From positions 683,501 through 747,500 of the forward strand of contig NZ_CP060719.1 in NCBI RefSeq assembly GCF_014396975.1: DNA of 64,000 nucleotides, in the 5' to 3' direction. The stretch is from Thermomonas carbonis. GTDB taxonomy: Bacteria; Pseudomonadota; Gammaproteobacteria; Xanthomonadales; Xanthomonadaceae. A program made the position numbers and the translations under genes. Shown here piece by piece: positions 1 through 64,000 of this stretch (its first letter is position 1; the number at the start of each line of letters is the position of its first letter). The notes beneath the pieces are model-generated. The model was given only the letters and a program-made list of their open reading frames with translations. It was not told where the DNA came from and did no database searches.

Positions 1-1474
<1,474 letters not shown>

Positions 1475-1489
1475 GGAATGTGTTTTGGA

Positions 1490-2353
1490 TCAAACCGCCG
1501 CGGCGCCGCCGACGATTTCGGAAATCTCTTGCGTGATCGCCGCCTGCCGCGCCTTGTTGTAGATCAGGTTGAGCGTACCGATCAGCTTGTTGGCGTTGTC
1601 GCTCGCGGCCTTCATCGCGACCATGCGCGCAGCATGCTCGGAGGCCACGTTCTCCATCACCGCCTGGTACACCAGCGACTCGATGTAGCGGGTCAGCACG
1701 TGCTCAAGCACGCTTTCGGCATCGGGCTCGTACAGGTAATCCCAGTCGTGCCTGGCGACCTGCGTCTCCGACGCCGCCAACGGCAGCAACTGGTCGAAGC
1801 TGGCCTTCTGGGTCATCGTGTTGACGAAGCCGTTATACGACAGGAACACCTTGTCGACGGTGCCGGCGGTGTAGGCATCCAGCATGACCGTGATCACGCC
1901 GACCAGTTGCTCGACGCGCGGCACGTCGCCCAGGTGGGTCACCGAGCCGAGCATGCCGACCTTGAGCCGGCGGAAGAACACCGAGGCCTTCTGGCCGATG
2001 GTGACGACATCGATCTCGACGCCCTTCTCCTGCCAGCCGCGGAACTCGACCAGCAGCTTGCGGAACATGTTGTTGTTCAGGCCGCCGGCCAGGCCGCGAT
2101 CCGACGACACGATGATGTAGCCGACGCGCTTGATCTCCGCGCGTTGCACCAGGTACGGGTGGCGGTACTCGGAGTTCGCCTGCGCCAGGTGGCCGATCAG
2201 CTGCTTCATCGCCCGCGCATACGGCCGCGAGGACTTCATCCGATCCTGCGCCTTGCGGATCTTGGAGGCCGAGACCATTTCGAGCGCGCGCGTCACCTTG
2301 CGGGTGTTCTGCACGCTCTTGATCTTGGTTTTGATTTCTCTGCCGCCGGCCAT
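1490..2353 (-). CDS. atpG: ATP synthase F1 subunit gamma
   Basis: Central stalk subunit that rotates inside the alpha3beta3 ring and couples proton flow to catalysis. The 287-residue product begins [20 protein letters not shown] and has the conserved [13 protein letters not shown] segment near residue 85 and the C-terminal [19 protein letters not shown] segment that inserts in the ring; length is normal for the family. It is the only subunit gene here with inverted-repeat DNA on both sides, in the gaps to atpA and atpD. Confidence 0.97.
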
Positions 2354-2369
2354 CTTGTCTTCCTGCGTA

Positions 2370-2468
2370 GGGCGGGTCGTGACCCGCCTTGGGCTTGATT
2401 TGCGTGTGCGGGATTGAACCCGCCTTCGCCTTTGCTGCGTTGTCGCGCTGGCGGGTCGAGACCCGCCT
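2370..2468. repeat. Three short palindromes between atpA and atpG
   Basis: The 119-base gap contains GGCGGGTCGTGACCCGCC (2371-2388), GCGGGATTGAACCCGC (2409-2423) and GGCGGGTCGAGACCCGCC (2450-2467). The outer two are near-identical copies of one element, and the middle is a weaker version. They could fold singly or pair with each other. They look like extragenic palindromic repeats rather than protein sites, and have no T-tract. Confidence 0.75.
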
Positions 2469-2472
2469 CAAA

Positions 2473-4023
2473 TCACCAGGAACCGGTCGCCTTGAAGTCT
2501 TCGATGCCCTTCTTGAACGCGGCTTCGATGTCGTCGTTCCAGTCGCCGGTGTCGGCCACGGACTTCATCAGGTCACCGGCGGTGTTGGTGAAGTGCGCGT
2601 GCAGCGCGTCTTCGAACGCACCGATCTTGTTCACCGGCACGTCGTCCATGTAGCCCTTGTCCACGGCGTAGATCGACAGCGACTGCTCGGCGACCGACAT
2701 CGGCGCGTACTGGCGCTGCTTCATCAGCTCGGTGACGCGCTGGCCACGCTCCAGCTGCTTGCGGGTGGCGTCGTCGAGGTCCGAGGCGAACTGCGCGAAC
2801 GCGGCGAGCTCGCGGTACTGTGCCAGCGCGATGCGGATGCCGCCGGACAGCTTCTTCATGATCTTGGTCTGGGCTGCGCCACCCACGCGCGACACCGAGA
2901 TACCGGCGTTCACGGCCGGGCGGATGCCGGCGTTGAACAGGTCGGTCTCGAGGAAGATCTGGCCGTCGGTGATCGAGATCACGTTGGTCGGCACGAACGC
3001 CGAGACGTCGCCGGCCTGCGTTTCGATGATCGGCAGCGCGGTCAGCGAGCCGGTCTTGCCCTTGACGGCGCCGTTGGTGAACTTCTCCACGTACTCCTCG
3101 GACACGCGCGCGGCGCGCTCCAGCAGGCGGGAGTGGAGATAGAACACGTCGCCCGGATACGCCTCGCGGCCCGGCGGACGGCGCAGCAGCAGCGAGATCT
3201 GGCGGTACGCCACGGCCTGCTTGGACAGGTCGTCGTAGATGATCAGCGCGTCTTCGCCGCGGTCGCGGAAGTATTCGCCCATGGTGCAACCGGCGTACGG
3301 CGCGATGTACTGCATCGCCGGCGACTCGGACGCCGACGCGGCGACCACCGTGGTGTAGGCCATCGCACCGTTCGCCTCGAGCTTGCGCACGATGTTGGCG
3401 ATGGTGGAGTTCTTCTGGCCGATCGCCACGTAGATGCACTTAATGCCGCTGTGCTTCTGGTTGATGATCGCGTCGATCGCCAGCGCGGTCTTGCCGGTCT
3501 GGCGGTCGCCGATGACCAGCTCGCGCTGGCCGCGGCCGATCGGGATCATGCTGTCGACCGACTTGTAGCCGGTCTGCACCGGCTGGCTCACCGACTTGCG
3601 CCAGATCACGCCCGGGGCGATGGTTTCCACCGGCGCGCTGACCTTGGCCTCGATCGGACCCTTGCCGTCGATCGCCTCGCCGAGCGCGTTGACCACGCGG
3701 CCCAGCATTTCCGGACCGGTCGGCACCGACAGGATCTGGCCGGTGGTCTTGGCGGTGTCGCCTTCGCGCAGCTGCTTGTAGTCGCCCAGCACCACCGCAC
3801 CCACCGAGTCGCGCTCCAGGTTCAGCGCCAGCGCGAAGGTGCTGTTCGGCAGCTCGATCATTTCGCCCTGCATCACGTCGGCCAGGCCGTGGATGCGCAC
3901 GATGCCGTCGGACACCGAGGTCACGGTGCCTTCGTTGCGCGCTTCCGCGGAAAGCTTGACCTTCTCGATGCGGGTCTTGATCAGTTCGCTGATTTCGGAC
4001 GGGTTGAGCGTGGTGGTGGCCAT
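2473..4023 (-). CDS. atpA: ATP synthase F1 subunit alpha
   Basis: Non-catalytic nucleotide-binding subunit of F1 and partner of beta in the alpha3beta3 head. The 516-residue product starts [20 protein letters not shown], has a Walker A motif GDRQTGKT at residues 172-179, and the conserved [11 protein letters not shown] segment in the C-terminal half. Length matches the family. It sits between atpH (63 bases upstream) and atpG in the standard order. Confidence 0.98.
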
Positions 4024-4086
4024 CTTGGTTTCCTTGGTGCCGCGTTGCCGCCGGCAAGATTCAAATAAGTTGTTGCAACAATCGGA

Positions 4087-4614
4087 TCAGTGCGCCAACG
4101 CCGCCTGCAGGCGGCCCAGCTTGCCCTTCAGCGAACCGTCGATGACGACGTCGCCGGCATCGATCACGGCGCCGCCGATCAGGCTTTCGTCCACCGCGGT
4201 CTCGACCTCGACGTCGCGGCCGAAGCGCTTCGCCAGCGCCGCCTTGATGGTGGCGAGTTCGGCAGCAGGCAGTGCGGCCGCAGAGGTCACCTTCGCTTTC
4301 ACCACGCGCTCGGACTCGAAGCGCAGCTCGTCGAACATGCCGGCGATTTCCGGCAGCAGCGACAGGCGACGGTTCTCGAACAACAGGCCGAGGAAGTTGC
4401 CGAACAGGGCATCGGCCCCTTCGGGCGCGAGCAGGGTGTTGGCATCGGCCTGGGTCAGCCCCGGGTTGCCGAGCAACACGGCGACCGAAGGATCGGCAGC
4501 CACGCGGGCGGCGAACGCCAGCGCGTCCGACCATGCGGGCAGCGCGTTCGCGTCGCGCGCGATTGAAAACGCGGCGCGGGCGTAGGGACGGGCAAGGGTC
4601 AGGGCCTGGCTCAT
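4087..4614 (-). CDS. atpH: ATP synthase F1 subunit delta
   Basis: Peripheral-stalk subunit (OSCP type) that connects the b dimer to the top of F1. The 175-residue product begins MSQALTLARPYARAAF, the family's N-terminal signature, and ends with the conserved (D/S)xSLIGGAVIDAGDVVIDGS region. It starts 10 bases after the atpF stop, so the two are likely translationally coupled. Confidence 0.96.
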   Translation of the reverse strand: MSQALTLARPYARAAFSIARDANALPAWSDALAFAARVAADPSVAVLLGNPGLTQADANTLLAPEGADALFGNFLGLLFENRRLSLLPEIAGMFDELRFESERVVKAKVTSAAALPAAELATIKAALAKRFGRDVEVETAVDESLIGGAVIDAGDVVIDGSLKGKLGRLQAALAH

Positions 4615-4624
4615 CGGTCCGTCC

Positions 4625-5098
4625 TTACAGCTGCGCGGCCAGATCGTCGATCAGCGCCTTGTGGGCGTTGGCGTCGATCTCGCGCTTCAGCAGCTTCTCG
4701 GCGCCGGACACGGCCAGCACGGAGACCTGCTTGCGCAGTTCTTCCTTGGCGCGGTTGGCGGCGGACTCGATCTCGGCCTCGGCCAGCGCCTTCTGGCGGT
4801 TGCCCTCGCTGATCGCATCGGCCTTGGCCGCGTCGATCAGCTGGTTGGCGCGCTGGTGGGCCTGGTCGATGATCTCGTTGGCCTTGCTGCGCGCGGCCTT
4901 GAGTTCCTCGTTGACCTTGTCCTGCGCCTGCGCCAGGTTCTTCTGCGCGTTGTCGGCGGCAGCGAGGCCTTCGGCGATCTTCTGCTGGCGTTCCTCGATC
5001 GCCGACATCAGCGGCGGCCAGATGAACTTGACGGTGAACCAGATGAGGATCGCGAACGTGATCATCTGGCCCAGCAATGTCATGAAGGTCGGATTCAT
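4625..5098 (-). CDS. atpF: ATP synthase Fo subunit b
   Basis: Membrane-anchored peripheral stalk. The 157-residue product has one N-terminal membrane helix (residues 5-25, [19 protein letters not shown]) followed by a long charged, alanine-rich helix of the kind that dimerises as a coiled coil. Length is typical of proteobacterial b subunits. It lies between atpE (129-base gap) and atpH (10-base gap). Confidence 0.96.
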
Positions 5099-5227
5099 GT
5101 CGTACCTTGCGTGTCGAACGGGCGGCGCGATGCGCGCCCGTCAGGGGCAACGCCACGGCGGCATGCCGCGGCGCTTGAATCGCCGATGCGCGCGACGGAC
5201 GCCGCGCGCATCGTGACGCGTCAGCGC

Positions 5228-6905
<1,678 letters not shown>

Positions 6906-6941
6906 TCAAAGCGCACCAAATCGGTCCTGCGGAGCCGCAAA

Positions 6942-6971
6942 AGTATAGCAGGCGCGAAAATCCCGGGGCAA
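6942..6971 (-). promoter_or_regulatory. Promoter of the atp operon
   Basis: On the minus strand TTGCCC (complement 6966-6971), an 18-base spacer, then TATACT (complement 6942-6947) matches a sigma-70 promoter well. It lies about 85 bases upstream of the atpI GTG and points into the operon. No other comparable promoter was found in the 6860-7113 gap. Confidence 0.65.
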
Positions 6972-7069
6972 CCGCCAAAGGCCCTTGCACAAACGCGGGA
7001 ACCTTCCCGCGGAGGACGGGTCACAGACTTGCGCCACCCTTCCTCGTCAGCTCCGGGCGTGGCGCCCTG

Positions 7070-7100
7070 AAGCCCCGGCCGCACGCCGGGGCTTCTTTTT
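7070..7100. terminator. Hairpin terminator between lpdA and the atp operon
   Basis: AAGCCCCGGC (7070-7079) and GCCGGGGCTT (7085-7094) form a perfect 10-bp stem with a 5-base loop, followed by CTTTTT on the plus strand. On the minus strand it follows the lpdA stop with an A-rich lead-in but no T-run after it. It is the likely 3' end of the aceF-lpdA transcript. Confidence 0.7.
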
Positions 7101-7113
7101 GCGCGATGCAGCG

Positions 7114-8910
7114 CTACTTCTTCTTGGGGATATAGAGATCGGTAATCGTGCCGTCGAAAACCTCGGCGGCCATGCCGACCGACTCGCTCAGGGTCGGGTG
7201 CGGATGGATGGTGTGGCCGATGTCCTCGACCTCGCAGCCCATCTCGATCGCCAGCCCGATCTCGGCGATCAGTTCGCCCGCATGCACGCCGACGATGCCG
7301 CCGCCGATGATGCGATGGGTTGCCTCGTCGAACACCAGCTTGGTGAAACCCTCGGTGCGCGAGAGGCCGATGGCGCGACCGGAGGCCGCCCACGGGAACT
7401 TGCCGACGCCGACCTTCAGGCCCTTGGCCTTCGCCTCGGTCTCGGTGACGCCGACCCAGGCGATTTCCGGATCGGTATAGGCCACGCTCGGGATCACCCG
7501 GGCGACCCATTCTTTCTTTTCGCCGGCAGCAACTTCGGCGGCGAGCTTGCCCTCGTGCGTCGCCTTGTGCGCCAGCATCGGCTGCCCGACCAGGTCGCCG
7601 ATCGCAAAGATGTGCGGCACGTTGGTGCGCATCTGCCGGTCGACGTCGATGAAGCCGCGCTCGGTGACCGCCACGCCGGCCTTGCCCGCGTCGAGCTTGC
7701 CACCGTTCGGCGCACGCCCGACCGAGACCAGCACGCGGTCGTACAACGCGCCCTCGGGAATGCTCTCGCCCTCGAAGGTGCAGGCGATGCCGGTCTTCTG
7801 CGCCTCGGCCTCGACCACCTTGGTCTTGAGATGCACGGCGACGCCCTGCTTCTTCAGGCGATCCGCCAGCGGCTTGACCAGGTCGAGGTCGGCGCCCGGC
7901 ATCAGCTGCGGCATGAACTCGACGACGGTCACCGCGCTGCCCAGCGCGCGGTACACCGTGGCCATTTCCAGGCCGATGATGCCGCCACCGACGACGAGCA
8001 ACTTCTTCGGAACGTCGGCCAGGTTCAACGCGTCGGTGGAATCCATCACCCGCGGGTCGTCCCACGGAAACGACGGCAGCTTCACCGGCTGCGAACCGGC
8101 GGCGATGATGCAGTTCGCGAAGCGCAGCACTAGTGCCTTGCCGTCATCGCCGACGATTTCGAGTTCGTTCGCGGACAGGAATTTCGCGGTGCCCTGCACG
8201 ACCCGCACCTTGCGCTGCCTGGCCATGCCGGTCAGGCCCTTGGTGAGTTGGCCGACGACCTTTTCCTTGTAGCTGCGCAACGTGTCGATGTTGATTTTCG
8301 GCGCACCGAATTCGACGCCGTAGTCGCTGGCGTGAGCGGCCTGGTCGATCACGTCGGCCGCGTGCAGCAGCGCCTTCGACGGGATGCAACCGACGTTGAG
8401 GCAGACGCCGCCAAGGTTGGCGTAGCGCTCGATCAACACCGTGTCGACGCCGAGGTCGGCGCTGCGGAACGCGGCGGTGTAGCCGCCCGGACCGGCGCCC
8501 AGCACCACCGTCGCACATTCGATGTCGGCCGCACGGCCGGACGATGAGGCCGCCTGCGGTGCAGGGGCTTTCGCCGCGTCTGCGTTCACCGGGGCGGGCG
8601 TCGCAGACGGCGCAGTTGCGGCCGCCGGTGCTGCAGCCCCTGCCTTGGCGGGTGCCGGCGCAGAAGGTGCCGCAGCGCTCTCGATTACCGCGATCACCGC
8701 GCCTTCCGACACCGCATCGCCCAGCTTCACCTTCAGCGCCTTGATCACGCCATCGGCGACCGCCGGCACTTCCATGGTGGCCTTGTCGGATTCCAGCGTG
8801 ACCAGGCCCTGATCCTTCTTCACCGTGTCGCCGACCGCGACCAGGATTTCGATGACCGGGACGTCGCCGTGGCTGCCGATGTCCGGAACCTTGCTTTCGA
8901 TGTCTGCCAT
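7114..8910 (-). CDS. lpdA: Dihydrolipoyl dehydrogenase (E3) with N-terminal lipoyl domain
   Basis: FAD enzyme that reoxidises the dihydrolipoyl group of E2 with NAD+ in the pyruvate dehydrogenase complex. The 598-residue protein has a lipoyl domain at about residues 1-80 (lipoyl lysine K43 in ESDKATMEV), a long Ala/Pro linker at 80-125, then the flavoprotein core with FAD motif GAGPGGYTAA and the redox pair C170/C175 (GGVCLNVGCIPSK). The fused lipoyl domain is typical of E3 in this bacterial group and in Neisseria and is absent from E. coli Lpd. It starts 10 bases after aceF. Confidence 0.96.
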   Translation of the reverse strand: MADIESKVPDIGSHGDVPVIEILVAVGDTVKKDQGLVTLESDKATMEVPAVADGVIKALKVKLGDAVSEGAVIAVIESAAAPSAPAPAKAGAAAPAAATAPSATPAPVNADAAKAPAPQAASSSGRAADIECATVVLGAGPGGYTAAFRSADLGVDTVLIERYANLGGVCLNVGCIPSKALLHAADVIDQAAHASDYGVEFGAPKINIDTLRSYKEKVVGQLTKGLTGMARQRKVRVVQGTAKFLSANELEIVGDDGKALVLRFANCIIAAGSQPVKLPSFPWDDPRVMDSTDALNLADVPKKLLVVGGGIIGLEMATVYRALGSAVTVVEFMPQLMPGADLDLVKPLADRLKKQGVAVHLKTKVVEAEAQKTGIACTFEGESIPEGALYDRVLVSVGRAPNGGKLDAGKAGVAVTERGFIDVDRQMRTNVPHIFAIGDLVGQPMLAHKATHEGKLAAEVAAGEKKEWVARVIPSVAYTDPEIAWVGVTETEAKAKGLKVGVGKFPWAASGRAIGLSRTEGFTKLVFDEATHRIIGGGIVGVHAGELIAEIGLAIEMGCEVEDIGHTIHPHPTLSESVGMAAEVFDGTITDLYIPKKK

Positions 8911-8920
8911 GGCCAGCCCC

Positions 8921-10314
8921 TTACAGCACGGCCCGACGGAGGTCGGCCAGCAGTTGTGCGAGATAGGCGGTGAAGCGCGCGGCGGCTGCGCCGTCGATCA
9001 CCCGGTGGTCGTAGCTCAGCGACAGCGGCACGATCAGGCGCGGCTGGAAGGCCTTGCCGTCCCAGACCGGTTTCGTCTCCGACTTGGACACGCCCAGGAT
9101 CGCGACTTCCGGTGCGTTGATGATCGGCGTGAACGACGTACCGCCGATCCCGCCCAGCGAACTGATGGTGAAACAGCCGCCCTGCATCTGCTCGGACTTG
9201 AGCTTGCCGTCGCGCGCGGCGGCGGCCAGCTCGCCCATCTCGACGGCGATCTGCATCACGCCCTTCTTGTCGGCGTCGCGCAGCACCGGCACCACCAGGC
9301 CGTTCGGCGTGTCCGCCGCGAAGCCGATGTTGTAGTACTGCTTGAGCACCAGGTTGTCGCCATCCAGCGACGCATTGAAGTTGGGGTACTTCTTGAGCGC
9401 GGCCACGCTGGCCTTGATCATGAAGGCGAGCATGGTGAGCTTGCCGGCCTTGCCCGCGGCAATCGCCTTGGCGTTCTCGTTGTTGAGGGCGACGCGCAGG
9501 CCTTCCAGGTCGGTGATGTCGGCATCGTCGAACTGGGTGACGTGCGGGATCATCGCCCAGTTGCGCGCGAGGTTGGCACCGGAAATCTTCTGGATGCGCG
9601 ACAGCGGCTTGCTTTCGATCTCGCCGAACTTGGCGAAGTCGACCTTCGGCCACGGGATCAGGTTGAGGCCGCCGCCAGATGCACTCGTCGGAGCTGAAGC
9701 TCCTGCCACAGGGCCACCTGCCAATGCGGATTTCACGAAATTCTGTACGTCGAGCTTGCCGATGCGGCCGCCGCGCTCGCTGCCGGTCACCTGCATCAGG
9801 TCGACGCCGAGTTCGCGGGCGAACAACCGCACTGCCGGGCTGGCATAGGGCACCTTGTCCGGCAGCACGGCATCGGCTTCGAAGCGCACCGGCGGCAGGC
9901 CGGCGCCCATCGGTGCGGCAGCGGGCACCGGCGCGGGCGCAGGAGGCGCAACCACGACCGGTTCGATCTTGGCACCGGTTTCGGATGCGGTGGTCGTTGC
10001 CACGGCGGCGATCGGCTGGGCGGGGGAGGCGTCGGCGCGGATGCCGGAGCAGGCGCTTCGGCGGCAGCCCCACCCGCGACTTCGATGATCGCGACCAGCG
10101 CACCCTCGGAGAGGTTGTCGCCCAGCTTGACCTTCAGCTCCTTGATCACGCCGGCGAACGGCGACGGCACTTCCATCGTCGCCTTGTCGGACTCCAGGGT
10201 GACCAGGCCCTGGTCGACGGCGACGGTGTCGCCCACCTTGACCAGCAGTTCGATGATCGGGACGTCGCTATCACCGCCGATGTCGGGGACGCGCGCTTCC
10301 TTGAGGTCGGCCAT
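8921..10314 (-). CDS. aceF: Dihydrolipoyllysine acetyltransferase (E2); frameshifted as sequenced
   Basis: Core of pyruvate dehydrogenase, moving acetyl groups to CoA. The N-terminal part, from the ATG at complement 10312-10314 (GGAGA 6 bases upstream), encodes MADLKEARVPDIG and one lipoyl domain (ESDKATMEV). The C-terminal part, with the E3-binding segment (ASPAVRLFARELGVDLMQV) and catalytic DHRVIDG near the end, lies in a different frame. The frames meet in the Ala/Pro linker at a run of five G (10022-10026). One extra base there would rejoin them as about 464 residues, a normal single-lipoyl E2 length. Because aerobic growth depends on this enzyme, a sequencing error or recent mutation is more likely than an old pseudogene. 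Confidence 0.9.
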
Positions 10315-10396
10315 GCCGGTCTCCGGTTTTCGGGTTGGGACCCTATTGTTGGCACATCCCGCCGGCATCGACAAACCGCACCGCGGCAAATTTCCT

Positions 10397-10414
10397 GATT
10401 TACCCGGCTAATTC
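10397..10414. promoter_or_regulatory. Putative PDH operator upstream of aceF-lpdA
   Basis: GATTTACCCGGCTAATTC is a near-palindrome (GAATTA-N6-TAAATC on the minus strand), 83 bases upstream of the aceF ATG. Almost the same sequence, in the same orientation and at the same distance, precedes aceE (50002-50019). The shared block extends over TCCTGA-TTA-CCGG-TAATTCATT. Two unlinked operons for one complex sharing the element suggests a common regulator, which is not in this window. A second inverted repeat, TTTCGA-TGTC-TCGAAA, follows at 10416-10431. Confidence 0.6.
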
Positions 10415-10485
10415 ATTTCGATGTCTCGAAATGTCTCGGATATCGGGTTTTCAGGCCAATTCCGGGGGTATTGACCGGGGTGCAA

Positions 10486-11382
10486 TCAGGGATGCTCGGC
10501 CTCCGCATGCACTTTCTCGCGCCGGATCAGGTACAGCCCGCTGGCGATGATGATGGCCGCACCGAACCAGGTGATCGCATCCGGCAGCACGCCCCACAGC
10601 GCCAGGTCGAGGGCGACGCCCCAGACCAGGGCGGTGTATTCGAGTGGCGCGATCAAGGAGGCCTCGCCGAGGCGGAAGGCCTCGGTGATCGCGTACTGGC
10701 CGATGGCCCCGGCGATGCCGATGCCACCGATGATCCAGGCATGTTCGGCGCGCAGCGGCACCCAGTTCGGCCATGCCAGCGCGCCCGCACCCAGCGCCAT
10801 CAGCGCCAGCAACCAGAAGGTGATCGCCTGGGTGCTGTCGGTGCGCGCCAGCACGCGCACGGTGATCGCCGACACCGCGTAACCCAGTGCTGCCACCAGC
10901 ACGGCCAGGCCGGCGGTGGTGAGCACGCCTTCACCGGTCGGGCGCAACACCACCAGCACCCCCAGCAGGCCGATCGTGATCGCGGTCCAGCGACGCGGGC
11001 CCACGCGCTCGCCGAGGATCGGCACCGACAGCGCGGTGATCAGCAGCGGGGCGACGAAGAAAATCGAATACGCGGTGGACAGCGGCAACTGCCCCAGCGC
11101 GTACACGAAGCTGGCCATCATCATGATCCCGAGCACGCCGCGCAGCAGATGCAAGGGCCAGCGCACCTGCAGCAACGGACGCCAGCCTACGCTCCACAAG
11201 GCCCAGACCAGTACCAGCGGCAACGAGGACGCCCCGCGCATCGCCGCGACCTGGAACGGCGGGTAATGCGTCGACAAGGTCTTCAACCCGGCGTCCATCA
11301 GCGAGAACAGCAGGATCGAGACCAGCATCAGCAGCATGCCGCGGCGTGCGTGATCGTGCGACGTGGCGGGCTTGGGATGCAT
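10486..11382 (-). CDS. EamA/DMT-family transporter
   Basis: Inner-membrane carrier of the drug/metabolite transporter superfamily; substrate unknown. From the ATG at complement 11380-11382 the product has 298 residues and about ten hydrophobic helices in two repeats, with the EamA-type SIFFVAPLLITALSVPILGERVG segment ending the first half and APLEYTALVWGVALDLALWG near the end of the second. The much longer open frame upstream is shadow of yajQ and is excluded. Divergent from yajQ with a 49-base gap. Confidence 0.85.
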   Translation of the reverse strand: MHPKPATSHDHARRGMLLMLVSILLFSLMDAGLKTLSTHYPPFQVAAMRGASSLPLVLVWALWSVGWRPLLQVRWPLHLLRGVLGIMMMASFVYALGQLPLSTAYSIFFVAPLLITALSVPILGERVGPRRWTAITIGLLGVLVVLRPTGEGVLTTAGLAVLVAALGYAVSAITVRVLARTDSTQAITFWLLALMALGAGALAWPNWVPLRAEHAWIIGGIGIAGAIGQYAITEAFRLGEASLIAPLEYTALVWGVALDLALWGVLPDAITWFGAAIIIASGLYLIRREKVHAEAEHP

Positions 11383-11431
11383 GCGGCCAGCATGCGGTAA
11401 CCTGCCCGCCCCGTCACCTGCGCCCATCGCC

Positions 11432-11914
11432 ATGCCCTCGTTCGACATCGTTTCCGAAGTGGATACCCACGAACTCACCAACGCCGTGGACCAAGCCAAT
11501 CGCGAGCTGTCCACGCGCTTCGACTTCAAGGGCGTTGTCGCCAGCTTCGAGCTGGACGATGCCGCCATCAAGCAGTCCGCGCCCAGCGAATTCCAGTTGC
11601 AGCAGATGACCGACATCCTGCGCGCGCGCCTGATCGCGCGGAAGATCGATGCGCGCTGCCTGGAATTCGGCGACATCGAGACCAACCTGGCCGGCGCGCG
11701 GCAGACCGTCACGGTCAAGCAGGGCATCGAGCGCGAACTGGCGAAGAAGCTGCAGGCCGCGATGAAGGACGCCAAGCTCAAGGTCGACTCGCAGATCAAC
11801 GGCGACAAGCTGCGCGTCACCGGCAAGAAGCGCGACGACCTGCAGGCGGCGATGGCCCTGCTGCGCGCCGGCGAGTTCGGCGTGCCGCTGCAGTTCGACA
11901 ACTTCCGCGACTGA
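11432..11914 (+). CDS. yajQ: YajQ-family nucleotide-binding protein
   Basis: 160-residue protein starting MPSFDIVSEVDTHELTNAVDQA, the family signature, and ending PLQFDNFRD. YajQ proteins have two RNP-like alpha-beta subdomains; the Xanthomonas homologue binds cyclic di-GMP and affects virulence gene expression, while the E. coli protein binds nucleotides. The start at 11432 is chosen because the family always begins M(P)SFDIVS and the frame upstream is not conserved-looking. The next gene begins one base after its stop. Confidence 0.95.
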   Translation: MPSFDIVSEVDTHELTNAVDQANRELSTRFDFKGVVASFELDDAAIKQSAPSEFQLQQMTDILRARLIARKIDARCLEFGDIETNLAGARQTVTVKQGIERELAKKLQAAMKDAKLKVDSQINGDKLRVTGKKRDDLQAAMALLRAGEFGVPLQFDNFRD

Positions 11915-11915
11915 C

Positions 11916-12467
11916 GTGACCGACACGCTCGATCCGGTGCAGGTCGAAGCCGGCGTCCGCCGCTGGCTGGAACGCGCGGTGATCGGCCTGAACCTGTGCC
12001 CGTTCGCGAAGGCTGTCTATGTGAAGCAACAGGTGCGCATCGTGGTAAGCGATGCCAGCACCGAGCGCGCGCTGCTGGAAGAACTCGGCGAGGAACTCGC
12101 GCTGCTGCGCGACACGCCTGCCGAAGAGGTCGACACCACCCTGCTGGTGCATCCGCAGGTATTGGGCGACTTCCTGGACTACAACGATTTCCTCGGCGAT
12201 GCCGATGCGCTGGTCGAGGCACTGGACCTCGATGGCGTGCTGCAGGTCGCCAGTTTCCATCCGGATTACCAGTTCGCCGGCAGCGAACCGGGCGACACCG
12301 ACAACCTGACCAACCGCGCGCCGTTCCCGATCCTGCACCTGCTGCGCGAAGCCAGCATCGACCGCGCGGTGGCGGCCTATCCGGATCCCGACGCGATCAT
12401 CGAACGCAACATCGCCACCGCGCGCGAGCTCGGCTTCGATGGCTGGAGCAAGCTGCTCGCGGAGTGA
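11916..12467 (+). CDS. DUF1415 family protein
   Basis: 183-residue cytoplasmic protein with GTG start immediately after the yajQ stop, so the pair is probably co-transcribed and translationally coupled. It carries the family's hallmark N-terminal segment VIGLNLCPFAKAV and the central VASFHPDYQFAG motif; the function of DUF1415 is unknown. The cysteine in LNLCPFA and the two histidine/aspartate motifs could be a functional site, which is inference. Confidence 0.88.
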   Translation: MTDTLDPVQVEAGVRRWLERAVIGLNLCPFAKAVYVKQQVRIVVSDASTERALLEELGEELALLRDTPAEEVDTTLLVHPQVLGDFLDYNDFLGDADALVEALDLDGVLQVASFHPDYQFAGSEPGDTDNLTNRAPFPILHLLREASIDRAVAAYPDPDAIIERNIATARELGFDGWSKLLAE

Positions 12468-12471
12468 TGCG

Positions 12472-13161
12472 TCAGGCTGCGGCCAAACGCGCTTCCAGCA
12501 GGCGCTGCGCATCGCCTAGCGAACCGACGATGCGATGCCCCAGCGCACGCGCGGCGTCATCCGGCACCAGCATGTCCGGCACCTGCACCGGGGTCATGCC
12601 CGCAGCCAGTGCAGCGCGCACGCCGGTCGGCGAATCCTCCAGCACCAGGCAACGCAGCGGATCGATGCCGAGCTTGGACGCGGCAAGCAGATAAACATCC
12701 GGCGCAGGCTTGGGCGCGGCGACGTCGCTGCTGGTGGCCACCGCGTCGAAATACGGCAGCAGTCCTGCCGCCGCCAGCTTGCGCATCGCCAGCGGGCGTC
12801 GGGTCGAGGTCGCGACCGCACGCGGGATGCCATGTGCGACCAGCCAGTCGAGCAATTCGACGATGCCGGGCCGATGGTCGATGCCGGCATCGGCGACCAC
12901 GTCGTACATCGCTTCGGTGCATGCCAGCAATTCGACGGTCGCGTCATCGCCGATGCGTTCGGCGAGCAGGCGTCGGCACAGGCCATCGCCGCCACCGATC
13001 ATCTGCAGCCACAGGCTGTCCGGCAGGTCGTGGCCCAGCTCGCGCGACGCGCGCGCCATGCAGTCGTTGATCGCGCGCTCGCTGTCCAGCATCAAGCCAT
13101 CCATGTCGAAGACGACGGCGTCCGGCAGGAACAGCAACGGCGCTATCTCAGCAGGGCTCAT
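12472..13161 (-). CDS. HAD-family phosphatase (beta-phosphoglucomutase/GPH-like)
   Basis: 229-residue hydrolase of the haloacid dehalogenase superfamily. Catalytic motif I is DMDGLMLDS with nucleophile D19 and acid D21, followed by a helical cap, motif II ATSTRR, the lysine in AAPKPAPDVY, and motif III LVLEDSPTGV. Start ATG (complement 13159-13161) overlaps the rsuA stop by 4 bases (ATGA), so it is coupled to rsuA and rsmC. Substrate cannot be told from sequence; small phosphosugars are usual. Confidence 0.9.
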   Translation of the reverse strand: MSPAEIAPLLFLPDAVVFDMDGLMLDSERAINDCMARASRELGHDLPDSLWLQMIGGGDGLCRRLLAERIGDDATVELLACTEAMYDVVADAGIDHRPGIVELLDWLVAHGIPRAVATSTRRPLAMRKLAAAGLLPYFDAVATSSDVAAPKPAPDVYLLAASKLGIDPLRCLVLEDSPTGVRAALAAGMTPVQVPDMLVPDDAARALGHRIVGSLGDAQRLLEARLAAA

Positions 13162-13868
13162 GCGGATTCCGTGGAAAACAGCTGGTCGCGATCGGCGCCA
13201 TCCAACGCACGCCACTGCCCTTCCGGCAAGTCGCCCATGCTCAATCCGCCGATGCGTTCGCGATGCAGCGCTTCCACGTGATGGCCGATCGCCGCGAACA
13301 TCCGCCGTACCTGGTGATAGCGGCCTTCGTGCAGGGTCAGCCGCGCGGTATTCGCGCCAAGCTCTTCAAGCTCCGCGGGCAACAACGGCGTCTTCTCCGC
13401 TTCCAGCATCAGGGTGCCGCTGACGAAGAGGGCCGCTTCGTCGCCGCGCAAGGGCTCGGCGAGCGTGGCGAGGTACACCTTCGGCAACTTCGACTTCGGC
13501 GCGATGATCCGGTGCAGCAACTGGCCGTCGTCGGTGAACAGCAGCAGGCCGGAGGTGGCGCGGTCCAGGCGACCGACCGTGGACAACACCGGGTTGCGCT
13601 CGCGGAAACGCGGCGGCAACAGGTCGAACACGATCCGCCCCGGATCCTTCATCGAACAGGTGTAGCCGACCGGCTTGTGCAGCATCAGTAGCAGGCCGGG
13701 CGGCAGATCCAGTGGCTCGCCGTCGACGCGGATGTTGTCGTGGTCGAGCGGATCATCGGCATACAGCACGTCGCCGGCGGCATCGGTGATGCGGCCCTCG
13801 CGGAACATCCACTGCACGTCCTTGCGGCTGCCGTAGCCCAGGTTGGCGAGGTGCTTCACGAGTTTCAT
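13158..13868 (-). CDS. rsuA: 16S rRNA pseudouridine(516) synthase RsuA-type
   Basis: Isomerises a uridine of 16S rRNA to pseudouridine. The 236-residue product has an N-terminal S4-like RNA-binding region (KLVKHLANLGYGSRKDVQWM), then the catalytic GRLDRATSGLLLF motif with nucleophile D102, and the C-terminal EGRYHQVRRMFAAIGHHV segment of the RsuA/RluB group. It overlaps rsmC upstream and the HAD gene downstream by 4 bases each. RsuA and RluE-type enzymes are similar, so target assignment is by best resemblance. Confidence 0.88.
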   Translation of the reverse strand: MKLVKHLANLGYGSRKDVQWMFREGRITDAAGDVLYADDPLDHDNIRVDGEPLDLPPGLLLMLHKPVGYTCSMKDPGRIVFDLLPPRFRERNPVLSTVGRLDRATSGLLLFTDDGQLLHRIIAPKSKLPKVYLATLAEPLRGDEAALFVSGTLMLEAEKTPLLPAELEELGANTARLTLHEGRYHQVRRMFAAIGHHVEALHRERIGGLSMGDLPEGQWRALDGADRDQLFSTESA

Positions 13869-14920
13869 CGCGCTGCCTTTGTCGCTTCAACGATCTTGAA
13901 GCCGCCGTCCTGCGCAAGCGTCTGCACCTGCGCGAAACCCTCGCCCAGCGCGTACTCGTACGGCAGGTGCCGGTTGGCGACCAGCCACAGGCGACCGCCG
14001 GGCTTCAAGGCACTGGCTGCAGCGGCGATGAAGGCGCGGCCGATGTCGGGACGATCGCCGCGACCCAGTGCATGGAACGGCGGATTGCAGACGATGGCAT
14101 CGAAACGTTCGCTCACGCCTGCGGCGACATCGCGCCAATGGCGGCTCACCGGCACACGTGAATCCGCGAGATTTTCGCCGGCCAACGCCAGCGCGCGTGC
14201 ATCGGCTTCGTAGAGGTCCAGCGAAGCGACCTTCGGGCAGCGCGCCAGTACCTGCATCGACAGATAACCCCAGCCCGCGCCGAAATCGGCAATCCGGCCA
14301 CTCAGATCGTTCGGCAGTGCCTCGGCCAGCATCGCCGATGCCGCATCCACGCGATCCCAGGCGAACACACCGGGCCGACTCAGGAAGGCCTCGCCGGGAA
14401 CATTCGGGCTGATCACCTTGCGCGGCGCATCGGCCTTCGCCCATTGCGCCAGCGTGGCTGCATCGAAGGTCGCATCCGGCCGCGTCCACGACACCCGGCA
14501 ATGGTGCTTGCTGAGCGTGGTCACCGTGCCGGCGAGTTGCTTGAGGTCGGCCTCGCGCGATTTCGCGCCCTCGTCGTTGGCCACCGAGGCAATGACGATG
14601 CCGCCGGGTGCGACCGCCATGCACGCCTTGGCCAGCAACGCACGCGCCTCCTCGCGCTGGCGCGGCGGCAGCACCAGCACCAGTGGGTAGCGCGCAGCCG
14701 GCACGGCGTCCTCGTCGACCAGGGTCGCGCCGATGCGCTGCAGGCGGTCGGCCTCCGGCTTGAACGGCTGCGTGCAGGCCAACGACTGAAGCCCGCCGCG
14801 CATATGCAGGGCCGCGCCTTCGCGTGCGCGCAGGAACAGCGCGTCCGCCGACCAGCGCAGGGCGCCCTCGGCGAAGGGATACAGGAGGGCGTCGAGGGCG
14901 ATGTCGCGATGGTTTGACAT
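13865..14920 (-). CDS. rsmC: RsmC-like class I rRNA (guanine-N2) methyltransferase
   Basis: 351 residues in two Rossmann-type halves. The C-terminal half has the SAM motif DFGAGWGYLS (212-221) and catalytic NPPFH (279-283), as in RsmC, which makes m2G1207 in 16S rRNA; the N-terminal half is the degenerate substrate-binding copy. First gene of a three-gene operon with rsuA and the HAD phosphatase, a grouping in which two members modify rRNA. RsmC or RlmG cannot be fully separated by eye. Confidence 0.87.
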   Translation of the reverse strand: MSNHRDIALDALLYPFAEGALRWSADALFLRAREGAALHMRGGLQSLACTQPFKPEADRLQRIGATLVDEDAVPAARYPLVLVLPPRQREEARALLAKACMAVAPGGIVIASVANDEGAKSREADLKQLAGTVTTLSKHHCRVSWTRPDATFDAATLAQWAKADAPRKVISPNVPGEAFLSRPGVFAWDRVDAASAMLAEALPNDLSGRIADFGAGWGYLSMQVLARCPKVASLDLYEADARALALAGENLADSRVPVSRHWRDVAAGVSERFDAIVCNPPFHALGRGDRPDIGRAFIAAAASALKPGGRLWLVANRHLPYEYALGEGFAQVQTLAQDGGFKIVEATKAAR

Positions 14921-14950
14921 GCGCCAATTGTAACGAGCCGCAGGCGACGA

Positions 14951-15394
14951 TCAGGCGGCGGCGTGCGATCCGCGCATGCCTTGCCCGCGCAACAGGCCGA
15001 CGCTCCAGTTGCCAAGCAGGCACAGCGCGGCGACCCCGCTCCAGGCCACCGCATCGCCGCCGCCCGGCAACACCGCCGCCAGTTCCGCGACCCAGCCTCG
15101 ACCGAACCAGGCGACCACCACGGCGGCGGACAGCGCGAACACGATGACCAGCCCCCGCAACAGGCGCTGCTCCAGCAGCGATTGCTCCGGAGCTGTTGCG
15201 GACGCGGGCTGCGTGAGCGCCAGCGCGGCGACCTGTGCGGCAAAATCCACCGGCAAGCTCACCGGCGGCACACGGCGAAGGGCGCGGGCGATCCGCAGCT
15301 CGGCCGGGTCGGCGTCCGGATCGAGGCGACGGGCTCGCTCCTGTGCCTGCCAGCGCGCGTCGTCCATCTGGTTTTCGTCGTCGTTGGTAGTCAT
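14951..15394 (-). CDS. Single- or two-helix membrane protein, probable anti-sigma factor
   Basis: 147 residues: a charged cytoplasmic N-terminal region of about 75 residues, then hydrophobic segments at about 82-100 and 113-132. It does not show the canonical zinc anti-sigma motif (no HxxxCxxC). Its start overlaps the stop of the ECF sigma factor gene by 4 bases, the classic sigma/anti-sigma arrangement, and this context is the main reason for the call. Confidence 0.55.
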   Translation of the reverse strand: MTTNDDENQMDDARWQAQERARRLDPDADPAELRIARALRRVPPVSLPVDFAAQVAALALTQPASATAPEQSLLEQRLLRGLVIVFALSAAVVVAWFGRGWVAELAAVLPGGGDAVAWSGVAALCLLGNWSVGLLRGQGMRGSHAAA

Positions 15395-15972
15395 GCGGCA
15401 ACTCCGATGCGCGGTTCCAGGAACTCGCGCAGTGTCTTGCGGCTACGGAACAGGTGGCTCTTGATCGTACCTTCGGCCAGGCCGGTGATGGTCGCGATCT
15501 CGCCGATGGGCAGTTCTTCCAGGTGATACAGGGTCAGGATCGTGCGTTGCAGCGGCGGCAGGCGTTCGATCGCGGCATGCAGTTCACGCTCGTCGTCTGC
15601 CTGCGCATGCGCGTCCTGCAGGTCGACGCCGTCGCCGATGTTGTCGAGCAGGGACGGACCATCGTCTTCGTCCATCCCGCCGCCCACGTGCATGTCCGCC
15701 AGCGCGATCCGCTTGCGCTCCAGGTGGCGCTTGGCCACCGAATACGCGACCTGGCCGATCCAGGACTTCAACGGGCTGTCGAAGCGGTACTGCTGCAGGT
15801 AGCGGTGCACGCGCAGGAACGCCTCCTGGCAGAGCTCGCGGGTGTCCTCGGGATGCCGGACCATGCGCTGGATGATGTGCCAGCACAGGCCCTGGTAGTC
15901 GCGCACCAATTGCTCGAACGCGCCCGCGCGGTTCGCGAGCACGGCTTCGACAAGGGCGCGGTCGGCATCCAT
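15391..15972 (-). CDS. ECF (RpoE-like) sigma-70 family factor
   Basis: 193-residue group 4 sigma factor. Region 2 spans about residues 10-85 with LVRDYQGLCWHIIQRM and the DTRELCQEAFLRVHRYL core; region 4 spans about 130-185 with LPPLQRTILTLYHLEELPIGEIA and the recognition helix GLAEGTIKSHLFRSRKTLREFL. An acidic linker (MDEDDGPSLLDNIGDG) joins them. The gene directly downstream is a small membrane protein likely to hold it inactive. No obvious autoregulatory promoter was identified. Confidence 0.93.
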   Translation of the reverse strand: MDADRALVEAVLANRAGAFEQLVRDYQGLCWHIIQRMVRHPEDTRELCQEAFLRVHRYLQQYRFDSPLKSWIGQVAYSVAKRHLERKRIALADMHVGGGMDEDDGPSLLDNIGDGVDLQDAHAQADDERELHAAIERLPPLQRTILTLYHLEELPIGEIATITGLAEGTIKSHLFRSRKTLREFLEPRIGVAA

Positions 15973-16115
15973 GGGGCATGGGATACGCCCGGGGCGGCAT
16001 CGGTTGCAAGGATTGTCGACGGATTTCCTGCCGCAAGCTGCAACCGAGCCCGCGCCGGCCGTATCTCTTTGTCCGAACGGCCCGCATGGCCGGCCCGACC
16101 CACCGAGGACATCCC

Positions 16116-16442
16116 ATGAATTTCGAACTGCTCATCCCGATCACCCTGTTCGCCTGCATCGCCTATTCGATCAAGGCGGTGGTCGACGCCCGGGTGCGCA
16201 AGCAGCTGGTCGCCAGCAACGGCGCGCCCGACCTGGTCCGCAGCATCCTGGAGGGCGATGAAGTGAATCGACGGCTGTCCTCGCTGCGCTGGGGCATCAC
16301 CCTGGTCGCACTGTCGATCGGCTTCGCGATTGTAGAAGCGGCGGGCTGGACCGACATTACCCCCGGGGTGATCGCGGTACTGGTCGGTGCGGTCGGCGTC
16401 GGCAACCTGGCGTCCTTCGCGGCCTCGCGCAAGCTCGGCTGA
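16116..16442 (+). CDS. Small inner-membrane protein, unrecognised family
   Basis: 108 residues starting MNFELLIPITLFACIAYSIK, with hydrophobic segments at about 4-18, 60-78 and 84-100 separated by a basic loop and an LEGDEVNRRLSSLRWG stretch. The start at 16116 follows a GAGGAC sequence 7 bases upstream; the earlier in-frame start lacks one and would add a Cys/Arg-rich, unlikely tail. It is divergent from the ECF sigma gene (143 bases), so it may be a target or partner, but this is inference. Confidence 0.75.
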   Translation: MNFELLIPITLFACIAYSIKAVVDARVRKQLVASNGAPDLVRSILEGDEVNRRLSSLRWGITLVALSIGFAIVEAAGWTDITPGVIAVLVGAVGVGNLASFAASRKLG

Positions 16443-16492
16443 GCAACGCGCGACGGGTATGCTGTCGGCCCCTCAGGCCGGCAGCCATCCCG

Positions 16493-16774
16493 ATGACCGA
16501 CGCAACCAACGCCACCACCGATACCCCGCCCGACCACCTGTCCAACGACCCGCGCAGCAAGTTCCACGATGCAGCCGCGCTGGAACGCGGCATCGGCATC
16601 CGCTTCAACGGCGTGGAACGCAACAACGTCGAGGAATACTGCATCAGCGAAGGCTGGGTGCGGATGGCCGCGGGTCGCGCGCTGGATCGCCGCGGGCAGC
16701 CGATGACGATGAAGTTCAAGGGTACGGTCGAGGCCTGGTTCCTGGACACCGCGAACGAAACGCCGGCTGACTGA
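16493..16774 (+). CDS. DUF3297 family protein
   Basis: 93-residue soluble protein. The segment GIGIRFNGVERNNVEEYCISEGW, then RMAAGRALDRRGQPMTMKFKGTVEAWF, is the family's nearly invariant core. Members are small, widespread in Proteobacteria, and of unknown function. The N-terminal 25 residues are Thr/Asp-rich and variable. A hairpin follows 16 bases after the stop. Confidence 0.88.
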   Translation: MTDATNATTDTPPDHLSNDPRSKFHDAAALERGIGIRFNGVERNNVEEYCISEGWVRMAAGRALDRRGQPMTMKFKGTVEAWFLDTANETPAD

Positions 16775-16789
16775 ACGCCCGCGAACCTC

Positions 16790-16810
16790 GCCCGCAATCG
16801 CGTTGCGGGC
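16790..16810. terminator. GC hairpin after the DUF3297 gene
   Basis: GCCCGCAA (16790-16797) pairs with TTGCGGGC (16803-16810) around a 5-base loop. No T-tract follows, so termination strength is uncertain. Confidence 0.4.
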
Positions 16811-16846
16811 GCACACTGGCCACGTCCCCGCCACCGGAGTCCTGTC

Positions 16847-17407
16847 ATGAACCGCCTGCGCACCCTGCCCCTGCTGCTCGCCACGGTCCTCGCGCTGGGT
16901 GCCTGCGCGTCCACCGGCAGCACCAGCATGCTCGCTCCCGATGCCCCGCGTGCGCTGCCTGCAGCCGGCCCGGTCAGCGTGGCTTGGGAAGACCCGGCCC
17001 AGTTCACCGAAATGCGCTTCAGCGGTAATCGCCATGCCTCCGCGGAAGGCAACTGGTTGAACACGCTCGCCACCTACATGCGCACGGAAGCCGAGGAAAC
17101 CCTGCCGACCGGCCACCGGCTGGAGCTGACCATCGTCGACATCCAGCGCGCCGGTCGCTACGAGCCCTGGCTGGCCCCGAACCTGCAGGACGCCCGGATC
17201 ATCCGCGACATGTATCCGCCGCGCATGACTCTGCGTTTCCGCGAGCTGGATTCCAGCGGTTCGGTCCTCGCCGAAGGCGAACGCAAGCTGTCCGACCCGG
17301 CCTTCCTGATGAATGCCTCGCGCTTCAACGACAGCGATCCGTTGCGTTACGAGAAGCGCATGGTGGACAGCTGGCTGCGCAGCGACTGGCGTACCGCCTC
17401 GCGCTGA
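16847..17407 (+). CDS. DUF3016 family lipoprotein
   Basis: 186-residue exported protein. The N-terminus MNRLRTLPLLLATVLALGAC is a signal peptide ending in a lipobox (LGAC, lipid cysteine C20), so it should be anchored in the membrane facing the periplasm. The mature part has the family's VAWEDPAQFTEMRFSGNRH and MTLRFRELDSSGSVLAEGERKLSD blocks. Function unknown. Stand-alone; faces the ECF42 operon convergently with a shared hairpin between them. Confidence 0.85.
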   Translation: MNRLRTLPLLLATVLALGACASTGSTSMLAPDAPRALPAAGPVSVAWEDPAQFTEMRFSGNRHASAEGNWLNTLATYMRTEAEETLPTGHRLELTIVDIQRAGRYEPWLAPNLQDARIIRDMYPPRMTLRFRELDSSGSVLAEGERKLSDPAFLMNASRFNDSDPLRYEKRMVDSWLRSDWRTASR

Positions 17408-17438
17408 CCGGCCCCGTCATCGCAACACGCAGGATCCA

Positions 17439-17462
17439 CGAAGCCGCCGCAAGGCGGCTTCG
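17439..17462. terminator. Bidirectional hairpin between convergent genes
   Basis: CGAAGCCGCC (17439-17448) and GGCGGCTTCG (17453-17462) form a 10-bp stem with loop GCAA, a stable tetraloop. It sits between the DUF3016 gene and the end of the ECF42 sigma gene. T-run is poor on both strands. Confidence 0.6.
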
Positions 17463-17467
17463 TCGTG

Positions 17468-18736
17468 TCAGGCTGGCACGCACGCTGCTGCGCGTGCCAG
17501 CAACACCTCGCGTTCGCGCGAATTCCCGGTAAGCGATGCGGCGCGGGTGAAGTCGGCATGCGCTTCCGCATCGCGGCCGAGCTTTTGCAGCAGGTCGCCG
17601 CGTACGGCCGGCAGCGGCGCGTAATCGCGCAGCTTCGCGTCGCCGACCAAGCGGTCGACGATCGCCAGCCCGGCTTGCGGCCCCTGCGCCTTGCCCACCG
17701 CCACTGCGCGATTGAGTTCGATCACCGGCGATGGCGCGACCTGCATCAGCCGTGCGTACAGCGTGGCAATCGCGTTCCAGTCGGTGTCGGCGAAGCGCAA
17801 GGCGCGGGCGTGGCAGGCAGCCAGTGCGGCCTGCAGTGCGTACGGGCCATCGGCCCCGCCCGTTCGTTGCGCACGCGCCAGCGCCTGCAGTCCGCGCTGG
17901 ATCTGCAACCTATCCCAGCGCGCGCGGTTCTGCTCCGGCAACAGGATCGGCGCGCCATCGGCTTGCGTGCGCGCCGGCATGCGCGAGGCCTGCAGTTCCA
18001 TCAGCGCGAGCAGGCCGAAGGCTTCGGACTCGCCCGGCAACAACCCGACCAGCACACGTGCAAGACGCAGCGCTTCCTCGCACAGCGCCGGGCGCATCCA
18101 GTCGTCGCCACTGGTCGCCGCATAGCCTTCGTTGAAGACCAGGTAGAGCACTTCCAGCACGGCATCCAGGCGTTCCGGCAACTCGGCCTTGCGTGGCACC
18201 TCGAACGGCACCTGCTTGTCCGCGAGCGTGCGCTTGGCGCGGACGATGCGTTGCGCCACCGTCGGTTCCGGTTGCAGGAAGGCGCGGGCGATCTCCGGCG
18301 TGCTGAGTCCGCCGAGCATGCGCAGGGTCAGCGCCACCCGCGACTCCATCGGCAAAAGCGGATGGCAACTGGTGAACAACAGCCGCAACAGGTCGTCGCC
18401 GATGTCGTCGTCCGCCAGTCGTTGCGCATCGTCGCCCTGCATGTCGGCTCCGTGCAATTCCAGTTCAATGCCGAACTCGGCCTGCTTGCGCGCGTGCAAC
18501 TGGCGCTGGCGCACGTGGTCGATGCCGCGGTGCTTGGCCGCCGTCATCAGCCACGCCGCCGGGTTGTCCGGCACGCCCTCGCGTGGCCAGCGCTCGAGTG
18601 CGCCGACCAGCACGTCCTGCGCCAGTTCCTCGGCGGTGTCGATGTTGCCGGTGATGCGTGCCAGCCGCGCGAGCAGCTTCGGCGATTCCATCCGCCACAG
18701 GGCGTCGAGGCGGCGATGGACGGCGGCGTCATTCAT
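17468..18736 (-). CDS. ECF42-type sigma factor with C-terminal TPR-like domain
   Basis: 422 residues from the ATG at complement 18734-18736. Sigma region 2 lies at about 10-75 (LARITGNIDTAEELAQDVLVGALERWP), region 4 at about 115-165 (ESRVALTLRMLGGLSTPEIARAFLQPEPTVAQRIVRAKRTL). The rest is a helical extension with LVFNEGY, EALRLARVL and EREVLLARAA repeats, the hallmark of group ECF42, whose members lack an anti-sigma factor and are encoded next to YCII/DGPF proteins. Exactly such genes lie upstream (20110-21164). The C-terminal domain is thought to control activity. Confidence 0.9.
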   Translation of the reverse strand: MNDAAVHRRLDALWRMESPKLLARLARITGNIDTAEELAQDVLVGALERWPREGVPDNPAAWLMTAAKHRGIDHVRQRQLHARKQAEFGIELELHGADMQGDDAQRLADDDIGDDLLRLLFTSCHPLLPMESRVALTLRMLGGLSTPEIARAFLQPEPTVAQRIVRAKRTLADKQVPFEVPRKAELPERLDAVLEVLYLVFNEGYAATSGDDWMRPALCEEALRLARVLVGLLPGESEAFGLLALMELQASRMPARTQADGAPILLPEQNRARWDRLQIQRGLQALARAQRTGGADGPYALQAALAACHARALRFADTDWNAIATLYARLMQVAPSPVIELNRAVAVGKAQGPQAGLAIVDRLVGDAKLRDYAPLPAVRGDLLQKLGRDAEAHADFTRAASLTGNSREREVLLARAAACVPA

Positions 18737-18798
18737 GCCGCCGATCACACCATCGCCCGCGAAGCCGCGCAAGCCGCGACTTCGCGATCCCGGCCCGT

Positions 18799-19185
18799 TC
18801 AACCCATCGAATGCAGGCCGAACATGTTGCCCTCGGTATCGAAGGCCAGGGCGATGTTGCCGTAGTCGCCGATCGACATCTTGGCCTGGTGCAACTTGCC
18901 GCCCGCGGCCTCGACCCGACCCGCCTCGATCGCACAATCGGCGCAGTTGAAGTAAACCAAGGTACCGCCCATGCCGGGCGAGACGCCTTCCATCTTGCAC
19001 AGCGTGCCGCCCGCGCCGGGATTGTCCATGCTTGCGGGGAAGGCCAGCATCTGGAAACCGTCCATGTCGCCGGGCATCGGCAACGGTTCCATGGTGACGT
19101 CGAGCACGGCTTCGTAGAAGGCGCGCGCTCGGGCCAGGTCGTCGGTGTAGATCTCGAACCAGACCACCGGATTGGATGCACTCAT
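18799..19185 (-). CDS. VOC-superfamily (glyoxalase-like) protein
   Basis: 128 residues beginning MSASNPVVWFEIYTDDLARARAFYEAV, the usual entry to a glyoxalase/bleomycin-resistance fold, and ending with AFDTEGNMFGLHSMG. A single beta-alpha-beta-beta-beta pair module, probably dimeric. Metal ligand positions are not clear: the E in TEGN is present, but an N-terminal histidine is missing. Part of the minus-strand ECF42 cluster, 62 bases upstream of the sigma gene. Confidence 0.88.
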   Translation of the reverse strand: MSASNPVVWFEIYTDDLARARAFYEAVLDVTMEPLPMPGDMDGFQMLAFPASMDNPGAGGTLCKMEGVSPGMGGTLVYFNCADCAIEAGRVEAAGGKLHQAKMSIGDYGNIALAFDTEGNMFGLHSMG

Positions 19186-19243
19186 CTGCTTGCTCCTGGG
19201 TGTTGGCGCGGCGCCATTCGCCGCGGCCCGTGATGCGCCCGGC

Positions 19244-19651
19244 TCAAGCGCCGGGGAACTGCGATTCGTCCATGAAGAAGACTTCCCACTGGTGTCCGTC
19301 GAGGTCGGCGATTCCGCGCTGGTACATGAAGCCGAGATCCTTCGGCTCCGCGTATTCGACCGCCCCCTTGGCGATGGCCCTGGCGACGAAGTCGTCGACC
19401 TCGGCGCGGCTGTCGACCGAGATCGCCAGCAGGGTTTCGGTCGCCGCATGCGCATCGGCGATGGGCTTCTTGGTGAACGTCGCGAAATACGACTCGACCA
19501 GCAGCATCACGCTGGTGCTGTCGTTGATGATCATGCAGGTGGCGTTCTCGTCGGTGAACATCGGATTGAACGAGAAACCGAGCGCGGCGAAGAAATCGAC
19601 GGTGCGCTCGAGATCCTTCACCGGCAGGTTGACGTAGAGGTTGCGGGGCAT
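19244..19651 (-). CDS. VOC-superfamily (glyoxalase-like) protein
   Basis: 135 residues starting MPRNLYVNLPVKDLERTVDFFAALGF; ATG at complement 19649-19651 is chosen because GGAG lies 8 bases upstream, overlapping a second in-frame ATG four codons earlier. The DLDGHQWEVFFMDESQF end is typical of DUF/VOC proteins found with ECF42 and YCII genes. Second VOC member of the cluster. Confidence 0.88.
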   Translation of the reverse strand: MPRNLYVNLPVKDLERTVDFFAALGFSFNPMFTDENATCMIINDSTSVMLLVESYFATFTKKPIADAHAATETLLAISVDSRAEVDDFVARAIAKGAVEYAEPKDLGFMYQRGIADLDGHQWEVFFMDESQFPGA

Positions 19652-19678
19652 GGGGTTCTCCATGGGTTGATGCGCGGG

Positions 19679-20086
19679 TTACGGCATCGGCTTCACGAGG
19701 TTGATCATCCACGGCTGGCCGTAGCGATCGTCGAACATGCCGAAGCGCAGCGCCCACTGGCTTTCGGCCAGCGGCATCCGCACCTCGCCGCCTTCGGACA
19801 TCGCGGCGAAGATGCGCTCGGCGTCCTCGATGCTGTCCACCTCGATGTTGACCGAGGTCGTGGCCTGGCCATCGGGGTTCTCCATCGCGTCCGCGCCCAT
19901 GATCGAAGCGCCACCCACCACCAAGTGGATGTTGGCGATGAAGGGTCGCATCGGCTCGGGGATGTCCGGCCCCATGTCGCCATAGGTCGCGGTGGAGACG
20001 ATCTCGCCGCCCAGCGCCTGCGCATAGAACGCGAAGGCCTCGCGGCATTTCCCGTGGCGGAACATCAGGTACGGGGTCAGTTTCAT
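19679..20086 (-). CDS. PhnB-like VOC protein
   Basis: 135 residues starting MKLTPYLMFRHGKCREAFAFYAQALGGEI, followed by MPLAESQWALRFGMFDDRYGQPWMIN, the signature of the PhnB-like (3-demethylubiquinone-9 3-methyltransferase-like) VOC subgroup. GGAGA precedes the ATG (complement 20084-20086). Biochemical role unknown. Lies 23 bases downstream of the YCII gene and so is likely in its transcript. Confidence 0.9.
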   Translation of the reverse strand: MKLTPYLMFRHGKCREAFAFYAQALGGEIVSTATYGDMGPDIPEPMRPFIANIHLVVGGASIMGADAMENPDGQATTSVNIEVDSIEDAERIFAAMSEGGEVRMPLAESQWALRFGMFDDRYGQPWMINLVKPMP

Positions 20087-20109
20087 GGCGTTCTCCAGGA
20101 ATGGGCGTT

Positions 20110-20529
20110 TCAGTTGCCGAGGCGCTCGCGCAGGCGGTCTTCCTGTTCGCGCAACTCGGGGGTGAATTCGGCGCCGAAATCCTCGGCCTCGAAGATCGGG
20201 CGGATTTCCAGTTCGGACGGGCCAGGCATCGGGTTCGGGCAACGCTTGGCCCATTCGATGGCCTCGTCCATCGAGCGCACCTGCCAGAGCCAGAACCCGG
20301 CGACGAGCTCGCGGGTTTCGGCGAACGGGCCGTCGATTACCCGCCGCGACGGGCCGTCGAAGGCGATGCGAGTGCCGCGCGCGCTCGGGTGCAGGCCTTC
20401 GCCGGCCAACATGACCCCGGCGTTGACCAGGTCTTCGTTGAACCTGCCCATCGCCTCCAGCAATTCGGTGCTCGGCATCGCGCCGGCTTCGGAATCGGCC
20501 GTGGCCTTGACCAGTACCATGACTTTCAT
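20110..20529 (-). CDS. YCII/DGPF-domain protein
   Basis: 139 residues with the diagnostic DGPFAETREL motif in the middle and the opening MKVMVLVKATADSEAG. YCII-related proteins have a ferredoxin-like fold with a His/Asp pair and are unassigned enzymes. First gene of the probable minus-strand transcript YCII-VOC-VOC-VOC-ECF42, the expected ECF42 target set. Confidence 0.92.
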   Translation of the reverse strand: MKVMVLVKATADSEAGAMPSTELLEAMGRFNEDLVNAGVMLAGEGLHPSARGTRIAFDGPSRRVIDGPFAETRELVAGFWLWQVRSMDEAIEWAKRCPNPMPGPSELEIRPIFEAEDFGAEFTPELREQEDRLRERLGN

Positions 20530-20624
20530 GCGCTGCTCCTGCGTTGGATCGGATGGAGGTTCCGCCCTTCATGCAACACGACGGACGATGACGCCCGCAA
20601 TCGACACGCCATCGAAAAATTTCT

Positions 20625-20713
20625 CGTCATCCCGAGCGAAGCGAAGTATCCGCTTCTCGTTCCTGCAGCCTGATTGCAGGAAAAACAGGTTCTTCGCTCC
20701 GCTCAGAACGACA
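20625..20713. repeat. Imperfect inverted repeat of the CGTCATTCCGAGCGAAGCGAAG class
   Basis: CGTCATCCCGAGCGAAGCGAAG at 20625-20646 is followed by an imperfect reverse copy, CTTCGCTCCGCTCAGAACGAC, ending at 20713. A smaller CCTGCAGCC-TGATTGCAGG inverted pair lies between. Such elements are scattered between genes in many proteobacterial genomes and resemble non-autonomous (MITE/REP-type) repeats. It occupies most of the 257-base gap between the two divergent YCII genes, which otherwise should hold their promoters. Confidence 0.65.
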
Positions 20714-20786
20714 TGGCGCATTCAGGTTGTCGCCCGCCGCCATGCCCTGCATCATCCGCCGACCTGGCCACGATCCGGAACACGCG

Positions 20787-21164
20787 ATGCAATTCCTGAC
20801 CCTGATCTACATCGACCCGGAACGCCTGACCGAACTACCGGCGGAGGACTACGACCGGCTGATGCGCGGCTGCTTCGAAAAGGCCGATGCGTTGCGCGAT
20901 GCCGGTTGCCTGCACGCCTCGCAGCAACTGCAGGATCCGGGCACGGCGCGCACCCTGCGCGTGCGCGAGGGCGTATCGCGCATCACCGACGGTCCGTTCG
21001 CGGAAACCCGCGAGTTCCTGGCCGGCTTCAACCTGATCGAAGCCGCCGACATCGACGCGGCGATGCAGATCGCGCATGCGTTCCCGTGGTCGCAATTCGG
21101 CAGCATCGAAGTGCGTCCGGTGCGCGACATGCAGGCGGTGCGCACGCAGGTCGGCGCCGACTGA
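20787..21164 (+). CDS. YCII/DGPF-domain protein
   Basis: 125 residues starting MQFLTLIYIDPERLTELPAED; the motif ITDGPFAETREFLAGFNLIEAAD is shared almost word for word with the minus-strand YCII protein. The start at 20787 is favoured because the family begins with this MQ(F/Y)LxLIY strand. Encoded divergently from the ECF42 cluster across a repeat-filled gap, probably a second arm of the same regulon. Confidence 0.9.
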   Translation: MQFLTLIYIDPERLTELPAEDYDRLMRGCFEKADALRDAGCLHASQQLQDPGTARTLRVREGVSRITDGPFAETREFLAGFNLIEAADIDAAMQIAHAFPWSQFGSIEVRPVRDMQAVRTQVGAD

Positions 21165-21263
21165 CGACGCGGAAAACCCTGACCACGAAACGGGTGCGCG
21201 ACGGACGGTGATGCCATCGCGGTCGCGGGATGCTGACGGCGTTCCCTTTCCGCCGGACGCGCC

Positions 21264-22112
21264 ATGGATCTTCACCCTGCCCTGCTCGCCGTGCTGCTGC
21301 TCACCCCGCAGCAACAGCTGCATGCCAGTACCCAGTTGCACGCAGCACCCGCCCCGATGCTGGCCAGCCGCGTCGCCAGCGACATCGACGTCGCCAGTTA
21401 CCTGGTCAGCGAGAAACTCGATGGCGTTCGCGCCCGCTGGGATGACCGTGCGCTGTGGACGCGCAACGGCAACCGCATCGATGCCCCAGCCAGCTTCACC
21501 CGCGGTTGGCCGGCGCAGCCGATGGATGGTGAACTCTGGCTGGGTCGTGGCCGGTTCCAGGACATCAGCAACCTGGTCCGCGCCCTGCAACGCGACGACC
21601 GTGCATGGCGAGAGGTTCGCTTCATGGCGTTCGACCTGCCCGGCGACAACGGCCACTTCGCCAAGCGTACGCTGCGACTGCAAGCCATGGTGATGGCAGC
21701 CGACTCGGTCCAGCTGGGGCACATCCCGCAGCGTCACCTGACCAGCCGGGCCTTGCTCGATGCCCACCTCGACAGGGTGATGGCCGCTGGCGGCGAAGGC
21801 CTGATGCTGCACCACGCGCTGGCGCAGTACCGCGCCGGGCGCAGCGAGACGCTGCTCAAGTTCAAACGTTGGGACGATGCCGAGGCACGCGTGGTCGGCT
21901 ACCGGCCGGGCAAGGGCAAGTACACCGGCATGGTTGGCGCGCTGCTGGTCGAGGACGCACACGGACGCCGCTTCGCCCTGGGCAGCGGCCTGCGCGATAC
22001 CGACCGCGCCACGCCACCAGCCGTCGGCAGCATGGTCACGTTCCGCTACGACGGACTCACCGCGAAGGGCAACCCGCGTTTCGCCCGTTACCTGCGGGTG
22101 CGCCGCGACTGA
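21264..22112 (+). CDS. ligE: Exported ATP-dependent DNA ligase (LigE type)
   Basis: 282 residues. The N-terminus (MDLHPALLAVLLLTPQQQLHAS) reads as a signal peptide, as in periplasmic minimal ligases. Nucleotidyltransferase motifs are in order: SEKLDGVR with the adenylated lysine K51 (motif I), PMDGELW (III, E90), AGGEGLMLH (IV), LLKFKRW (V), then an OB-fold ending in VTFRYDGLTAKGNPRFARYLRV. Such ligases seal nicks and have been linked to DNA uptake or extracellular DNA. No helicase or nuclease neighbour. Confidence 0.9.
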   Translation: MDLHPALLAVLLLTPQQQLHASTQLHAAPAPMLASRVASDIDVASYLVSEKLDGVRARWDDRALWTRNGNRIDAPASFTRGWPAQPMDGELWLGRGRFQDISNLVRALQRDDRAWREVRFMAFDLPGDNGHFAKRTLRLQAMVMAADSVQLGHIPQRHLTSRALLDAHLDRVMAAGGEGLMLHHALAQYRAGRSETLLKFKRWDDAEARVVGYRPGKGKYTGMVGALLVEDAHGRRFALGSGLRDTDRATPPAVGSMVTFRYDGLTAKGNPRFARYLRVRRD

Positions 22113-22127
22113 GTGCCGCAGCGGACG

Positions 22128-23237
22128 TCATCCCACGAACTTGGCGACCACGCAATTGCGGCCGCGCGCCTTGGCTGCGTACATCGCCCGGTCCGCGGCC
22201 AGCAGCAGGCCTTCCGGCTGGCCACCCTCCGAGGGCCAAGTGGCACCCGCGCCGATGCTGACGGTGACGTAGGGCGCGATCGGCGACGCCGGATGCTCCA
22301 GCCGCTGGCGCGCGACCGCTTGGCGCAAGGCCTCGCCCACCGCCACCGCTGCTTCAAGATCCCGGCCCGGCAGCAGCAGCACGAATTCCTCGCCGCCGAA
22401 ACGCGAGACCAGGTCGTCCTCGCCGCGCAGCTGCCCCTCGCACAACCGCGCCAGCGCGCGCAGGCACTCGTCACCATGCAGGTGACCGGCGGTGTCGTTG
22501 AGCGCCTTGAACCAGTCGGCATCGACCATCAGCAGCGCCAGTGGCACGCTGCCCTTGACCAGCCGCGTCCACAACTGTTGCAGGGCCGCATCGAACTGGC
22601 GGCGATTGGCGATGCCGGTCAGGCCGTCCTGCATCGACAAGGCATGCAGCTTGCGGTTGGCGGTTTCCAGTTCGCGCACCACCCGCGCCAGATGGATGGT
22701 GCCGGCGACCTGGGCGGCGATCGCATCGAACACTTCGCAGGCTTCCGCAGTGAAGAAGTCCGACTGCGGGCTCTCGATGTTGAGCACGCCATGCAGGCGG
22801 CCGCGATGACGGATCGGCACCAGGTATTCGGACCGCACCTCGCTGTTGCCGGCCAGGTAATCCGGGTCGAGGTCGACATTCGCGATCAGCTGGGCCACGC
22901 CAGTACGCACGCAACGCCCGGCGGCACCCTTGCTCACCGGCCAGTCGTCGGCGGGCTGCAATACGTTGAGGGTGAGCTCGCCGGCCCAGACTTCGTGGAC
23001 GAAATGGGTGCAGGCCTCGTTGAGCAGGACGATGCTGGCGATCGCCACCGGCATGCGCTCGACCAGGCAATCCACGATCCGCCGCAGCACCGCTTCCAGA
23101 TCTTCACCCTCGGCGGCCTCGCGCGAGACCCGCGCCAGCAGTTCGGTGAGCCGCGAGCGGCGGTCGCGCGCATCCCGCTCGACCCAGGGCAGGCCGGGTG
23201 CGTCGTTGTACAGGTTGTCGATCGCCGGCTGTGACAT
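22128..23237 (-). CDS. GAF-GGDEF diguanylate cyclase
   Basis: 369 residues, no membrane segment. A GAF sensor domain lies at about 45-185 (IASIVLLNE, GVLNIESPQSDFFTAEACEVFDAIA) and a GGDEF domain at about 200-365 with active-site GGEEF at 281-285 and the DGLTGIANRR entry. It should make cyclic di-GMP. The feedback I-site RxxD, expected five residues before GGEEF, reads GEDD, so product inhibition is probably absent. The YajQ protein elsewhere in the window is a known type of c-di-GMP binder. Confidence 0.93.
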   Translation of the reverse strand: MSQPAIDNLYNDAPGLPWVERDARDRRSRLTELLARVSREAAEGEDLEAVLRRIVDCLVERMPVAIASIVLLNEACTHFVHEVWAGELTLNVLQPADDWPVSKGAAGRCVRTGVAQLIANVDLDPDYLAGNSEVRSEYLVPIRHRGRLHGVLNIESPQSDFFTAEACEVFDAIAAQVAGTIHLARVVRELETANRKLHALSMQDGLTGIANRRQFDAALQQLWTRLVKGSVPLALLMVDADWFKALNDTAGHLHGDECLRALARLCEGQLRGEDDLVSRFGGEEFVLLLPGRDLEAAVAVGEALRQAVARQRLEHPASPIAPYVTVSIGAGATWPSEGGQPEGLLLAADRAMYAAKARGRNCVVAKFVG

Positions 23238-23270
23238 GCCACCCCCGGCGGGCAGTCTATCGCGAGCCGT

Positions 23271-24485
23271 TCAGTCGGCGTCGGCCACGTGCACGATGCA
23301 CGTGGCGGCAGTGCGGCGTTCGCGCAGCGCCAGCGCATAAACCAGCAGGCCGGCGATGGCCGTGGCGGCCCCGACTGGTCCGGTGACGGTCCAACCGTAG
23401 CCGTCGGTGATCGCCATCCCGCCCAGCCACGGGCCCAGCGCATTGGCGAAATTGAACGCGGCATGGTGCGAGGCCGCCGCCAGGGTCTGCGCGTCGCGCG
23501 CCACGTCCATCAGGTGCGATTGCAGGATCGGCCCCAGCGCACCCATGCAGGCCGTCGCCGCGACCACCGGCAGGATCGTCCACGGCGACTGCGCCGCCAG
23601 CGGGTACAGCAGCAACACGACCACCGCCCCACCCAACACGAGTGCCGCGGCGCGGAAACCGAAGCGGTCGAACAGCCAACCGCCCAGCAATGTGCCGATG
23701 ACGCTGCCCACACCGAAGGCCAGCAGCGCGATCGGCACGAAGCCCGGCCCGGTGCCGGTCACGTGTTCCAGCGTCGGGGCGAGATAACTGAAAACACTGA
23801 ACATCCCGGCGAAGCCGATCCCGCCGATGCCCAGGGTCAGCCAGACCGGCGCGCGGTTGAAATCGCGCAGTTCGCGCATGGCATCGGTGCGCGGCGCACC
23901 CAGTCCTGCGGGCAGCACCCGCGCGGTCATCGCCACCGTGGCCAGCGCCACCGCGACCACCACGCCGAAGGCGTAGCGCCAGCCCAGGATCTGGCCCAGC
24001 CACGTCGCCAGCGGATTGCCGATCAGCAAGGCGACCGAAAGGCCCAGCATCACCCGGCCGACCGCGGTGCCACGTTGCTCGGGCGGGCTGATATGAGCGG
24101 CCACCAGCGCCGCCACGCCGAAGTACGCGCCATGCGGCAGGCCGGCGATGAACCGCGACAGCATCAATGTCGGGTAATCCGCGGCCAACGCACTGCCCAG
24201 GTTGCCGAACGCATAGAACGCCATGAACCACAGCAGCAATCGACGCCGCGGCTGCCTGGCACCCAGGATCGCCAGCAGCGGCGCGCCCACCACCACGCCC
24301 AGCGCATAGCTGCTGACCACGTGGCCGACCTGCGGCTCGGTCACGCCCAGGTCGCGGGCGATCTCGCTGATCAGGCCCATCACCACGAATTCGCTGGTGC
24401 CGATGGCGAAGCCGCCCATCGCCAGCGCGAACAGGATCAGGGCGACGTGGCGCGGCGAAAGAACAGGCGGGGACGTGGCTGGCAT
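23271..24485 (-). CDS. MFS transporter, AraJ/sugar-efflux or drug-efflux type
   Basis: 404 residues from the ATG at complement 24483-24485, with twelve hydrophobic helices. Helix 1 contains the GTSEFVVMGLISEIARDLGV motif characteristic of the DHA1 AraJ/YdhP/NepI subgroup, and loop 2-3 has LGARQPRRRLL. Likely a proton-driven exporter of small molecules; substrate not readable. The much longer open frame reaching 26171 is shadow of the LytS/LytR genes. Confidence 0.9.
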   Translation of the reverse strand: MPATSPPVLSPRHVALILFALAMGGFAIGTSEFVVMGLISEIARDLGVTEPQVGHVVSSYALGVVVGAPLLAILGARQPRRRLLLWFMAFYAFGNLGSALAADYPTLMLSRFIAGLPHGAYFGVAALVAAHISPPEQRGTAVGRVMLGLSVALLIGNPLATWLGQILGWRYAFGVVVAVALATVAMTARVLPAGLGAPRTDAMRELRDFNRAPVWLTLGIGGIGFAGMFSVFSYLAPTLEHVTGTGPGFVPIALLAFGVGSVIGTLLGGWLFDRFGFRAAALVLGGAVVVLLLYPLAAQSPWTILPVVAATACMGALGPILQSHLMDVARDAQTLAAASHHAAFNFANALGPWLGGMAITDGYGWTVTGPVGAATAIAGLLVYALALRERRTAATCIVHVADAD

Positions 24486-24671
24486 CCGCGTATTGTGCGC
24501 CGCAACATCGCCCACGGCGGGTGAAAACGATGGCATGGCCTGTTGCAGCCACGGTGCCGATGCCGCCAACCGCGGCTTCGTCGCCGCCAACGCGGGTTCC
24601 GTCGCAGTGCGGCTTCCATCCGCGGGATGCCCCACTATCCTCGCCGCAACCCCAAGCAAGCATCGCCGCCC

Positions 24672-25919
24672 ATGTTCAAGAGCCTCGCCTTCGTCCTCCG
24701 CATCGCCATCGCCTGGGGCTTCGTCGTCATGATGGTCGCGGCGATGTATTCGTCGGTTCCGCTGATCGGCCGCTTCGAGTTGCCGATCATCCTGCTGGTG
24801 ATGGGGACGATGGCGCTGGTGATCGGCGGCGCGTTCTCGCACCTGCGCCGGGTCCGCCTGATCGCCGGGCACATCGACGGCGACACCCTCGGCAACCGGC
24901 AGAAGCGGCTGGTGGAGATCCCGCTGGAAGCCGGCGAAGCCTTCGACCTGCTCGATGCCGCGATCCGCGAATTGCCCGGCGCGGAACAGATCCAGAGCGC
25001 GCGCGACAGCCTGCAGGTCAAGGCGAAAGTGGCGCGGCCGCGCACCTACGGCGAGCATCCGTTGCGGCGCTGGAACCCGCTGCTGTGGTTCGGCCTGCCG
25101 CGCAACCAGTTGCAGGCCACGGTCACGCCGGCCGGCGACAGCGGCCGCGTCGCCCTGATCTGCGAACCCGAAAACCCGGCGTGGAGCGACTGGTTCCTGG
25201 TCGATGACGGCACCAACTACGAGAACGCCGAAGCCATCGTCCGCGCGATCACCCGCCGCATCGGCGAGCGTCGCCGCGGCGAGCAGGCCAGCGCCGCGCA
25301 GACCGCCACCGAAAAGGAACTGACCGAGGCCAAGCTCAACCTGCTGCATGCGCAGGTCGAGCCGCACTTCCTCTACAACACGCTGGCCAGCGCGCAACTG
25401 CTGACCCGCAGCGATCCGGTCCGCGCCGAGGCGATGCTCGGCCACCTGATCCAGTACCTGCGCCGCTCGTTGCCGAACGTCGAAGGCGAGATGTCCACGC
25501 TCGGCGCGGAACTCGAGCGCGCACTGGCCTACCTCGAAATCCTCAAGGTGCGGATGGGCGACCGGCTCGATGTGCAGACCGACGTGGCCGAAGCCCTGCG
25601 CACCACCCCGATGCCGGCGATGATGCTGCAGACGCTGGTGGAAAACGCGATCAAGCACGGACTGGAGCCGCGTACCGGCGGCGGCACCGTGTGGATCCGC
25701 GCGCGCCGCGACGACAACACCGTGGCGGTGACCGTGGCCGACAACGGCGAAGGCTTCAACAGCAAGACCAGCGGCACCGGCATCGGCCTGAAGAACGTGC
25801 GCGAACGCCTGCGCCTGCGCTATGCCGGCGCGGCCAACCTCGCCGTCGTCGCCAATTTCCCCGCCGGCGTGGCGGCCACGCTCACCGTGCCGGCCAATGG
25901 ACACAACCCCAATGCCTGA
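24672..25919 (+). CDS. LytS/YehU-family sensor histidine kinase
   Basis: 415 residues. Two N-terminal membrane helices (residues 8-30 and 36-56), a roughly 150-residue variable region, then the His_kinase domain with phospho-histidine in HAQVEPHFLYNTLASAQ, and an ATPase domain with LVENAIKHGLEP and GTGIGLKNVRERL. The ATG at 24672 is taken because it starts the first membrane helix. The response regulator gene overlaps its end by 8 bases; the two form a LytS/LytR-type system. Confidence 0.93.
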   Translation: MFKSLAFVLRIAIAWGFVVMMVAAMYSSVPLIGRFELPIILLVMGTMALVIGGAFSHLRRVRLIAGHIDGDTLGNRQKRLVEIPLEAGEAFDLLDAAIRELPGAEQIQSARDSLQVKAKVARPRTYGEHPLRRWNPLLWFGLPRNQLQATVTPAGDSGRVALICEPENPAWSDWFLVDDGTNYENAEAIVRAITRRIGERRRGEQASAAQTATEKELTEAKLNLLHAQVEPHFLYNTLASAQLLTRSDPVRAEAMLGHLIQYLRRSLPNVEGEMSTLGAELERALAYLEILKVRMGDRLDVQTDVAEALRTTPMPAMMLQTLVENAIKHGLEPRTGGGTVWIRARRDDNTVAVTVADNGEGFNSKTSGTGIGLKNVRERLRLRYAGAANLAVVANFPAGVAATLTVPANGHNPNA

Positions 25920-26688
25920 TGCCATCCGCACCTGCATCGTGGCCGAGGACGAAGCGCTGCTGCGCCACGCCCTGGTCGCCGAACTCAAGCGCGCCTGGCC
26001 GTCGCTGCGCATCGTCGCCGAATGCGAGGACGGCGCCAGCGCGGTCGAGGCCCTGGCCGAGCACCAGCCCGACGTCGCCTTCCTCGACATCCGCATGCCC
26101 GGCCTGACCGGCCTGGAAGTGGCAACGACCGCCGCCGACGCCAGCCCGCGCACGCGTATCGTGTTCGTCACCGCCTACGACCAGTACGCGATCGACGCCT
26201 TCGACCGCGGTGCCATCGACTACCTGCTCAAGCCGGTCAAACCGGAACGGCTGGATGCCACGGTGGCGCGGCTGCAGGCGCAGGACACCTTGCCCGATGC
26301 CGCCACCCTGGCCGCGCTGCTCGACAAGCTCGGCGCGATGCCGGATCCGGCCGGTTCGCCGGAGCCGCTGACCTGGCTGACCGCCAGCGCCGGCCGCGAA
26401 ACCCGACTGGTGCTGGTCGACGAGGTCATCTATTTCCACGCCGACCAGAAGTACACCACCGTGGTCACCGCCGATGGCGAAGCACTGCTGCGCACGCCAC
26501 TTCGGGAATTGCTGCCGCGGCTGGACCCGGCCACGTTCAAGCAGATCCACCGCTCGACCATCGTCAACCTCAAGGCCGTCGCCGGCATCCTCCGCGACGA
26601 CAGCGGCCGCGGCACCTTGCGGCTGAAGAACCGCACGGAAACGCTGGCGGTGAGCCAACCCTTCATGGCCCTGTTCAAGCAGATGTAG
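25912..26688 (+). CDS. LytTR-family response regulator
   Basis: 258 residues: receiver domain at 5-120 with phospho-aspartate D59 (VAFLDIRMPG), conserved T (VFVTAY) and K (LLKPVKPE), then a LytTR DNA-binding domain at about 155-255 (VDEVIYFHADQKYTTVVT, FKQIHRSTIVNLKAV). Partner of the kinase directly upstream. Targets unknown; the adjacent small lipoprotein and hydrolases on the same strand are candidates. Confidence 0.95.
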   Translation: MPDAIRTCIVAEDEALLRHALVAELKRAWPSLRIVAECEDGASAVEALAEHQPDVAFLDIRMPGLTGLEVATTAADASPRTRIVFVTAYDQYAIDAFDRGAIDYLLKPVKPERLDATVARLQAQDTLPDAATLAALLDKLGAMPDPAGSPEPLTWLTASAGRETRLVLVDEVIYFHADQKYTTVVTADGEALLRTPLRELLPRLDPATFKQIHRSTIVNLKAVAGILRDDSGRGTLRLKNRTETLAVSQPFMALFKQM

Positions 26689-26752
26689 TCCGCCGCTTAG
26701 ACGCGGCTCGCTCACTCCGCGCGCGCTGCGCGCCATCGACACGAGGCATCCC

Positions 26753-27118
26753 ATGTCCAAGTTCATCGCATTGCTGCAGTTCCTGCTGGCGCTGTCCGGT
26801 TGTTCGATGGGCGGCACCACGTTCACCAGTCGCATCGACAGCGACCAGGTGCGCCTGACCAGCAAGGCACACGTGCAGGACGGCGTGGCGCGCTTCAATT
26901 GCGTGGACAGCAGCAGCGGCAGCTGCCACTACACGCTGTATCCGGACGCCTGCGCCGGCAAGGCCGACTGCAAGCTGGCACCGCTGCAACGCTTCAGCGT
27001 GGCGCGCGGCGAAAGCCACCAGGTCGCCGGCCTGGTCGACTTCCGTCCCTGCGTGGCGACCACCGGTGCGGCGATGGGCGCGGACTGCCAGCCAGCGGCT
27101 GTGACGAAGACACGCTGA
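26753..27118 (+). CDS. Small cysteine-rich lipoprotein, unknown family
   Basis: 121 residues. Signal peptide MSKFIALLQFLLALSGC ends in a lipobox (LSGC, C17). The mature protein contains six further cysteines (NCVDSSSGSCHYTL, PDACAGKADCKLA, RPCVA, DCQPA), suggesting disulfides in the periplasm. Its stop overlaps the start of the next gene (TGATG), so the two are translationally coupled. No function can be assigned. Confidence 0.72.
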   Translation: MSKFIALLQFLLALSGCSMGGTTFTSRIDSDQVRLTSKAHVQDGVARFNCVDSSSGSCHYTLYPDACAGKADCKLAPLQRFSVARGESHQVAGLVDFRPCVATTGAAMGADCQPAAVTKTR

Positions 27119-28095
27119 TGGCGCTGCGCCGCTTCCTGCGCCTGGCCCCGAAGGTGATGCTCGGCCTGTTGCTGGTCGCGGGCATCGGCGTCGCGGTGCT
27201 GCTGGGTCCGTACGCGTTGCGCGTCGAGCATGTCGCCGCGGAACCGCGCACCGGTTTCCATTCCGACTACTACCTCTACGTGCCGGCGACGCTGCACCGC
27301 GACGAACGCGGCAACGCCACCCTGCTGGTGCAACCCAACAACAGCGGCCGCACGTCGGACGACATCGGCTTCCACCGGCGTGACGCGTGGATGACCGGCT
27401 TCGAGCGCAAGCGCATCGCCGACGAGCTCGGCGTCGCATTGCTGGTGCCCGCATTCCCGCGTACCGCGCGCGACTGGCGGACCTACACGCATGCGCTGGA
27501 TCGCGATGTACTCACGACCCGCGATCCGGTGCTGTCGCGTCTCGACCTGCAACTCATCGCGATGATCGACGATGCCAGTGCGCGCCTGTGCAAGGCCGGC
27601 ACGCCGGTGGATCCGCGGGTACTGCTGCAGGGCTTCTCCGCCAGCGCGATGTTCGCCAACCGCTTCACTGTCCTGCATCCCGATCGCGTGCGCGCGGCGA
27701 GCATCGGCTCGCCCGGTGGTTGGCCGATCGCGCCGGTGGCCAAGGTCGGCGTGGACGCACTGCCCTATCCGGCCGGCATCGCCGACCTGTCGGCGCTGAC
27801 CGGCACACCGTTCGACGCCGCCGCGTTCGCCCGCGTGCCGCAGTACCTCTACCTGGGCGACGCCGACGACAACGATTCGCTGGATTTCAACGACGGCTGG
27901 GACAAACCGATGGCGAACGAAGTGGACCGCCTGTTCGGCGACACCCCGCTCGCCCGCTGGACGCACGCGGAAACGCTGTACGCCCGGGCCGGCGCGAACG
28001 CGCGCTTCGAACTGGTGCCCGGCGTGGGCCACGACCGCAAGGCATTGCAGGACCGTTCCACCGCGTTCTTCCGGCAAGTCCTCGCGACACCGTAG
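27118..28095 (+). CDS. Membrane-anchored alpha/beta hydrolase
   Basis: 325 residues with an N-terminal membrane helix (residues 11-33) and an exported catalytic domain. Nucleophile elbow is GFSASA in VLLQGFSASAMFANRF; the acid may be in YLGDADDND and the histidine in PGVGHDRK. Esterase or depolymerase-like proteins share this layout. Coupled to the upstream lipoprotein by a TGATG overlap. Confidence 0.8.
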   Translation: MALRRFLRLAPKVMLGLLLVAGIGVAVLLGPYALRVEHVAAEPRTGFHSDYYLYVPATLHRDERGNATLLVQPNNSGRTSDDIGFHRRDAWMTGFERKRIADELGVALLVPAFPRTARDWRTYTHALDRDVLTTRDPVLSRLDLQLIAMIDDASARLCKAGTPVDPRVLLQGFSASAMFANRFTVLHPDRVRAASIGSPGGWPIAPVAKVGVDALPYPAGIADLSALTGTPFDAAAFARVPQYLYLGDADDNDSLDFNDGWDKPMANEVDRLFGDTPLARWTHAETLYARAGANARFELVPGVGHDRKALQDRSTAFFRQVLATP

Positions 28096-28129
28096 ACGCT
28101 CGAGTTCGATATCCAAGACAACTTGTCGC

Positions 28130-28151
28130 GCGCATGGCCATGGCCATGCGC
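28130..28151. promoter_or_regulatory. Perfect 22-bp palindrome upstream of an esterase gene
   Basis: GCGCATGGCCA joined directly to its reverse complement TGGCCATGCGC, with no spacer. It ends 31 bases before the ATG at 28183, in an 87-base gap. A site for a dimeric repressor or an mRNA hairpin masking the ribosome are both possible. Confidence 0.5.
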
Positions 28152-28182
28152 AAGGACATCCATTGCCCGAAGGAAGCACGCC

Positions 28183-29070
28183 ATGAAAAGAACGATCTGG
28201 ATCCGCTGGATGCTTTCGTTGGTGCTGGTCGCCGCCGCCAGTTGGCTGGCCACGGCGTACTGGTTCGGTCGCGACATCCCGGATCCATCGATCCAGCAAC
28301 GCACCCTGGCGTCATCGGTGTTGGGCGAGGAACGCACGTACTTCGTGCACCTGCCCGACAGCTACGCGCGTTCGCCGAAGCAGCGCTATCCGGTGTTCTA
28401 CGTGCTCGACGGCACCTCGCAGAGCGTGCACACCGCGAACACGGCCGAATTGATGGCGCGCATCGGCGCGATGCCGGAGGCGATCGTCATCGGCATCCCG
28501 AGCGGCGACGCGCGCAATCGCGACTACACGCCGCCGGGCATGCGCCAGGATGCGGATGACGGCAGCAGTGGCGATGGCCAAGCCGATCGCTTCCTCGGCT
28601 TCCTGCAACGCGAACTGATCCCGCAGGTCGAGCATGAATTCCGCACCGCCCCGTCGCGCACGCTGGTCGGCAATTCGCGCGGCGGCTTGCTGGTCATGCA
28701 TGCCTTCATCGCGCAACCGTCGTTGTTCGATGCCTGGATCGCCAACAGTCCCGCACTGTGGCGGGACGATGCGGCGATGGTGACGCGGCTGGATCGGTTC
28801 CTGCGCGGTCATCGCGATCTGCAGGGCCGGTTGTTCCTGAGCTTGGGTGGCGACGAAAACCCGAAGATGACCGCCGCCTACCGCAAGGCGATCGCGGTGC
28901 TGCGACGCGAAGCGCCGCCGGGACTTCGCTGGCGTGCATCGACCACACCCGGCGCGGTGCATGACGACAATGCGCGCAAGGCCACGCCGGTCGCCCTGCA
29001 CTGGCTGCATCGGCTCGACAGCGCGGCATCGCCGTCATCGTCACGAGGCAGCCCGACGCCGCGCCGTTAA
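28183..29070 (+). CDS. Exported esterase of the Fes/IroE family
   Basis: 295 residues. An N-terminal hydrophobic segment (residues 9-27) acts as signal or anchor. Catalytic serine is in TLVGNSRGGLLVMH, with the acid near DENPK and the histidine in GAVHDDN. The YPVFYVLDG and IPSGDARNRDYTPP blocks are typical of this putative siderophore-esterase/esterase-D-like family. The ATG at 28183 has AAGGAAG upstream. Substrate is not certain; no siderophore genes are nearby. Confidence 0.85.
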   Translation: MKRTIWIRWMLSLVLVAAASWLATAYWFGRDIPDPSIQQRTLASSVLGEERTYFVHLPDSYARSPKQRYPVFYVLDGTSQSVHTANTAELMARIGAMPEAIVIGIPSGDARNRDYTPPGMRQDADDGSSGDGQADRFLGFLQRELIPQVEHEFRTAPSRTLVGNSRGGLLVMHAFIAQPSLFDAWIANSPALWRDDAAMVTRLDRFLRGHRDLQGRLFLSLGGDENPKMTAAYRKAIAVLRREAPPGLRWRASTTPGAVHDDNARKATPVALHWLHRLDSAASPSSSRGSPTPRR

Positions 29071-29079
29071 CATCGGGCG

Positions 29080-29667
29080 ATGAATTACCTCGCCCACGCC
29101 TGGCTGGCCCGGCATTCGGACGACGCCATCCTCGGCGCGATCCTCGGCGATTTCGTGTTCGGGCAATCGGGATTGCAGGACTGGCCATCGCCGATACGCG
29201 CGGAGATCGTCCGCCATCGCCGCATCGACCAGTACACCGATGCGCATCCAGCCGTCGTCGCAGCGCGCGGCCTGTTCGACGATGCCGGCTTGCGTCGTTA
29301 TGCCGGCATCGTGCTCGATGTGTATTTCGACCATCGCCTGGCGCGCGAATGGTTGCGCTGGAACAACGCGCCGCTGGAGGAGTTCACCGCGCGCGTCTAT
29401 CGCGTGCTGCTTGCGCATCGCGATGTGCTGCCGCCGCGACTGCACGCCATCGCCCCGCGCATGGCCGCGCACGACTGGCTGGGCTCGTATGCGCAACGCG
29501 GCAACGTGGATCACGCGGTGCGCGGCATCGCCACCCGGTTGTCGCGCAATGGCGACAAGCTGGTGGCGTGCCTCGATGTGTTGCGCGTCGAGGAAACCGC
29601 GATCGACGCCGCCTTCGAGACGTTCTTCCCCGACCTGCTGGACGCTGCGGCGGCGATGCGCGATTAG
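29080..29667 (+). CDS. acpH: Acyl carrier protein phosphodiesterase
   Basis: 195-residue DUF479 protein starting MNYLAHAWLARHSDDAILGAILGDFV, the family signature including the conserved histidine and GDF aspartate. The E. coli homologue removes 4'-phosphopantetheine from ACP. Helical, HD-like fold. Begins 9 bases after the esterase stop, so probably the same transcript. Confidence 0.9.
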   Translation: MNYLAHAWLARHSDDAILGAILGDFVFGQSGLQDWPSPIRAEIVRHRRIDQYTDAHPAVVAARGLFDDAGLRRYAGIVLDVYFDHRLAREWLRWNNAPLEEFTARVYRVLLAHRDVLPPRLHAIAPRMAAHDWLGSYAQRGNVDHAVRGIATRLSRNGDKLVACLDVLRVEETAIDAAFETFFPDLLDAAAAMRD

Positions 29668-29704
29668 ACTTCCGGCTTTGCCCTCATGGCCGCAGGGATC
29701 GCCG

Positions 29705-31687
29705 ATGCCAAGAATCGCGAGTGCGCTGTTCGCCGTCCTGTGCGCGCTGCTGGCGCTGCCCCCCGCGCATGCGCAGGTGGACCTGGCGCCCTATCTCAAG
29801 CAGGACAAGTACCACCGCATCAAGATTTCGCCGGACGGCCAGTACTACGCCGCCACGGTGCAGCTGGAGGATCGCATCGGGCTCGCCATCCTGCGGCGCG
29901 CGGACAAGACGCTGGTCAATACCGCTGCCGGCGAGAAGAACTCCGTCGTCGACGATTTCTGGTGGGCCAGTGATGATCGGATCGTCATTGCCATGGCCGA
30001 GCAGTTCGGCAGCCACGATCATCCCTATCGCACCGGCCAGCTGTTTGCGCTGGGGCTCGATGGCAAGCGGGTGAAGATGCTGGTGGGGCCGAAGGCGCAG
30101 CCGGGCATGGTGGCCGTCTACGGCGACGTGTCATGGGAGATGGCCGACCTGATCGATCCGCTGCCGGAGGATCCGCAGTACGTCCTGATCTCGGCGTGGA
30201 AGCTCGGCGTCAACCCGCAGACCACGGTCGACAAACTCGATATCCACAGTGGCCGGCGCACGCGCGTGGCGACCGCGCCAGTCAACCGCGCCGTGTTCCT
30301 CACCGATGCCAAGGGCCAGGTCCGTTTCGCCCGCGGCGCGATGAACGACAACTTCAGCAAGTTGTACCACCGCGGGAACGATGCGGCGGAATGGCAGCTG
30401 GTCAATGACGAGGCCAGCAGCGGGCGCTACGAAACCGCAGTCGGTTTTTCCGCCGACGGTGACATCGCCTACTTGGAAGTCACCCAACCCAGCGGCCCGG
30501 ATGCGCTGGTCGCGTGGAACACCCGCACCGGCGAACGCAAGGACGTGCTGCGCGACAGCACCGTGGACATCCATGACTTGGTGTACGGCCGCGACTGGCG
30601 CACGGTGATCGGCGCGCAATACATGTCGGATCGCGTGCATACCCGCCTGCTGGACGCTGCGGGCACCCAGGGCCGTCTGCACCAGGTGCTTGCGAAGGCA
30701 TTCCCGGAGTCCGCGGTGACGGTGACGTCGTACACCCGCGACGGACTTGCGCTGGTGCAGGTCTGGGACGACCGCATGCCAGGCGACACCTATCTGTTCG
30801 ATCCCGCCACGATGTCGGCCACTGGCGTCTTCGTGCAACGCGAATGGGTGGATCCGGCGAAGCTGCCGAAGTCGAGTGCCATCACGGTCAAGGCGCGCGA
30901 CGGACTGGTGCTGCATGGCTACCTGACGCGTCCGCTCGGCACGGCAGCGGACACGCCGTTGCCACTGATCGTCATGCCGCACGGTGGGCCATTCGGGATT
31001 TTCGACGAATGGCAGTACGACAACGACGTGCACCTGCTCGCCGAAGCCGGCTATGCGGTGCTGCGGATCAATTTCCGCGGTTCCGGCAACTACGGCCGGG
31101 CCTTCCAGAACGCCGGCGCGCGCGAATGGGGCGGCGCGATGCAGGATGACCTGACCGATGCCACCCGCTGGGCCATCGACCAACGCATCGCGGATCCAGC
31201 CCGCATCTGCATCTTCGGTGCCAGTTATGGTGGCTATGCCGCCTTGATGGGCGCGGCGAAGGAACCGGATCTCTATCGCTGCGCGGTCGGCTATGTCGGC
31301 GTCTACGACCTGGAAGCCAAGCACCGCGAGGATTCGCGCGATGCCAAATGGCTGCGCAACTGGATGGACGACTGGGTCGGTGATCGCAGCACGCTGGCGG
31401 CGCGTTCGCCCACCGAACTGGCCAGCCGGATCAAGGCGAATGTCCTGCTGGCGGCGGGCGGGGCCGACCAGATCGCACCGATTTCGCACAGCAAGGCCAT
31501 GGCGCGTGCGTTGCGCGATGCCGGCAAGCCGGTCGAGACCCTGTATTTCGACACCGAAGGCCACGGCTTCTATACCCAGGAACACCGCCGCGCCTTCTAC
31601 GTGAAGTTGCTGGGCTTCCTGGCCGACAACATCGGTGGAGCACGTGCCGCCGAGGGCAGCGGGGAGACCACCCCCGGCGACACGTGA
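29705..31687 (+). CDS. Secreted S9-family prolyl oligopeptidase-like peptidase
   Basis: 660 residues with a signal peptide (MPRIASALFAVLCALLALPPAHAQ), a beta-propeller region to about residue 400, and a C-terminal alpha/beta hydrolase domain. Catalytic serine in GASYGGYAAL, aspartate in GGADQIAP, histidine in TEGHGFY; the N(Y/F)RGSGNYG block is typical of S9C/acylaminoacyl-type members. Exported peptidases of this type are abundant in Lysobacteraceae and feed on external peptides. Confidence 0.93.
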   Translation: MPRIASALFAVLCALLALPPAHAQVDLAPYLKQDKYHRIKISPDGQYYAATVQLEDRIGLAILRRADKTLVNTAAGEKNSVVDDFWWASDDRIVIAMAEQFGSHDHPYRTGQLFALGLDGKRVKMLVGPKAQPGMVAVYGDVSWEMADLIDPLPEDPQYVLISAWKLGVNPQTTVDKLDIHSGRRTRVATAPVNRAVFLTDAKGQVRFARGAMNDNFSKLYHRGNDAAEWQLVNDEASSGRYETAVGFSADGDIAYLEVTQPSGPDALVAWNTRTGERKDVLRDSTVDIHDLVYGRDWRTVIGAQYMSDRVHTRLLDAAGTQGRLHQVLAKAFPESAVTVTSYTRDGLALVQVWDDRMPGDTYLFDPATMSATGVFVQREWVDPAKLPKSSAITVKARDGLVLHGYLTRPLGTAADTPLPLIVMPHGGPFGIFDEWQYDNDVHLLAEAGYAVLRINFRGSGNYGRAFQNAGAREWGGAMQDDLTDATRWAIDQRIADPARICIFGASYGGYAALMGAAKEPDLYRCAVGYVGVYDLEAKHREDSRDAKWLRNWMDDWVGDRSTLAARSPTELASRIKANVLLAAGGADQIAPISHSKAMARALRDAGKPVETLYFDTEGHGFYTQEHRRAFYVKLLGFLADNIGGARAAEGSGETTPGDT

Positions 31688-31748
31688 TCTGGAGGGCTTG
31701 ACCGGCCGAGCCGCGCGGGGAGTCGCGACCCGGCCGGGTGCCTTGGAC

Positions 31749-31943
31749 TCAGCGGCAGCGGAAGTAGGTGTTCTGCGGCAGGGTGTAGGTGCGGTTGCTG
31801 CCGTACCCGCTGCTGTTGCCGTAACCAACGCCGAAGTCGCGTTCGCGGTGGATGCGGGCCGGCTCTGCTCCGCCGTCCCCGCGGCGCGGGGTCAGACGGC
31901 GTTCGACATAGGCGGCCGGGATGGGGGACTGGGTGCGGAACAT
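31749..31943 (-). CDS. Small protein of 64 residues, unrecognised
   Basis: A short basic ORF, MFRTQSPIPAAYVERRLTPRRG at its start (first 20 shown as MFRTQSPIPAAYVERRLTPR), with a Gly/Tyr/Ser-rich tail GVGYGNSSGYGSNR. An AGGAG lies 6 bases upstream of the ATG (complement 31941-31943), better than most genes here, which is why it is called. It stands alone between the S9 peptidase (convergent) and tag (divergent). Confidence 0.55.
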   Translation of the reverse strand: MFRTQSPIPAAYVERRLTPRRGDGGAEPARIHRERDFGVGYGNSSGYGSNRTYTLPQNTYFRCR

Positions 31944-32082
31944 GAACGTCTCCTGTACTGGTTTGTTGGTGTGCTGGTAATGTAAAACACCATGACAATG
32001 GATTGCATGGGCAGGAAGTCATGCCTGTCGCGAGCGATGGGAATCGTTCAGCTAACCTGCCCGCACCCTGCAGGAGAAAGAG

Positions 32083-32697
32083 ATGCCGAAAGCCGCCGCC
32101 GCGTTGCAACGCTGTTTCTGGAGCGACGGCTCCGAGCTCTACGACGGCTACCACGACTGCGAATGGGGCCGCCCCGTCATCGACGACGTGCGCCTGTTCG
32201 AGAAGATCAGCCTGGAAGGCTTCCAGGCCGGCCTGAGCTGGATCACCATCCTCAAGAAGCGCGAACACTTCCGCGCCGGATTCGACGGCTTCGATTTCCA
32301 CAAGGTCGCGACCTACACGGAACGCGACGTGGAGCGCTTGCTGGGCGATGCCGGCATCGTCCGCCATCGCGGCAAGATCGAGGCGGCGATCAACAACGCC
32401 GGCCGCGCGATCGAACTGCAGCGCGAGTTCGGATCACTCGCGCGCTATTTCTGGCAATACGAGGTCGACACCAGCAAGCGCCCGAAGAAGCTCACCGTCG
32501 ACGTGCTGCGCAGCTTCACCACTGCGCCGGAAGCCATCGCCCTGTCCAAGGACCTGAAGAAGCGCGGCTGGAAGTTCGTCGGCCCGACCACGATGTACGC
32601 CTTCATGCAGGCGATGGGCCTGGTCAACGACCACCAACACGATTGCCATGTGCGCGGCGAGATCGAGGCCAAGCGCAAGGCCATGCAGCGACCCTGA
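32083..32697 (+). CDS. tag: DNA-3-methyladenine glycosylase I
   Basis: 204 residues. Removes 3-methyladenine from alkylated DNA. The N-terminal RCFWS cysteine, the YHDCEWGRP histidine, and C-terminal NDHQHDCHVR supply the zinc-binding His/Cys set of the Tag family, and the EGFQAGLSWITILKKRE segment is its best-conserved block. GGAGAAAGAG precedes the ATG. A GC hairpin at 32707-32728 follows the stop. Confidence 0.95.
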   Translation: MPKAAAALQRCFWSDGSELYDGYHDCEWGRPVIDDVRLFEKISLEGFQAGLSWITILKKREHFRAGFDGFDFHKVATYTERDVERLLGDAGIVRHRGKIEAAINNAGRAIELQREFGSLARYFWQYEVDTSKRPKKLTVDVLRSFTTAPEAIALSKDLKKRGWKFVGPTTMYAFMQAMGLVNDHQHDCHVRGEIEAKRKAMQRP

Positions 32698-32772
32698 GCA
32701 CGTTCACCCCGGCATCGCGCAGCCGGGGCCAGAGTGCGCAACTGACTGACCGACCCGACCGGAGACCCGCCC

Positions 32773-33552
32773 ATGTCGCGCCTGCTCGTGCTGCTTGCCG
32801 CCATCGCCATGCCCGTCGTGGCCTGGCTTACCAACAGCGGCACCTTCGGCCCGGACAACGGGACGATGTCGGATCGCTACCCCACCTTGCTGGTCGCCGC
32901 CGGTTACGCCTTCGCGATCTGGGGCCTGATCTTCCTGCTGGACCTGATCTATGCCGGCTGGCAACTGACCGGCACACGCAAGGCCGACGACACGTTGACC
33001 CGCATCGCGCCTTGGGCCGCTGCCGGCTTCGCGCTGACCACCTCGTGGATGCCGCTGTTCGCGATGTCGCAGTTCTGGCTGTGCCTGATCGTGATCTTCG
33101 GTGCCACCGCCTGCCTGATCCGCTGCGCGATGATCCTGTCGCACGACAGCACGCCGCAGGAAGGCCAGTGGATGTGGGCGTGGCTGCCGCTGTCGCTGCA
33201 TGCCGGCTGGCTGTCGCTGGCGGCGTTCCTCAACCTCGCGCAGGTCGTGGTGGCGTACGAACTCGCCTCGACCACCCAGCAACTGCCGTGGAGCCTGGCG
33301 ATCTTCGGCCTGGCCGCGCTGATGCTGCTGATGGTCAACCTGCGCATGCGCGGCAACATCGACTACGTGGTCGCCGCGCTGTGGGCGCTGGTCGCGGTGT
33401 ACGTGAAGCAGTCCGGCAGCGAGATGGCCGGCGCGCAGACCGCCGCATGGGTGGCGATCGGGATCGCGGTGGTGCTGGTGCTGCAGACGGTGATGCTGCG
33501 TCGCAAGTACCCGGGCGGATTGCTGCCCAATCCGGCGCGCGCGCCGGGCTGA
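32773..33552 (+). CDS. Multi-pass membrane protein, TspO/tryptophan-rich-like
   Basis: 259 residues, about seven hydrophobic helices. The GYAFAIWGLIFLLDLIYAGWQ segment and the later WMWAWLPLSLHAGWLSLAAFLN segment resemble the larger relatives of TspO/MBR proteins, which bind porphyrins or lipids; the family assignment is tentative. Its start has GGAG upstream. It ends just before the lexA2 operator region. Confidence 0.55.
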   Translation: MSRLLVLLAAIAMPVVAWLTNSGTFGPDNGTMSDRYPTLLVAAGYAFAIWGLIFLLDLIYAGWQLTGTRKADDTLTRIAPWAAAGFALTTSWMPLFAMSQFWLCLIVIFGATACLIRCAMILSHDSTPQEGQWMWAWLPLSLHAGWLSLAAFLNLAQVVVAYELASTTQQLPWSLAIFGLAALMLLMVNLRMRGNIDYVVAALWALVAVYVKQSGSEMAGAQTAAWVAIGIAVVLVLQTVMLRRKYPGGLLPNPARAPG

Positions 33553-33614
33553 CGCGCGGTCAGACCGCGTGACAGAGAGGCCGGCTCTTGCCGGTCTCGC
33601 CTTGTGCGACACAT

Positions 33615-33634
33615 CGGTGTACAAATGTACACCG
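33615..33634. promoter_or_regulatory. LexA2 (SOS) operator overlapping the lexA2 start codon
   Basis: A perfect 20-bp palindrome, CGGTGTACA-AA-TGTACACCG. Its core TGTACAAATGTACA is the site reported for the Xanthomonas LexA2 repressor of imuA-imuB-dnaE2, distinct from the LexA1 site. The ATG at 33625-33627 lies within it, so bound repressor would cover the translation start region of the operon's first gene. Confidence 0.88.
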
Positions 33635-34251
33635 TGGATACCACCGACCTCCCGCCGCAACGTGCCGCCGTCCTCGCCTTCCTGCAGCGCGAGCTGGCGG
33701 CCGGGCGCTCGCCCAGCCTCGCGGAAATCGCCCTGGCCTTCGGGTTCGCCTCGCGCAATGCCGCGCAGAAGCATGTACAGGCGCTGGTCGCCGACGGCCT
33801 GCTGGAGCAGGCCACGGGGCGCTCGCGCGGGCTGCGATTGCCAGGCGGACCGGCCGACCTGTTGCCGCTGGCGGTGCTCGGGCGGGTCGCCGCGGGCCAG
33901 CCGATCGGCGCGGACATCGGCCTGGGCGCGGATCCCGACGACCGCCTGTGGCTGGACCGCCGGTTGTTCTCGCCCACGCCGGATTACCTGCTGAAGGTGC
34001 AGGGCGATTCGATGATCGACGACGGCATCCTCGACGGCGACCTGGTCGGCGTGCAGCGCAGCGCCGATGCGCGCGACGGCCAGACCGTGATCGCCCGCAT
34101 CGATGGCGAGCTGACCATCAAGCGCCTGCAGCGCACCACGCGCCGGATCCGCCTGTTGCCGCGCAACCCCGCGCATGCGCCGATCGAGATCGAACGTGGC
34201 CAGGACTTCGCCATCGAAGGCGTGTACTGCGGCCTGCTGCGGCAGGGCTGA
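33625..34251 (+). CDS. lexA2: LexA2-type SOS repressor
   Basis: 208 residues from ATG 33625; a GTG at 33604 would add seven residues and put the operator wholly in the coding region. Winged-helix DNA-binding part at 10-75, autocleavage site A90-G91 (GRVAAGQP), catalytic serine S129 (VQGDSMIDDG) and lysine K166 (DGELTIKRL). No clear Shine-Dalgarno precedes either start. It heads the mutasome operon and should repress it until RecA triggers cleavage. Confidence 0.93.
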   Translation: MYTVDTTDLPPQRAAVLAFLQRELAAGRSPSLAEIALAFGFASRNAAQKHVQALVADGLLEQATGRSRGLRLPGGPADLLPLAVLGRVAAGQPIGADIGLGADPDDRLWLDRRLFSPTPDYLLKVQGDSMIDDGILDGDLVGVQRSADARDGQTVIARIDGELTIKRLQRTTRRIRLLPRNPAHAPIEIERGQDFAIEGVYCGLLRQG

Positions 34252-34252
34252 G

Positions 34253-34864
34253 ATGCCTGCCGTCGCCACCCTCGATTCGCTGCTGGCGGCGCAGACGCTC
34301 TGGCACGCCGGCCGCCATCCCGCGACCACCAGCGATGGCGAGCCGACCGGGCATGCGGCACTCGACGACCTGCTGCCGCAACGCGGCTGGCCGCGACGCG
34401 CTCTGACCGAACTGTTGCTGCCAGCGGACGGCGTCGGCGAGCTGGCATTGCTGATGCCCACGCTGGCGCGCCTGGGTCGCGATGGCGGCACGCTGGCGTT
34501 GATCGCACCGCCGTATTTGCCATATGCGCCGGCGTGGCAGGCCGCCGGCATCGACCTCGGCGTGTTGCATGTCATCGAGGCCGCGCCGCGCGATGCGCTG
34601 TGGGCGTTCGAGCAATGCCTGCGCAGCGGAGCCTGCGCGGCGGTGGTCGGCTGGCCACGGCAGGCCGACGCACAGGCCTTGCGCCGCCTGCAGGTGGCAG
34701 CGGACAGCGGGGACTGCCTGGGCTTCATCCTGCGCGACCGCAAGCACGCGGCGAATCCCTCGCCGGCCGCGCTGCGGCTTGAACACGCTGGCGATGGCTG
34801 GCGCGTGCGCAAATGCCGTGGCGGCCCGGCACCCACGCGCGCGTTCGCGCCGGGCATGCATTGA
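34253..34864 (+). CDS. imuA: Translesion synthesis accessory protein ImuA
   Basis: 203 residues with a RecA-like fold lacking a proper Walker A motif. Starts one base after the lexA2 stop. The TGHAALDDLLPQRGWPRRALTELL opening and the GFILRDRKHAANPSPAALRL end are typical of ImuA in gammaproteobacteria. It binds ImuB and RecA in the damage-induced mutasome. Confidence 0.92.
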   Translation: MPAVATLDSLLAAQTLWHAGRHPATTSDGEPTGHAALDDLLPQRGWPRRALTELLLPADGVGELALLMPTLARLGRDGGTLALIAPPYLPYAPAWQAAGIDLGVLHVIEAAPRDALWAFEQCLRSGACAAVVGWPRQADAQALRRLQVAADSGDCLGFILRDRKHAANPSPAALRLEHAGDGWRVRKCRGGPAPTRAFAPGMH

Positions 34865-34873
34865 GCCGCACGC

Positions 34874-36295
34874 ATGTTGTGGGCCTGCATCGTGCTGCCG
34901 CAGCTGGCGCTGGACGCCGTCCTCCGGCGTTTGCCTGATCCTGAAGCGCCGCTCGCGCTGGCCAGTGGACCCGCGCAACTGCGCACCCTGCATGCGGTGA
35001 ATGCGAGCGCGGCGCAAGGCGGGTTGCGTGCCGGCATGCGCATGGCCGCGGCGCAGGCCCTGCTACCCACGCTGGCGACGGTCGAGTACGACCCACAGGC
35101 CGAGGCGCGCTGGCAACGCTTCCTCGCCGCGTGGGCGTATCGCCACAGTTCCCTGGTCAGCGCGCAATGGCCGGGCTGCATCGTGCTGGAAGTGCGCGCC
35201 AGCTTCCGCCTGCTCGGCCCGTGGCCACGCATCGAGGCGCGCCTGCGCGAGGAACTCGCCACGCTCGGCTTCGTCCACCGCATCGCGATGGCCCCGACGC
35301 CGCGCGCCGCGCGCGTGCTGGCCGGCTTGCAGGACGGTCTGTCGGTGTCCAACCCGGCGGCGATGCAGGCGCTGCTGGATCGCGTGCCGGTGCGTCGCGC
35401 GGTGCTGCCGGGCGATAGCGGCGAACGCCTGCAGCGGATGGGCATCCGCGACCTGCGCACGCTGCGCGAGTTGCCGCGCGACAGCCTGCGCCGCCGCTTC
35501 GGTGCGGAGTTGCTGCCGCATCTCGATCGCCTGTATGGCAATGCCGACGATGCCTTGACCTACTACGCGCCGCCGGATCATTTCGATGCGCGGATCGAGC
35601 TGGGCTTCGAAGTCGAAAGCCACACCGCCCTGCTGTTCCCGCTGCGCCGGCTGATCGGCGACCTGTGCACCTGCCTGTCGATCCGCGACGGTGGCGTGCA
35701 GCGCTTCGTGCTGCGACTCGAGCACGAGGGCCGCATGCAGACCGATGTCGAGGTCGGCCTGCTCGCCGCCGAACGCGAACCGGCGATGCTGTTCGAGGTC
35801 ACCCGCAACCGGCTGGAACGTACGTCGATCCCGAAGCCGGTGGTCGCGATGCGCCTGCTCGCACGTGAATTGCCGGCGTTCGTGCCGGCCAGCCGCGACC
35901 TGTTCGACGTACGCGCGCAGCAGGCGCTGCCGTGGCCGCAATTGCGCGAGCGCCTGCGCGCACGCCTGGGCGACGACGCCGTGCATCGCATCGCGCCGAC
36001 CGGCGACCCGCGCCCGGAACGCGCATGGCGACGCGTCGATGGCGATGACGCACGCATCGACACTGCGCCTGCGCGTCCACCGCGGCCGACGTGGCTGTTG
36101 CCGAAGCCGGTGCCCTTGCGCGACGCGCGCCTGCGCATCGTGTCCGGCCCCGAGCGGCTGGAAAGCGGCTGGTGGGATGGCGAGGACGCGCGCCGCGATT
36201 ACTACGTGTTGGAAACCTCACGGGGACAGTGCGCATGGGCGTTCACGCTCGCCGGCGAACGCGACGGCTGGATGCTGCACGGCTGGTTTGCATGA
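34874..36295 (+). CDS. imuB: Y-family polymerase-like mutasome protein ImuB
   Basis: 473 residues with DinB-like palm, thumb and little-finger regions, but the catalytic acids of Y-family polymerases are missing: the usual SVDEA(F/Y) position reads VLEVRASF and the N-terminal acid is also lost. ImuB therefore serves as the hub that binds ImuA, DnaE2 and the sliding clamp. A helix-hairpin-helix like segment (LQRMGIRDLRTLRELP) lies near 195. Confidence 0.93.
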   Translation: MLWACIVLPQLALDAVLRRLPDPEAPLALASGPAQLRTLHAVNASAAQGGLRAGMRMAAAQALLPTLATVEYDPQAEARWQRFLAAWAYRHSSLVSAQWPGCIVLEVRASFRLLGPWPRIEARLREELATLGFVHRIAMAPTPRAARVLAGLQDGLSVSNPAAMQALLDRVPVRRAVLPGDSGERLQRMGIRDLRTLRELPRDSLRRRFGAELLPHLDRLYGNADDALTYYAPPDHFDARIELGFEVESHTALLFPLRRLIGDLCTCLSIRDGGVQRFVLRLEHEGRMQTDVEVGLLAAEREPAMLFEVTRNRLERTSIPKPVVAMRLLARELPAFVPASRDLFDVRAQQALPWPQLRERLRARLGDDAVHRIAPTGDPRPERAWRRVDGDDARIDTAPARPPRPTWLLPKPVPLRDARLRIVSGPERLESGWWDGEDARRDYYVLETSRGQCAWAFTLAGERDGWMLHGWFA

Positions 36296-36305
36296 GTGAC
36301 GCCGC

Positions 36306-39300
36306 GTGAGCTGGGACGATGCCGTCGATGGCGTGGATCGGGAAACGCCGGGCGGACGCATGCCGCGCGCATGGCAAGTCGCCCAGCGCCGAACACTGCA
36401 AGCGGCCAACGACGACGCGCCCGACCACGATGACCTGCCCGCCTATGCGGAGTTGCACTGCCTCTCGGACTTTTCGTTCCTGCGCGGCGCGGCGAGCGCG
36501 GAGGAATTGTTCGAACGCGCGCAACATTGCGGTTACGAGGCGCTGGCAATCACCGACGAATGTTCGCTGGCCGGCATCGTGCGCGGGCTGGAGGCGTCGC
36601 GCGCGACCGGACTCAAGCTGATCGTGGGCAGCGAGTTCGTCCTGAGCTGCGGCATGAAGTTGGTGCTGCTGGTCGAACACGCCGCCGGCTATACGCAGCT
36701 GTGCCGGTTGATCACACATGCGCGCCGTGCCGCGCCGAAGGGCGGCTACCTGCTCGCGCGCAATGATGTGGAAACGGTGCTGGCCGATGCCGAGCTCGGG
36801 CTGTTCGCGCTGTGGTGCCCGGCCACGCAGCCCGATCCCGAGCAAGGCCGCTGGTTGCGCGGCATGTTCGGCGAGCGCGCGCATCTCGCGGTGGAGCTGC
36901 ATCGCGAACAGGACGACGAGTCCCGCCTGCGCGCCCTGCTCGACCTCGCGCATGACTTGCAGCTGATCCCGTTGGCCGCCGGTGATGTGCACATGGACGT
37001 GCGCCGCCAGCGCGTGCTGCAGGACACGATGACCGCGATCCGCCATGGGCGAACCTTGGCCGACTGCGGCGAGCACCTGTTCCGCAACGGCGAGCGCCAC
37101 CTGCGCACGCGACGCGCGCTCGGCAATATTCATCCACACGCATTGCTCGACAGCGCCGTGCAACTCGCGCGGCGCTGCACGTTCGACATCGGGAGCGACC
37201 TCGAATACCGCTACCCCGCCGAACTGGTGCCGCCCGGCCACACGCCGACCAGCTGGCTGCGCGCCCGTGCCGAACAGGGAATGCGCGAACGCTGGCCGCA
37301 AGGCGTGCCAACAAAAATCGTTACGCAGATCGACGAAGAACTCGCGCTGATCGAATACCTCAAGTACGAAGCGTTCTTCCTGACCGTGGACGACATCGTC
37401 CGCTTCGCGAAATCGCGCGAGATCCTCTGCCAGGGCCGCGGCTCGGCGGCGAATTCGGCAGTGTGCTTCGCGCTGGGGATCACCGTCGTGAATCCAGCCG
37501 AGAGCCGGCTGCTGATGGCGCGTTTCCTGTCGAAGGAACGCAACGAGCCGCCGGACATCGACGTCGACTTCGAGCACGAGCGGCGCGAGGAAGTGCTGCA
37601 GTACGTGTACGCGAAATATGGCCGCGAACGCGCCGCACTGGCGGCGACGGTGATCCGCTACCGCGGCAAGAGCGCGGTACGCGATGTCGCCAAGGTCTTC
37701 GGCCTGCCACCGGATCAACTCGCGCTGCTGGCCGAATGCTACGGCTGGGGCAATGGCGATGCGCCGATGCAGCAACGCCTGTTCGAAGCGGGCTTCGATC
37801 CCGACAACCCGCTGATCGCGCGCGTGCTGGCGGCGACCGAGCAGTTGCAGGGCCATCCGCGCCACCTGTCGCAGCATGTCGGCGGCTTCGTCATCAGCGA
37901 TGCGCCGCTGCACACGGTGGTGCCGGTGGAGAACGCGGCGATGGCGGACCGCACCATCATCCAGTGGGACAAGGACGACCTGGAGACGATGAAGCTGCTC
38001 AAGGTCGACTGCCTGGCGCTGGGCATGCTGACCTGCATCCGCAAGGCCGTTGCGCTGATCGAGAATCACCGCGGCTACAGGATCGATCTCGCGCGCCTGC
38101 CGGCCGGCGACAAGCCCACCTACGACATGATCCAGGCCGCAGACACGGTGGGCGTGTTCCAGATCGAATCGCGCGCGCAGATGAGCATGCTGCCGCGACT
38201 CAAGCCGAACTGTTTCCACGACCTGGTGGTGGAAGTGGCGATCGTGCGCCCCGGGCCGATCCAGGGCGGCATGGTGCATCCCTACCTGCGCCGTCGGCAG
38301 GGACTGGATCCGGTGGTATTTCCGTCGGCCGGTATCGAGGACATCCTTGGCGTGACCCTGGGCATCCCGCTGTTCCAGGAACAGGTGATGGAGCTGGTGA
38401 TCCACGCCGGTTACACGCCCGACCAGGCCGACAACCTGCGCCGCTCGATGGCCGCGTGGCGACAGGGCGGCGATATGCAGCCGCATCGCGAGCGCATCCG
38501 CATGTTGATGGAAGCCAAGGGCTACGCCTCCGAATTCATCGAACAGATCTTCGAACAGATCAAGGGCTTCGGTTCCTATGGATTCCCGCAGAGCCACGCG
38601 GCCTCGTTCGCCAAGCTGGTCTATATCAGCTGCTGGCTGAAACGCCACGAGCCCGCCGCGTTCGCCTGCGCCTTGCTCAACGCGCAGCCGATGGGCTTCT
38701 ATTCGGCCAGCCAGATCGTGCAGGACGCACGCCGCGGCAAGGACGCGCGCATCGGCGTCGATGTGCATCCGGTCGACATCACCGTCAGCGACTGGGACAA
38801 CACGCTGGAAGGTGGGCATGCGCGACGCGGCATCGACGACGGCGGGCAGGCGGCGATCCGGCTCGGCCTGCGCCAGATCGCCGGCCTGTCGGAAGCGGTG
38901 GGCAAGCGCATCGTCGCCGCGCGCCTGCAACGCGACTTCAGCGACGTGCGCGATCTCTCCCTGCGCGCTGGTCTGGACGAAAAATCGCGCACTGCATTGG
39001 CCGAAGCGGGCGCGTTGCAGGCACTCGCGGGCCATCGGCATGCCGCGCGCTGGGCCGTCGCCGGGATCGAACGCCAGCGCCCGTTGCTGCCGGGCAGTCC
39101 CGATGAAGACGCCATCGCCCTGCCCGCGCCCAAGCCCGGCGAGGACGTGCTGTCCGACTATCGCGCCACCGGCCTGACCCTGCGCGAACATCCGCTGGCC
39201 CTGCTGCGCACGCGCCTCCGACGCGAGCGCGTGCTCGATTCCAGCCAGCTGCGCGAGGCCAAGCACGGCCGCGGCGTGCATGCCGCCGGGCTGGTCACCC

Positions 39301-39551
39301 AGCGCCAGCGCCCGGCCACCGCGGGCGGCACCATCTTCGTCACCCTCGAGGACGAACACGGCATGGTCAACGTGGTGGTCTGGCGAGACGTCGCGCTGCG
39401 CGCACGCAAGGCCCTGCTGGGCGCGCGCCTGCTGGCGGTGCGCGGGCGCTGGGAACAGGTGGACGGCGTGCAGCACCTGATCGCACGCGACCTGCGCGAC
39501 ATCAGCCACCTGCTCGGCGATCTGCAGACCGCCTCGCGCGACTTCCACTGA
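36306..39551 (+). CDS. dnaE2: Error-prone DNA polymerase DnaE2 (ImuC)
   Basis: 1081 residues; GTG start 10 bases after imuB. N-terminal PHP domain ([14 protein letters not shown], 49-62), C-family palm with catalytic [12 protein letters not shown] near 415-425, tandem helix-hairpin-helix and OB-fold ([19 protein letters not shown]) near the end. It performs translesion synthesis and induced mutagenesis with ImuB. Last gene of the LexA2 operon. Confidence 0.97.
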
Positions 39552-39604
39552 AAACGGCGTGCATGCCTGTTATAAAACCCGGCATCGCCATCGCTGGATC
39601 TGTC

Positions 39605-40810
39605 ATGCGCCTGCCTGCCTGCATCACCGCTGTCCTGCTCCTGCTTGTCGCCACCAGCACGCATGCCGGAGAACCCATGGCACGCGTCCGCGTGGCCTTC
39701 GACCGCGACGGCATCACCGCCACACGCACCGAAGGGTATGCGGATCCCGCAAGCAAGCGCGCGATCACCGTTGATGATCCGGTGCGCATCGCCTCGATCA
39801 GCAAACTGGTGCTAGCCATCGGGGTGATGCGGCTGGTCGAGGACGGCAAGCTCGACCTCGATGCGGATGTGTCCGACACGCTGGGCTGGACACTTCGTAA
39901 TCCGGCCTTCCCGAACGACAAGATCACATTGCGCCTGCTGCTCTCGCACACCGCCAGCCTGACCGATGGCGCCGGCTACTGGCAGGTGCCGCTGGATGGC
40001 GAATTCAAGGAATTGCTCGACGATCCGAAGGCCTGGGACGCCGAACATGCACCCGGCACGTACTGGCGCTACGCGAACGTCGGCTTCCCGCTGATCGGCG
40101 CGGTGATGGAACGCGCCACCGGCGAGCGCATGGATCTGCTGATGCAACGGCTGGTGTTGAAGCCGCTCGACCTGCATGCCTGCTACAGCTGGCCGAGCTG
40201 CGACGCCGCCGCCGCCGCGCGCGCGGTGGTGCTGTATCGCGAGGGCAAGCCGATCGTGGACGACAACCAGGGCAAAAAGCCCGCCTGCGGCATCACCAAG
40301 GCCAGCGACGGCAGCTGCGACCTCTCGACGTGGCGCGCTGGCAAGGCGACCAATGTGTTCGGCCCGCAAGGTGGCCTGCGCATCTCCGCTGCGGATCTTT
40401 CGAAGATCGGCCGCCTGTTGCTGGGCGATGGCGAGGTCGATGGCGTGCGCCTGCTCAAGCCCGAATCGGTGCGCGCGATGATCGGCCCGGAGTGGACCCT
40501 CAAGGACGGCAACGGACTGACCATCGAGGAAGACGATCCGATCCGCGCCACCAAGGGCTTCACCTGTCGTTATGGACTGGCCGTACACACACTGGCCAGC
40601 GGCCTGCCCGACTGTGGCGATGATCCCTTCGGCGACGGCGTGCAGCGCATCGGCCACAGCGGCAATGCGTACGGCCTGCTGGCCGGGCTGTGGGTCGACC
40701 GCAAGGCGGGAACCGGTGTGGTGTATTTCAGCACCGGCAACGACAAGCCGGAGCCGGGCAAGGATTCGGCGTTCAGCCGGATCGAGGAGCAGAGCGCGGT
40801 GGGTTGGTAG
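39605..40810 (+). CDS. Secreted serine hydrolase of the beta-lactamase/AmpC fold
   Basis: 401 residues with signal peptide MRLPACITAVLLLLVATSTH. Active-site SISK (S64, K67) is followed by YANVG (YxN) and HSGNAYG (HxG). This is the class C/esterase-like family, with many members of uncertain substrate. The earlier ATG at 39563 is rejected because a TATAAA box at 39571-39576 lies downstream of it and the start at 39605 gives a clean signal peptide. Confidence 0.85.
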   Translation: MRLPACITAVLLLLVATSTHAGEPMARVRVAFDRDGITATRTEGYADPASKRAITVDDPVRIASISKLVLAIGVMRLVEDGKLDLDADVSDTLGWTLRNPAFPNDKITLRLLLSHTASLTDGAGYWQVPLDGEFKELLDDPKAWDAEHAPGTYWRYANVGFPLIGAVMERATGERMDLLMQRLVLKPLDLHACYSWPSCDAAAAARAVVLYREGKPIVDDNQGKKPACGITKASDGSCDLSTWRAGKATNVFGPQGGLRISAADLSKIGRLLLGDGEVDGVRLLKPESVRAMIGPEWTLKDGNGLTIEEDDPIRATKGFTCRYGLAVHTLASGLPDCGDDPFGDGVQRIGHSGNAYGLLAGLWVDRKAGTGVVYFSTGNDKPEPGKDSAFSRIEEQSAVGW

Positions 40811-40845
40811 ACCGCGTCTTCCAGACTCAACTACTTTTGATCGTC

Positions 40846-40867
40846 ACTCCCGCGAAAACGCGGGAGT
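40846..40867. repeat. REP-like hairpin
   Basis: ACTCCCGCG-AAAA-CGCGGGAGT, preceded by CGTC and followed by CCA, the common CGTCACTCCCGCGAAAACGCGGGAGTCCA-type element of Xanthomonadaceae (shown here in part). Lies between the serine hydrolase and the small HigA-like ORF. Confidence 0.75.
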
Positions 40868-40889
40868 CCAGCGTCTTGAGGGACAGACC

Positions 40890-41108
40890 ATGAACATCGA
40901 TCCCATCCGCACCAAGGCCGACTACAAGCGCGCGCTTCGCGAGGTTTCGGCCTATTTCAACGACGAGCCGGAACCGGGCACCGAGGACGGCGACCGCTTC
41001 GAAATCCTGACCACCCTGATGGAAGCCTACGAGGCGAAGCATTTCCCGATCGCAGCACCCGAACCCGGCGCGGCGACCCGCTCCCTCACATCACCGTCAG
41101 AAGTCTGA
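40890..41108 (+). CDS. HigA-like antitoxin, N-terminal region only
   Basis: 72 residues starting MNIDPIRTKADYKRALREVS, then GTEDGDRFEILTTLMEAYEAKHFPI. This is the standard N-terminal dimerisation stretch of HigA2-type antitoxins, normally followed by a helix-turn-helix domain. Here the protein ends after the PEPG position with ATRSLTSPSEV and a stop. No HTH is encoded in another frame downstream, and there is no toxin gene on either side. Either a remnant or a stand-alone form. Confidence 0.65.
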   Translation: MNIDPIRTKADYKRALREVSAYFNDEPEPGTEDGDRFEILTTLMEAYEAKHFPIAAPEPGAATRSLTSPSEV

Positions 41109-41208
41109 CCGGCTGCATCGCCAGACGGCGAAACTCGGTCCGCATTCAGGCGCGCAAGACTACGGTTTGCCTGCGTCATCAACGGATGGCCTGAAAGGAG
41201 ACCGCGAC

Positions 41209-41649
41209 ATGAGCCGCATCCATTCGATCTTCAAGCAGTCGGCCCTCGCCACGGCGCTTGCGCTCGTGACGCTGGCCACCCCGACCGCGTTCGCGCAGGG
41301 CCAGTATCGCGGCAACGATCGCGGCCATCACGATGACCGTCGCGAGCACCGGGACCATCGCGACTACCGTCGGGATTACCGCAACGACCGCCGCGATTAC
41401 CGCGATTACCGCAAGGACGTCCGCAAGGCTTATCGCCAGGACCAGCGCAACTACCGTCGCTGGGCGCGCGGCCAGTACATCCCGCGCGACTACATGGCCA
41501 GCCGCTATTACATCAACGACTACCGCAACTATCGCCTCGCCGCGCCGCCGCGTGGCTACGCCTGGGTGCGTCCGTACCAGAACGATGACACGTACTACAT
41601 GGTGCAGATCGCCAGCGGGTTGATTGCGCAGATTTTCAACAATCGATAA
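41209..41649 (+). CDS. RcnB-like secreted protein, Arg/Asp/Tyr-rich
   Basis: 146 residues. Signal peptide MSRIHSIFKQSALATALALV continues to a cleavage after AFAQ. The mature N-terminal half is a run of R-D/Y-H repeats (DYRRDYRNDRRDYRDYRKD), and the C-terminal half has PRGYAWVRPYQNDDTYYMVQIASGLI, as in RcnB family periplasmic proteins linked to nickel/cobalt homeostasis in E. coli. AAGGAG precedes the ATG. Followed by a strong terminator. Confidence 0.85.
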   Translation: MSRIHSIFKQSALATALALVTLATPTAFAQGQYRGNDRGHHDDRREHRDHRDYRRDYRNDRRDYRDYRKDVRKAYRQDQRNYRRWARGQYIPRDYMASRYYINDYRNYRLAAPPRGYAWVRPYQNDDTYYMVQIASGLIAQIFNNR

Positions 41650-41678
41650 TTCGCGCGTTTGATGGAGCTGTGAAAAGG

Positions 41679-41703
41679 AAGCCCCGCGGAAGCGGGGCTT
41701 TTT
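41679..41703. terminator. Intrinsic terminator at the left edge of the defence island
   Basis: AAGCCCCGC-GGAA-GCGGGGCTT followed by TTTCTC on the plus strand. Terminates the RcnB-like gene and, read the other way, lies just beyond the stop of the minus-strand endonuclease gene. Confidence 0.85.
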
Positions 41704-41705
41704 CT

Positions 41706-42985
41706 CTATTCCCATAGTATTTCTTCAGGCTTTCGACTGCTGACTTGATCTTCGTAGCCTGCGTCGACGTGATGCAGAAATTGGTCGACATCCTGGAAAC
41801 CCGAAGCCAGCTGCAGCCTTGTCGTCTCCGCCGCTAGTGCCGCGCCGTTCAATAGGACGACCGGGTATTGATCTTCGTAGACCTCGCGCTGCACCGCGTC
41901 CGAGAAGAACGAGGTCGTTACGTAGGCGCCGAGCCATCCTCGGCGTAGTCGCGCCACAGTCCGCGCGATATGGACGCCACCGGTGGGAGCATCGATCTTC
42001 TCGCACTTCGCCTGACCGAGGACGACGAGTTTCGTGCGCGAAAGGCCATCGCCGATATCGATGCGTCCCACGAAGTCCAGCCCGCCATCGCCGGTTCCTC
42101 TCGTCAACCAGCCGCGTTGGTAGTGGGCCCCTGTCTCTTTGACCATCGACTCGCAGGCCATGCTCGCCAACGCCTCGAACCGATGGCGTTTCGGCTCATA
42201 AAAGTCGTAGATCTTTTGCAGCACTTTTCGCTTGTCCGAATCCGCCGGCGCGACTTGGTCCCGCTTCGGCACGATTCGATAGCGCGCCACGCGCCTCTTG
42301 AGCTTCTCGATCTCGGCGCTTCCGTACTTCACCCAAGCGAGCCAAGCCTTCGGCGCCATCGCGTTCGCGATCTTCGCCTCGTTCTTGGGTCTCGCCGATC
42401 GGCGATCCAGAGCATCGCCACCGATTCGTCTTCTTCCGTCAACGACAGGACGACGAGATCGAACAGATAATTGGTGAAGAAGCCGCCATTCTTCTCTGCG
42501 AATTGCGTAACCCGCCGAGCGCCCGTAATAAGCGCGAGCCCAGCGAACTCTTTGTAGCCTTTGCGGGAAGACTTGAACAACAAGATCGGCGCGGCCTTTT
42601 CGCGCTTCGCGCGATTAGGCGATGTGTGCAACTCGAACTGCCGAAGAAGCGCCCTGTTGCCTGGCGTCGTGCCGGGATCTACGTCGGGTGTCTTGTTGTC
42701 GCCGAAGTAGCGCGCGAACCCCTCATCCGGCGAGATCGTGTCGTGCCATGGATTCTCGATCGAGCCCAACTTGTTCTCGTTGCTTGAGAGCAGCAAAACG
42801 CTGAGCCTCTCTCCGTCGACCGCACGAGTGGCCGCTGGAGGATTGATGCCTTTCTCGAGCTGCAACGTCGGCAAGCCCGGCATGGAGACGACATAGTGAA
42901 AGTTCGGAATGCCGTCCACCACCTCGTCGCCAGGCGACGCGGGTTTCGCGTATCGATACAGGTGTCCGATCCGAAATCGTTTCAT
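41706..42985 (-). pseudogene. QAK-motif restriction endonuclease (MspJI/AspBHI-like), split by a frameshift
   Basis: Two overlapping minus-strand frames form one protein of about 426 residues. The first (42985 to 42329) carries an SRA-like region (HYVVSMPG, IENPWHD, TPGNRALLRQFELH), ending out of frame in an Arg-rich tail. The second (42359 to 41706) carries a PD-(D/E)XK nuclease with RGTGDGGLD, 20 residues, then QAK, the D-x20-QAK spacing described for the modification-dependent MspJI family. The second frame reads PKNEAKIANAMAPKAW through the junction, so one missing base near 42388-42405 explains the break. N-domain assignment is weaker than that of the nuclease. Convergent with the RcnB-like gene. 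Confidence 0.65.
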
Positions 42986-43004
42986 CGCTCCCCCAAGCGT
43001 TCGC

Positions 43005-43412
43005 CTAAGAACCTATGCGCGTCTGCAGCCGACGCGCCAAACGCTCCGGCTGTTTCAGTTCGCATTCGTAGACCGTGACGACCTTCCAACCCAACCGGCG
43101 CAGTTTCGCGGCCTTCCGCACATCACGGGCCCTGTTCGCTTCGATCTTGGGCCCCCAGTAGTCCGTCCTGGACTTGGGCATCTTGTCGACCTTACACGCA
43201 TGCCCATGCCAGAAGCAGCCGTGCACGAACACCACTGCGGCTCGCCCCGGCAGCACGATATCCGGCGTTCCGGGCAAATCTTTCCGATGCAGACGGAACC
43301 GGAAGCCCAACGAATGCAGCAATGAGCGGACCGCCCGCTCTGGCGCCGTGTCCTTCGAGCGGATTCGGGACATCAGCCGGCTACGCGCTTCCTGGGAGAT
43401 TCGGTCGGCCAT
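43005..43412 (-). CDS. vsr: Very short patch repair endonuclease (Vsr)
   Basis: 135 residues. Nicks next to T:G mismatches formed by deamination of 5-methylcytosine. Family residues are present: catalytic D51 in LPGTPDIVLP, H64 and H69 in FVHGCFWHGHAC, with the zinc cysteines in that segment. The N-terminus SRLMSRIRSKDTAPE is typical. Next to a cytosine-5 methyltransferase gene (divergent, 50-base gap), it protects the sites this enzyme methylates. Confidence 0.95.
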   Translation of the reverse strand: MADRISQEARSRLMSRIRSKDTAPERAVRSLLHSLGFRFRLHRKDLPGTPDIVLPGRAAVVFVHGCFWHGHACKVDKMPKSRTDYWGPKIEANRARDVRKAAKLRRLGWKVVTVYECELKQPERLARRLQTRIGS

Positions 43413-43462
43413 TTGCCCAGGATACCGCCGGGGTTGGGCTGGTTTGGCCTAATATTCACGCT

Positions 43463-44584
43463 ATGCCGAAGTCCGACACCCGACCCAGCGTCATCGATTT
43501 GTTCTCCGGCGTGGGTGGGCTGAGTCTGGGCGCGGCCAGAGCAGGCTTTCGGGTTGCGGCGAGTGTCGAGCTCGATGCCATCGCGTCCAAGTCGCACCAC
43601 GAAAATTTTCCGAAGACGGCGCATCTGCAACAGGACGTCGGCACCTTGTCTGGCAAGGCGTTGCTCGAAGCTGCCGGTTTGCGTAAGGGGCAACTGGATG
43701 GGCTAATCGGAGGACCGCCTTGCCAGGGCTTCAGCCTCATCGGTCGGCAGCGCGATGCCGATCCGCGCAACGACCTCTTCGGCCATTTTTTTCGCCTCGT
43801 CGCCGAAACTAGACCTGCGTTCTATTTGGCCGAGAACGTTCCAGGCATCCTCGGCACGCGCTACGAGGACTTCATTGAGCGCGCGATGAGCGCGATTCCC
43901 AAGTCCTACAGTCGGATCGCTCCGTTCAAAGTTCGCGCCAATCTCTATGGCGCGGCGACCACGAGGACGCGCGTGTTTTTCATCGGGTACGACCCGGATC
44001 GTATCGATCCGCTCTCCCGAGAGAATTTCGACCCAAGTAACGATACGAAGCAGACATTCGTGCGCGACGCTCTCAAGGGATTGCGAGATGTCGAGCCCCA
44101 TTGGCAATCCGAGGCGGAGAGCTGGCGGACGGTTGGCGAGCTACCCAAATCCCACTTCTGGGATCGCGTCACGAACAAGGTGCCGCGCGAAGTCGGCCAT
44201 CCCGATGCGCTCAACTTGCTGAAGAAGAAGCGGCTGGTCTCAGGCTTTCTCGGTACCGCGCATGCGCCAGAAACCGTGGAGCGATTCGACGCACTGAGAC
44301 CAGGGGAAATCGATCGCGTCTACCGCTCACCCCGACTCGACCCGGCTGGCTTTTGCCCGACGCTTAGAGCTGGCACAGGTCCTGATCGCGGGAGCTATCA
44401 AGCGGTTCGGCCGATTCATCCGAAAGCACCGCGGGTGATCTCGCCGCGCGAAGCTGCGAGACTTCAGGGATTCCCCGATTGGTTTGTATTCAACCCGACG
44501 AAGTGGCATTCCTTTCGGCAAATCGGAAATAGTGTGAGTCCACTTATCGCGGAGCGACTGTTAGAAAAACTCGCATCTAGTTAG
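43463..44584 (+). CDS. DNA (cytosine-5) methyltransferase
   Basis: 373 residues. Motif I is DLFSGVGGLSLG, motif IV GGPPCQGFS with catalytic C87, motif VI AENVPG, and motif X RQIGNSVSP at the end; the target-recognition region lies between about 190 and 320. Recognition sequence cannot be read by eye. A TAATAT box at 43450-43455 is only 7 bases before the ATG, so the transcript may be leaderless, a common trait of restriction-modification methylase genes. Start MPKSDTRPSV is preferred; the upstream frame overlaps vsr. Confidence 0.95.
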   Translation: MPKSDTRPSVIDLFSGVGGLSLGAARAGFRVAASVELDAIASKSHHENFPKTAHLQQDVGTLSGKALLEAAGLRKGQLDGLIGGPPCQGFSLIGRQRDADPRNDLFGHFFRLVAETRPAFYLAENVPGILGTRYEDFIERAMSAIPKSYSRIAPFKVRANLYGAATTRTRVFFIGYDPDRIDPLSRENFDPSNDTKQTFVRDALKGLRDVEPHWQSEAESWRTVGELPKSHFWDRVTNKVPREVGHPDALNLLKKKRLVSGFLGTAHAPETVERFDALRPGEIDRVYRSPRLDPAGFCPTLRAGTGPDRGSYQAVRPIHPKAPRVISPREAARLQGFPDWFVFNPTKWHSFRQIGNSVSPLIAERLLEKLASS

Positions 44585-44629
44585 CGAAGTCGATTACTCA
44601 ATTTCGCATACTCGCTTGCGAAACGTTCT

Positions 44630-45622
44630 CTAGTCGTCGACGTGGCGAAAAGCGGGATAGAAGCGCTGAAACCGCTTGTAGCTCGCCATCTCCATCAAGG
44701 ACAATTCCTCGTCGTCAGCGGGGAAGAACTTCAAGGCTGCAAGCATTTTTTTGCCTGCTTTCTGGAGATTGGCGTCAAGCCGAAAACGCTCCTTTGCAGA
44801 CAATACGGGAACGGCGATATCGTGGATTTTGTCCCACGACTTGCAGGCGAACGCCCAGCGACTGTAGCTCGACGCGGGGAATGGCTCCTTTGCCGCGCTT
44901 TCTGAGACAACACACGTGACGGTCAACATTCGCTGCCCATCAGCATACGATGTGTTTAGAACTGGAATGTAATTCAAGTTCGGTACACGAAGCTTTGCTT
45001 TGCTGCATGCGAGCGATACGCACCACACAAGCACATCAGCGAGCGACATAGGCGCGTCACCTATCGACGTCACCGACGTAGGAACATTCGCACCACCAAG
45101 CTTTTCTCGAAGCGCATCAGCGCGTTTCGCGGCTCTTTCTTGAGGAGTGCCAGAACCCTGCTTCAGGTTTCTGCCATCAGCATTCATAGTTATTCTGAAG
45201 ACATCACCATGCTTCAGTCGAACCAGAATTTCTTCAGCCTCTTGCAGCTGCGTACGATAGTTAGTTCCGGTGTAGTCAAGCCAGACAATGAAGTTACGCT
45301 TCGCGGGAAATTTTTCTGCAATGTCGTCCATTCTCGCTGGCAGATCCGCAGAATCCATCAGCGCACAGACGGTTGCATCTGTGGGGCGATTGAAGACCTG
45401 CCTTGCGACTTGATTTGAATCTTTATCGAATGAGAATTGAGCTTTAATACCCAACTCTTTGTAGACCGCGTAGTGATCGACTAAATGCCTCCCTCCCATT
45501 GATACGTAGATGTACGACTCGGGCCCTCGTGTTTGAAGCAGTCTGCCAAGCAACTCTACGAAGATCTGCCGATCAATGAATTTGCTAGGCCTTAGCTGGT
45601 ACGGAATGTCTGCACCACTCAC
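44630..45622 (-). CDS. Rossmann-like protein of unknown family, partner of the GHKL ATPase
   Basis: 330 residues, no membrane segment. The N-terminal half reads like a SAM-methyltransferase fold: IYVSMGGRHLVDH (a degenerate motif I), FSFDKDSNQV (acid after strand 2) and FIVWLDYTG (strand 4, acid). The C-terminal half is not recognised (PVLNTSYADGQRMLTVTCVV, FPASSYSRWAFACKSWDKI). Its ATG overlaps the stop of the ATPase gene by 4 bases, so the two are made together. Codon use and base composition are strikingly A+T-rich against the neighbours. Function unknown. Confidence 0.7.
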   Translation of the reverse strand: MSGADIPYQLRPSKFIDRQIFVELLGRLLQTRGPESYIYVSMGGRHLVDHYAVYKELGIKAQFSFDKDSNQVARQVFNRPTDATVCALMDSADLPARMDDIAEKFPAKRNFIVWLDYTGTNYRTQLQEAEEILVRLKHGDVFRITMNADGRNLKQGSGTPQERAAKRADALREKLGGANVPTSVTSIGDAPMSLADVLVWCVSLACSKAKLRVPNLNYIPVLNTSYADGQRMLTVTCVVSESAAKEPFPASSYSRWAFACKSWDKIHDIAVPVLSAKERFRLDANLQKAGKKMLAALKFFPADDEELSLMEMASYKRFQRFYPAFRHVDD

Positions 45623-47001
45623 TTTCGCGCTTCCTGGAGTGCGCGATCAAAGCATTCTTCTCCAACGACGGCAGGCTTTTCGTCTGAATTCCCGAACAGG
45701 AAATCGGCAAGTTCACGAATGGCATCATCCTTCTTTGCGAAAGATATCCGACGTAGTGGATTACGGACTTCTGGGACAGGCAAATTCGCTAAGTATTTTT
45801 TCGCATCCGCTCGTCCTCGGATCTTGCTCCCGTGTGACGAGGCTAGGCTCGCGTGCGTACGTACATTTTTCCGAACGGCTTCATTGAAGAATTTTTCGGC
45901 CTCTTCTTCCATTCCTTTCCACTTGTTCGTGAACGACGTAAATTGCCTGAGGCCTTCCATGCAGTACTGGCGCGCGAAAAGGTAGACCTCTTCGCCAACA
46001 TCTAAGTCCCGCTTCGTTGTCGAGATTGGTAGCTTCTCCGGCTCGTCCGTAGAGAAAATGATAAAGCCCGCTATGCTGCGAAACTGGGGGTGATACCTGG
46101 GCACGCCCCCGTCTCCCCACCCTGTTTTTGAAGAGCGATCATTTAGCAAGACTAGCCTGTCATTGCATATGACCGATATGCCCGCATTGACCGTCTCCGA
46201 TCTAGTGGCGGCTTCGTCGATCTCGTCGAGGCGCGTCAGGGAGCGAAAGAAGCCGACAGATACACGGATATGTACGCCATTTTCCTCGGCCACAAACTCA
46301 TAGGGTCGGATTCCGTTCTTCTTCTCGTGCTCTGTGTAGTACAGCTCGAGAGTCTGAGGCCTAATTTCTTCTTCGTTGACGAAAATAGAAAAGCCCTTCT
46401 GGATTAGATAGCCAAAGTGCTCTGCCACCGCAGCCTTTAAGGCGTTCACGAATGACTCATTACCGAACGACTTGGATATGTCTTTTCTCAGTGTTGGAAT
46501 GACAATTGTCACTCCTTTCTTAGTTGTATTCCGGACCTTCCGAATGGGCAGGTCCCAATCTTCATTTTCAGGATCCAACCATTCCGTTGTGTAGGAGACG
46601 GCGAATGCTCCATCGTCTGATCGAGATTCAACCTCTGCTTCCTCACCAATTTTGAATATGGCTCGCTTCATTCCGATTCCGTACATTCCAATGGTCGGAA
46701 TACCCGCGTCTTTATCAATTTTTGGACGACCTAACAAGAAAGCGTCTTTGATCGCACTTTCAGGTATGCCACCGCAATTGTCCGCAATATCAAAGGACTT
46801 CTTCGACAGAGTTATGCGCGTTTCGTAGCCCTTGTAGGCATCTTCTTTGGTTATCTTCCCTTTCAGCTTGCGAGTGGCTCCATCAACAGAATTGTCGATG
46901 AGATCCAAAATCGCGTCACTGAGCTCGATGTCGCGGGTCAACATCGAAACGAAGAATCGTTTGGTGGGCCCACCCCATATGGTGTCGGTTGTCGTAGCCA
47001 T
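45619..47001 (-). CDS. MutL/MORC-like GHKL ATPase
   Basis: 460 residues. The Bergerat ATP-binding fold is at the N-terminus: N-box DAILDLIDNSVDGA (N37), G1 box DNCGGIP (74-80), lid GIPTIGMYGIGMKRAIF (G2, 100-116). The middle includes ISTTKRDLDVGEEV near 330; the C-terminal 100 residues are Lys/Arg-rich, a possible DNA-binding region. MutL/MORC-like ATPases are known beside cytosine methyltransferases and Vsr in bacterial restriction-modification loci. One 60-base line in this gene (46681-46740) has 25 G/C, against 48 of 60 in aceE at 47281-47340. Confidence 0.88.
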   Translation of the reverse strand: MATTTDTIWGGPTKRFFVSMLTRDIELSDAILDLIDNSVDGATRKLKGKITKEDAYKGYETRITLSKKSFDIADNCGGIPESAIKDAFLLGRPKIDKDAGIPTIGMYGIGMKRAIFKIGEEAEVESRSDDGAFAVSYTTEWLDPENEDWDLPIRKVRNTTKKGVTIVIPTLRKDISKSFGNESFVNALKAAVAEHFGYLIQKGFSIFVNEEEIRPQTLELYYTEHEKKNGIRPYEFVAEENGVHIRVSVGFFRSLTRLDEIDEAATRSETVNAGISVICNDRLVLLNDRSSKTGWGDGGVPRYHPQFRSIAGFIIFSTDEPEKLPISTTKRDLDVGEEVYLFARQYCMEGLRQFTSFTNKWKGMEEEAEKFFNEAVRKNVRTHASLASSHGSKIRGRADAKKYLANLPVPEVRNPLRRISFAKKDDAIRELADFLFGNSDEKPAVVGEECFDRALQEARK

Positions 47002-47183
47002 GCCGTCCCCTTGTCAGATTCTTTTTCACGCCCTTCGGCCTTATACCCGATCCTAATGCAGGAACTTGGCCTTTCAATCCACTAGCTACGGTTATGACCA
47101 ACCATTGTGAAATTTTTACTATTACGCGGTGATCTGACTTCTTTGAACTCCGGCGCCTTTGCCCTAGGGCTGAACCCAAAACA

Positions 47184-47210
47184 AAAAAGGCGGCCATCGG
47201 CCGCCTTTTT
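47184..47210. terminator. Bidirectional terminator between the island and aceE
   Basis: AAAAAGGCGGCC-ATC-GGCCGCCTTTTT, an uninterrupted 12-bp stem with T-runs on both strands. It ends the aceE transcript and lies upstream of the ATPase gene, so it shields the island from readthrough. The 47002-47183 stretch before it is A+T-rich and has no ORF. Confidence 0.88.
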
Positions 47211-47227
47211 CTTTCCTACTGTAAGAC

Positions 47228-49915
47228 TCAAACCCCCAACGGATTCGGCTTCTCCGCATCCAGCTTGTAGAGCTTGATCGCGCGGGCCACGTCCTTGGCG
47301 GTGAGCTTGCCGTCGGCGGCGAGCGCGGCCACGGCGGCGTGGGCCACGTGGAAGCGGTCGACCTCGAAGTGACGGCGCAGGTTGGCGCGGGTGTCGCTGC
47401 GACCGTAGCCGTCGGTGCCGAGCACGCTGTAGCGCATCGGCACGTATTCGCGGATCTGGCTGGCAAAGATGCGGATGTAGTCGGTGGCCGCGATGGCCGG
47501 GCCCTGGCGGCCTTCCAGTTGCTGCGTGACCCATGCCTTGCGCGGCTTTGATTCCGGATGGAACCTGTTCCAGCGTTCGGCGTCCGCGCCGTCGCGGGCG
47601 AGTTCGTTGAAGCTGGGGCAGGACCAGATGTCGGACTTGATGCCGAAGTCGGCATCCAGCAAATCCGCGGCGGCAATGACCTCGCGCAGGATGGTGCCGC
47701 TGCCGAGCAACTGCACGCGCAGCTCGCCCTTCTTGGCCTTGCCCGCGTCCTTCAGCAGGTACATGCCCTTGATGATCCCGTCCGCGCTGCCTTCCGGCAT
47801 CTCGGGATGGGTGTAGTTCTCGTTCATCAGGGTGAGGTACCAGTACTCGTCGCGCTGCTCGGCGAGCATGCGCTGCATGCCGTGCTGGACGATGGTCACC
47901 ACTTCGTAGGCGAAGGTCGGGTCGTAGCTGCGCACGTTGGGGATCAGGCCGGCCTGGGTCTGGCTCTGGCCGTCCTCGTGCTGCAGTCCTTCGCCGTTGA
48001 GGGTGGTGCGGCCGGCGGTGCCGCCCAGCATGAAACCGCGCGCGCGCATGTCGCCAGCCTGCCAGGCGGCGTCGCCGACGCGCTGGAAGCCGAACATCGA
48101 GTAGTAGATGAAGAACGGCAGCATCTGCAGGTCGTTGGTGCTGTAGCTGGTGGCCAGCGCCATCCAGCTTGCGAACGCGCCGGCCTCGGTGATGCCTTCC
48201 TCCAGCACCTGGCCGGCGGAATCCTCGCGATAGAACATCAGCTGGTCGGCATCCACAGGCTTGTACTTCTGGCCCTGCGGCGCGTAGATGCCGAGCTGGC
48301 GGAACAGGCCTTCCATGCCGAAGGTGCGCGCCTCGTCGGCGACGATCGGCACGCAGCGCGGGCCGACCTGCTTGTCGCGCAGGATGATGTTGAACATCTG
48401 CACGAAGGCCATCGTGGTGCTGATCTCGCGCTCGCCGGTGGCCTTGAGCAGGCGCTCGAAGGTCGCCAGCGGCGGCACCTCCAGCGACTCCGTGGATTTC
48501 TGCCGGCGCTGCGGCAGGTAGCCACCCATCTTCGAGCGGCGATCGCGCATGTATTCCAGCTCCGGCGACTTCTCGTCCGGGCGGAAGAACGGCACGTTGC
48601 CGTCCTTGAACTGGTCGTCGTCGATCGGCAGCTTGAAGCGATCGCGGAACGCGCGCACCGCGCTGTCGTCGAGCTTCTTGGTCTGGTGGGTCGGGTTGAG
48701 CGCCTCGCCGGCCGCGCCCATGCCATAGCCCTTCACGGTCTTGGCCAGGACCACGGTGGGCTGGCCGACGGTCTTCATCGCGTTGTCGTAGGCCGCGTAG
48801 ACCTTGTGCGGGTCATGCCCGCCGCGGTTGAGGCGCCAGATGTCGTCGTCGGACATGTTGGCCACCATCGCGGCGGTCTCCGGGTACTTGCCGAAGAAAT
48901 GCTCGCGCGTGTACGCGCCGCCGAAGGCCTTGCAGTTCTGGTACTCGCCGTCCACGGTTTCCATCATCAGCTTCTTGAGGATGCCGGTGCTGTCCTTGGC
49001 CAGCAGCGGATCCCAGTAGCTGCCCCAGATCGCCTTGACCACGTTCCAGCCGGCGCCGCGGAACTGGCCTTCCAGCTCCTGGATGATCTTGCCGTTGCCG
49101 CGCACCGGGCCATCCAGGCGCTGTAGGTTGCAGTTGATGACGAAGACCAGGTTGTCGAGGCCCTCGCGGCCGGCCACGCCGATCGCGCCGAGGGATTCGG
49201 GTTCGTCGGTTTCGCCGTCACCGAGGAAGCACCAGACCTTGCGGTCGGTCTTCGGCATCAGCCCGCGCGCTTCCAGGTACTTCCAGCTGCGCGCCTGGTA
49301 GATCGCGGCGATCGGGCCCAGGCCCATGCTCACCGTCGGGGTCTGCCAGAAATCCGGCATCAGCCACGGGTGCGGGTAGCTGCTGATGCCGCGACCGTCC
49401 ACTTCCATGCGGAAGTTGTCCAGCTGCGATTCGCTGATCCGGCCTTCCAGGAAGGCGCGCGCGTAGATGCCCGGCGAGCTGTGGCCCTGGATGTACAGCA
49501 AATCACCCGGGTGGTCGGCGCTGGGGGCGCGCCAGAAATGGTTGAAGCCGACGTCGTACAGGGTCGCCGACGATGCGAAGCTGGCGATGTGGCCGCCCAG
49601 TTCGCCAGGCTTGCGGTTGGCGCGCACCACCATCGCCATCGCGTTCCAGCGGATCATCGAGCGGATCCGCCACTCCATGGTGGCGTCGCCCGGCATCGCC
49701 GGTTCCATGTGGGTCGGGATGGTGTTGATGTAGCTGGTGGTGGGGTCGAACGGCAGGTAGGCACCGGCGCGGCGGGTCAGTTCGACCATGCCTTCCAGCA
49801 ACTGGTGCGCACGTCCGGGCCCGTCGTGGTCGATGACCGCCTTCAGCGATTCGACCCACTCCCGCGACTCTTGCGGATCGGGGTCGTTCTGCAGCATCTC
49901 GTTCAGCCAGTTCAT
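47228..49915 (-). CDS. aceE: Pyruvate dehydrogenase E1 component (homodimeric type)
   Basis: 895 residues from the ATG at complement 49913-49915, starting MNWLNEMLQNDPDPQESREW. Thiamine-diphosphate enzyme that decarboxylates pyruvate and acetylates the E2 lipoyl group. The ThDP/Mg site is GDGETDEPES with the later LVFVINCNLQRLDG segment; GRTTLNGEGLQHEDGQS is also typical of AceE. An in-frame upstream Met adds 15 residues without a ribosome site. It is unlinked from aceF-lpdA (about 37 kb away), as in Xanthomonas. Confidence 0.98.
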   Translation of the reverse strand: MNWLNEMLQNDPDPQESREWVESLKAVIDHDGPGRAHQLLEGMVELTRRAGAYLPFDPTTSYINTIPTHMEPAMPGDATMEWRIRSMIRWNAMAMVVRANRKPGELGGHIASFASSATLYDVGFNHFWRAPSADHPGDLLYIQGHSSPGIYARAFLEGRISESQLDNFRMEVDGRGISSYPHPWLMPDFWQTPTVSMGLGPIAAIYQARSWKYLEARGLMPKTDRKVWCFLGDGETDEPESLGAIGVAGREGLDNLVFVINCNLQRLDGPVRGNGKIIQELEGQFRGAGWNVVKAIWGSYWDPLLAKDSTGILKKLMMETVDGEYQNCKAFGGAYTREHFFGKYPETAAMVANMSDDDIWRLNRGGHDPHKVYAAYDNAMKTVGQPTVVLAKTVKGYGMGAAGEALNPTHQTKKLDDSAVRAFRDRFKLPIDDDQFKDGNVPFFRPDEKSPELEYMRDRRSKMGGYLPQRRQKSTESLEVPPLATFERLLKATGEREISTTMAFVQMFNIILRDKQVGPRCVPIVADEARTFGMEGLFRQLGIYAPQGQKYKPVDADQLMFYREDSAGQVLEEGITEAGAFASWMALATSYSTNDLQMLPFFIYYSMFGFQRVGDAAWQAGDMRARGFMLGGTAGRTTLNGEGLQHEDGQSQTQAGLIPNVRSYDPTFAYEVVTIVQHGMQRMLAEQRDEYWYLTLMNENYTHPEMPEGSADGIIKGMYLLKDAGKAKKGELRVQLLGSGTILREVIAAADLLDADFGIKSDIWSCPSFNELARDGADAERWNRFHPESKPRKAWVTQQLEGRQGPAIAATDYIRIFASQIREYVPMRYSVLGTDGYGRSDTRANLRRHFEVDRFHVAHAAVAALAADGKLTAKDVARAIKLYKLDAEKPNPLGV

Positions 49916-50001
49916 CTTGATTTCACCACGGCGCGATCGGTCGGAGCCCGAGTCTAGCAAGCGTTCCAGCCAATCCGATGCTGCATTGCAGCCAAAATCC
50001 T

Positions 50002-50030
50002 GAATTATCCGGGTAATTCATTCCTGACAA
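50002..50030 (-). promoter_or_regulatory. Putative PDH operator and promoter of aceE
   Basis: GAATTA-TCCGGG-TAATTC (50002-50019) has perfect 6-base arms and repeats the element upstream of aceF. It is 87 bases before the aceE ATG. On the minus strand TTGTCA (complement 50025-50030) is a good -35 with TAATTC (17-base spacing) or GATAAT (15-base spacing) as -10, so a protein bound to the palindrome would block the promoter. Confidence 0.62.
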
Positions 50031-50176
50031 TATTCGTGTTTGTGACGACGGCGTGAACATCCCTTCACACCGTGGCTGGATATCCTCCCCAGGCGTGCCG
50101 TTTCGTGGCGACGCCGGCGGCCCGGGGACCCGCCGGTGGCGGCCCTGCGCCGTCCTTTCCCGCCGAACCTGCACTG

Positions 50177-51982
50177 ATGCCGCAATCGCCTGCCCCCACT
50201 CGCCAATCCGTCGGCCTGATCGCCTTGATTGCGGGCCTCGTGCTCTTGATCGTGGTCGGCCCGTTCTGGGTGGTGCGCGAAGCCAACCGCAAGAGCGTGG
50301 AAGCCGCCGCCATCGTCAACCACACCCATGAGGTGGAGGCGACGGTGCAGGCGCTTATGTACGACCTGCGCAACCGCGAATCTGCGACCGTCGCGTACGC
50401 CTACGGCCACGACTCCCCGGCGATCCGCGAGCGGCTGGCCGAAAGCCAGAAGGAAATCCCGCAGAACCTGGCAAGGCTGACCAACCTCACCACCGACAAC
50501 CCCGAGCAGTTGCTGCGGATCGGCAAGTTGGGTTCGATCATCGAGCAGCGCGGGCAGATCATGCAGACGGTGCTGGCGAAGGGCGCGGGCCAGGCCGATC
50601 CGCGCGACATCGAATGGTTGCTGGACCGCAATCCGCTGCGCCACATCAGCGCCGAGATCTCCGATACCGAAAAGGCCCTGCTCAAGCTGCGCACCAGCGA
50701 GGCCGATGAACTCGCCCGCCGCAGCACCGTGGCGACGTGGGTGGCGATGGGCCTGCAGTTGCTGCTGCTGGGCGCGGTGGCGATGCTGCTGCGTTGGCAA
50801 TGGCGCAACCGGCGCGTGGCCGAAGCGGCGGCGGTGCGCTCCAGCGCGCGTGCGCTGTCGGTGCTGCAGACCGTGCGCGAGCCGATGGCGGTGGTCGACA
50901 GGGAACTGCGCGTGGTCCTGCACAACCCGGCGTTCCGCGAAGTATTTGCTGCGGCGAATGCGGATCCGGGGACGCCGATCAGCGCGTTCGGCAACGGCAC
51001 CTGGGACGCGCCGGAAACCCGCCAGCGACTGGCCGATGTGCTGGCCCGCGACCGCGAATTGTGGGATCACGAAATCAGCCATCGTGGTGAAGACGGCCGC
51101 GAGCGCACCTTGCTGGTCAACGCGCGGAGGATGGCCCTGCCCGATCGCAGCGACGAAGTCGCGCTGGTCACCGCCAACGACGTCACCGCGCAGAAGGCCG
51201 CCGAGCTGCAGGTGCGCGAATTGAATCGGCAGCTGATGGGAAAAATGGACCAGGTGTCCGAGGTCAACCGCGAACTGGAAGCCTTCAGCTACTCCGTCTC
51301 GCACGACCTGCGCGCACCGCTGCGCCATATCGGTGGCTTCGCCGACAAGCTGGGCCGCCATCTCGGCGACCGCAACGACGAGAAGTCGTTCCACTACCTC
51401 AACACCATCACTACCTCGGCGCGACGGATGTCGCAGCTGATCGACGACCTGCTGGTGTATTCGCGACTGGGCCGCAGCGCCCTGCGCATGCAGCCGGTGG
51501 ACATGCAGTCGGTGGTCGCCGAAACCCGCTCGATGCTGGATGCCAACAATGCGCATGACCGTCCCGGCCATCGCATCGAATGGAAGATCGCGCCGCTGCC
51601 GATCATGGTCGGCGACGAGAACATGCTGCGCCAGGTCTGGCTGAACCTGCTCTCGAACGCGGTCAAGTACAGCGGTGGTTCCGACCCGGCGGTGATCGAG
51701 GTGAGCTACTCGCGCGACGACAACGGCGATTACCGTTTCGAGGTGGCCGACAACGGTGTCGGCTTCGACATGGCCTACGCCGGCAAGTTGTTCGGCGTGT
51801 TCCAGCGCCTGCATTCGATCACCGAGTTCGAAGGCACCGGCATCGGCCTGGCCAGCGTTCGCCGCGTGCTCGCCCGCCACGGCGGCCATATTTCCGCCGA
51901 TGCCACGCCCGGCAAGGGCGCGCGCTTCGTCTTCACCCTTCCCGCGTCGACCGACGCACCGCAACCGGACAACAAGGCATGA
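50177..51982 (+). CDS. Sensor histidine kinase with CHASE3-like and PAS domains
   Basis: 601 residues starting MPQSPAPTRQSVGLIALIAG. Membrane helices at about 13-34 and 190-210 enclose a helical extracytoplasmic region (HTHEVEATVQALMYDLRNRES) of the CHASE3 type. A PAS domain follows (LQTVREPMAVVDRELRVVLHN), then HisKA with SVSHDLRAPLRHIGG and the ATPase domain (LLSNAVKYSGG, DNGVGFD, GTGIGLASVRRV). The arrangement is like the light/stress kinases paired with small Rcp1-type receivers, and two such genes follow. Confidence 0.92.
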   Translation: MPQSPAPTRQSVGLIALIAGLVLLIVVGPFWVVREANRKSVEAAAIVNHTHEVEATVQALMYDLRNRESATVAYAYGHDSPAIRERLAESQKEIPQNLARLTNLTTDNPEQLLRIGKLGSIIEQRGQIMQTVLAKGAGQADPRDIEWLLDRNPLRHISAEISDTEKALLKLRTSEADELARRSTVATWVAMGLQLLLLGAVAMLLRWQWRNRRVAEAAAVRSSARALSVLQTVREPMAVVDRELRVVLHNPAFREVFAAANADPGTPISAFGNGTWDAPETRQRLADVLARDRELWDHEISHRGEDGRERTLLVNARRMALPDRSDEVALVTANDVTAQKAAELQVRELNRQLMGKMDQVSEVNRELEAFSYSVSHDLRAPLRHIGGFADKLGRHLGDRNDEKSFHYLNTITTSARRMSQLIDDLLVYSRLGRSALRMQPVDMQSVVAETRSMLDANNAHDRPGHRIEWKIAPLPIMVGDENMLRQVWLNLLSNAVKYSGGSDPAVIEVSYSRDDNGDYRFEVADNGVGFDMAYAGKLFGVFQRLHSITEFEGTGIGLASVRRVLARHGGHISADATPGKGARFVFTLPASTDAPQPDNKA

Positions 51983-52419
51983 CCCCGACCATCCGTTCCA
52001 TCCTGCTCGCCGAAGACAGCCCCGCCGACGCCGAAATGGCGATCGACGCCCTGCGCGAGGCCCACCTCGCCAATCCCATCGTCCACGTCATGGACGGCAC
52101 CGAGGCGATGGATTACCTGCATCGCCGCGGCAAGTTCGCCGACCGCCCGGAAGGCTTGCCGGCGGTGCTGCTGCTGGACATCAAGATGCCGCGCATGGAC
52201 GGCCTGGAAGTGCTGCGCCAGCTGCGCGCGGACGAAAACCTCAAGCGCCTGCCGGTGGTCGTGCTGACCTCGTCGCGCGAAGAGAGCGACCTCGCCCGCA
52301 GCTGGGACCTGGGCGTCAACGCCTACGTGGTCAAGCCGGTCGATTCCGAGCAGTTCTTCACCGCGGTGAAGACCCTGGGCCGGTTCTGGGCGGTCCTCAA
52401 CGAAACCCCGACCGAGTAA
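51979..52419 (+). CDS. Single-domain response regulator (Rcp1-like)
   Basis: 146 residues, only a receiver domain with D67 (LLLDIKMPRMDG), T/S in VVLTSS and K in VVKPVD. Overlaps the kinase stop by 4 bases (ATGA). The AEDSPADAEMAIDALRE start and YLHRRGKF loop are typical of the Rcp1/CheY-like partner of phytochrome-type kinases. No output domain, so it probably acts by phosphotransfer or protein binding. Confidence 0.93.
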   Translation: MTPTIRSILLAEDSPADAEMAIDALREAHLANPIVHVMDGTEAMDYLHRRGKFADRPEGLPAVLLLDIKMPRMDGLEVLRQLRADENLKRLPVVVLTSSREESDLARSWDLGVNAYVVKPVDSEQFFTAVKTLGRFWAVLNETPTE

Positions 52420-52423
52420 GCGG

Positions 52424-52780
52424 ATGCCGGCGCTGCGCATCCTGTTGATCGAGGACTGCACGGACGATGCAGACCTGCTGCGCTTCCAGCTGGAAGACGC
52501 CGGCCTGTCCTTCGAGATGCGCTGCGCCAGCAGCGAACGCGCGCTGCGCGACACCCTGGACACGTTCACCCCCACCGTCGCGGTGAGCGATCTCAACCTG
52601 CCTGGCTATTCGGGCCTGGCCGCGCTGGCGTTGCTGCACGAACGCCTGCCCGAACTGCCGCTGGTGCTGCTGACCGGTGCCGACGACGCGCCTGCCCCAC
52701 CAGTTCCCGCGACCGTGCTGGGCAAGTCCGAGCTGCACCGACTGCCGCAGCTGCTCGCGCAGTTCCAGCGCACTGCTTGA
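52424..52780 (+). CDS. Second single-domain response regulator
   Basis: 118-residue receiver, start 4 bases after the first. Phospho-acceptor D56 (VAVSDLNLPG) and acidic pair ED (10-11) are present; LVLLTGADD gives the switch threonine and GKSEL the lysine. The last helix is short and Pro/Ala-rich (DDAPAPPVPATVL). It shares little sequence with its neighbour, so the two are not a recent tandem copy. Confidence 0.88.
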   Translation: MPALRILLIEDCTDDADLLRFQLEDAGLSFEMRCASSERALRDTLDTFTPTVAVSDLNLPGYSGLAALALLHERLPELPLVLLTGADDAPAPPVPATVLGKSELHRLPQLLAQFQRTA

Positions 52781-52813
52781 GCGCGGCCGGCGCAGGTCGC
52801 GCCGACAGCGGCG

Positions 52814-55135
<2,322 letters not shown>

Positions 55136-55214
55136 CGTGATGGCGGCGCTTGATCGGGAATGGCCATTCTAGTCGGCGGGCACGGCAGCGGGCGTCGCGG
55201 CCGTCCAGGCGGAC

Positions 55215-56543
55215 TCAGAGCGGCGGCAGGAAGCGGCATTCGGCCGAGGATTGCGTGCTGGCGATGCAACCGGCTTGCAGGCTGGCGGCAGTCGGCGGCG
55301 ACGCACCCTCCAGCCAGGATTCCAGCCCGCGCAAGGCACCGAGGTACGTGGCATCGCGCAGACGACTGTGGTCGTTCTCGTCGGTGGTCACGCGGGCCAG
55401 CAAGGCGCTGCGGCCGGCGACCTGCACGATGTGCGCGTACGCCGCATCCGCCTGCACCGACACCACCGGATCGCCGCGCGCATGCAGGGCCAGCGTGGGC
55501 AGCACGATCAACCCGGAGAGGTCGGCGTCGTAGGCCAGCTTGGCCACCGCCTCGGGATCCGCAGTAAAGCGCTGGATCCCGGCATTCAACGCGCTGTCGT
55601 CCTGCGAGCCGCGATAGACCGTGTTGCCGTTGTCGAATGGATTGCGCCCGTCCAGGCGCAGTTGCACCAGGTCGCGGAAATGGAAGGTCGCCCACGCCAG
55701 GTGCGCTACCAGTTGCTTCTGCTCGATGCCGGTGACCGCCAGGATGTCGCGCAGGCGCGCCGCTTGCTGCGGTGTGCGCTTGCCCGGAACACGGTCGATG
55801 CCGGTGCAATCGTCTACACGATTGCGCAACTCGTCGCGGGTCATCCGCGCGTCCGCCGGCAATCCCTGCCATAGCGGATATTGCAGCTCGTCTGCTCGCG
55901 GATGGTTGCGGCAGTAGTACTGGTAGACCGCACGCAGGTCGGCGCGGAAGCCGTAGGCGCGGGTGCCGCCGTACAGCACGCCATTGGTGAGCAGCACGGC
56001 GTCGTAGTTGCGGCGGCCGTCGATGTCCAGCGCATGCAGTTCGGCGGCCTTGGCGGCCACATTGCCGCCCCAGGATTGGCCGTGCAGCAGTGTGCGCTGC
56101 GGCCGGCCCCAACGTGCCCAGAACAGCGCGCGACTGTGATCGACATCGGCCGCCGCCATGCGCACGCCATAACCACCGCGACGATAGGTCGAACCGATCC
56201 ACGCATAGCCGGCGCGCACCATCACCGCGAAACGTTCGAGGTCTTCGGCAGAATCGCCATCTCGTGGCTTGGAGAGCCGTGGCCCGCCATGGGCGTGGAC
56301 AATCAGGCTGCGATTCCAGTCGTGCGGGATCGCCGCCAGCAGCCAGGCACCGTTGCCGTCGCGTGCGGCGTGGCAGGTCGCGACCGTGCGCAGCACATCC
56401 GGGCAGGCCACGTCGCGGAAGGCGGTTACCGGCGCGGCTGACTGCTCGGGCGACTGTGCGGACGCAGCTGCGGCCAGCATCGCCGCAGCCGCGACGATGC
56501 CCAGCCGGATGCGCCATCGCCCGTCACCGTCCACACGCTGCAT
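55215..56543 (-). CDS. Secreted alpha/beta hydrolase
   Basis: 442 residues from the ATG at complement 56541-56543; AGGA is 8 bases upstream, better placed than for the ATG three codons earlier. Signal peptide IRLGIVAAAAMLAAAASAQ. Nucleophile elbow GQSWGGNVAAKA; possible acid in LHARGDPVVSV and histidine in ENDHSRLRD. Encoded 14 bases downstream of a TonB-dependent receptor, so a shared substrate is likely. Confidence 0.85.
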   Translation of the reverse strand: MQRVDGDGRWRIRLGIVAAAAMLAAAASAQSPEQSAAPVTAFRDVACPDVLRTVATCHAARDGNGAWLLAAIPHDWNRSLIVHAHGGPRLSKPRDGDSAEDLERFAVMVRAGYAWIGSTYRRGGYGVRMAAADVDHSRALFWARWGRPQRTLLHGQSWGGNVAAKAAELHALDIDGRRNYDAVLLTNGVLYGGTRAYGFRADLRAVYQYYCRNHPRADELQYPLWQGLPADARMTRDELRNRVDDCTGIDRVPGKRTPQQAARLRDILAVTGIEQKQLVAHLAWATFHFRDLVQLRLDGRNPFDNGNTVYRGSQDDSALNAGIQRFTADPEAVAKLAYDADLSGLIVLPTLALHARGDPVVSVQADAAYAHIVQVAGRSALLARVTTDENDHSRLRDATYLGALRGLESWLEGASPPTAASLQAGCIASTQSSAECRFLPPL

Positions 56544-56557
56544 GGTGCTCATCCTGC

Positions 56558-59500
56558 TCAGAACGACTTGCTGATGTTGAGGTAGAAATAGCGGCCCCAC
56601 GGATTCTGCACCGAGCCGCGATAGCCGTTCTCCGCCAGCGACGGACCTTCGTCGGTGAGGTCGCGCACGCCCAGCCGCACCTGCAGGCCGCTGAAGAAAT
56701 CGTACTGGCCGTAGGCGTTGTAGACGGTGCGCCCGTCCACCACCCACGGATCACCGGACAGGCCGACCAGGTCGGGTTGCTCGAAGCTGCTCATGTACTG
56801 CGCGGACAGCCCGGCCCGCCAGGAGCCCTTGTTCCAGGTCAGCGAGCTGCCGGCACGCCATTGCGGGCGTCCGTTCTGGCCGATCAGCTGGCTGGAATCC
56901 GGCAATGCGGTGAGCGGATCGATGGTGCCCGCCGCGCGCGCGGCGTACAGCGCGTTGACGATGTCGCCGGGATCGCGGGTGAATTCCAGCAGCTTGGTGG
57001 CATCCACGCGGATGCGGAAACTGCCGACCGGGGTGCGCCGCAGCCGCCAGTTGATGCTGACATCCACGCCGCCCACGCTCTGCGGCTGCAGGTTGATGAA
57101 GCTGTCGTTGATCGAGGTCACCTGGCCCACCGGGGCCAGGCCGGTGCCTTCGAAGTCGGCGATGTCGTCGGCGGTGGGATCCGCGCGCACGACCAGCGGG
57201 TTGCTGCTGCCCTGCACCCGCATCAGATAGTCCAGGGTCAGCGCGGTCTGCGCACCGAGCAGGCCGACGATGTCCTCCTGTTCGATCTGCCAGCGATCCA
57301 CGGTGAAGCTGAGGTCGCCCAAGCGCTCGGGCAGGTTCGGCTGCAGCACCAGGCCGAACGAACGGTTGGTGCTTTCCTCCGGCTGCAGCGCCGGGTTGCC
57401 GGCCACCAGCAGGGACGCGCCGGACGTGCTCTGGCCGCATTCGGGCATCGAGGCGATGCGACCGGCGCGGAGGTCGGCCTCGCAGCGGATGTGGTCGGTG
57501 CCGCTGGCCAGGCGCGCGTACTGGGTGGCGTTGGTCTGCTCCAGGTTGGGCGCGCGGAAGCCACCGGAATAGGAGCCGCGCAGGCGCAGTCCGGGAATCA
57601 GGTCCCAGGCGATCGCGATCTTGGGCTTGGCCACCGAGCCGAAGTCCGAGTAGTGCTCGTAGCGCGCCGCCAACTGCATGTCCAGGCGATGCACCAGCGG
57701 CACATCCATCGACGCAGACACCAATGGCACCGCGAACTCCACGTAGGCCGAACCGACCGTGCGCGAGCCTTCGGTGTCCGGATTGGGGCTGACCGCGGAG
57801 ACGTTGCTGAGATTGGTGGCGCCGGTGACCAGGTCGACGAAGGTGTAGGTGCCGTCCAGGTTGGCATCGCGATCGTCGCGCTGGGTTTCGCGGCGCGCTT
57901 CCACGCCGAAGGCGATGCCGACGTCGCCGCCGGGCAAACGGAACAGATCACCGCGGTTCATGCGGAAATCCGCCATCGTCAGCGTGGTCCGCGACTCGCG
58001 CAGCAGCTCGAAGACGATGCCGTCGATCGCCACCTGCGAACTCGGCGTGCAGTCGCCGTAGGTGGGCGTGTCCACGCAGCCGCCGCTGAACGGGTTGTAG
58101 GCATCCGATGTGGACAAGGCCAGCGACTGCTGCAATTTGGTCATGTTGATGTTGGGCGAACGGTCCTCGGCATTGGCCGCCGAATAGACCAGCGCGCTCT
58201 CCCAGTCGAAGCCGGCCCACTCCCCGCGCAGGCCGGCGAGGAAGCGCGACTGGTCGTTGCGCACGCGGACCCGCTGGAAGCCGGTATCGACGAACCGGTA
58301 GTTGCTCATCTGCACCGGCAATCCCTCGGCCGGCACGTTGGTCAGGCCGGGCAGGCGATTGGGGTTGACGCTGCCATCGGCGAAGGTCTGCGGGCCGAAC
58401 GGATTCCAGTAGTTGCTGGCCGGGATCCACAGGCTGTTGAGGTTGACCACCGGCGGCTGCATCGCGTCGCTGGTGGCGTGGTAGTAGCCGACTTCGCCGA
58501 AGAACTCGACGCTGTCGGTCAGGTCATGGTGACCGCTGACGAACAGGTTGATGCGCTCGACCGACGGCCGCACGGTGGTGTCGTGGCGGGTGTCGTAGCG
58601 CATGTCGCGATGCACGGTGTTGAAGTTGTGGTTGCCGCTGGCCAGGCACAGGCCGTCGCCGTAAGCCACCGAACTGCTGGTGCAATCGAAGCTGGTCGGC
58701 TGGATGTGGAACTGCCCGGAACTGCTGGTGACGAAGGTGCCATTGGAACGGATTCGCGGCCGCGAGCCCACGCTCAGGCGTGCCCACGGCGTGTGCGAGG
58801 AACGGCCATCCAGCACGGTCAGTCCGGCGAAGTCCGGGTACTCCTGGAACAGCGGGCGCAGGTCGTCGGATTCGGTGAACTCCTGGTCGGAGGCCCACAG
58901 CGCGGATCGATCCGTGTAGCTCAGGAACGCCGACACGTTGCCGCGGTCGTAGTCGTGGCCGGCGAACGCGGAGAACTCCGTCTCGTGCATGCGCGTGCCC
59001 TCGGCCGCGCCGTAGCGGGCGCTGACCTTGAGCCCGTCGAAGTCTTCCTGCAGCACGGTATTGATCACACCGGCCACCGCATCCGCGCCGTAGATCGCGG
59101 CGGCACCGTCCAGCAGCACCTCGACCCGTTCCAGTCCGGACACCGGGATCGAATTGGAATTGAAGCTCTGCACCGGCACCGTGCCGGTATCCGACGTGCC
59201 TTGGCTGGTCGGGTGTTGCACCAGCCGACGCCCGTTGAGCAAGACCAGGGTGTTACCCACGCCCAGCGAGCGCAGGTTGACCGAATTGACGTCGCCGCGC
59301 GCGGCATTGCTGGTCTGCGCATTGTTGGAGGCGTCGAACAGCACATCGCCCATCTGCGGGATGTCGCGCAGCAATTCGTCGCCGGACACCGCGCCGGACG
59401 CCTCGATGTCATCGCGGTCGATCACCACCACCGGCAGCGCCTCGGTGGTGGGCGCGCCGGCGATATGCGAGCCGACCACCTGCACCTTGTCGAGGGTGAC

Positions 59501-59647
59501 GGTATCGCCTTCGGACTGCGCGGCCGCTGCCGGTACCGTCTGCGGCGTGGCGGTGGGCGCTGTCTGCGCCTGCCCCGGCAGCGCGGTGGCCAGCAATGCG
59601 AAGGCGACGGCGCTGCTCAGCAACGTGCGGCGATGGATGGTGCGCAT
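56558..59647 (-). CDS. TonB-dependent outer-membrane receptor
   Basis: 1029 residues. Signal peptide MRTIHRRTLLSSAVAFALLA, then the TonB box/plug (LDKVQVVGSHIAG, LRSLGVGNTLVLLNGRRLVQ) and a 22-strand barrel ending in ...NPWGRYFYLNISKSF with terminal Phe. GGAGG lies 8 bases upstream of the ATG (complement 59645-59647). The long form with VVGSHI resembles receptors for oligopeptides or other organic substrates in Xanthomonadales; the substrate is unknown. Confidence 0.93.
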   Translation of the reverse strand: MRTIHRRTLLSSAVAFALLATALPGQAQTAPTATPQTVPAAAAQSEGDTVTLDKVQVVGSHIAGAPTTEALPVVVIDRDDIEASGAVSGDELLRDIPQMGDVLFDASNNAQTSNAARGDVNSVNLRSLGVGNTLVLLNGRRLVQHPTSQGTSDTGTVPVQSFNSNSIPVSGLERVEVLLDGAAAIYGADAVAGVINTVLQEDFDGLKVSARYGAAEGTRMHETEFSAFAGHDYDRGNVSAFLSYTDRSALWASDQEFTESDDLRPLFQEYPDFAGLTVLDGRSSHTPWARLSVGSRPRIRSNGTFVTSSSGQFHIQPTSFDCTSSSVAYGDGLCLASGNHNFNTVHRDMRYDTRHDTTVRPSVERINLFVSGHHDLTDSVEFFGEVGYYHATSDAMQPPVVNLNSLWIPASNYWNPFGPQTFADGSVNPNRLPGLTNVPAEGLPVQMSNYRFVDTGFQRVRVRNDQSRFLAGLRGEWAGFDWESALVYSAANAEDRSPNINMTKLQQSLALSTSDAYNPFSGGCVDTPTYGDCTPSSQVAIDGIVFELLRESRTTLTMADFRMNRGDLFRLPGGDVGIAFGVEARRETQRDDRDANLDGTYTFVDLVTGATNLSNVSAVSPNPDTEGSRTVGSAYVEFAVPLVSASMDVPLVHRLDMQLAARYEHYSDFGSVAKPKIAIAWDLIPGLRLRGSYSGGFRAPNLEQTNATQYARLASGTDHIRCEADLRAGRIASMPECGQSTSGASLLVAGNPALQPEESTNRSFGLVLQPNLPERLGDLSFTVDRWQIEQEDIVGLLGAQTALTLDYLMRVQGSSNPLVVRADPTADDIADFEGTGLAPVGQVTSINDSFINLQPQSVGGVDVSINWRLRRTPVGSFRIRVDATKLLEFTRDPGDIVNALYAARAAGTIDPLTALPDSSQLIGQNGRPQWRAGSSLTWNKGSWRAGLSAQYMSSFEQPDLVGLSGDPWVVDGRTVYNAYGQYDFFSGLQVRLGVRDLTDEGPSLAENGYRGSVQNPWGRYFYLNISKSF

Positions 59648-59686
59648 GGTGTGGTCCTCCCCTTGGTTCATGTGTGCCCGGCGCGC

Positions 59687-61045
59687 TCAGTCGGCGGCCA
59701 GTGTTTGTCGATCACCCGGCCCTGCGGCCGGATCCGGCGCTGCGGCGACGGGCATCGGTTTGCCGTCCAGTGCGTTGGCCAGCGCATCGCGGTCCAGCGC
59801 GCCTTCCCAGCGCGCGACCACCACGGTCGCCACCGCATTGCCGATGAAATTGGTCAGCGAGCGGCATTCGCTCATGAAGCGATCCACGCCCAGGATCAGC
59901 GCCATGCCCGCGACTGGCACTTCGGGCACCACCGCGAGCGTCGCCGCCAGGGTGATGAAGCCGGCACCGGTCACGCCGGCCGCGCCCTTCGAGCTCAGCA
60001 TCGCCACCAGCAACAACATCACTTGCTGACCCAGGGTCAGATCGGTGTCCGTGGCCTGTGCGATGAACAGCGCGGCCAGGGTCATGTAGATGTTGGTGCC
60101 GTCCAGGTTGAACGAGTACCCGGTGGGCACCACCAGCCCGACCACGGATTTCTCGCAGCCGGCCTTCTGCATCTTTTCCATCAACGAGGGCAGCGCGGAT
60201 TCGGACGAGGACGTGCCCAGCACCAGCAGCAACTCCGCCTTCAGGTAGCGGATCAGCTTGAACACGGAGAACCCGCACAACCGGCACACCGCGCCCAGGA
60301 TCACCAGCACGAACAGCAGCGCGGTGAGGTAGAACGAGCCGACCAGCCAGGCCAGGTTGACCAGCACCTCCAGCCCGTACTTGCCGATGGTGAAGGCGAT
60401 CGCGCCGAACGCGCCGATCGGGGCCGCGCGCATCAGGATGTGGACCAGCCGGAACACCGGCGCGGTCAACGCCTCCAGCAGCGACAGCACCGGCCGTCCG
60501 CGTTCGCCGGACATCGCAAGCGCGATGCCGAACAGCACCGCGACGAACAGCACCTGCAGGATGTTGTCGCCGACCAGCGGGCTGACCAGGGTCTTCGGGA
60601 TGATGTCCAGGACGAAGCCGACCAGGCTCAATTCATGCGACTTGTTGACGTAGTCGTCGACCGCCGACTGGTCCAGGTCGGCGACGTTGACGTGCATGCC
60701 CGCGCCGGGCTGCACCACGTGCGCCACCACCATGCCGACCACCAGCGCCAGGGTGGAGAAGAACAGGAAGTACGTCATCGCCTTGACGAACACCCGGCCC
60801 ACGCTGCCCAGGTGCGACATCCCGGCGATGCCGGTGACGATGGTCAGGAAGATCACCGGCGCGATGATCATCTTCACCAGCTTGATGAAGCCGTCGCCCA
60901 GCGGCTTCATCGCCTCGCCGATGGCCGGCTGGAAATGCCCCAGCAACACGCCCAGCACGATCGCCGCCAGCACCTGCACGTAAAGATGCCGATAGAACGG
61001 CAGCTTCGCGCCGGTCACGGGGAGAGGGACATCGATCGGTTGCAT
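59687..61045 (-). CDS. dctA: C4-dicarboxylate transporter DctA
   Basis: 452 residues; dicarboxylate/amino acid:cation symporter family. Key features: [17 protein letters not shown] serine-rich reentrant loop, [18 protein letters not shown], and [19 protein letters not shown] is 8 bases before the ATG (complement 61043-61045). It takes up succinate, fumarate and malate with protons. Encoded divergently from a hybrid sensor kinase, and upstream of the TonB receptor in the same direction. Confidence 0.96.
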
Positions 61046-61132
61046 GCGGCGGTTCCTGCGCGTGGCGGTGCCAGCGGGCATCGGTGGCACGCTGTTGTAA
61101 CCCCGCGACCGCCGCCGCACCGATAGCGAATT

Positions 61133-61144
61133 GGTACTAGTCCC
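61133..61144. promoter_or_regulatory. Palindrome GGTACTAGTCCC between dctA and the sensor kinase
   Basis: GGTACT-AGTCCC is an inverted repeat with one mismatch around the CTAG centre, 88 bases upstream of dctA and 34 bases upstream of the kinase start. A plausible site for the LuxR/NarL-type regulator encoded next to the kinase, but the link is inference. Confidence 0.45.
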
Positions 61145-61177
61145 GCGGCGACGCCCGGCGTTCTAGACTTCGGCGCG

Positions 61178-63817
61178 ATGCATGCCGCCGGCAAACTCCG
61201 CACCACCCTGCCCGCCCTGCTGCTGGTGGTCGGCGGCATGCTGGTGGCGATGTGGATGGCCTGGCGGCTGGCCGGCGACAACGCGATGCGCAGCGAACAG
61301 GCGCAGGTGCAACGCCAGTCGGACCTGTACGTGCAGGCCCTGCAGCAACGCATCGACCGCTACCGCACGCTGCCGCAGGTGCTGGCGCTGGATCCGGAAC
61401 TGCGCGCCGCGGTATCCGCGCCGCTGGACCCGGCCCGCCGCGATGCGCTCAACCGCAAGCTGGAGCAGGCCAACAGCGTCACCCGCTCGTCCACCCTGAC
61501 CCTGATCGGCGGCGACGGCGTGGCGCTGGCGGCCAGCAACTGGCAACTGCCGACCAGCAACGTGGGCCAGGATTACGCCTTCCGCCCTTACTTTCGGCAG
61601 GCGATCGCGCGCGGCGAGGGCCGCTTCTACGGGATCGGCGTGACCACCGGCGAGCCCGGTTACTTCCTCTCGCAGGCGATCCGCGACGACGCCGGCCGCG
61701 CCGCCGGCGTGGTGGTGATCAAGATCGAACTGGCCGCGCCGGAACGCGAATGGCTGCGCACCCCCGACATCGTGCTGGTCAGCGATGCCCACGGCGTGGT
61801 GTTCCTGGCCAGCCGCGAGGCCTGGCGCTACCGCAGCCTGCGCCCGCTGGACGCCGCCGACAAACGCGAACTCGACGCCTCCCGCCAGTACGCCGGGCAG
61901 CCGCTGCTGCCTTTGCAGGCGCAACTGCTGCGCGAGTTCGCGGACGGCGCGCGGCTGGTCCGCCTGCAGGCGCCCGCATCGCCAGGCCCGGTGCTGTGGC
62001 AGACCGCCGACCTCGAACAGGAAGGCTGGCAACTGCACCTGCTGCACGACACCGGCACGGTCGCCAGCGCCAGTCGCAATGCTGCGCTGGCCGCGGGTGG
62101 TGCCTGGCTGGCGCTGGCCTTCCTGGGCCTGTTCGTGCAACAACGCCGGCGCCTGACCTTGCACCGCCAGCGCAGCCGCGAGGAACTGGAAACCGTGCTG
62201 CGCCAGCATGCGCAGGAATTGCGTACCGCCCAGGACGGCATCGTGCAGGCCGCGCGCGATGCCGACGGCGGGCTCAGCCGCAGCCTGGAGCACCTGCCGC
62301 AAGGCGTGGTGATCATCGATGCCGAGTTGCGCCTGATGGCATGGAATTCGCGCTACGCCGAGCTGTTCCGGTTCCCGCCCGACCTGCTGCAGGTGGGCCG
62401 CCACATCGAGGACCTGTTTCGCCACAACGCGCGTCGCGGGCTGCTGGGACCGGGCCCGGTGGAAGACGCGATCCAGCGGCGGCTGGACCACCTGCGCAGT
62501 GGCAAGCCGCACCTGCGCGAGAGCGAGAAGGACGACGGCACCGTGCTCGAGATCCGCGGCAATCCGCTGCCGGAGGGCGGCTTCGTCACCAGCTACGCCG
62601 ACATCACCAGCTACAAGAACGCCGCGCGCGAACTGCGCTCGCTGGCGGATGCGCTGGAGCACCGCGTCGACGAACGCACCCGCGACCTTGCCGCGGCGAC
62701 CGCCGCCGCCGAGAACGCCAACCGCTACAAGACCCGCTTCGTGGCCGCCGCCGTGCACGACCTGCTGCAACCGCTGAACGCTGCGCGGATGTTCCTGTCG
62801 GCCCTGCGCGGGCGACTGGGCGACGAGGCGCAAGCAGTCGCCGCGCATGCCGAGAACGCGCTGGCCGCGCAGGAATCGATCCTCAACAGCCTGCTGGACA
62901 TCGCCCGCCTGGAAGCCGGCAGCATGCAGACGCGAGTGCGCGATTTCCGCCTGGAGCCATTGCTGGATGCGCTGGGCCACGAATTCGGCATCCTCGCCGC
63001 CAGCCGCGGGCTGGTTCTGCGGCGGGTTCCGATCCGCGCGGTGGTGCGCAGCGACGAAGCGCTGCTGCGCCGGATCCTGCAGAACTATCTCTCCAACGCG
63101 ATCCGCTACACCCGCAGCGGACGCATCGTGCTCGGTTGCCGCCGCGATGGCGATGCGCTGCGCATCGAAGTCCACGATCAGGGACCCGGCATCCCGGACA
63201 GCCTGCAGGGCGAAATCTTCGAGGAGTTCCGCCGGCTCGACGACGGCGTGGCGCACGACCGCGGTGCCGGCCTGGGCCTGGCCACGGTGGAACGCATCGG
63301 CCGCCTGCTCGGACATCGCATCGGCCTGCGCTCGCAACTGGGACGCGGCAGCATGTTCTCGGTGACCGTGCCGCGTGGCGATGCGGCGCATGTCGAGGCG
63401 ACCACCATGGCATTGGTGGATGCGAATGCAGACTCCTCGCTGCGCGGCTGCCGGGTTTGGTGCGTGGACGATGACCCGCGCGTGTGCGAGGCCACCCGCG
63501 CGTTGTTGCAGCGCTGGGACTGCGAGGTGGTGCTCGCGGCCGGTGCCGGCGACGCGCTGGCGGCCGCGCAATCCGGCGATGCACCCGACTTGCTGGTGCT
63601 GGACGTGCTGCTGGACGGCACCGACGGCCCTGCGCTGTATCCGCAGCTGTGCAAGCGCTGGCACGCCACGCCGCCGGTGGTCCTGGTCACCGCGGAGCGC
63701 GACGAATCCCTGCGCGAACTGGCATCGGACAAAGGCTGGGGCTTCCTGACCAAACCGGTGCGGCCACCGGCGCTGCGTGCGCTGATGACCCAGTTGCTGT
63801 TGCGCCGCACGCGCTGA
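61178..63817 (+). CDS. Hybrid sensor histidine kinase, DctB-like sensor, PAS and receiver
   Basis: 879 residues. Two membrane helices (about 11-31 and 305-325) enclose a DctB-like double-PDC sensor (QDYAFRPYFRQAIARGEGRFYGIGVTT, GYFLSQAI), then PAS (LPQGVVIIDAELRLMAWN), HisKA with VHDLLQPLNAARMFLSALRG, ATPase (NYLSNAIRYTRSG, DQGPGIP, GAGLGLATV), and a C-terminal receiver with D in VLDVLLDG. This layout is that of C4-dicarboxylate/carboxylate sensors paired with a LuxR regulator. It is divergent from dctA and convergent with the regulator. Confidence 0.93.
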   Translation: MHAAGKLRTTLPALLLVVGGMLVAMWMAWRLAGDNAMRSEQAQVQRQSDLYVQALQQRIDRYRTLPQVLALDPELRAAVSAPLDPARRDALNRKLEQANSVTRSSTLTLIGGDGVALAASNWQLPTSNVGQDYAFRPYFRQAIARGEGRFYGIGVTTGEPGYFLSQAIRDDAGRAAGVVVIKIELAAPEREWLRTPDIVLVSDAHGVVFLASREAWRYRSLRPLDAADKRELDASRQYAGQPLLPLQAQLLREFADGARLVRLQAPASPGPVLWQTADLEQEGWQLHLLHDTGTVASASRNAALAAGGAWLALAFLGLFVQQRRRLTLHRQRSREELETVLRQHAQELRTAQDGIVQAARDADGGLSRSLEHLPQGVVIIDAELRLMAWNSRYAELFRFPPDLLQVGRHIEDLFRHNARRGLLGPGPVEDAIQRRLDHLRSGKPHLRESEKDDGTVLEIRGNPLPEGGFVTSYADITSYKNAARELRSLADALEHRVDERTRDLAAATAAAENANRYKTRFVAAAVHDLLQPLNAARMFLSALRGRLGDEAQAVAAHAENALAAQESILNSLLDIARLEAGSMQTRVRDFRLEPLLDALGHEFGILAASRGLVLRRVPIRAVVRSDEALLRRILQNYLSNAIRYTRSGRIVLGCRRDGDALRIEVHDQGPGIPDSLQGEIFEEFRRLDDGVAHDRGAGLGLATVERIGRLLGHRIGLRSQLGRGSMFSVTVPRGDAAHVEATTMALVDANADSSLRGCRVWCVDDDPRVCEATRALLQRWDCEVVLAAGAGDALAAAQSGDAPDLLVLDVLLDGTDGPALYPQLCKRWHATPPVVLVTAERDESLRELASDKGWGFLTKPVRPPALRALMTQLLLRRTR

Positions 63818-63826
63818 GCGTCGCGC

Positions 63827-64000
63827 CTACAGCACCACTTCCGGTTCCAGCGCCTTGACCAGCACCGCGGCCTGGGTGCGGCTATGGCATTCCAGTTTTT
63901 TCAGGATCGCGGTGACGTGCACTTTCACCGTGTTTTCGGCCAACTGCAGTTCGTGCGCGATCTGCTTGTTGAGCAGGCCATCGGCCAGGCACAGCAGCAC
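63827..64000 (-). CDS. LuxR/NarL-type response regulator (C-terminal end only)
   Basis: Only the last 57 codons are visible, all helix-turn-helix: LCLADGLLNKQIAHELQLAENTVKVH, then ILKKLECHSRTQAAVL. This is the GerE/LuxR DNA-binding domain. The stop complement is at 63827-63829, 9 bases from the kinase stop, so the two genes converge. Likely the output partner of that kinase. Confidence 0.88.
   Translation of the reverse strand: MLLCLADGLLNKQIAHELQLAENTVKVHVTAILKKLECHSRTQAAVLVKALEPEVVL

Follow-up and report, generated by a model that had tools for sequence, protein, structure and literature searches.

The window analyzed here, a 64-kb stretch of the Thermomonas carbonis genome to which all unprefixed positions refer, carries an island at 41706–47001. 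A 460-aa MORC-type GHKL ATPase with an ATG start (45619..47001, minus strand; ORF with HATPase_c_3 match) is followed by a 330-aa PF20553 (Methyltransf_35) partner with a GTG start (44630..45622, minus strand; ORF with Pfam match). Both ORFs exist and have positions 45619–45622 in common, in accord with the 4-base overlap reported in the initial annotation. Convergent with this pair is the gene for a Dcm-type C5 cytosine DNA methyltransferase (43463..44584, plus strand; PF00145, 3.4e-52), whose ORF opens at 43322 with the likely initiating methionine at 43463, and which is the sole PF00145 match in a profile search of the T. carbonis genome. A Vsr mismatch endonuclease (43005..43412, minus strand; TIGR00632, 5.1e-46) lies divergent from Dcm and was taken from its profile match, the ORF caller having overlooked it because a longer ORF overlaps it. 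The Dcm-type methylase and Vsr earlier named as neighbors of the pair are therefore both recovered.

The remainder of the island is an AspBHI-like gene (41706–42985), in which a frame change falls between the recognition and nuclease parts and leaves two overlapping ORFs. The upstream ORF corresponds to the AspBHI-type recognition region, the N-terminal part of a methyl-directed restriction enzyme (42329..42985, minus strand, with the frame changing at its 3' end), and the downstream ORF to the Mrr-type nuclease, the C-terminal part of the same enzyme in the other frame (41706..42359, minus strand). A 428-aa homologue at another locus (L024) is uninterrupted in a single frame; in the window the gene may be split naturally, disrupted, or misread. 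A nuclease of a methyl-directed type beside a 5-methylcytosine methylase (41706–44584) might be expected to cut the DNA of its own cell. Its specificity may be different, or the mark may block it.

Outside the module, the insertion site is flanked by an ORF on the minus strand (47228..49960) that we take to be aceE and a homologue of which also flanks the module in L024, L026, and L035; on the opposite side the island is presumably bounded by a serine-hydrolase region. The G+C content is 0.503 in the pair, 0.600 in the methylase/Vsr/nuclease half, and 0.67–0.68 in the flanks, so the island is a mosaic, and the pair is more A+T-rich than the methylase half, as had been noticed. The module also occupies the aceE side in L026 and L035, where the congener L091 carries another C5 methylase (26%); the distance between hydrolase and aceE in L090 is 2.6 kb as against 6.4 kb. 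The 3' side of aceE (47001–47228 in the window; L024, L026, L035, L091) is a site of methylase-module turnover in this bacterial family.

The ATPase matches HATPase_c_3 (1.3e-10) and contains an N-box D33xxxN37, DNCGGIP at residues 74–80, GMYGIGMKRA at 105–114, and TTK at 328–330, the first three being present as originally read. Its S5-domain motif, GISVICNDRLV at 274, fits the MORC-defining GhXhhpXXRhl that unites the MORC family (PMC2292703), and this motif was found in 62 of the 64 surveyed ATPases versus none of six HEF_HK GHKL proteins and 7 of 431 control ORFs. Based on its GHKL and S5 motifs, the protein is assigned to the prokaryotic MORC type. The general base of the N-box is Asp rather than Glu in 37 of 38 aligned ATPases, the other having a gap, and ATP hydrolysis may therefore be slow or absent.

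The initial annotation could name no family for the partner, which in fact matches PF20553 over residues 1–328 (1.2e-66; 225.6 bits versus a gathering cut-off of 27). Its suggestion of a SAM-methyltransferase fold with degenerate motifs has held, a class I fold being predicted with high confidence. The canonical GxGxG of motif I is absent (YVSMGG in the window), so SAM binding is not assured; G43 is present in 38 of 39 sequences, and the motif II acid (E or D at 66) and motif IV D116 in all 39. A resemblance to Trm1 was tied with resemblances to other RNA methyltransferases, and no substrate is therefore named for the partner. Sequence searches against solved structures gave nothing useful for either protein, PADLOC has a model for neither, and NCBIfam and PADLOC returned no match for the partner. 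PF20553 is annotated only as "putative O-methyltransferase", and the module provides a function to look for in this family.

PF20553 is thinly spread, being found in 2 of 99 relatives (none of 24 congeners), 5 of 398 genomes of the phylum, 4 of 385 of a second class, and 9 of 296 of the family, in samples that overlap. The ATPase profile (E 1e-10) and PF20553 find the identical nine family genomes, with the two genes adjacent in each. Our survey comprised 68 partner-seeded loci: 23 bacterial (window included), 37 viral contigs, 5 from Escherichia coli, 2 plasmids, and 1 phage record. The counts leave out 16 duplicate viral contigs and the short loci L001, L011–L023, and L037–L045, for which longer sequences from the same sites were used. 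Directly upstream of the partner and in the same orientation lies the ATPase in 64 of 68 loci, these adjacent pairs forming 51 clusters at 90% ATPase identity; in three of the remaining four a contig end truncates the locus, and the fourth (L064) has a partner fragment. In 58 of the 64 pairs the partner could start at a codon placed to give an overlap of 1, 4, or 8 nt with the ATPase stop, and the gene order with its 4-base overlap in the window is not chance, because the order recurs so widely. A C5 methylase lies within six genes of the pair in 63 of 68 loci.

The five loci without a C5 methylase in this range are L006 (with a shortened ATPase), L007 and L009 (contig ends), L028, and L063, a DISARM locus and the single case in which the partner was found within a named defense system. 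L028 instead has an N6/N4 methylase, an SNF2 helicase, and a NOV_C protein; here (L028:8780-16352) the pair is divergent from a 469-aa protein, the helicase, the NOV_C protein, and the methylase, and this is possibly another helicase-bearing system. Relatives of the ATPase number at least 3049 and those of the partner at least 171, or at least 1038 when the profile was built from distant members, in searches that differ in reach. As ATPase relatives outnumber partners, MORCs of this kind lacking PF20553 probably exist. A tblastn search of plasmids and phages with more distant partners gave no new record. In the Sinorhizobium meliloti psymA copy (L064:3692-8837), other ORFs lie between the ATPase and the partner fragment, perhaps as an insertion, and in L105 (9062-9916) a 284-aa gene directly downstream of the partner weakly matches a model for a TIR effector (9.9e-08).

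The ATPase and its partner co-diverge. Distance correlations across 30 dereplicated loci (42 loci less 9 with a missing or short protein and 3 near-duplicates) were 0.96 for ATPase and partner, 0.56 for ATPase and Dcm, and 0.55 for partner and Dcm; none of 2000 Mantel permutations reached any of the three. In L024, which belongs to another genus and also lies beside aceE, Dcm is 67% and the nuclease 75–78% identical to those of the window and the pair is distant (ATPase 32%, partner 18%). Dyella sedimenti L002 has a pair close to that of the window (ATPase 82%, partner 76%) and a different Dcm (57%). For the two AspBHI-like nuclease pieces compared with L024, dN is 0.18–0.20 and dS 2.1–4.3; for the pair compared with L002, dN is 0.12 and 0.17, and no dS or dN/dS is given because synonymous sites are saturated. 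Nuclease company was examined for chosen proteins, so the following tally is partial: the AspBHI-like nuclease in the window and L024, HNH_2 proteins in L003, L005, L026, L027, and L034, and a type II enzyme in L029 and in L048, a viral contig. Other viral contigs have an HNH gene (L055) or a type III locus (L057) near the pair. As judged from these sequence comparisons, methylase and nuclease are exchanged and the pair is kept.

DNA of the ATPase–partner pair is matched in 220 of 5426 E. coli genomes, over at least 80% of the query in 47; the others, among the matches listed, cover a short part of the ATPase only. Five E. coli loci were examined, two of the former kind and three of the latter, and all five encode the ATPase, PF20553, and a convergent Dcm. 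In the first two, the pair and Dcm are the sole annotated genes between the portal and replication endonuclease genes of a P2-like prophage, a site that we take to be the cos defense hotspot. Rousset and colleagues reported that this hotspot holds antiviral systems (PMC9122126), and the word "methyltransferase" is absent from the main text of their article. The other three copies are lambdoid and show the pair and Dcm within 3–4 kb on each side. The filamentous Pf phage PfAC20 likewise has an ATPase, PF20553, and a C5 methylase (L062:280-3711), of which its authors, in the text available, name the cytosine methyltransferase alone, as an incomplete system (PMC11878078). We saw no module nuclease in the two P2-like prophages or PfAC20. 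A DISARM operon on a Microvirga terrae plasmid (L063:1-15586) contains the pair between its drmMI and drmA genes.

A pair that is rarely parted in the loci surveyed, accompanies methylases of several chemistries, swaps restriction–modification (R-M) partners, and with only a methylase beside it occupies an apparent defense hotspot is most simply explained as a modification-dependent defense module. On balance, we favor the view that the pair is what stays constant in a mobile, modification-linked defense module of MORC type, in which the methylase marks and the clamp and partner act on unmarked DNA. A DNA methyltransferase, usually of the Dcm type, would mark the cell's own DNA; ATP binding would shut the dimeric GHKL/S5 clamp of the MORC ATPase on DNA; and the PF20553 protein, as a subunit of the ATPase, would use its SAM-methyltransferase fold to read the chemical makeup of DNA or of the SAM pool or, less likely, to add to it. 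ATPase and partner would then act on DNA without the right mark, either by stalling or compacting it themselves or by licensing an adjoining nuclease, so that the pair may license a nuclease where one is present and may act alone where none is seen. We infer both the defensive role and its components, namely clamping, the reading of methylation, and a physical complex of the two proteins. The pair probably helps bacteria to distinguish foreign DNA from their own through ATP-dependent non-self recognition.

Eukaryotic MORC proteins repress transposons. MORC-1 entraps and condenses DNA (PMC8277788), and the MORC assignment of the ATPase suggests an ATP-gated clamp. It is possible, and we propose it only tentatively, that methylase, MORC ATPase, and PF20553 suffice as a nuclease-free self/non-self system, with the clamp silencing unmarked incoming DNA by entrapment and compaction. 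If this is true, the nuclease-free module would be a bacterial counterpart of eukaryotic MORC transposon silencing. The E. coli prophages, in which the module has shrunk to three genes, allow it to be tested immediately.

The prophage and phage copies lend themselves to a different reading, that of an anti-restriction or self-marking cassette with which a phage methylates itself against host restriction, aided by the pair. The two P2-like prophages and PfAC20, with pair and Dcm and no nuclease seen, would fit, as would the three lambdoid copies with the same three genes within 3–4 kb on each side. We nevertheless consider it unlikely, since restriction nucleases often adjoin chromosomal copies, one pair lies inside DISARM, and the pair occurs with very different Dcms, with DrmMI, and with an N6/N4 methylase. 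The partner could also be an active enzyme that places a further mark on DNA, RNA, or protein, with the MORC opening or moving the substrate, which would make the module a two-step marking system and not an effector. This is rather unlikely: the glycine loop of motif I is noncanonical, no target is known, and a system that only marks would leave residence at a defense hotspot unexplained.

Two further roles are suggested by the neighbors of the pair. A regulator of R-M genes would resemble the two-component-system-like HEF_HK/Response_reg_2 pair described by Bellieny-Rabelo (2021; PMC8011034), likewise two genes, one of them for a GHKL protein, with Dcm and often Vsr next to them. The place in the locus is the same, all six HEF_HK loci combining a GHKL protein and a second protein with a C5 methylase, and four of six having Vsr, one as a fragment. 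Regulation is quite improbable, however, given that neither the ATPase nor the partner profile matches proteins of these six loci at E 10, that no receiver or DNA-binding domain was found in the ATPase or the partner, and that the pair is exchanged between R-M systems. The GHKL domain shared with MutL, and the presence of Vsr in 16 of 68 loci (window included), would be expected if the pair were a dedicated MutL-like helper of Vsr in the repair of deaminated 5-methylcytosine, as would an HhH-GPD glycosylase that adjoins the pair in two planctomycete loci where no Vsr was found (L007:2077-2799, L010:11141-11788). We set this very improbable role aside because 52 of 68 loci yielded no Vsr, a number that the ORF caller's capacity to miss Vsr may inflate; nor would repair of 5-methylcytosine be expected in DISARM or next to an N6/N4 methylase, where the pair also occurs.

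The modification-dependent defense module that we prefer has precedents in part. Prokaryotic MORC ATPases have been known beside restriction genes since 2008 (Iyer, Abhiman, and Aravind; PMC2292703), a GHKL pair beside Dcm and Vsr has been described in parallel (PMC8011034), and the biochemistry of prokaryotic MORCs was still termed poorly understood in 2021 (PMC8011034). The literature searched, which covered main texts of mostly open journals, contained no account of a partnership of PF20553 with MORC, of the three-gene module, or of its insertion in DISARM, and no published protection against phage by the module. The initial proposal of an undescribed defense module is supported in part, with the qualifications that MORC ATPases were already known beside R-M genes and that defense itself is what we infer. 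DefensePredictor (PMC13092281) has HATPase, REC, and MTase among the abbreviations in its figure legends.

The MORCs of Iyer et al. share with ours the GHKL and S5 architecture, the uniting S5 motif, and Dcm and Vsr as neighbors, but a superfamily II helicase is found in about 70% of their neighborhoods, and none is among the six island proteins here. The constant partner here is PF20553, which is not mentioned in the passages of that article consulted, its Fig. 2 containing uncharacterized X and Z domains; we name a near-constant partner for one branch of prokaryotic MORCs. In the six HEF_HK/Response_reg_2 loci the ORFs encode about 1000 aa and 570–720 aa versus 460 and 330 aa here, and PF19192 (Response_reg_2) has no match in the T. 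carbonis genome. VcSduA, a Shedu protein with a GHKL domain, places a GHKL ATPase in tested phage defense, and proteins like it were earlier annotated as paraMORC3; unlike the two-gene pair, it unites ATPase and nuclease domains in one protein (PMC12137116). The MZA ATPase MzaB is also a GHKL protein, but the match of our ATPase to it is weak (0.0046) and identity with it was rejected (15.4 bits versus an NCBIfam cut-off of 850).

DrmA, DrmB, and DrmC are absent from the PADLOC matches listed for the six island proteins (for Dcm, the best 25 of 62), and Dcm matches DrmMII models more weakly than MTase_II models (again among the best 25 of 62). Class 1 DISARM contains one pair within its operon, on the Microvirga plasmid, as an insert or accessory. 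With type II R-M systems that include Vsr, the window shares the methylase, Vsr, and a restriction gene, to which the module adds the pair, also present where no nuclease or Vsr was seen. The same pair occurs in type II R-M loci, in DISARM, and next to an N6/N4 methylase with an SNF2 helicase.
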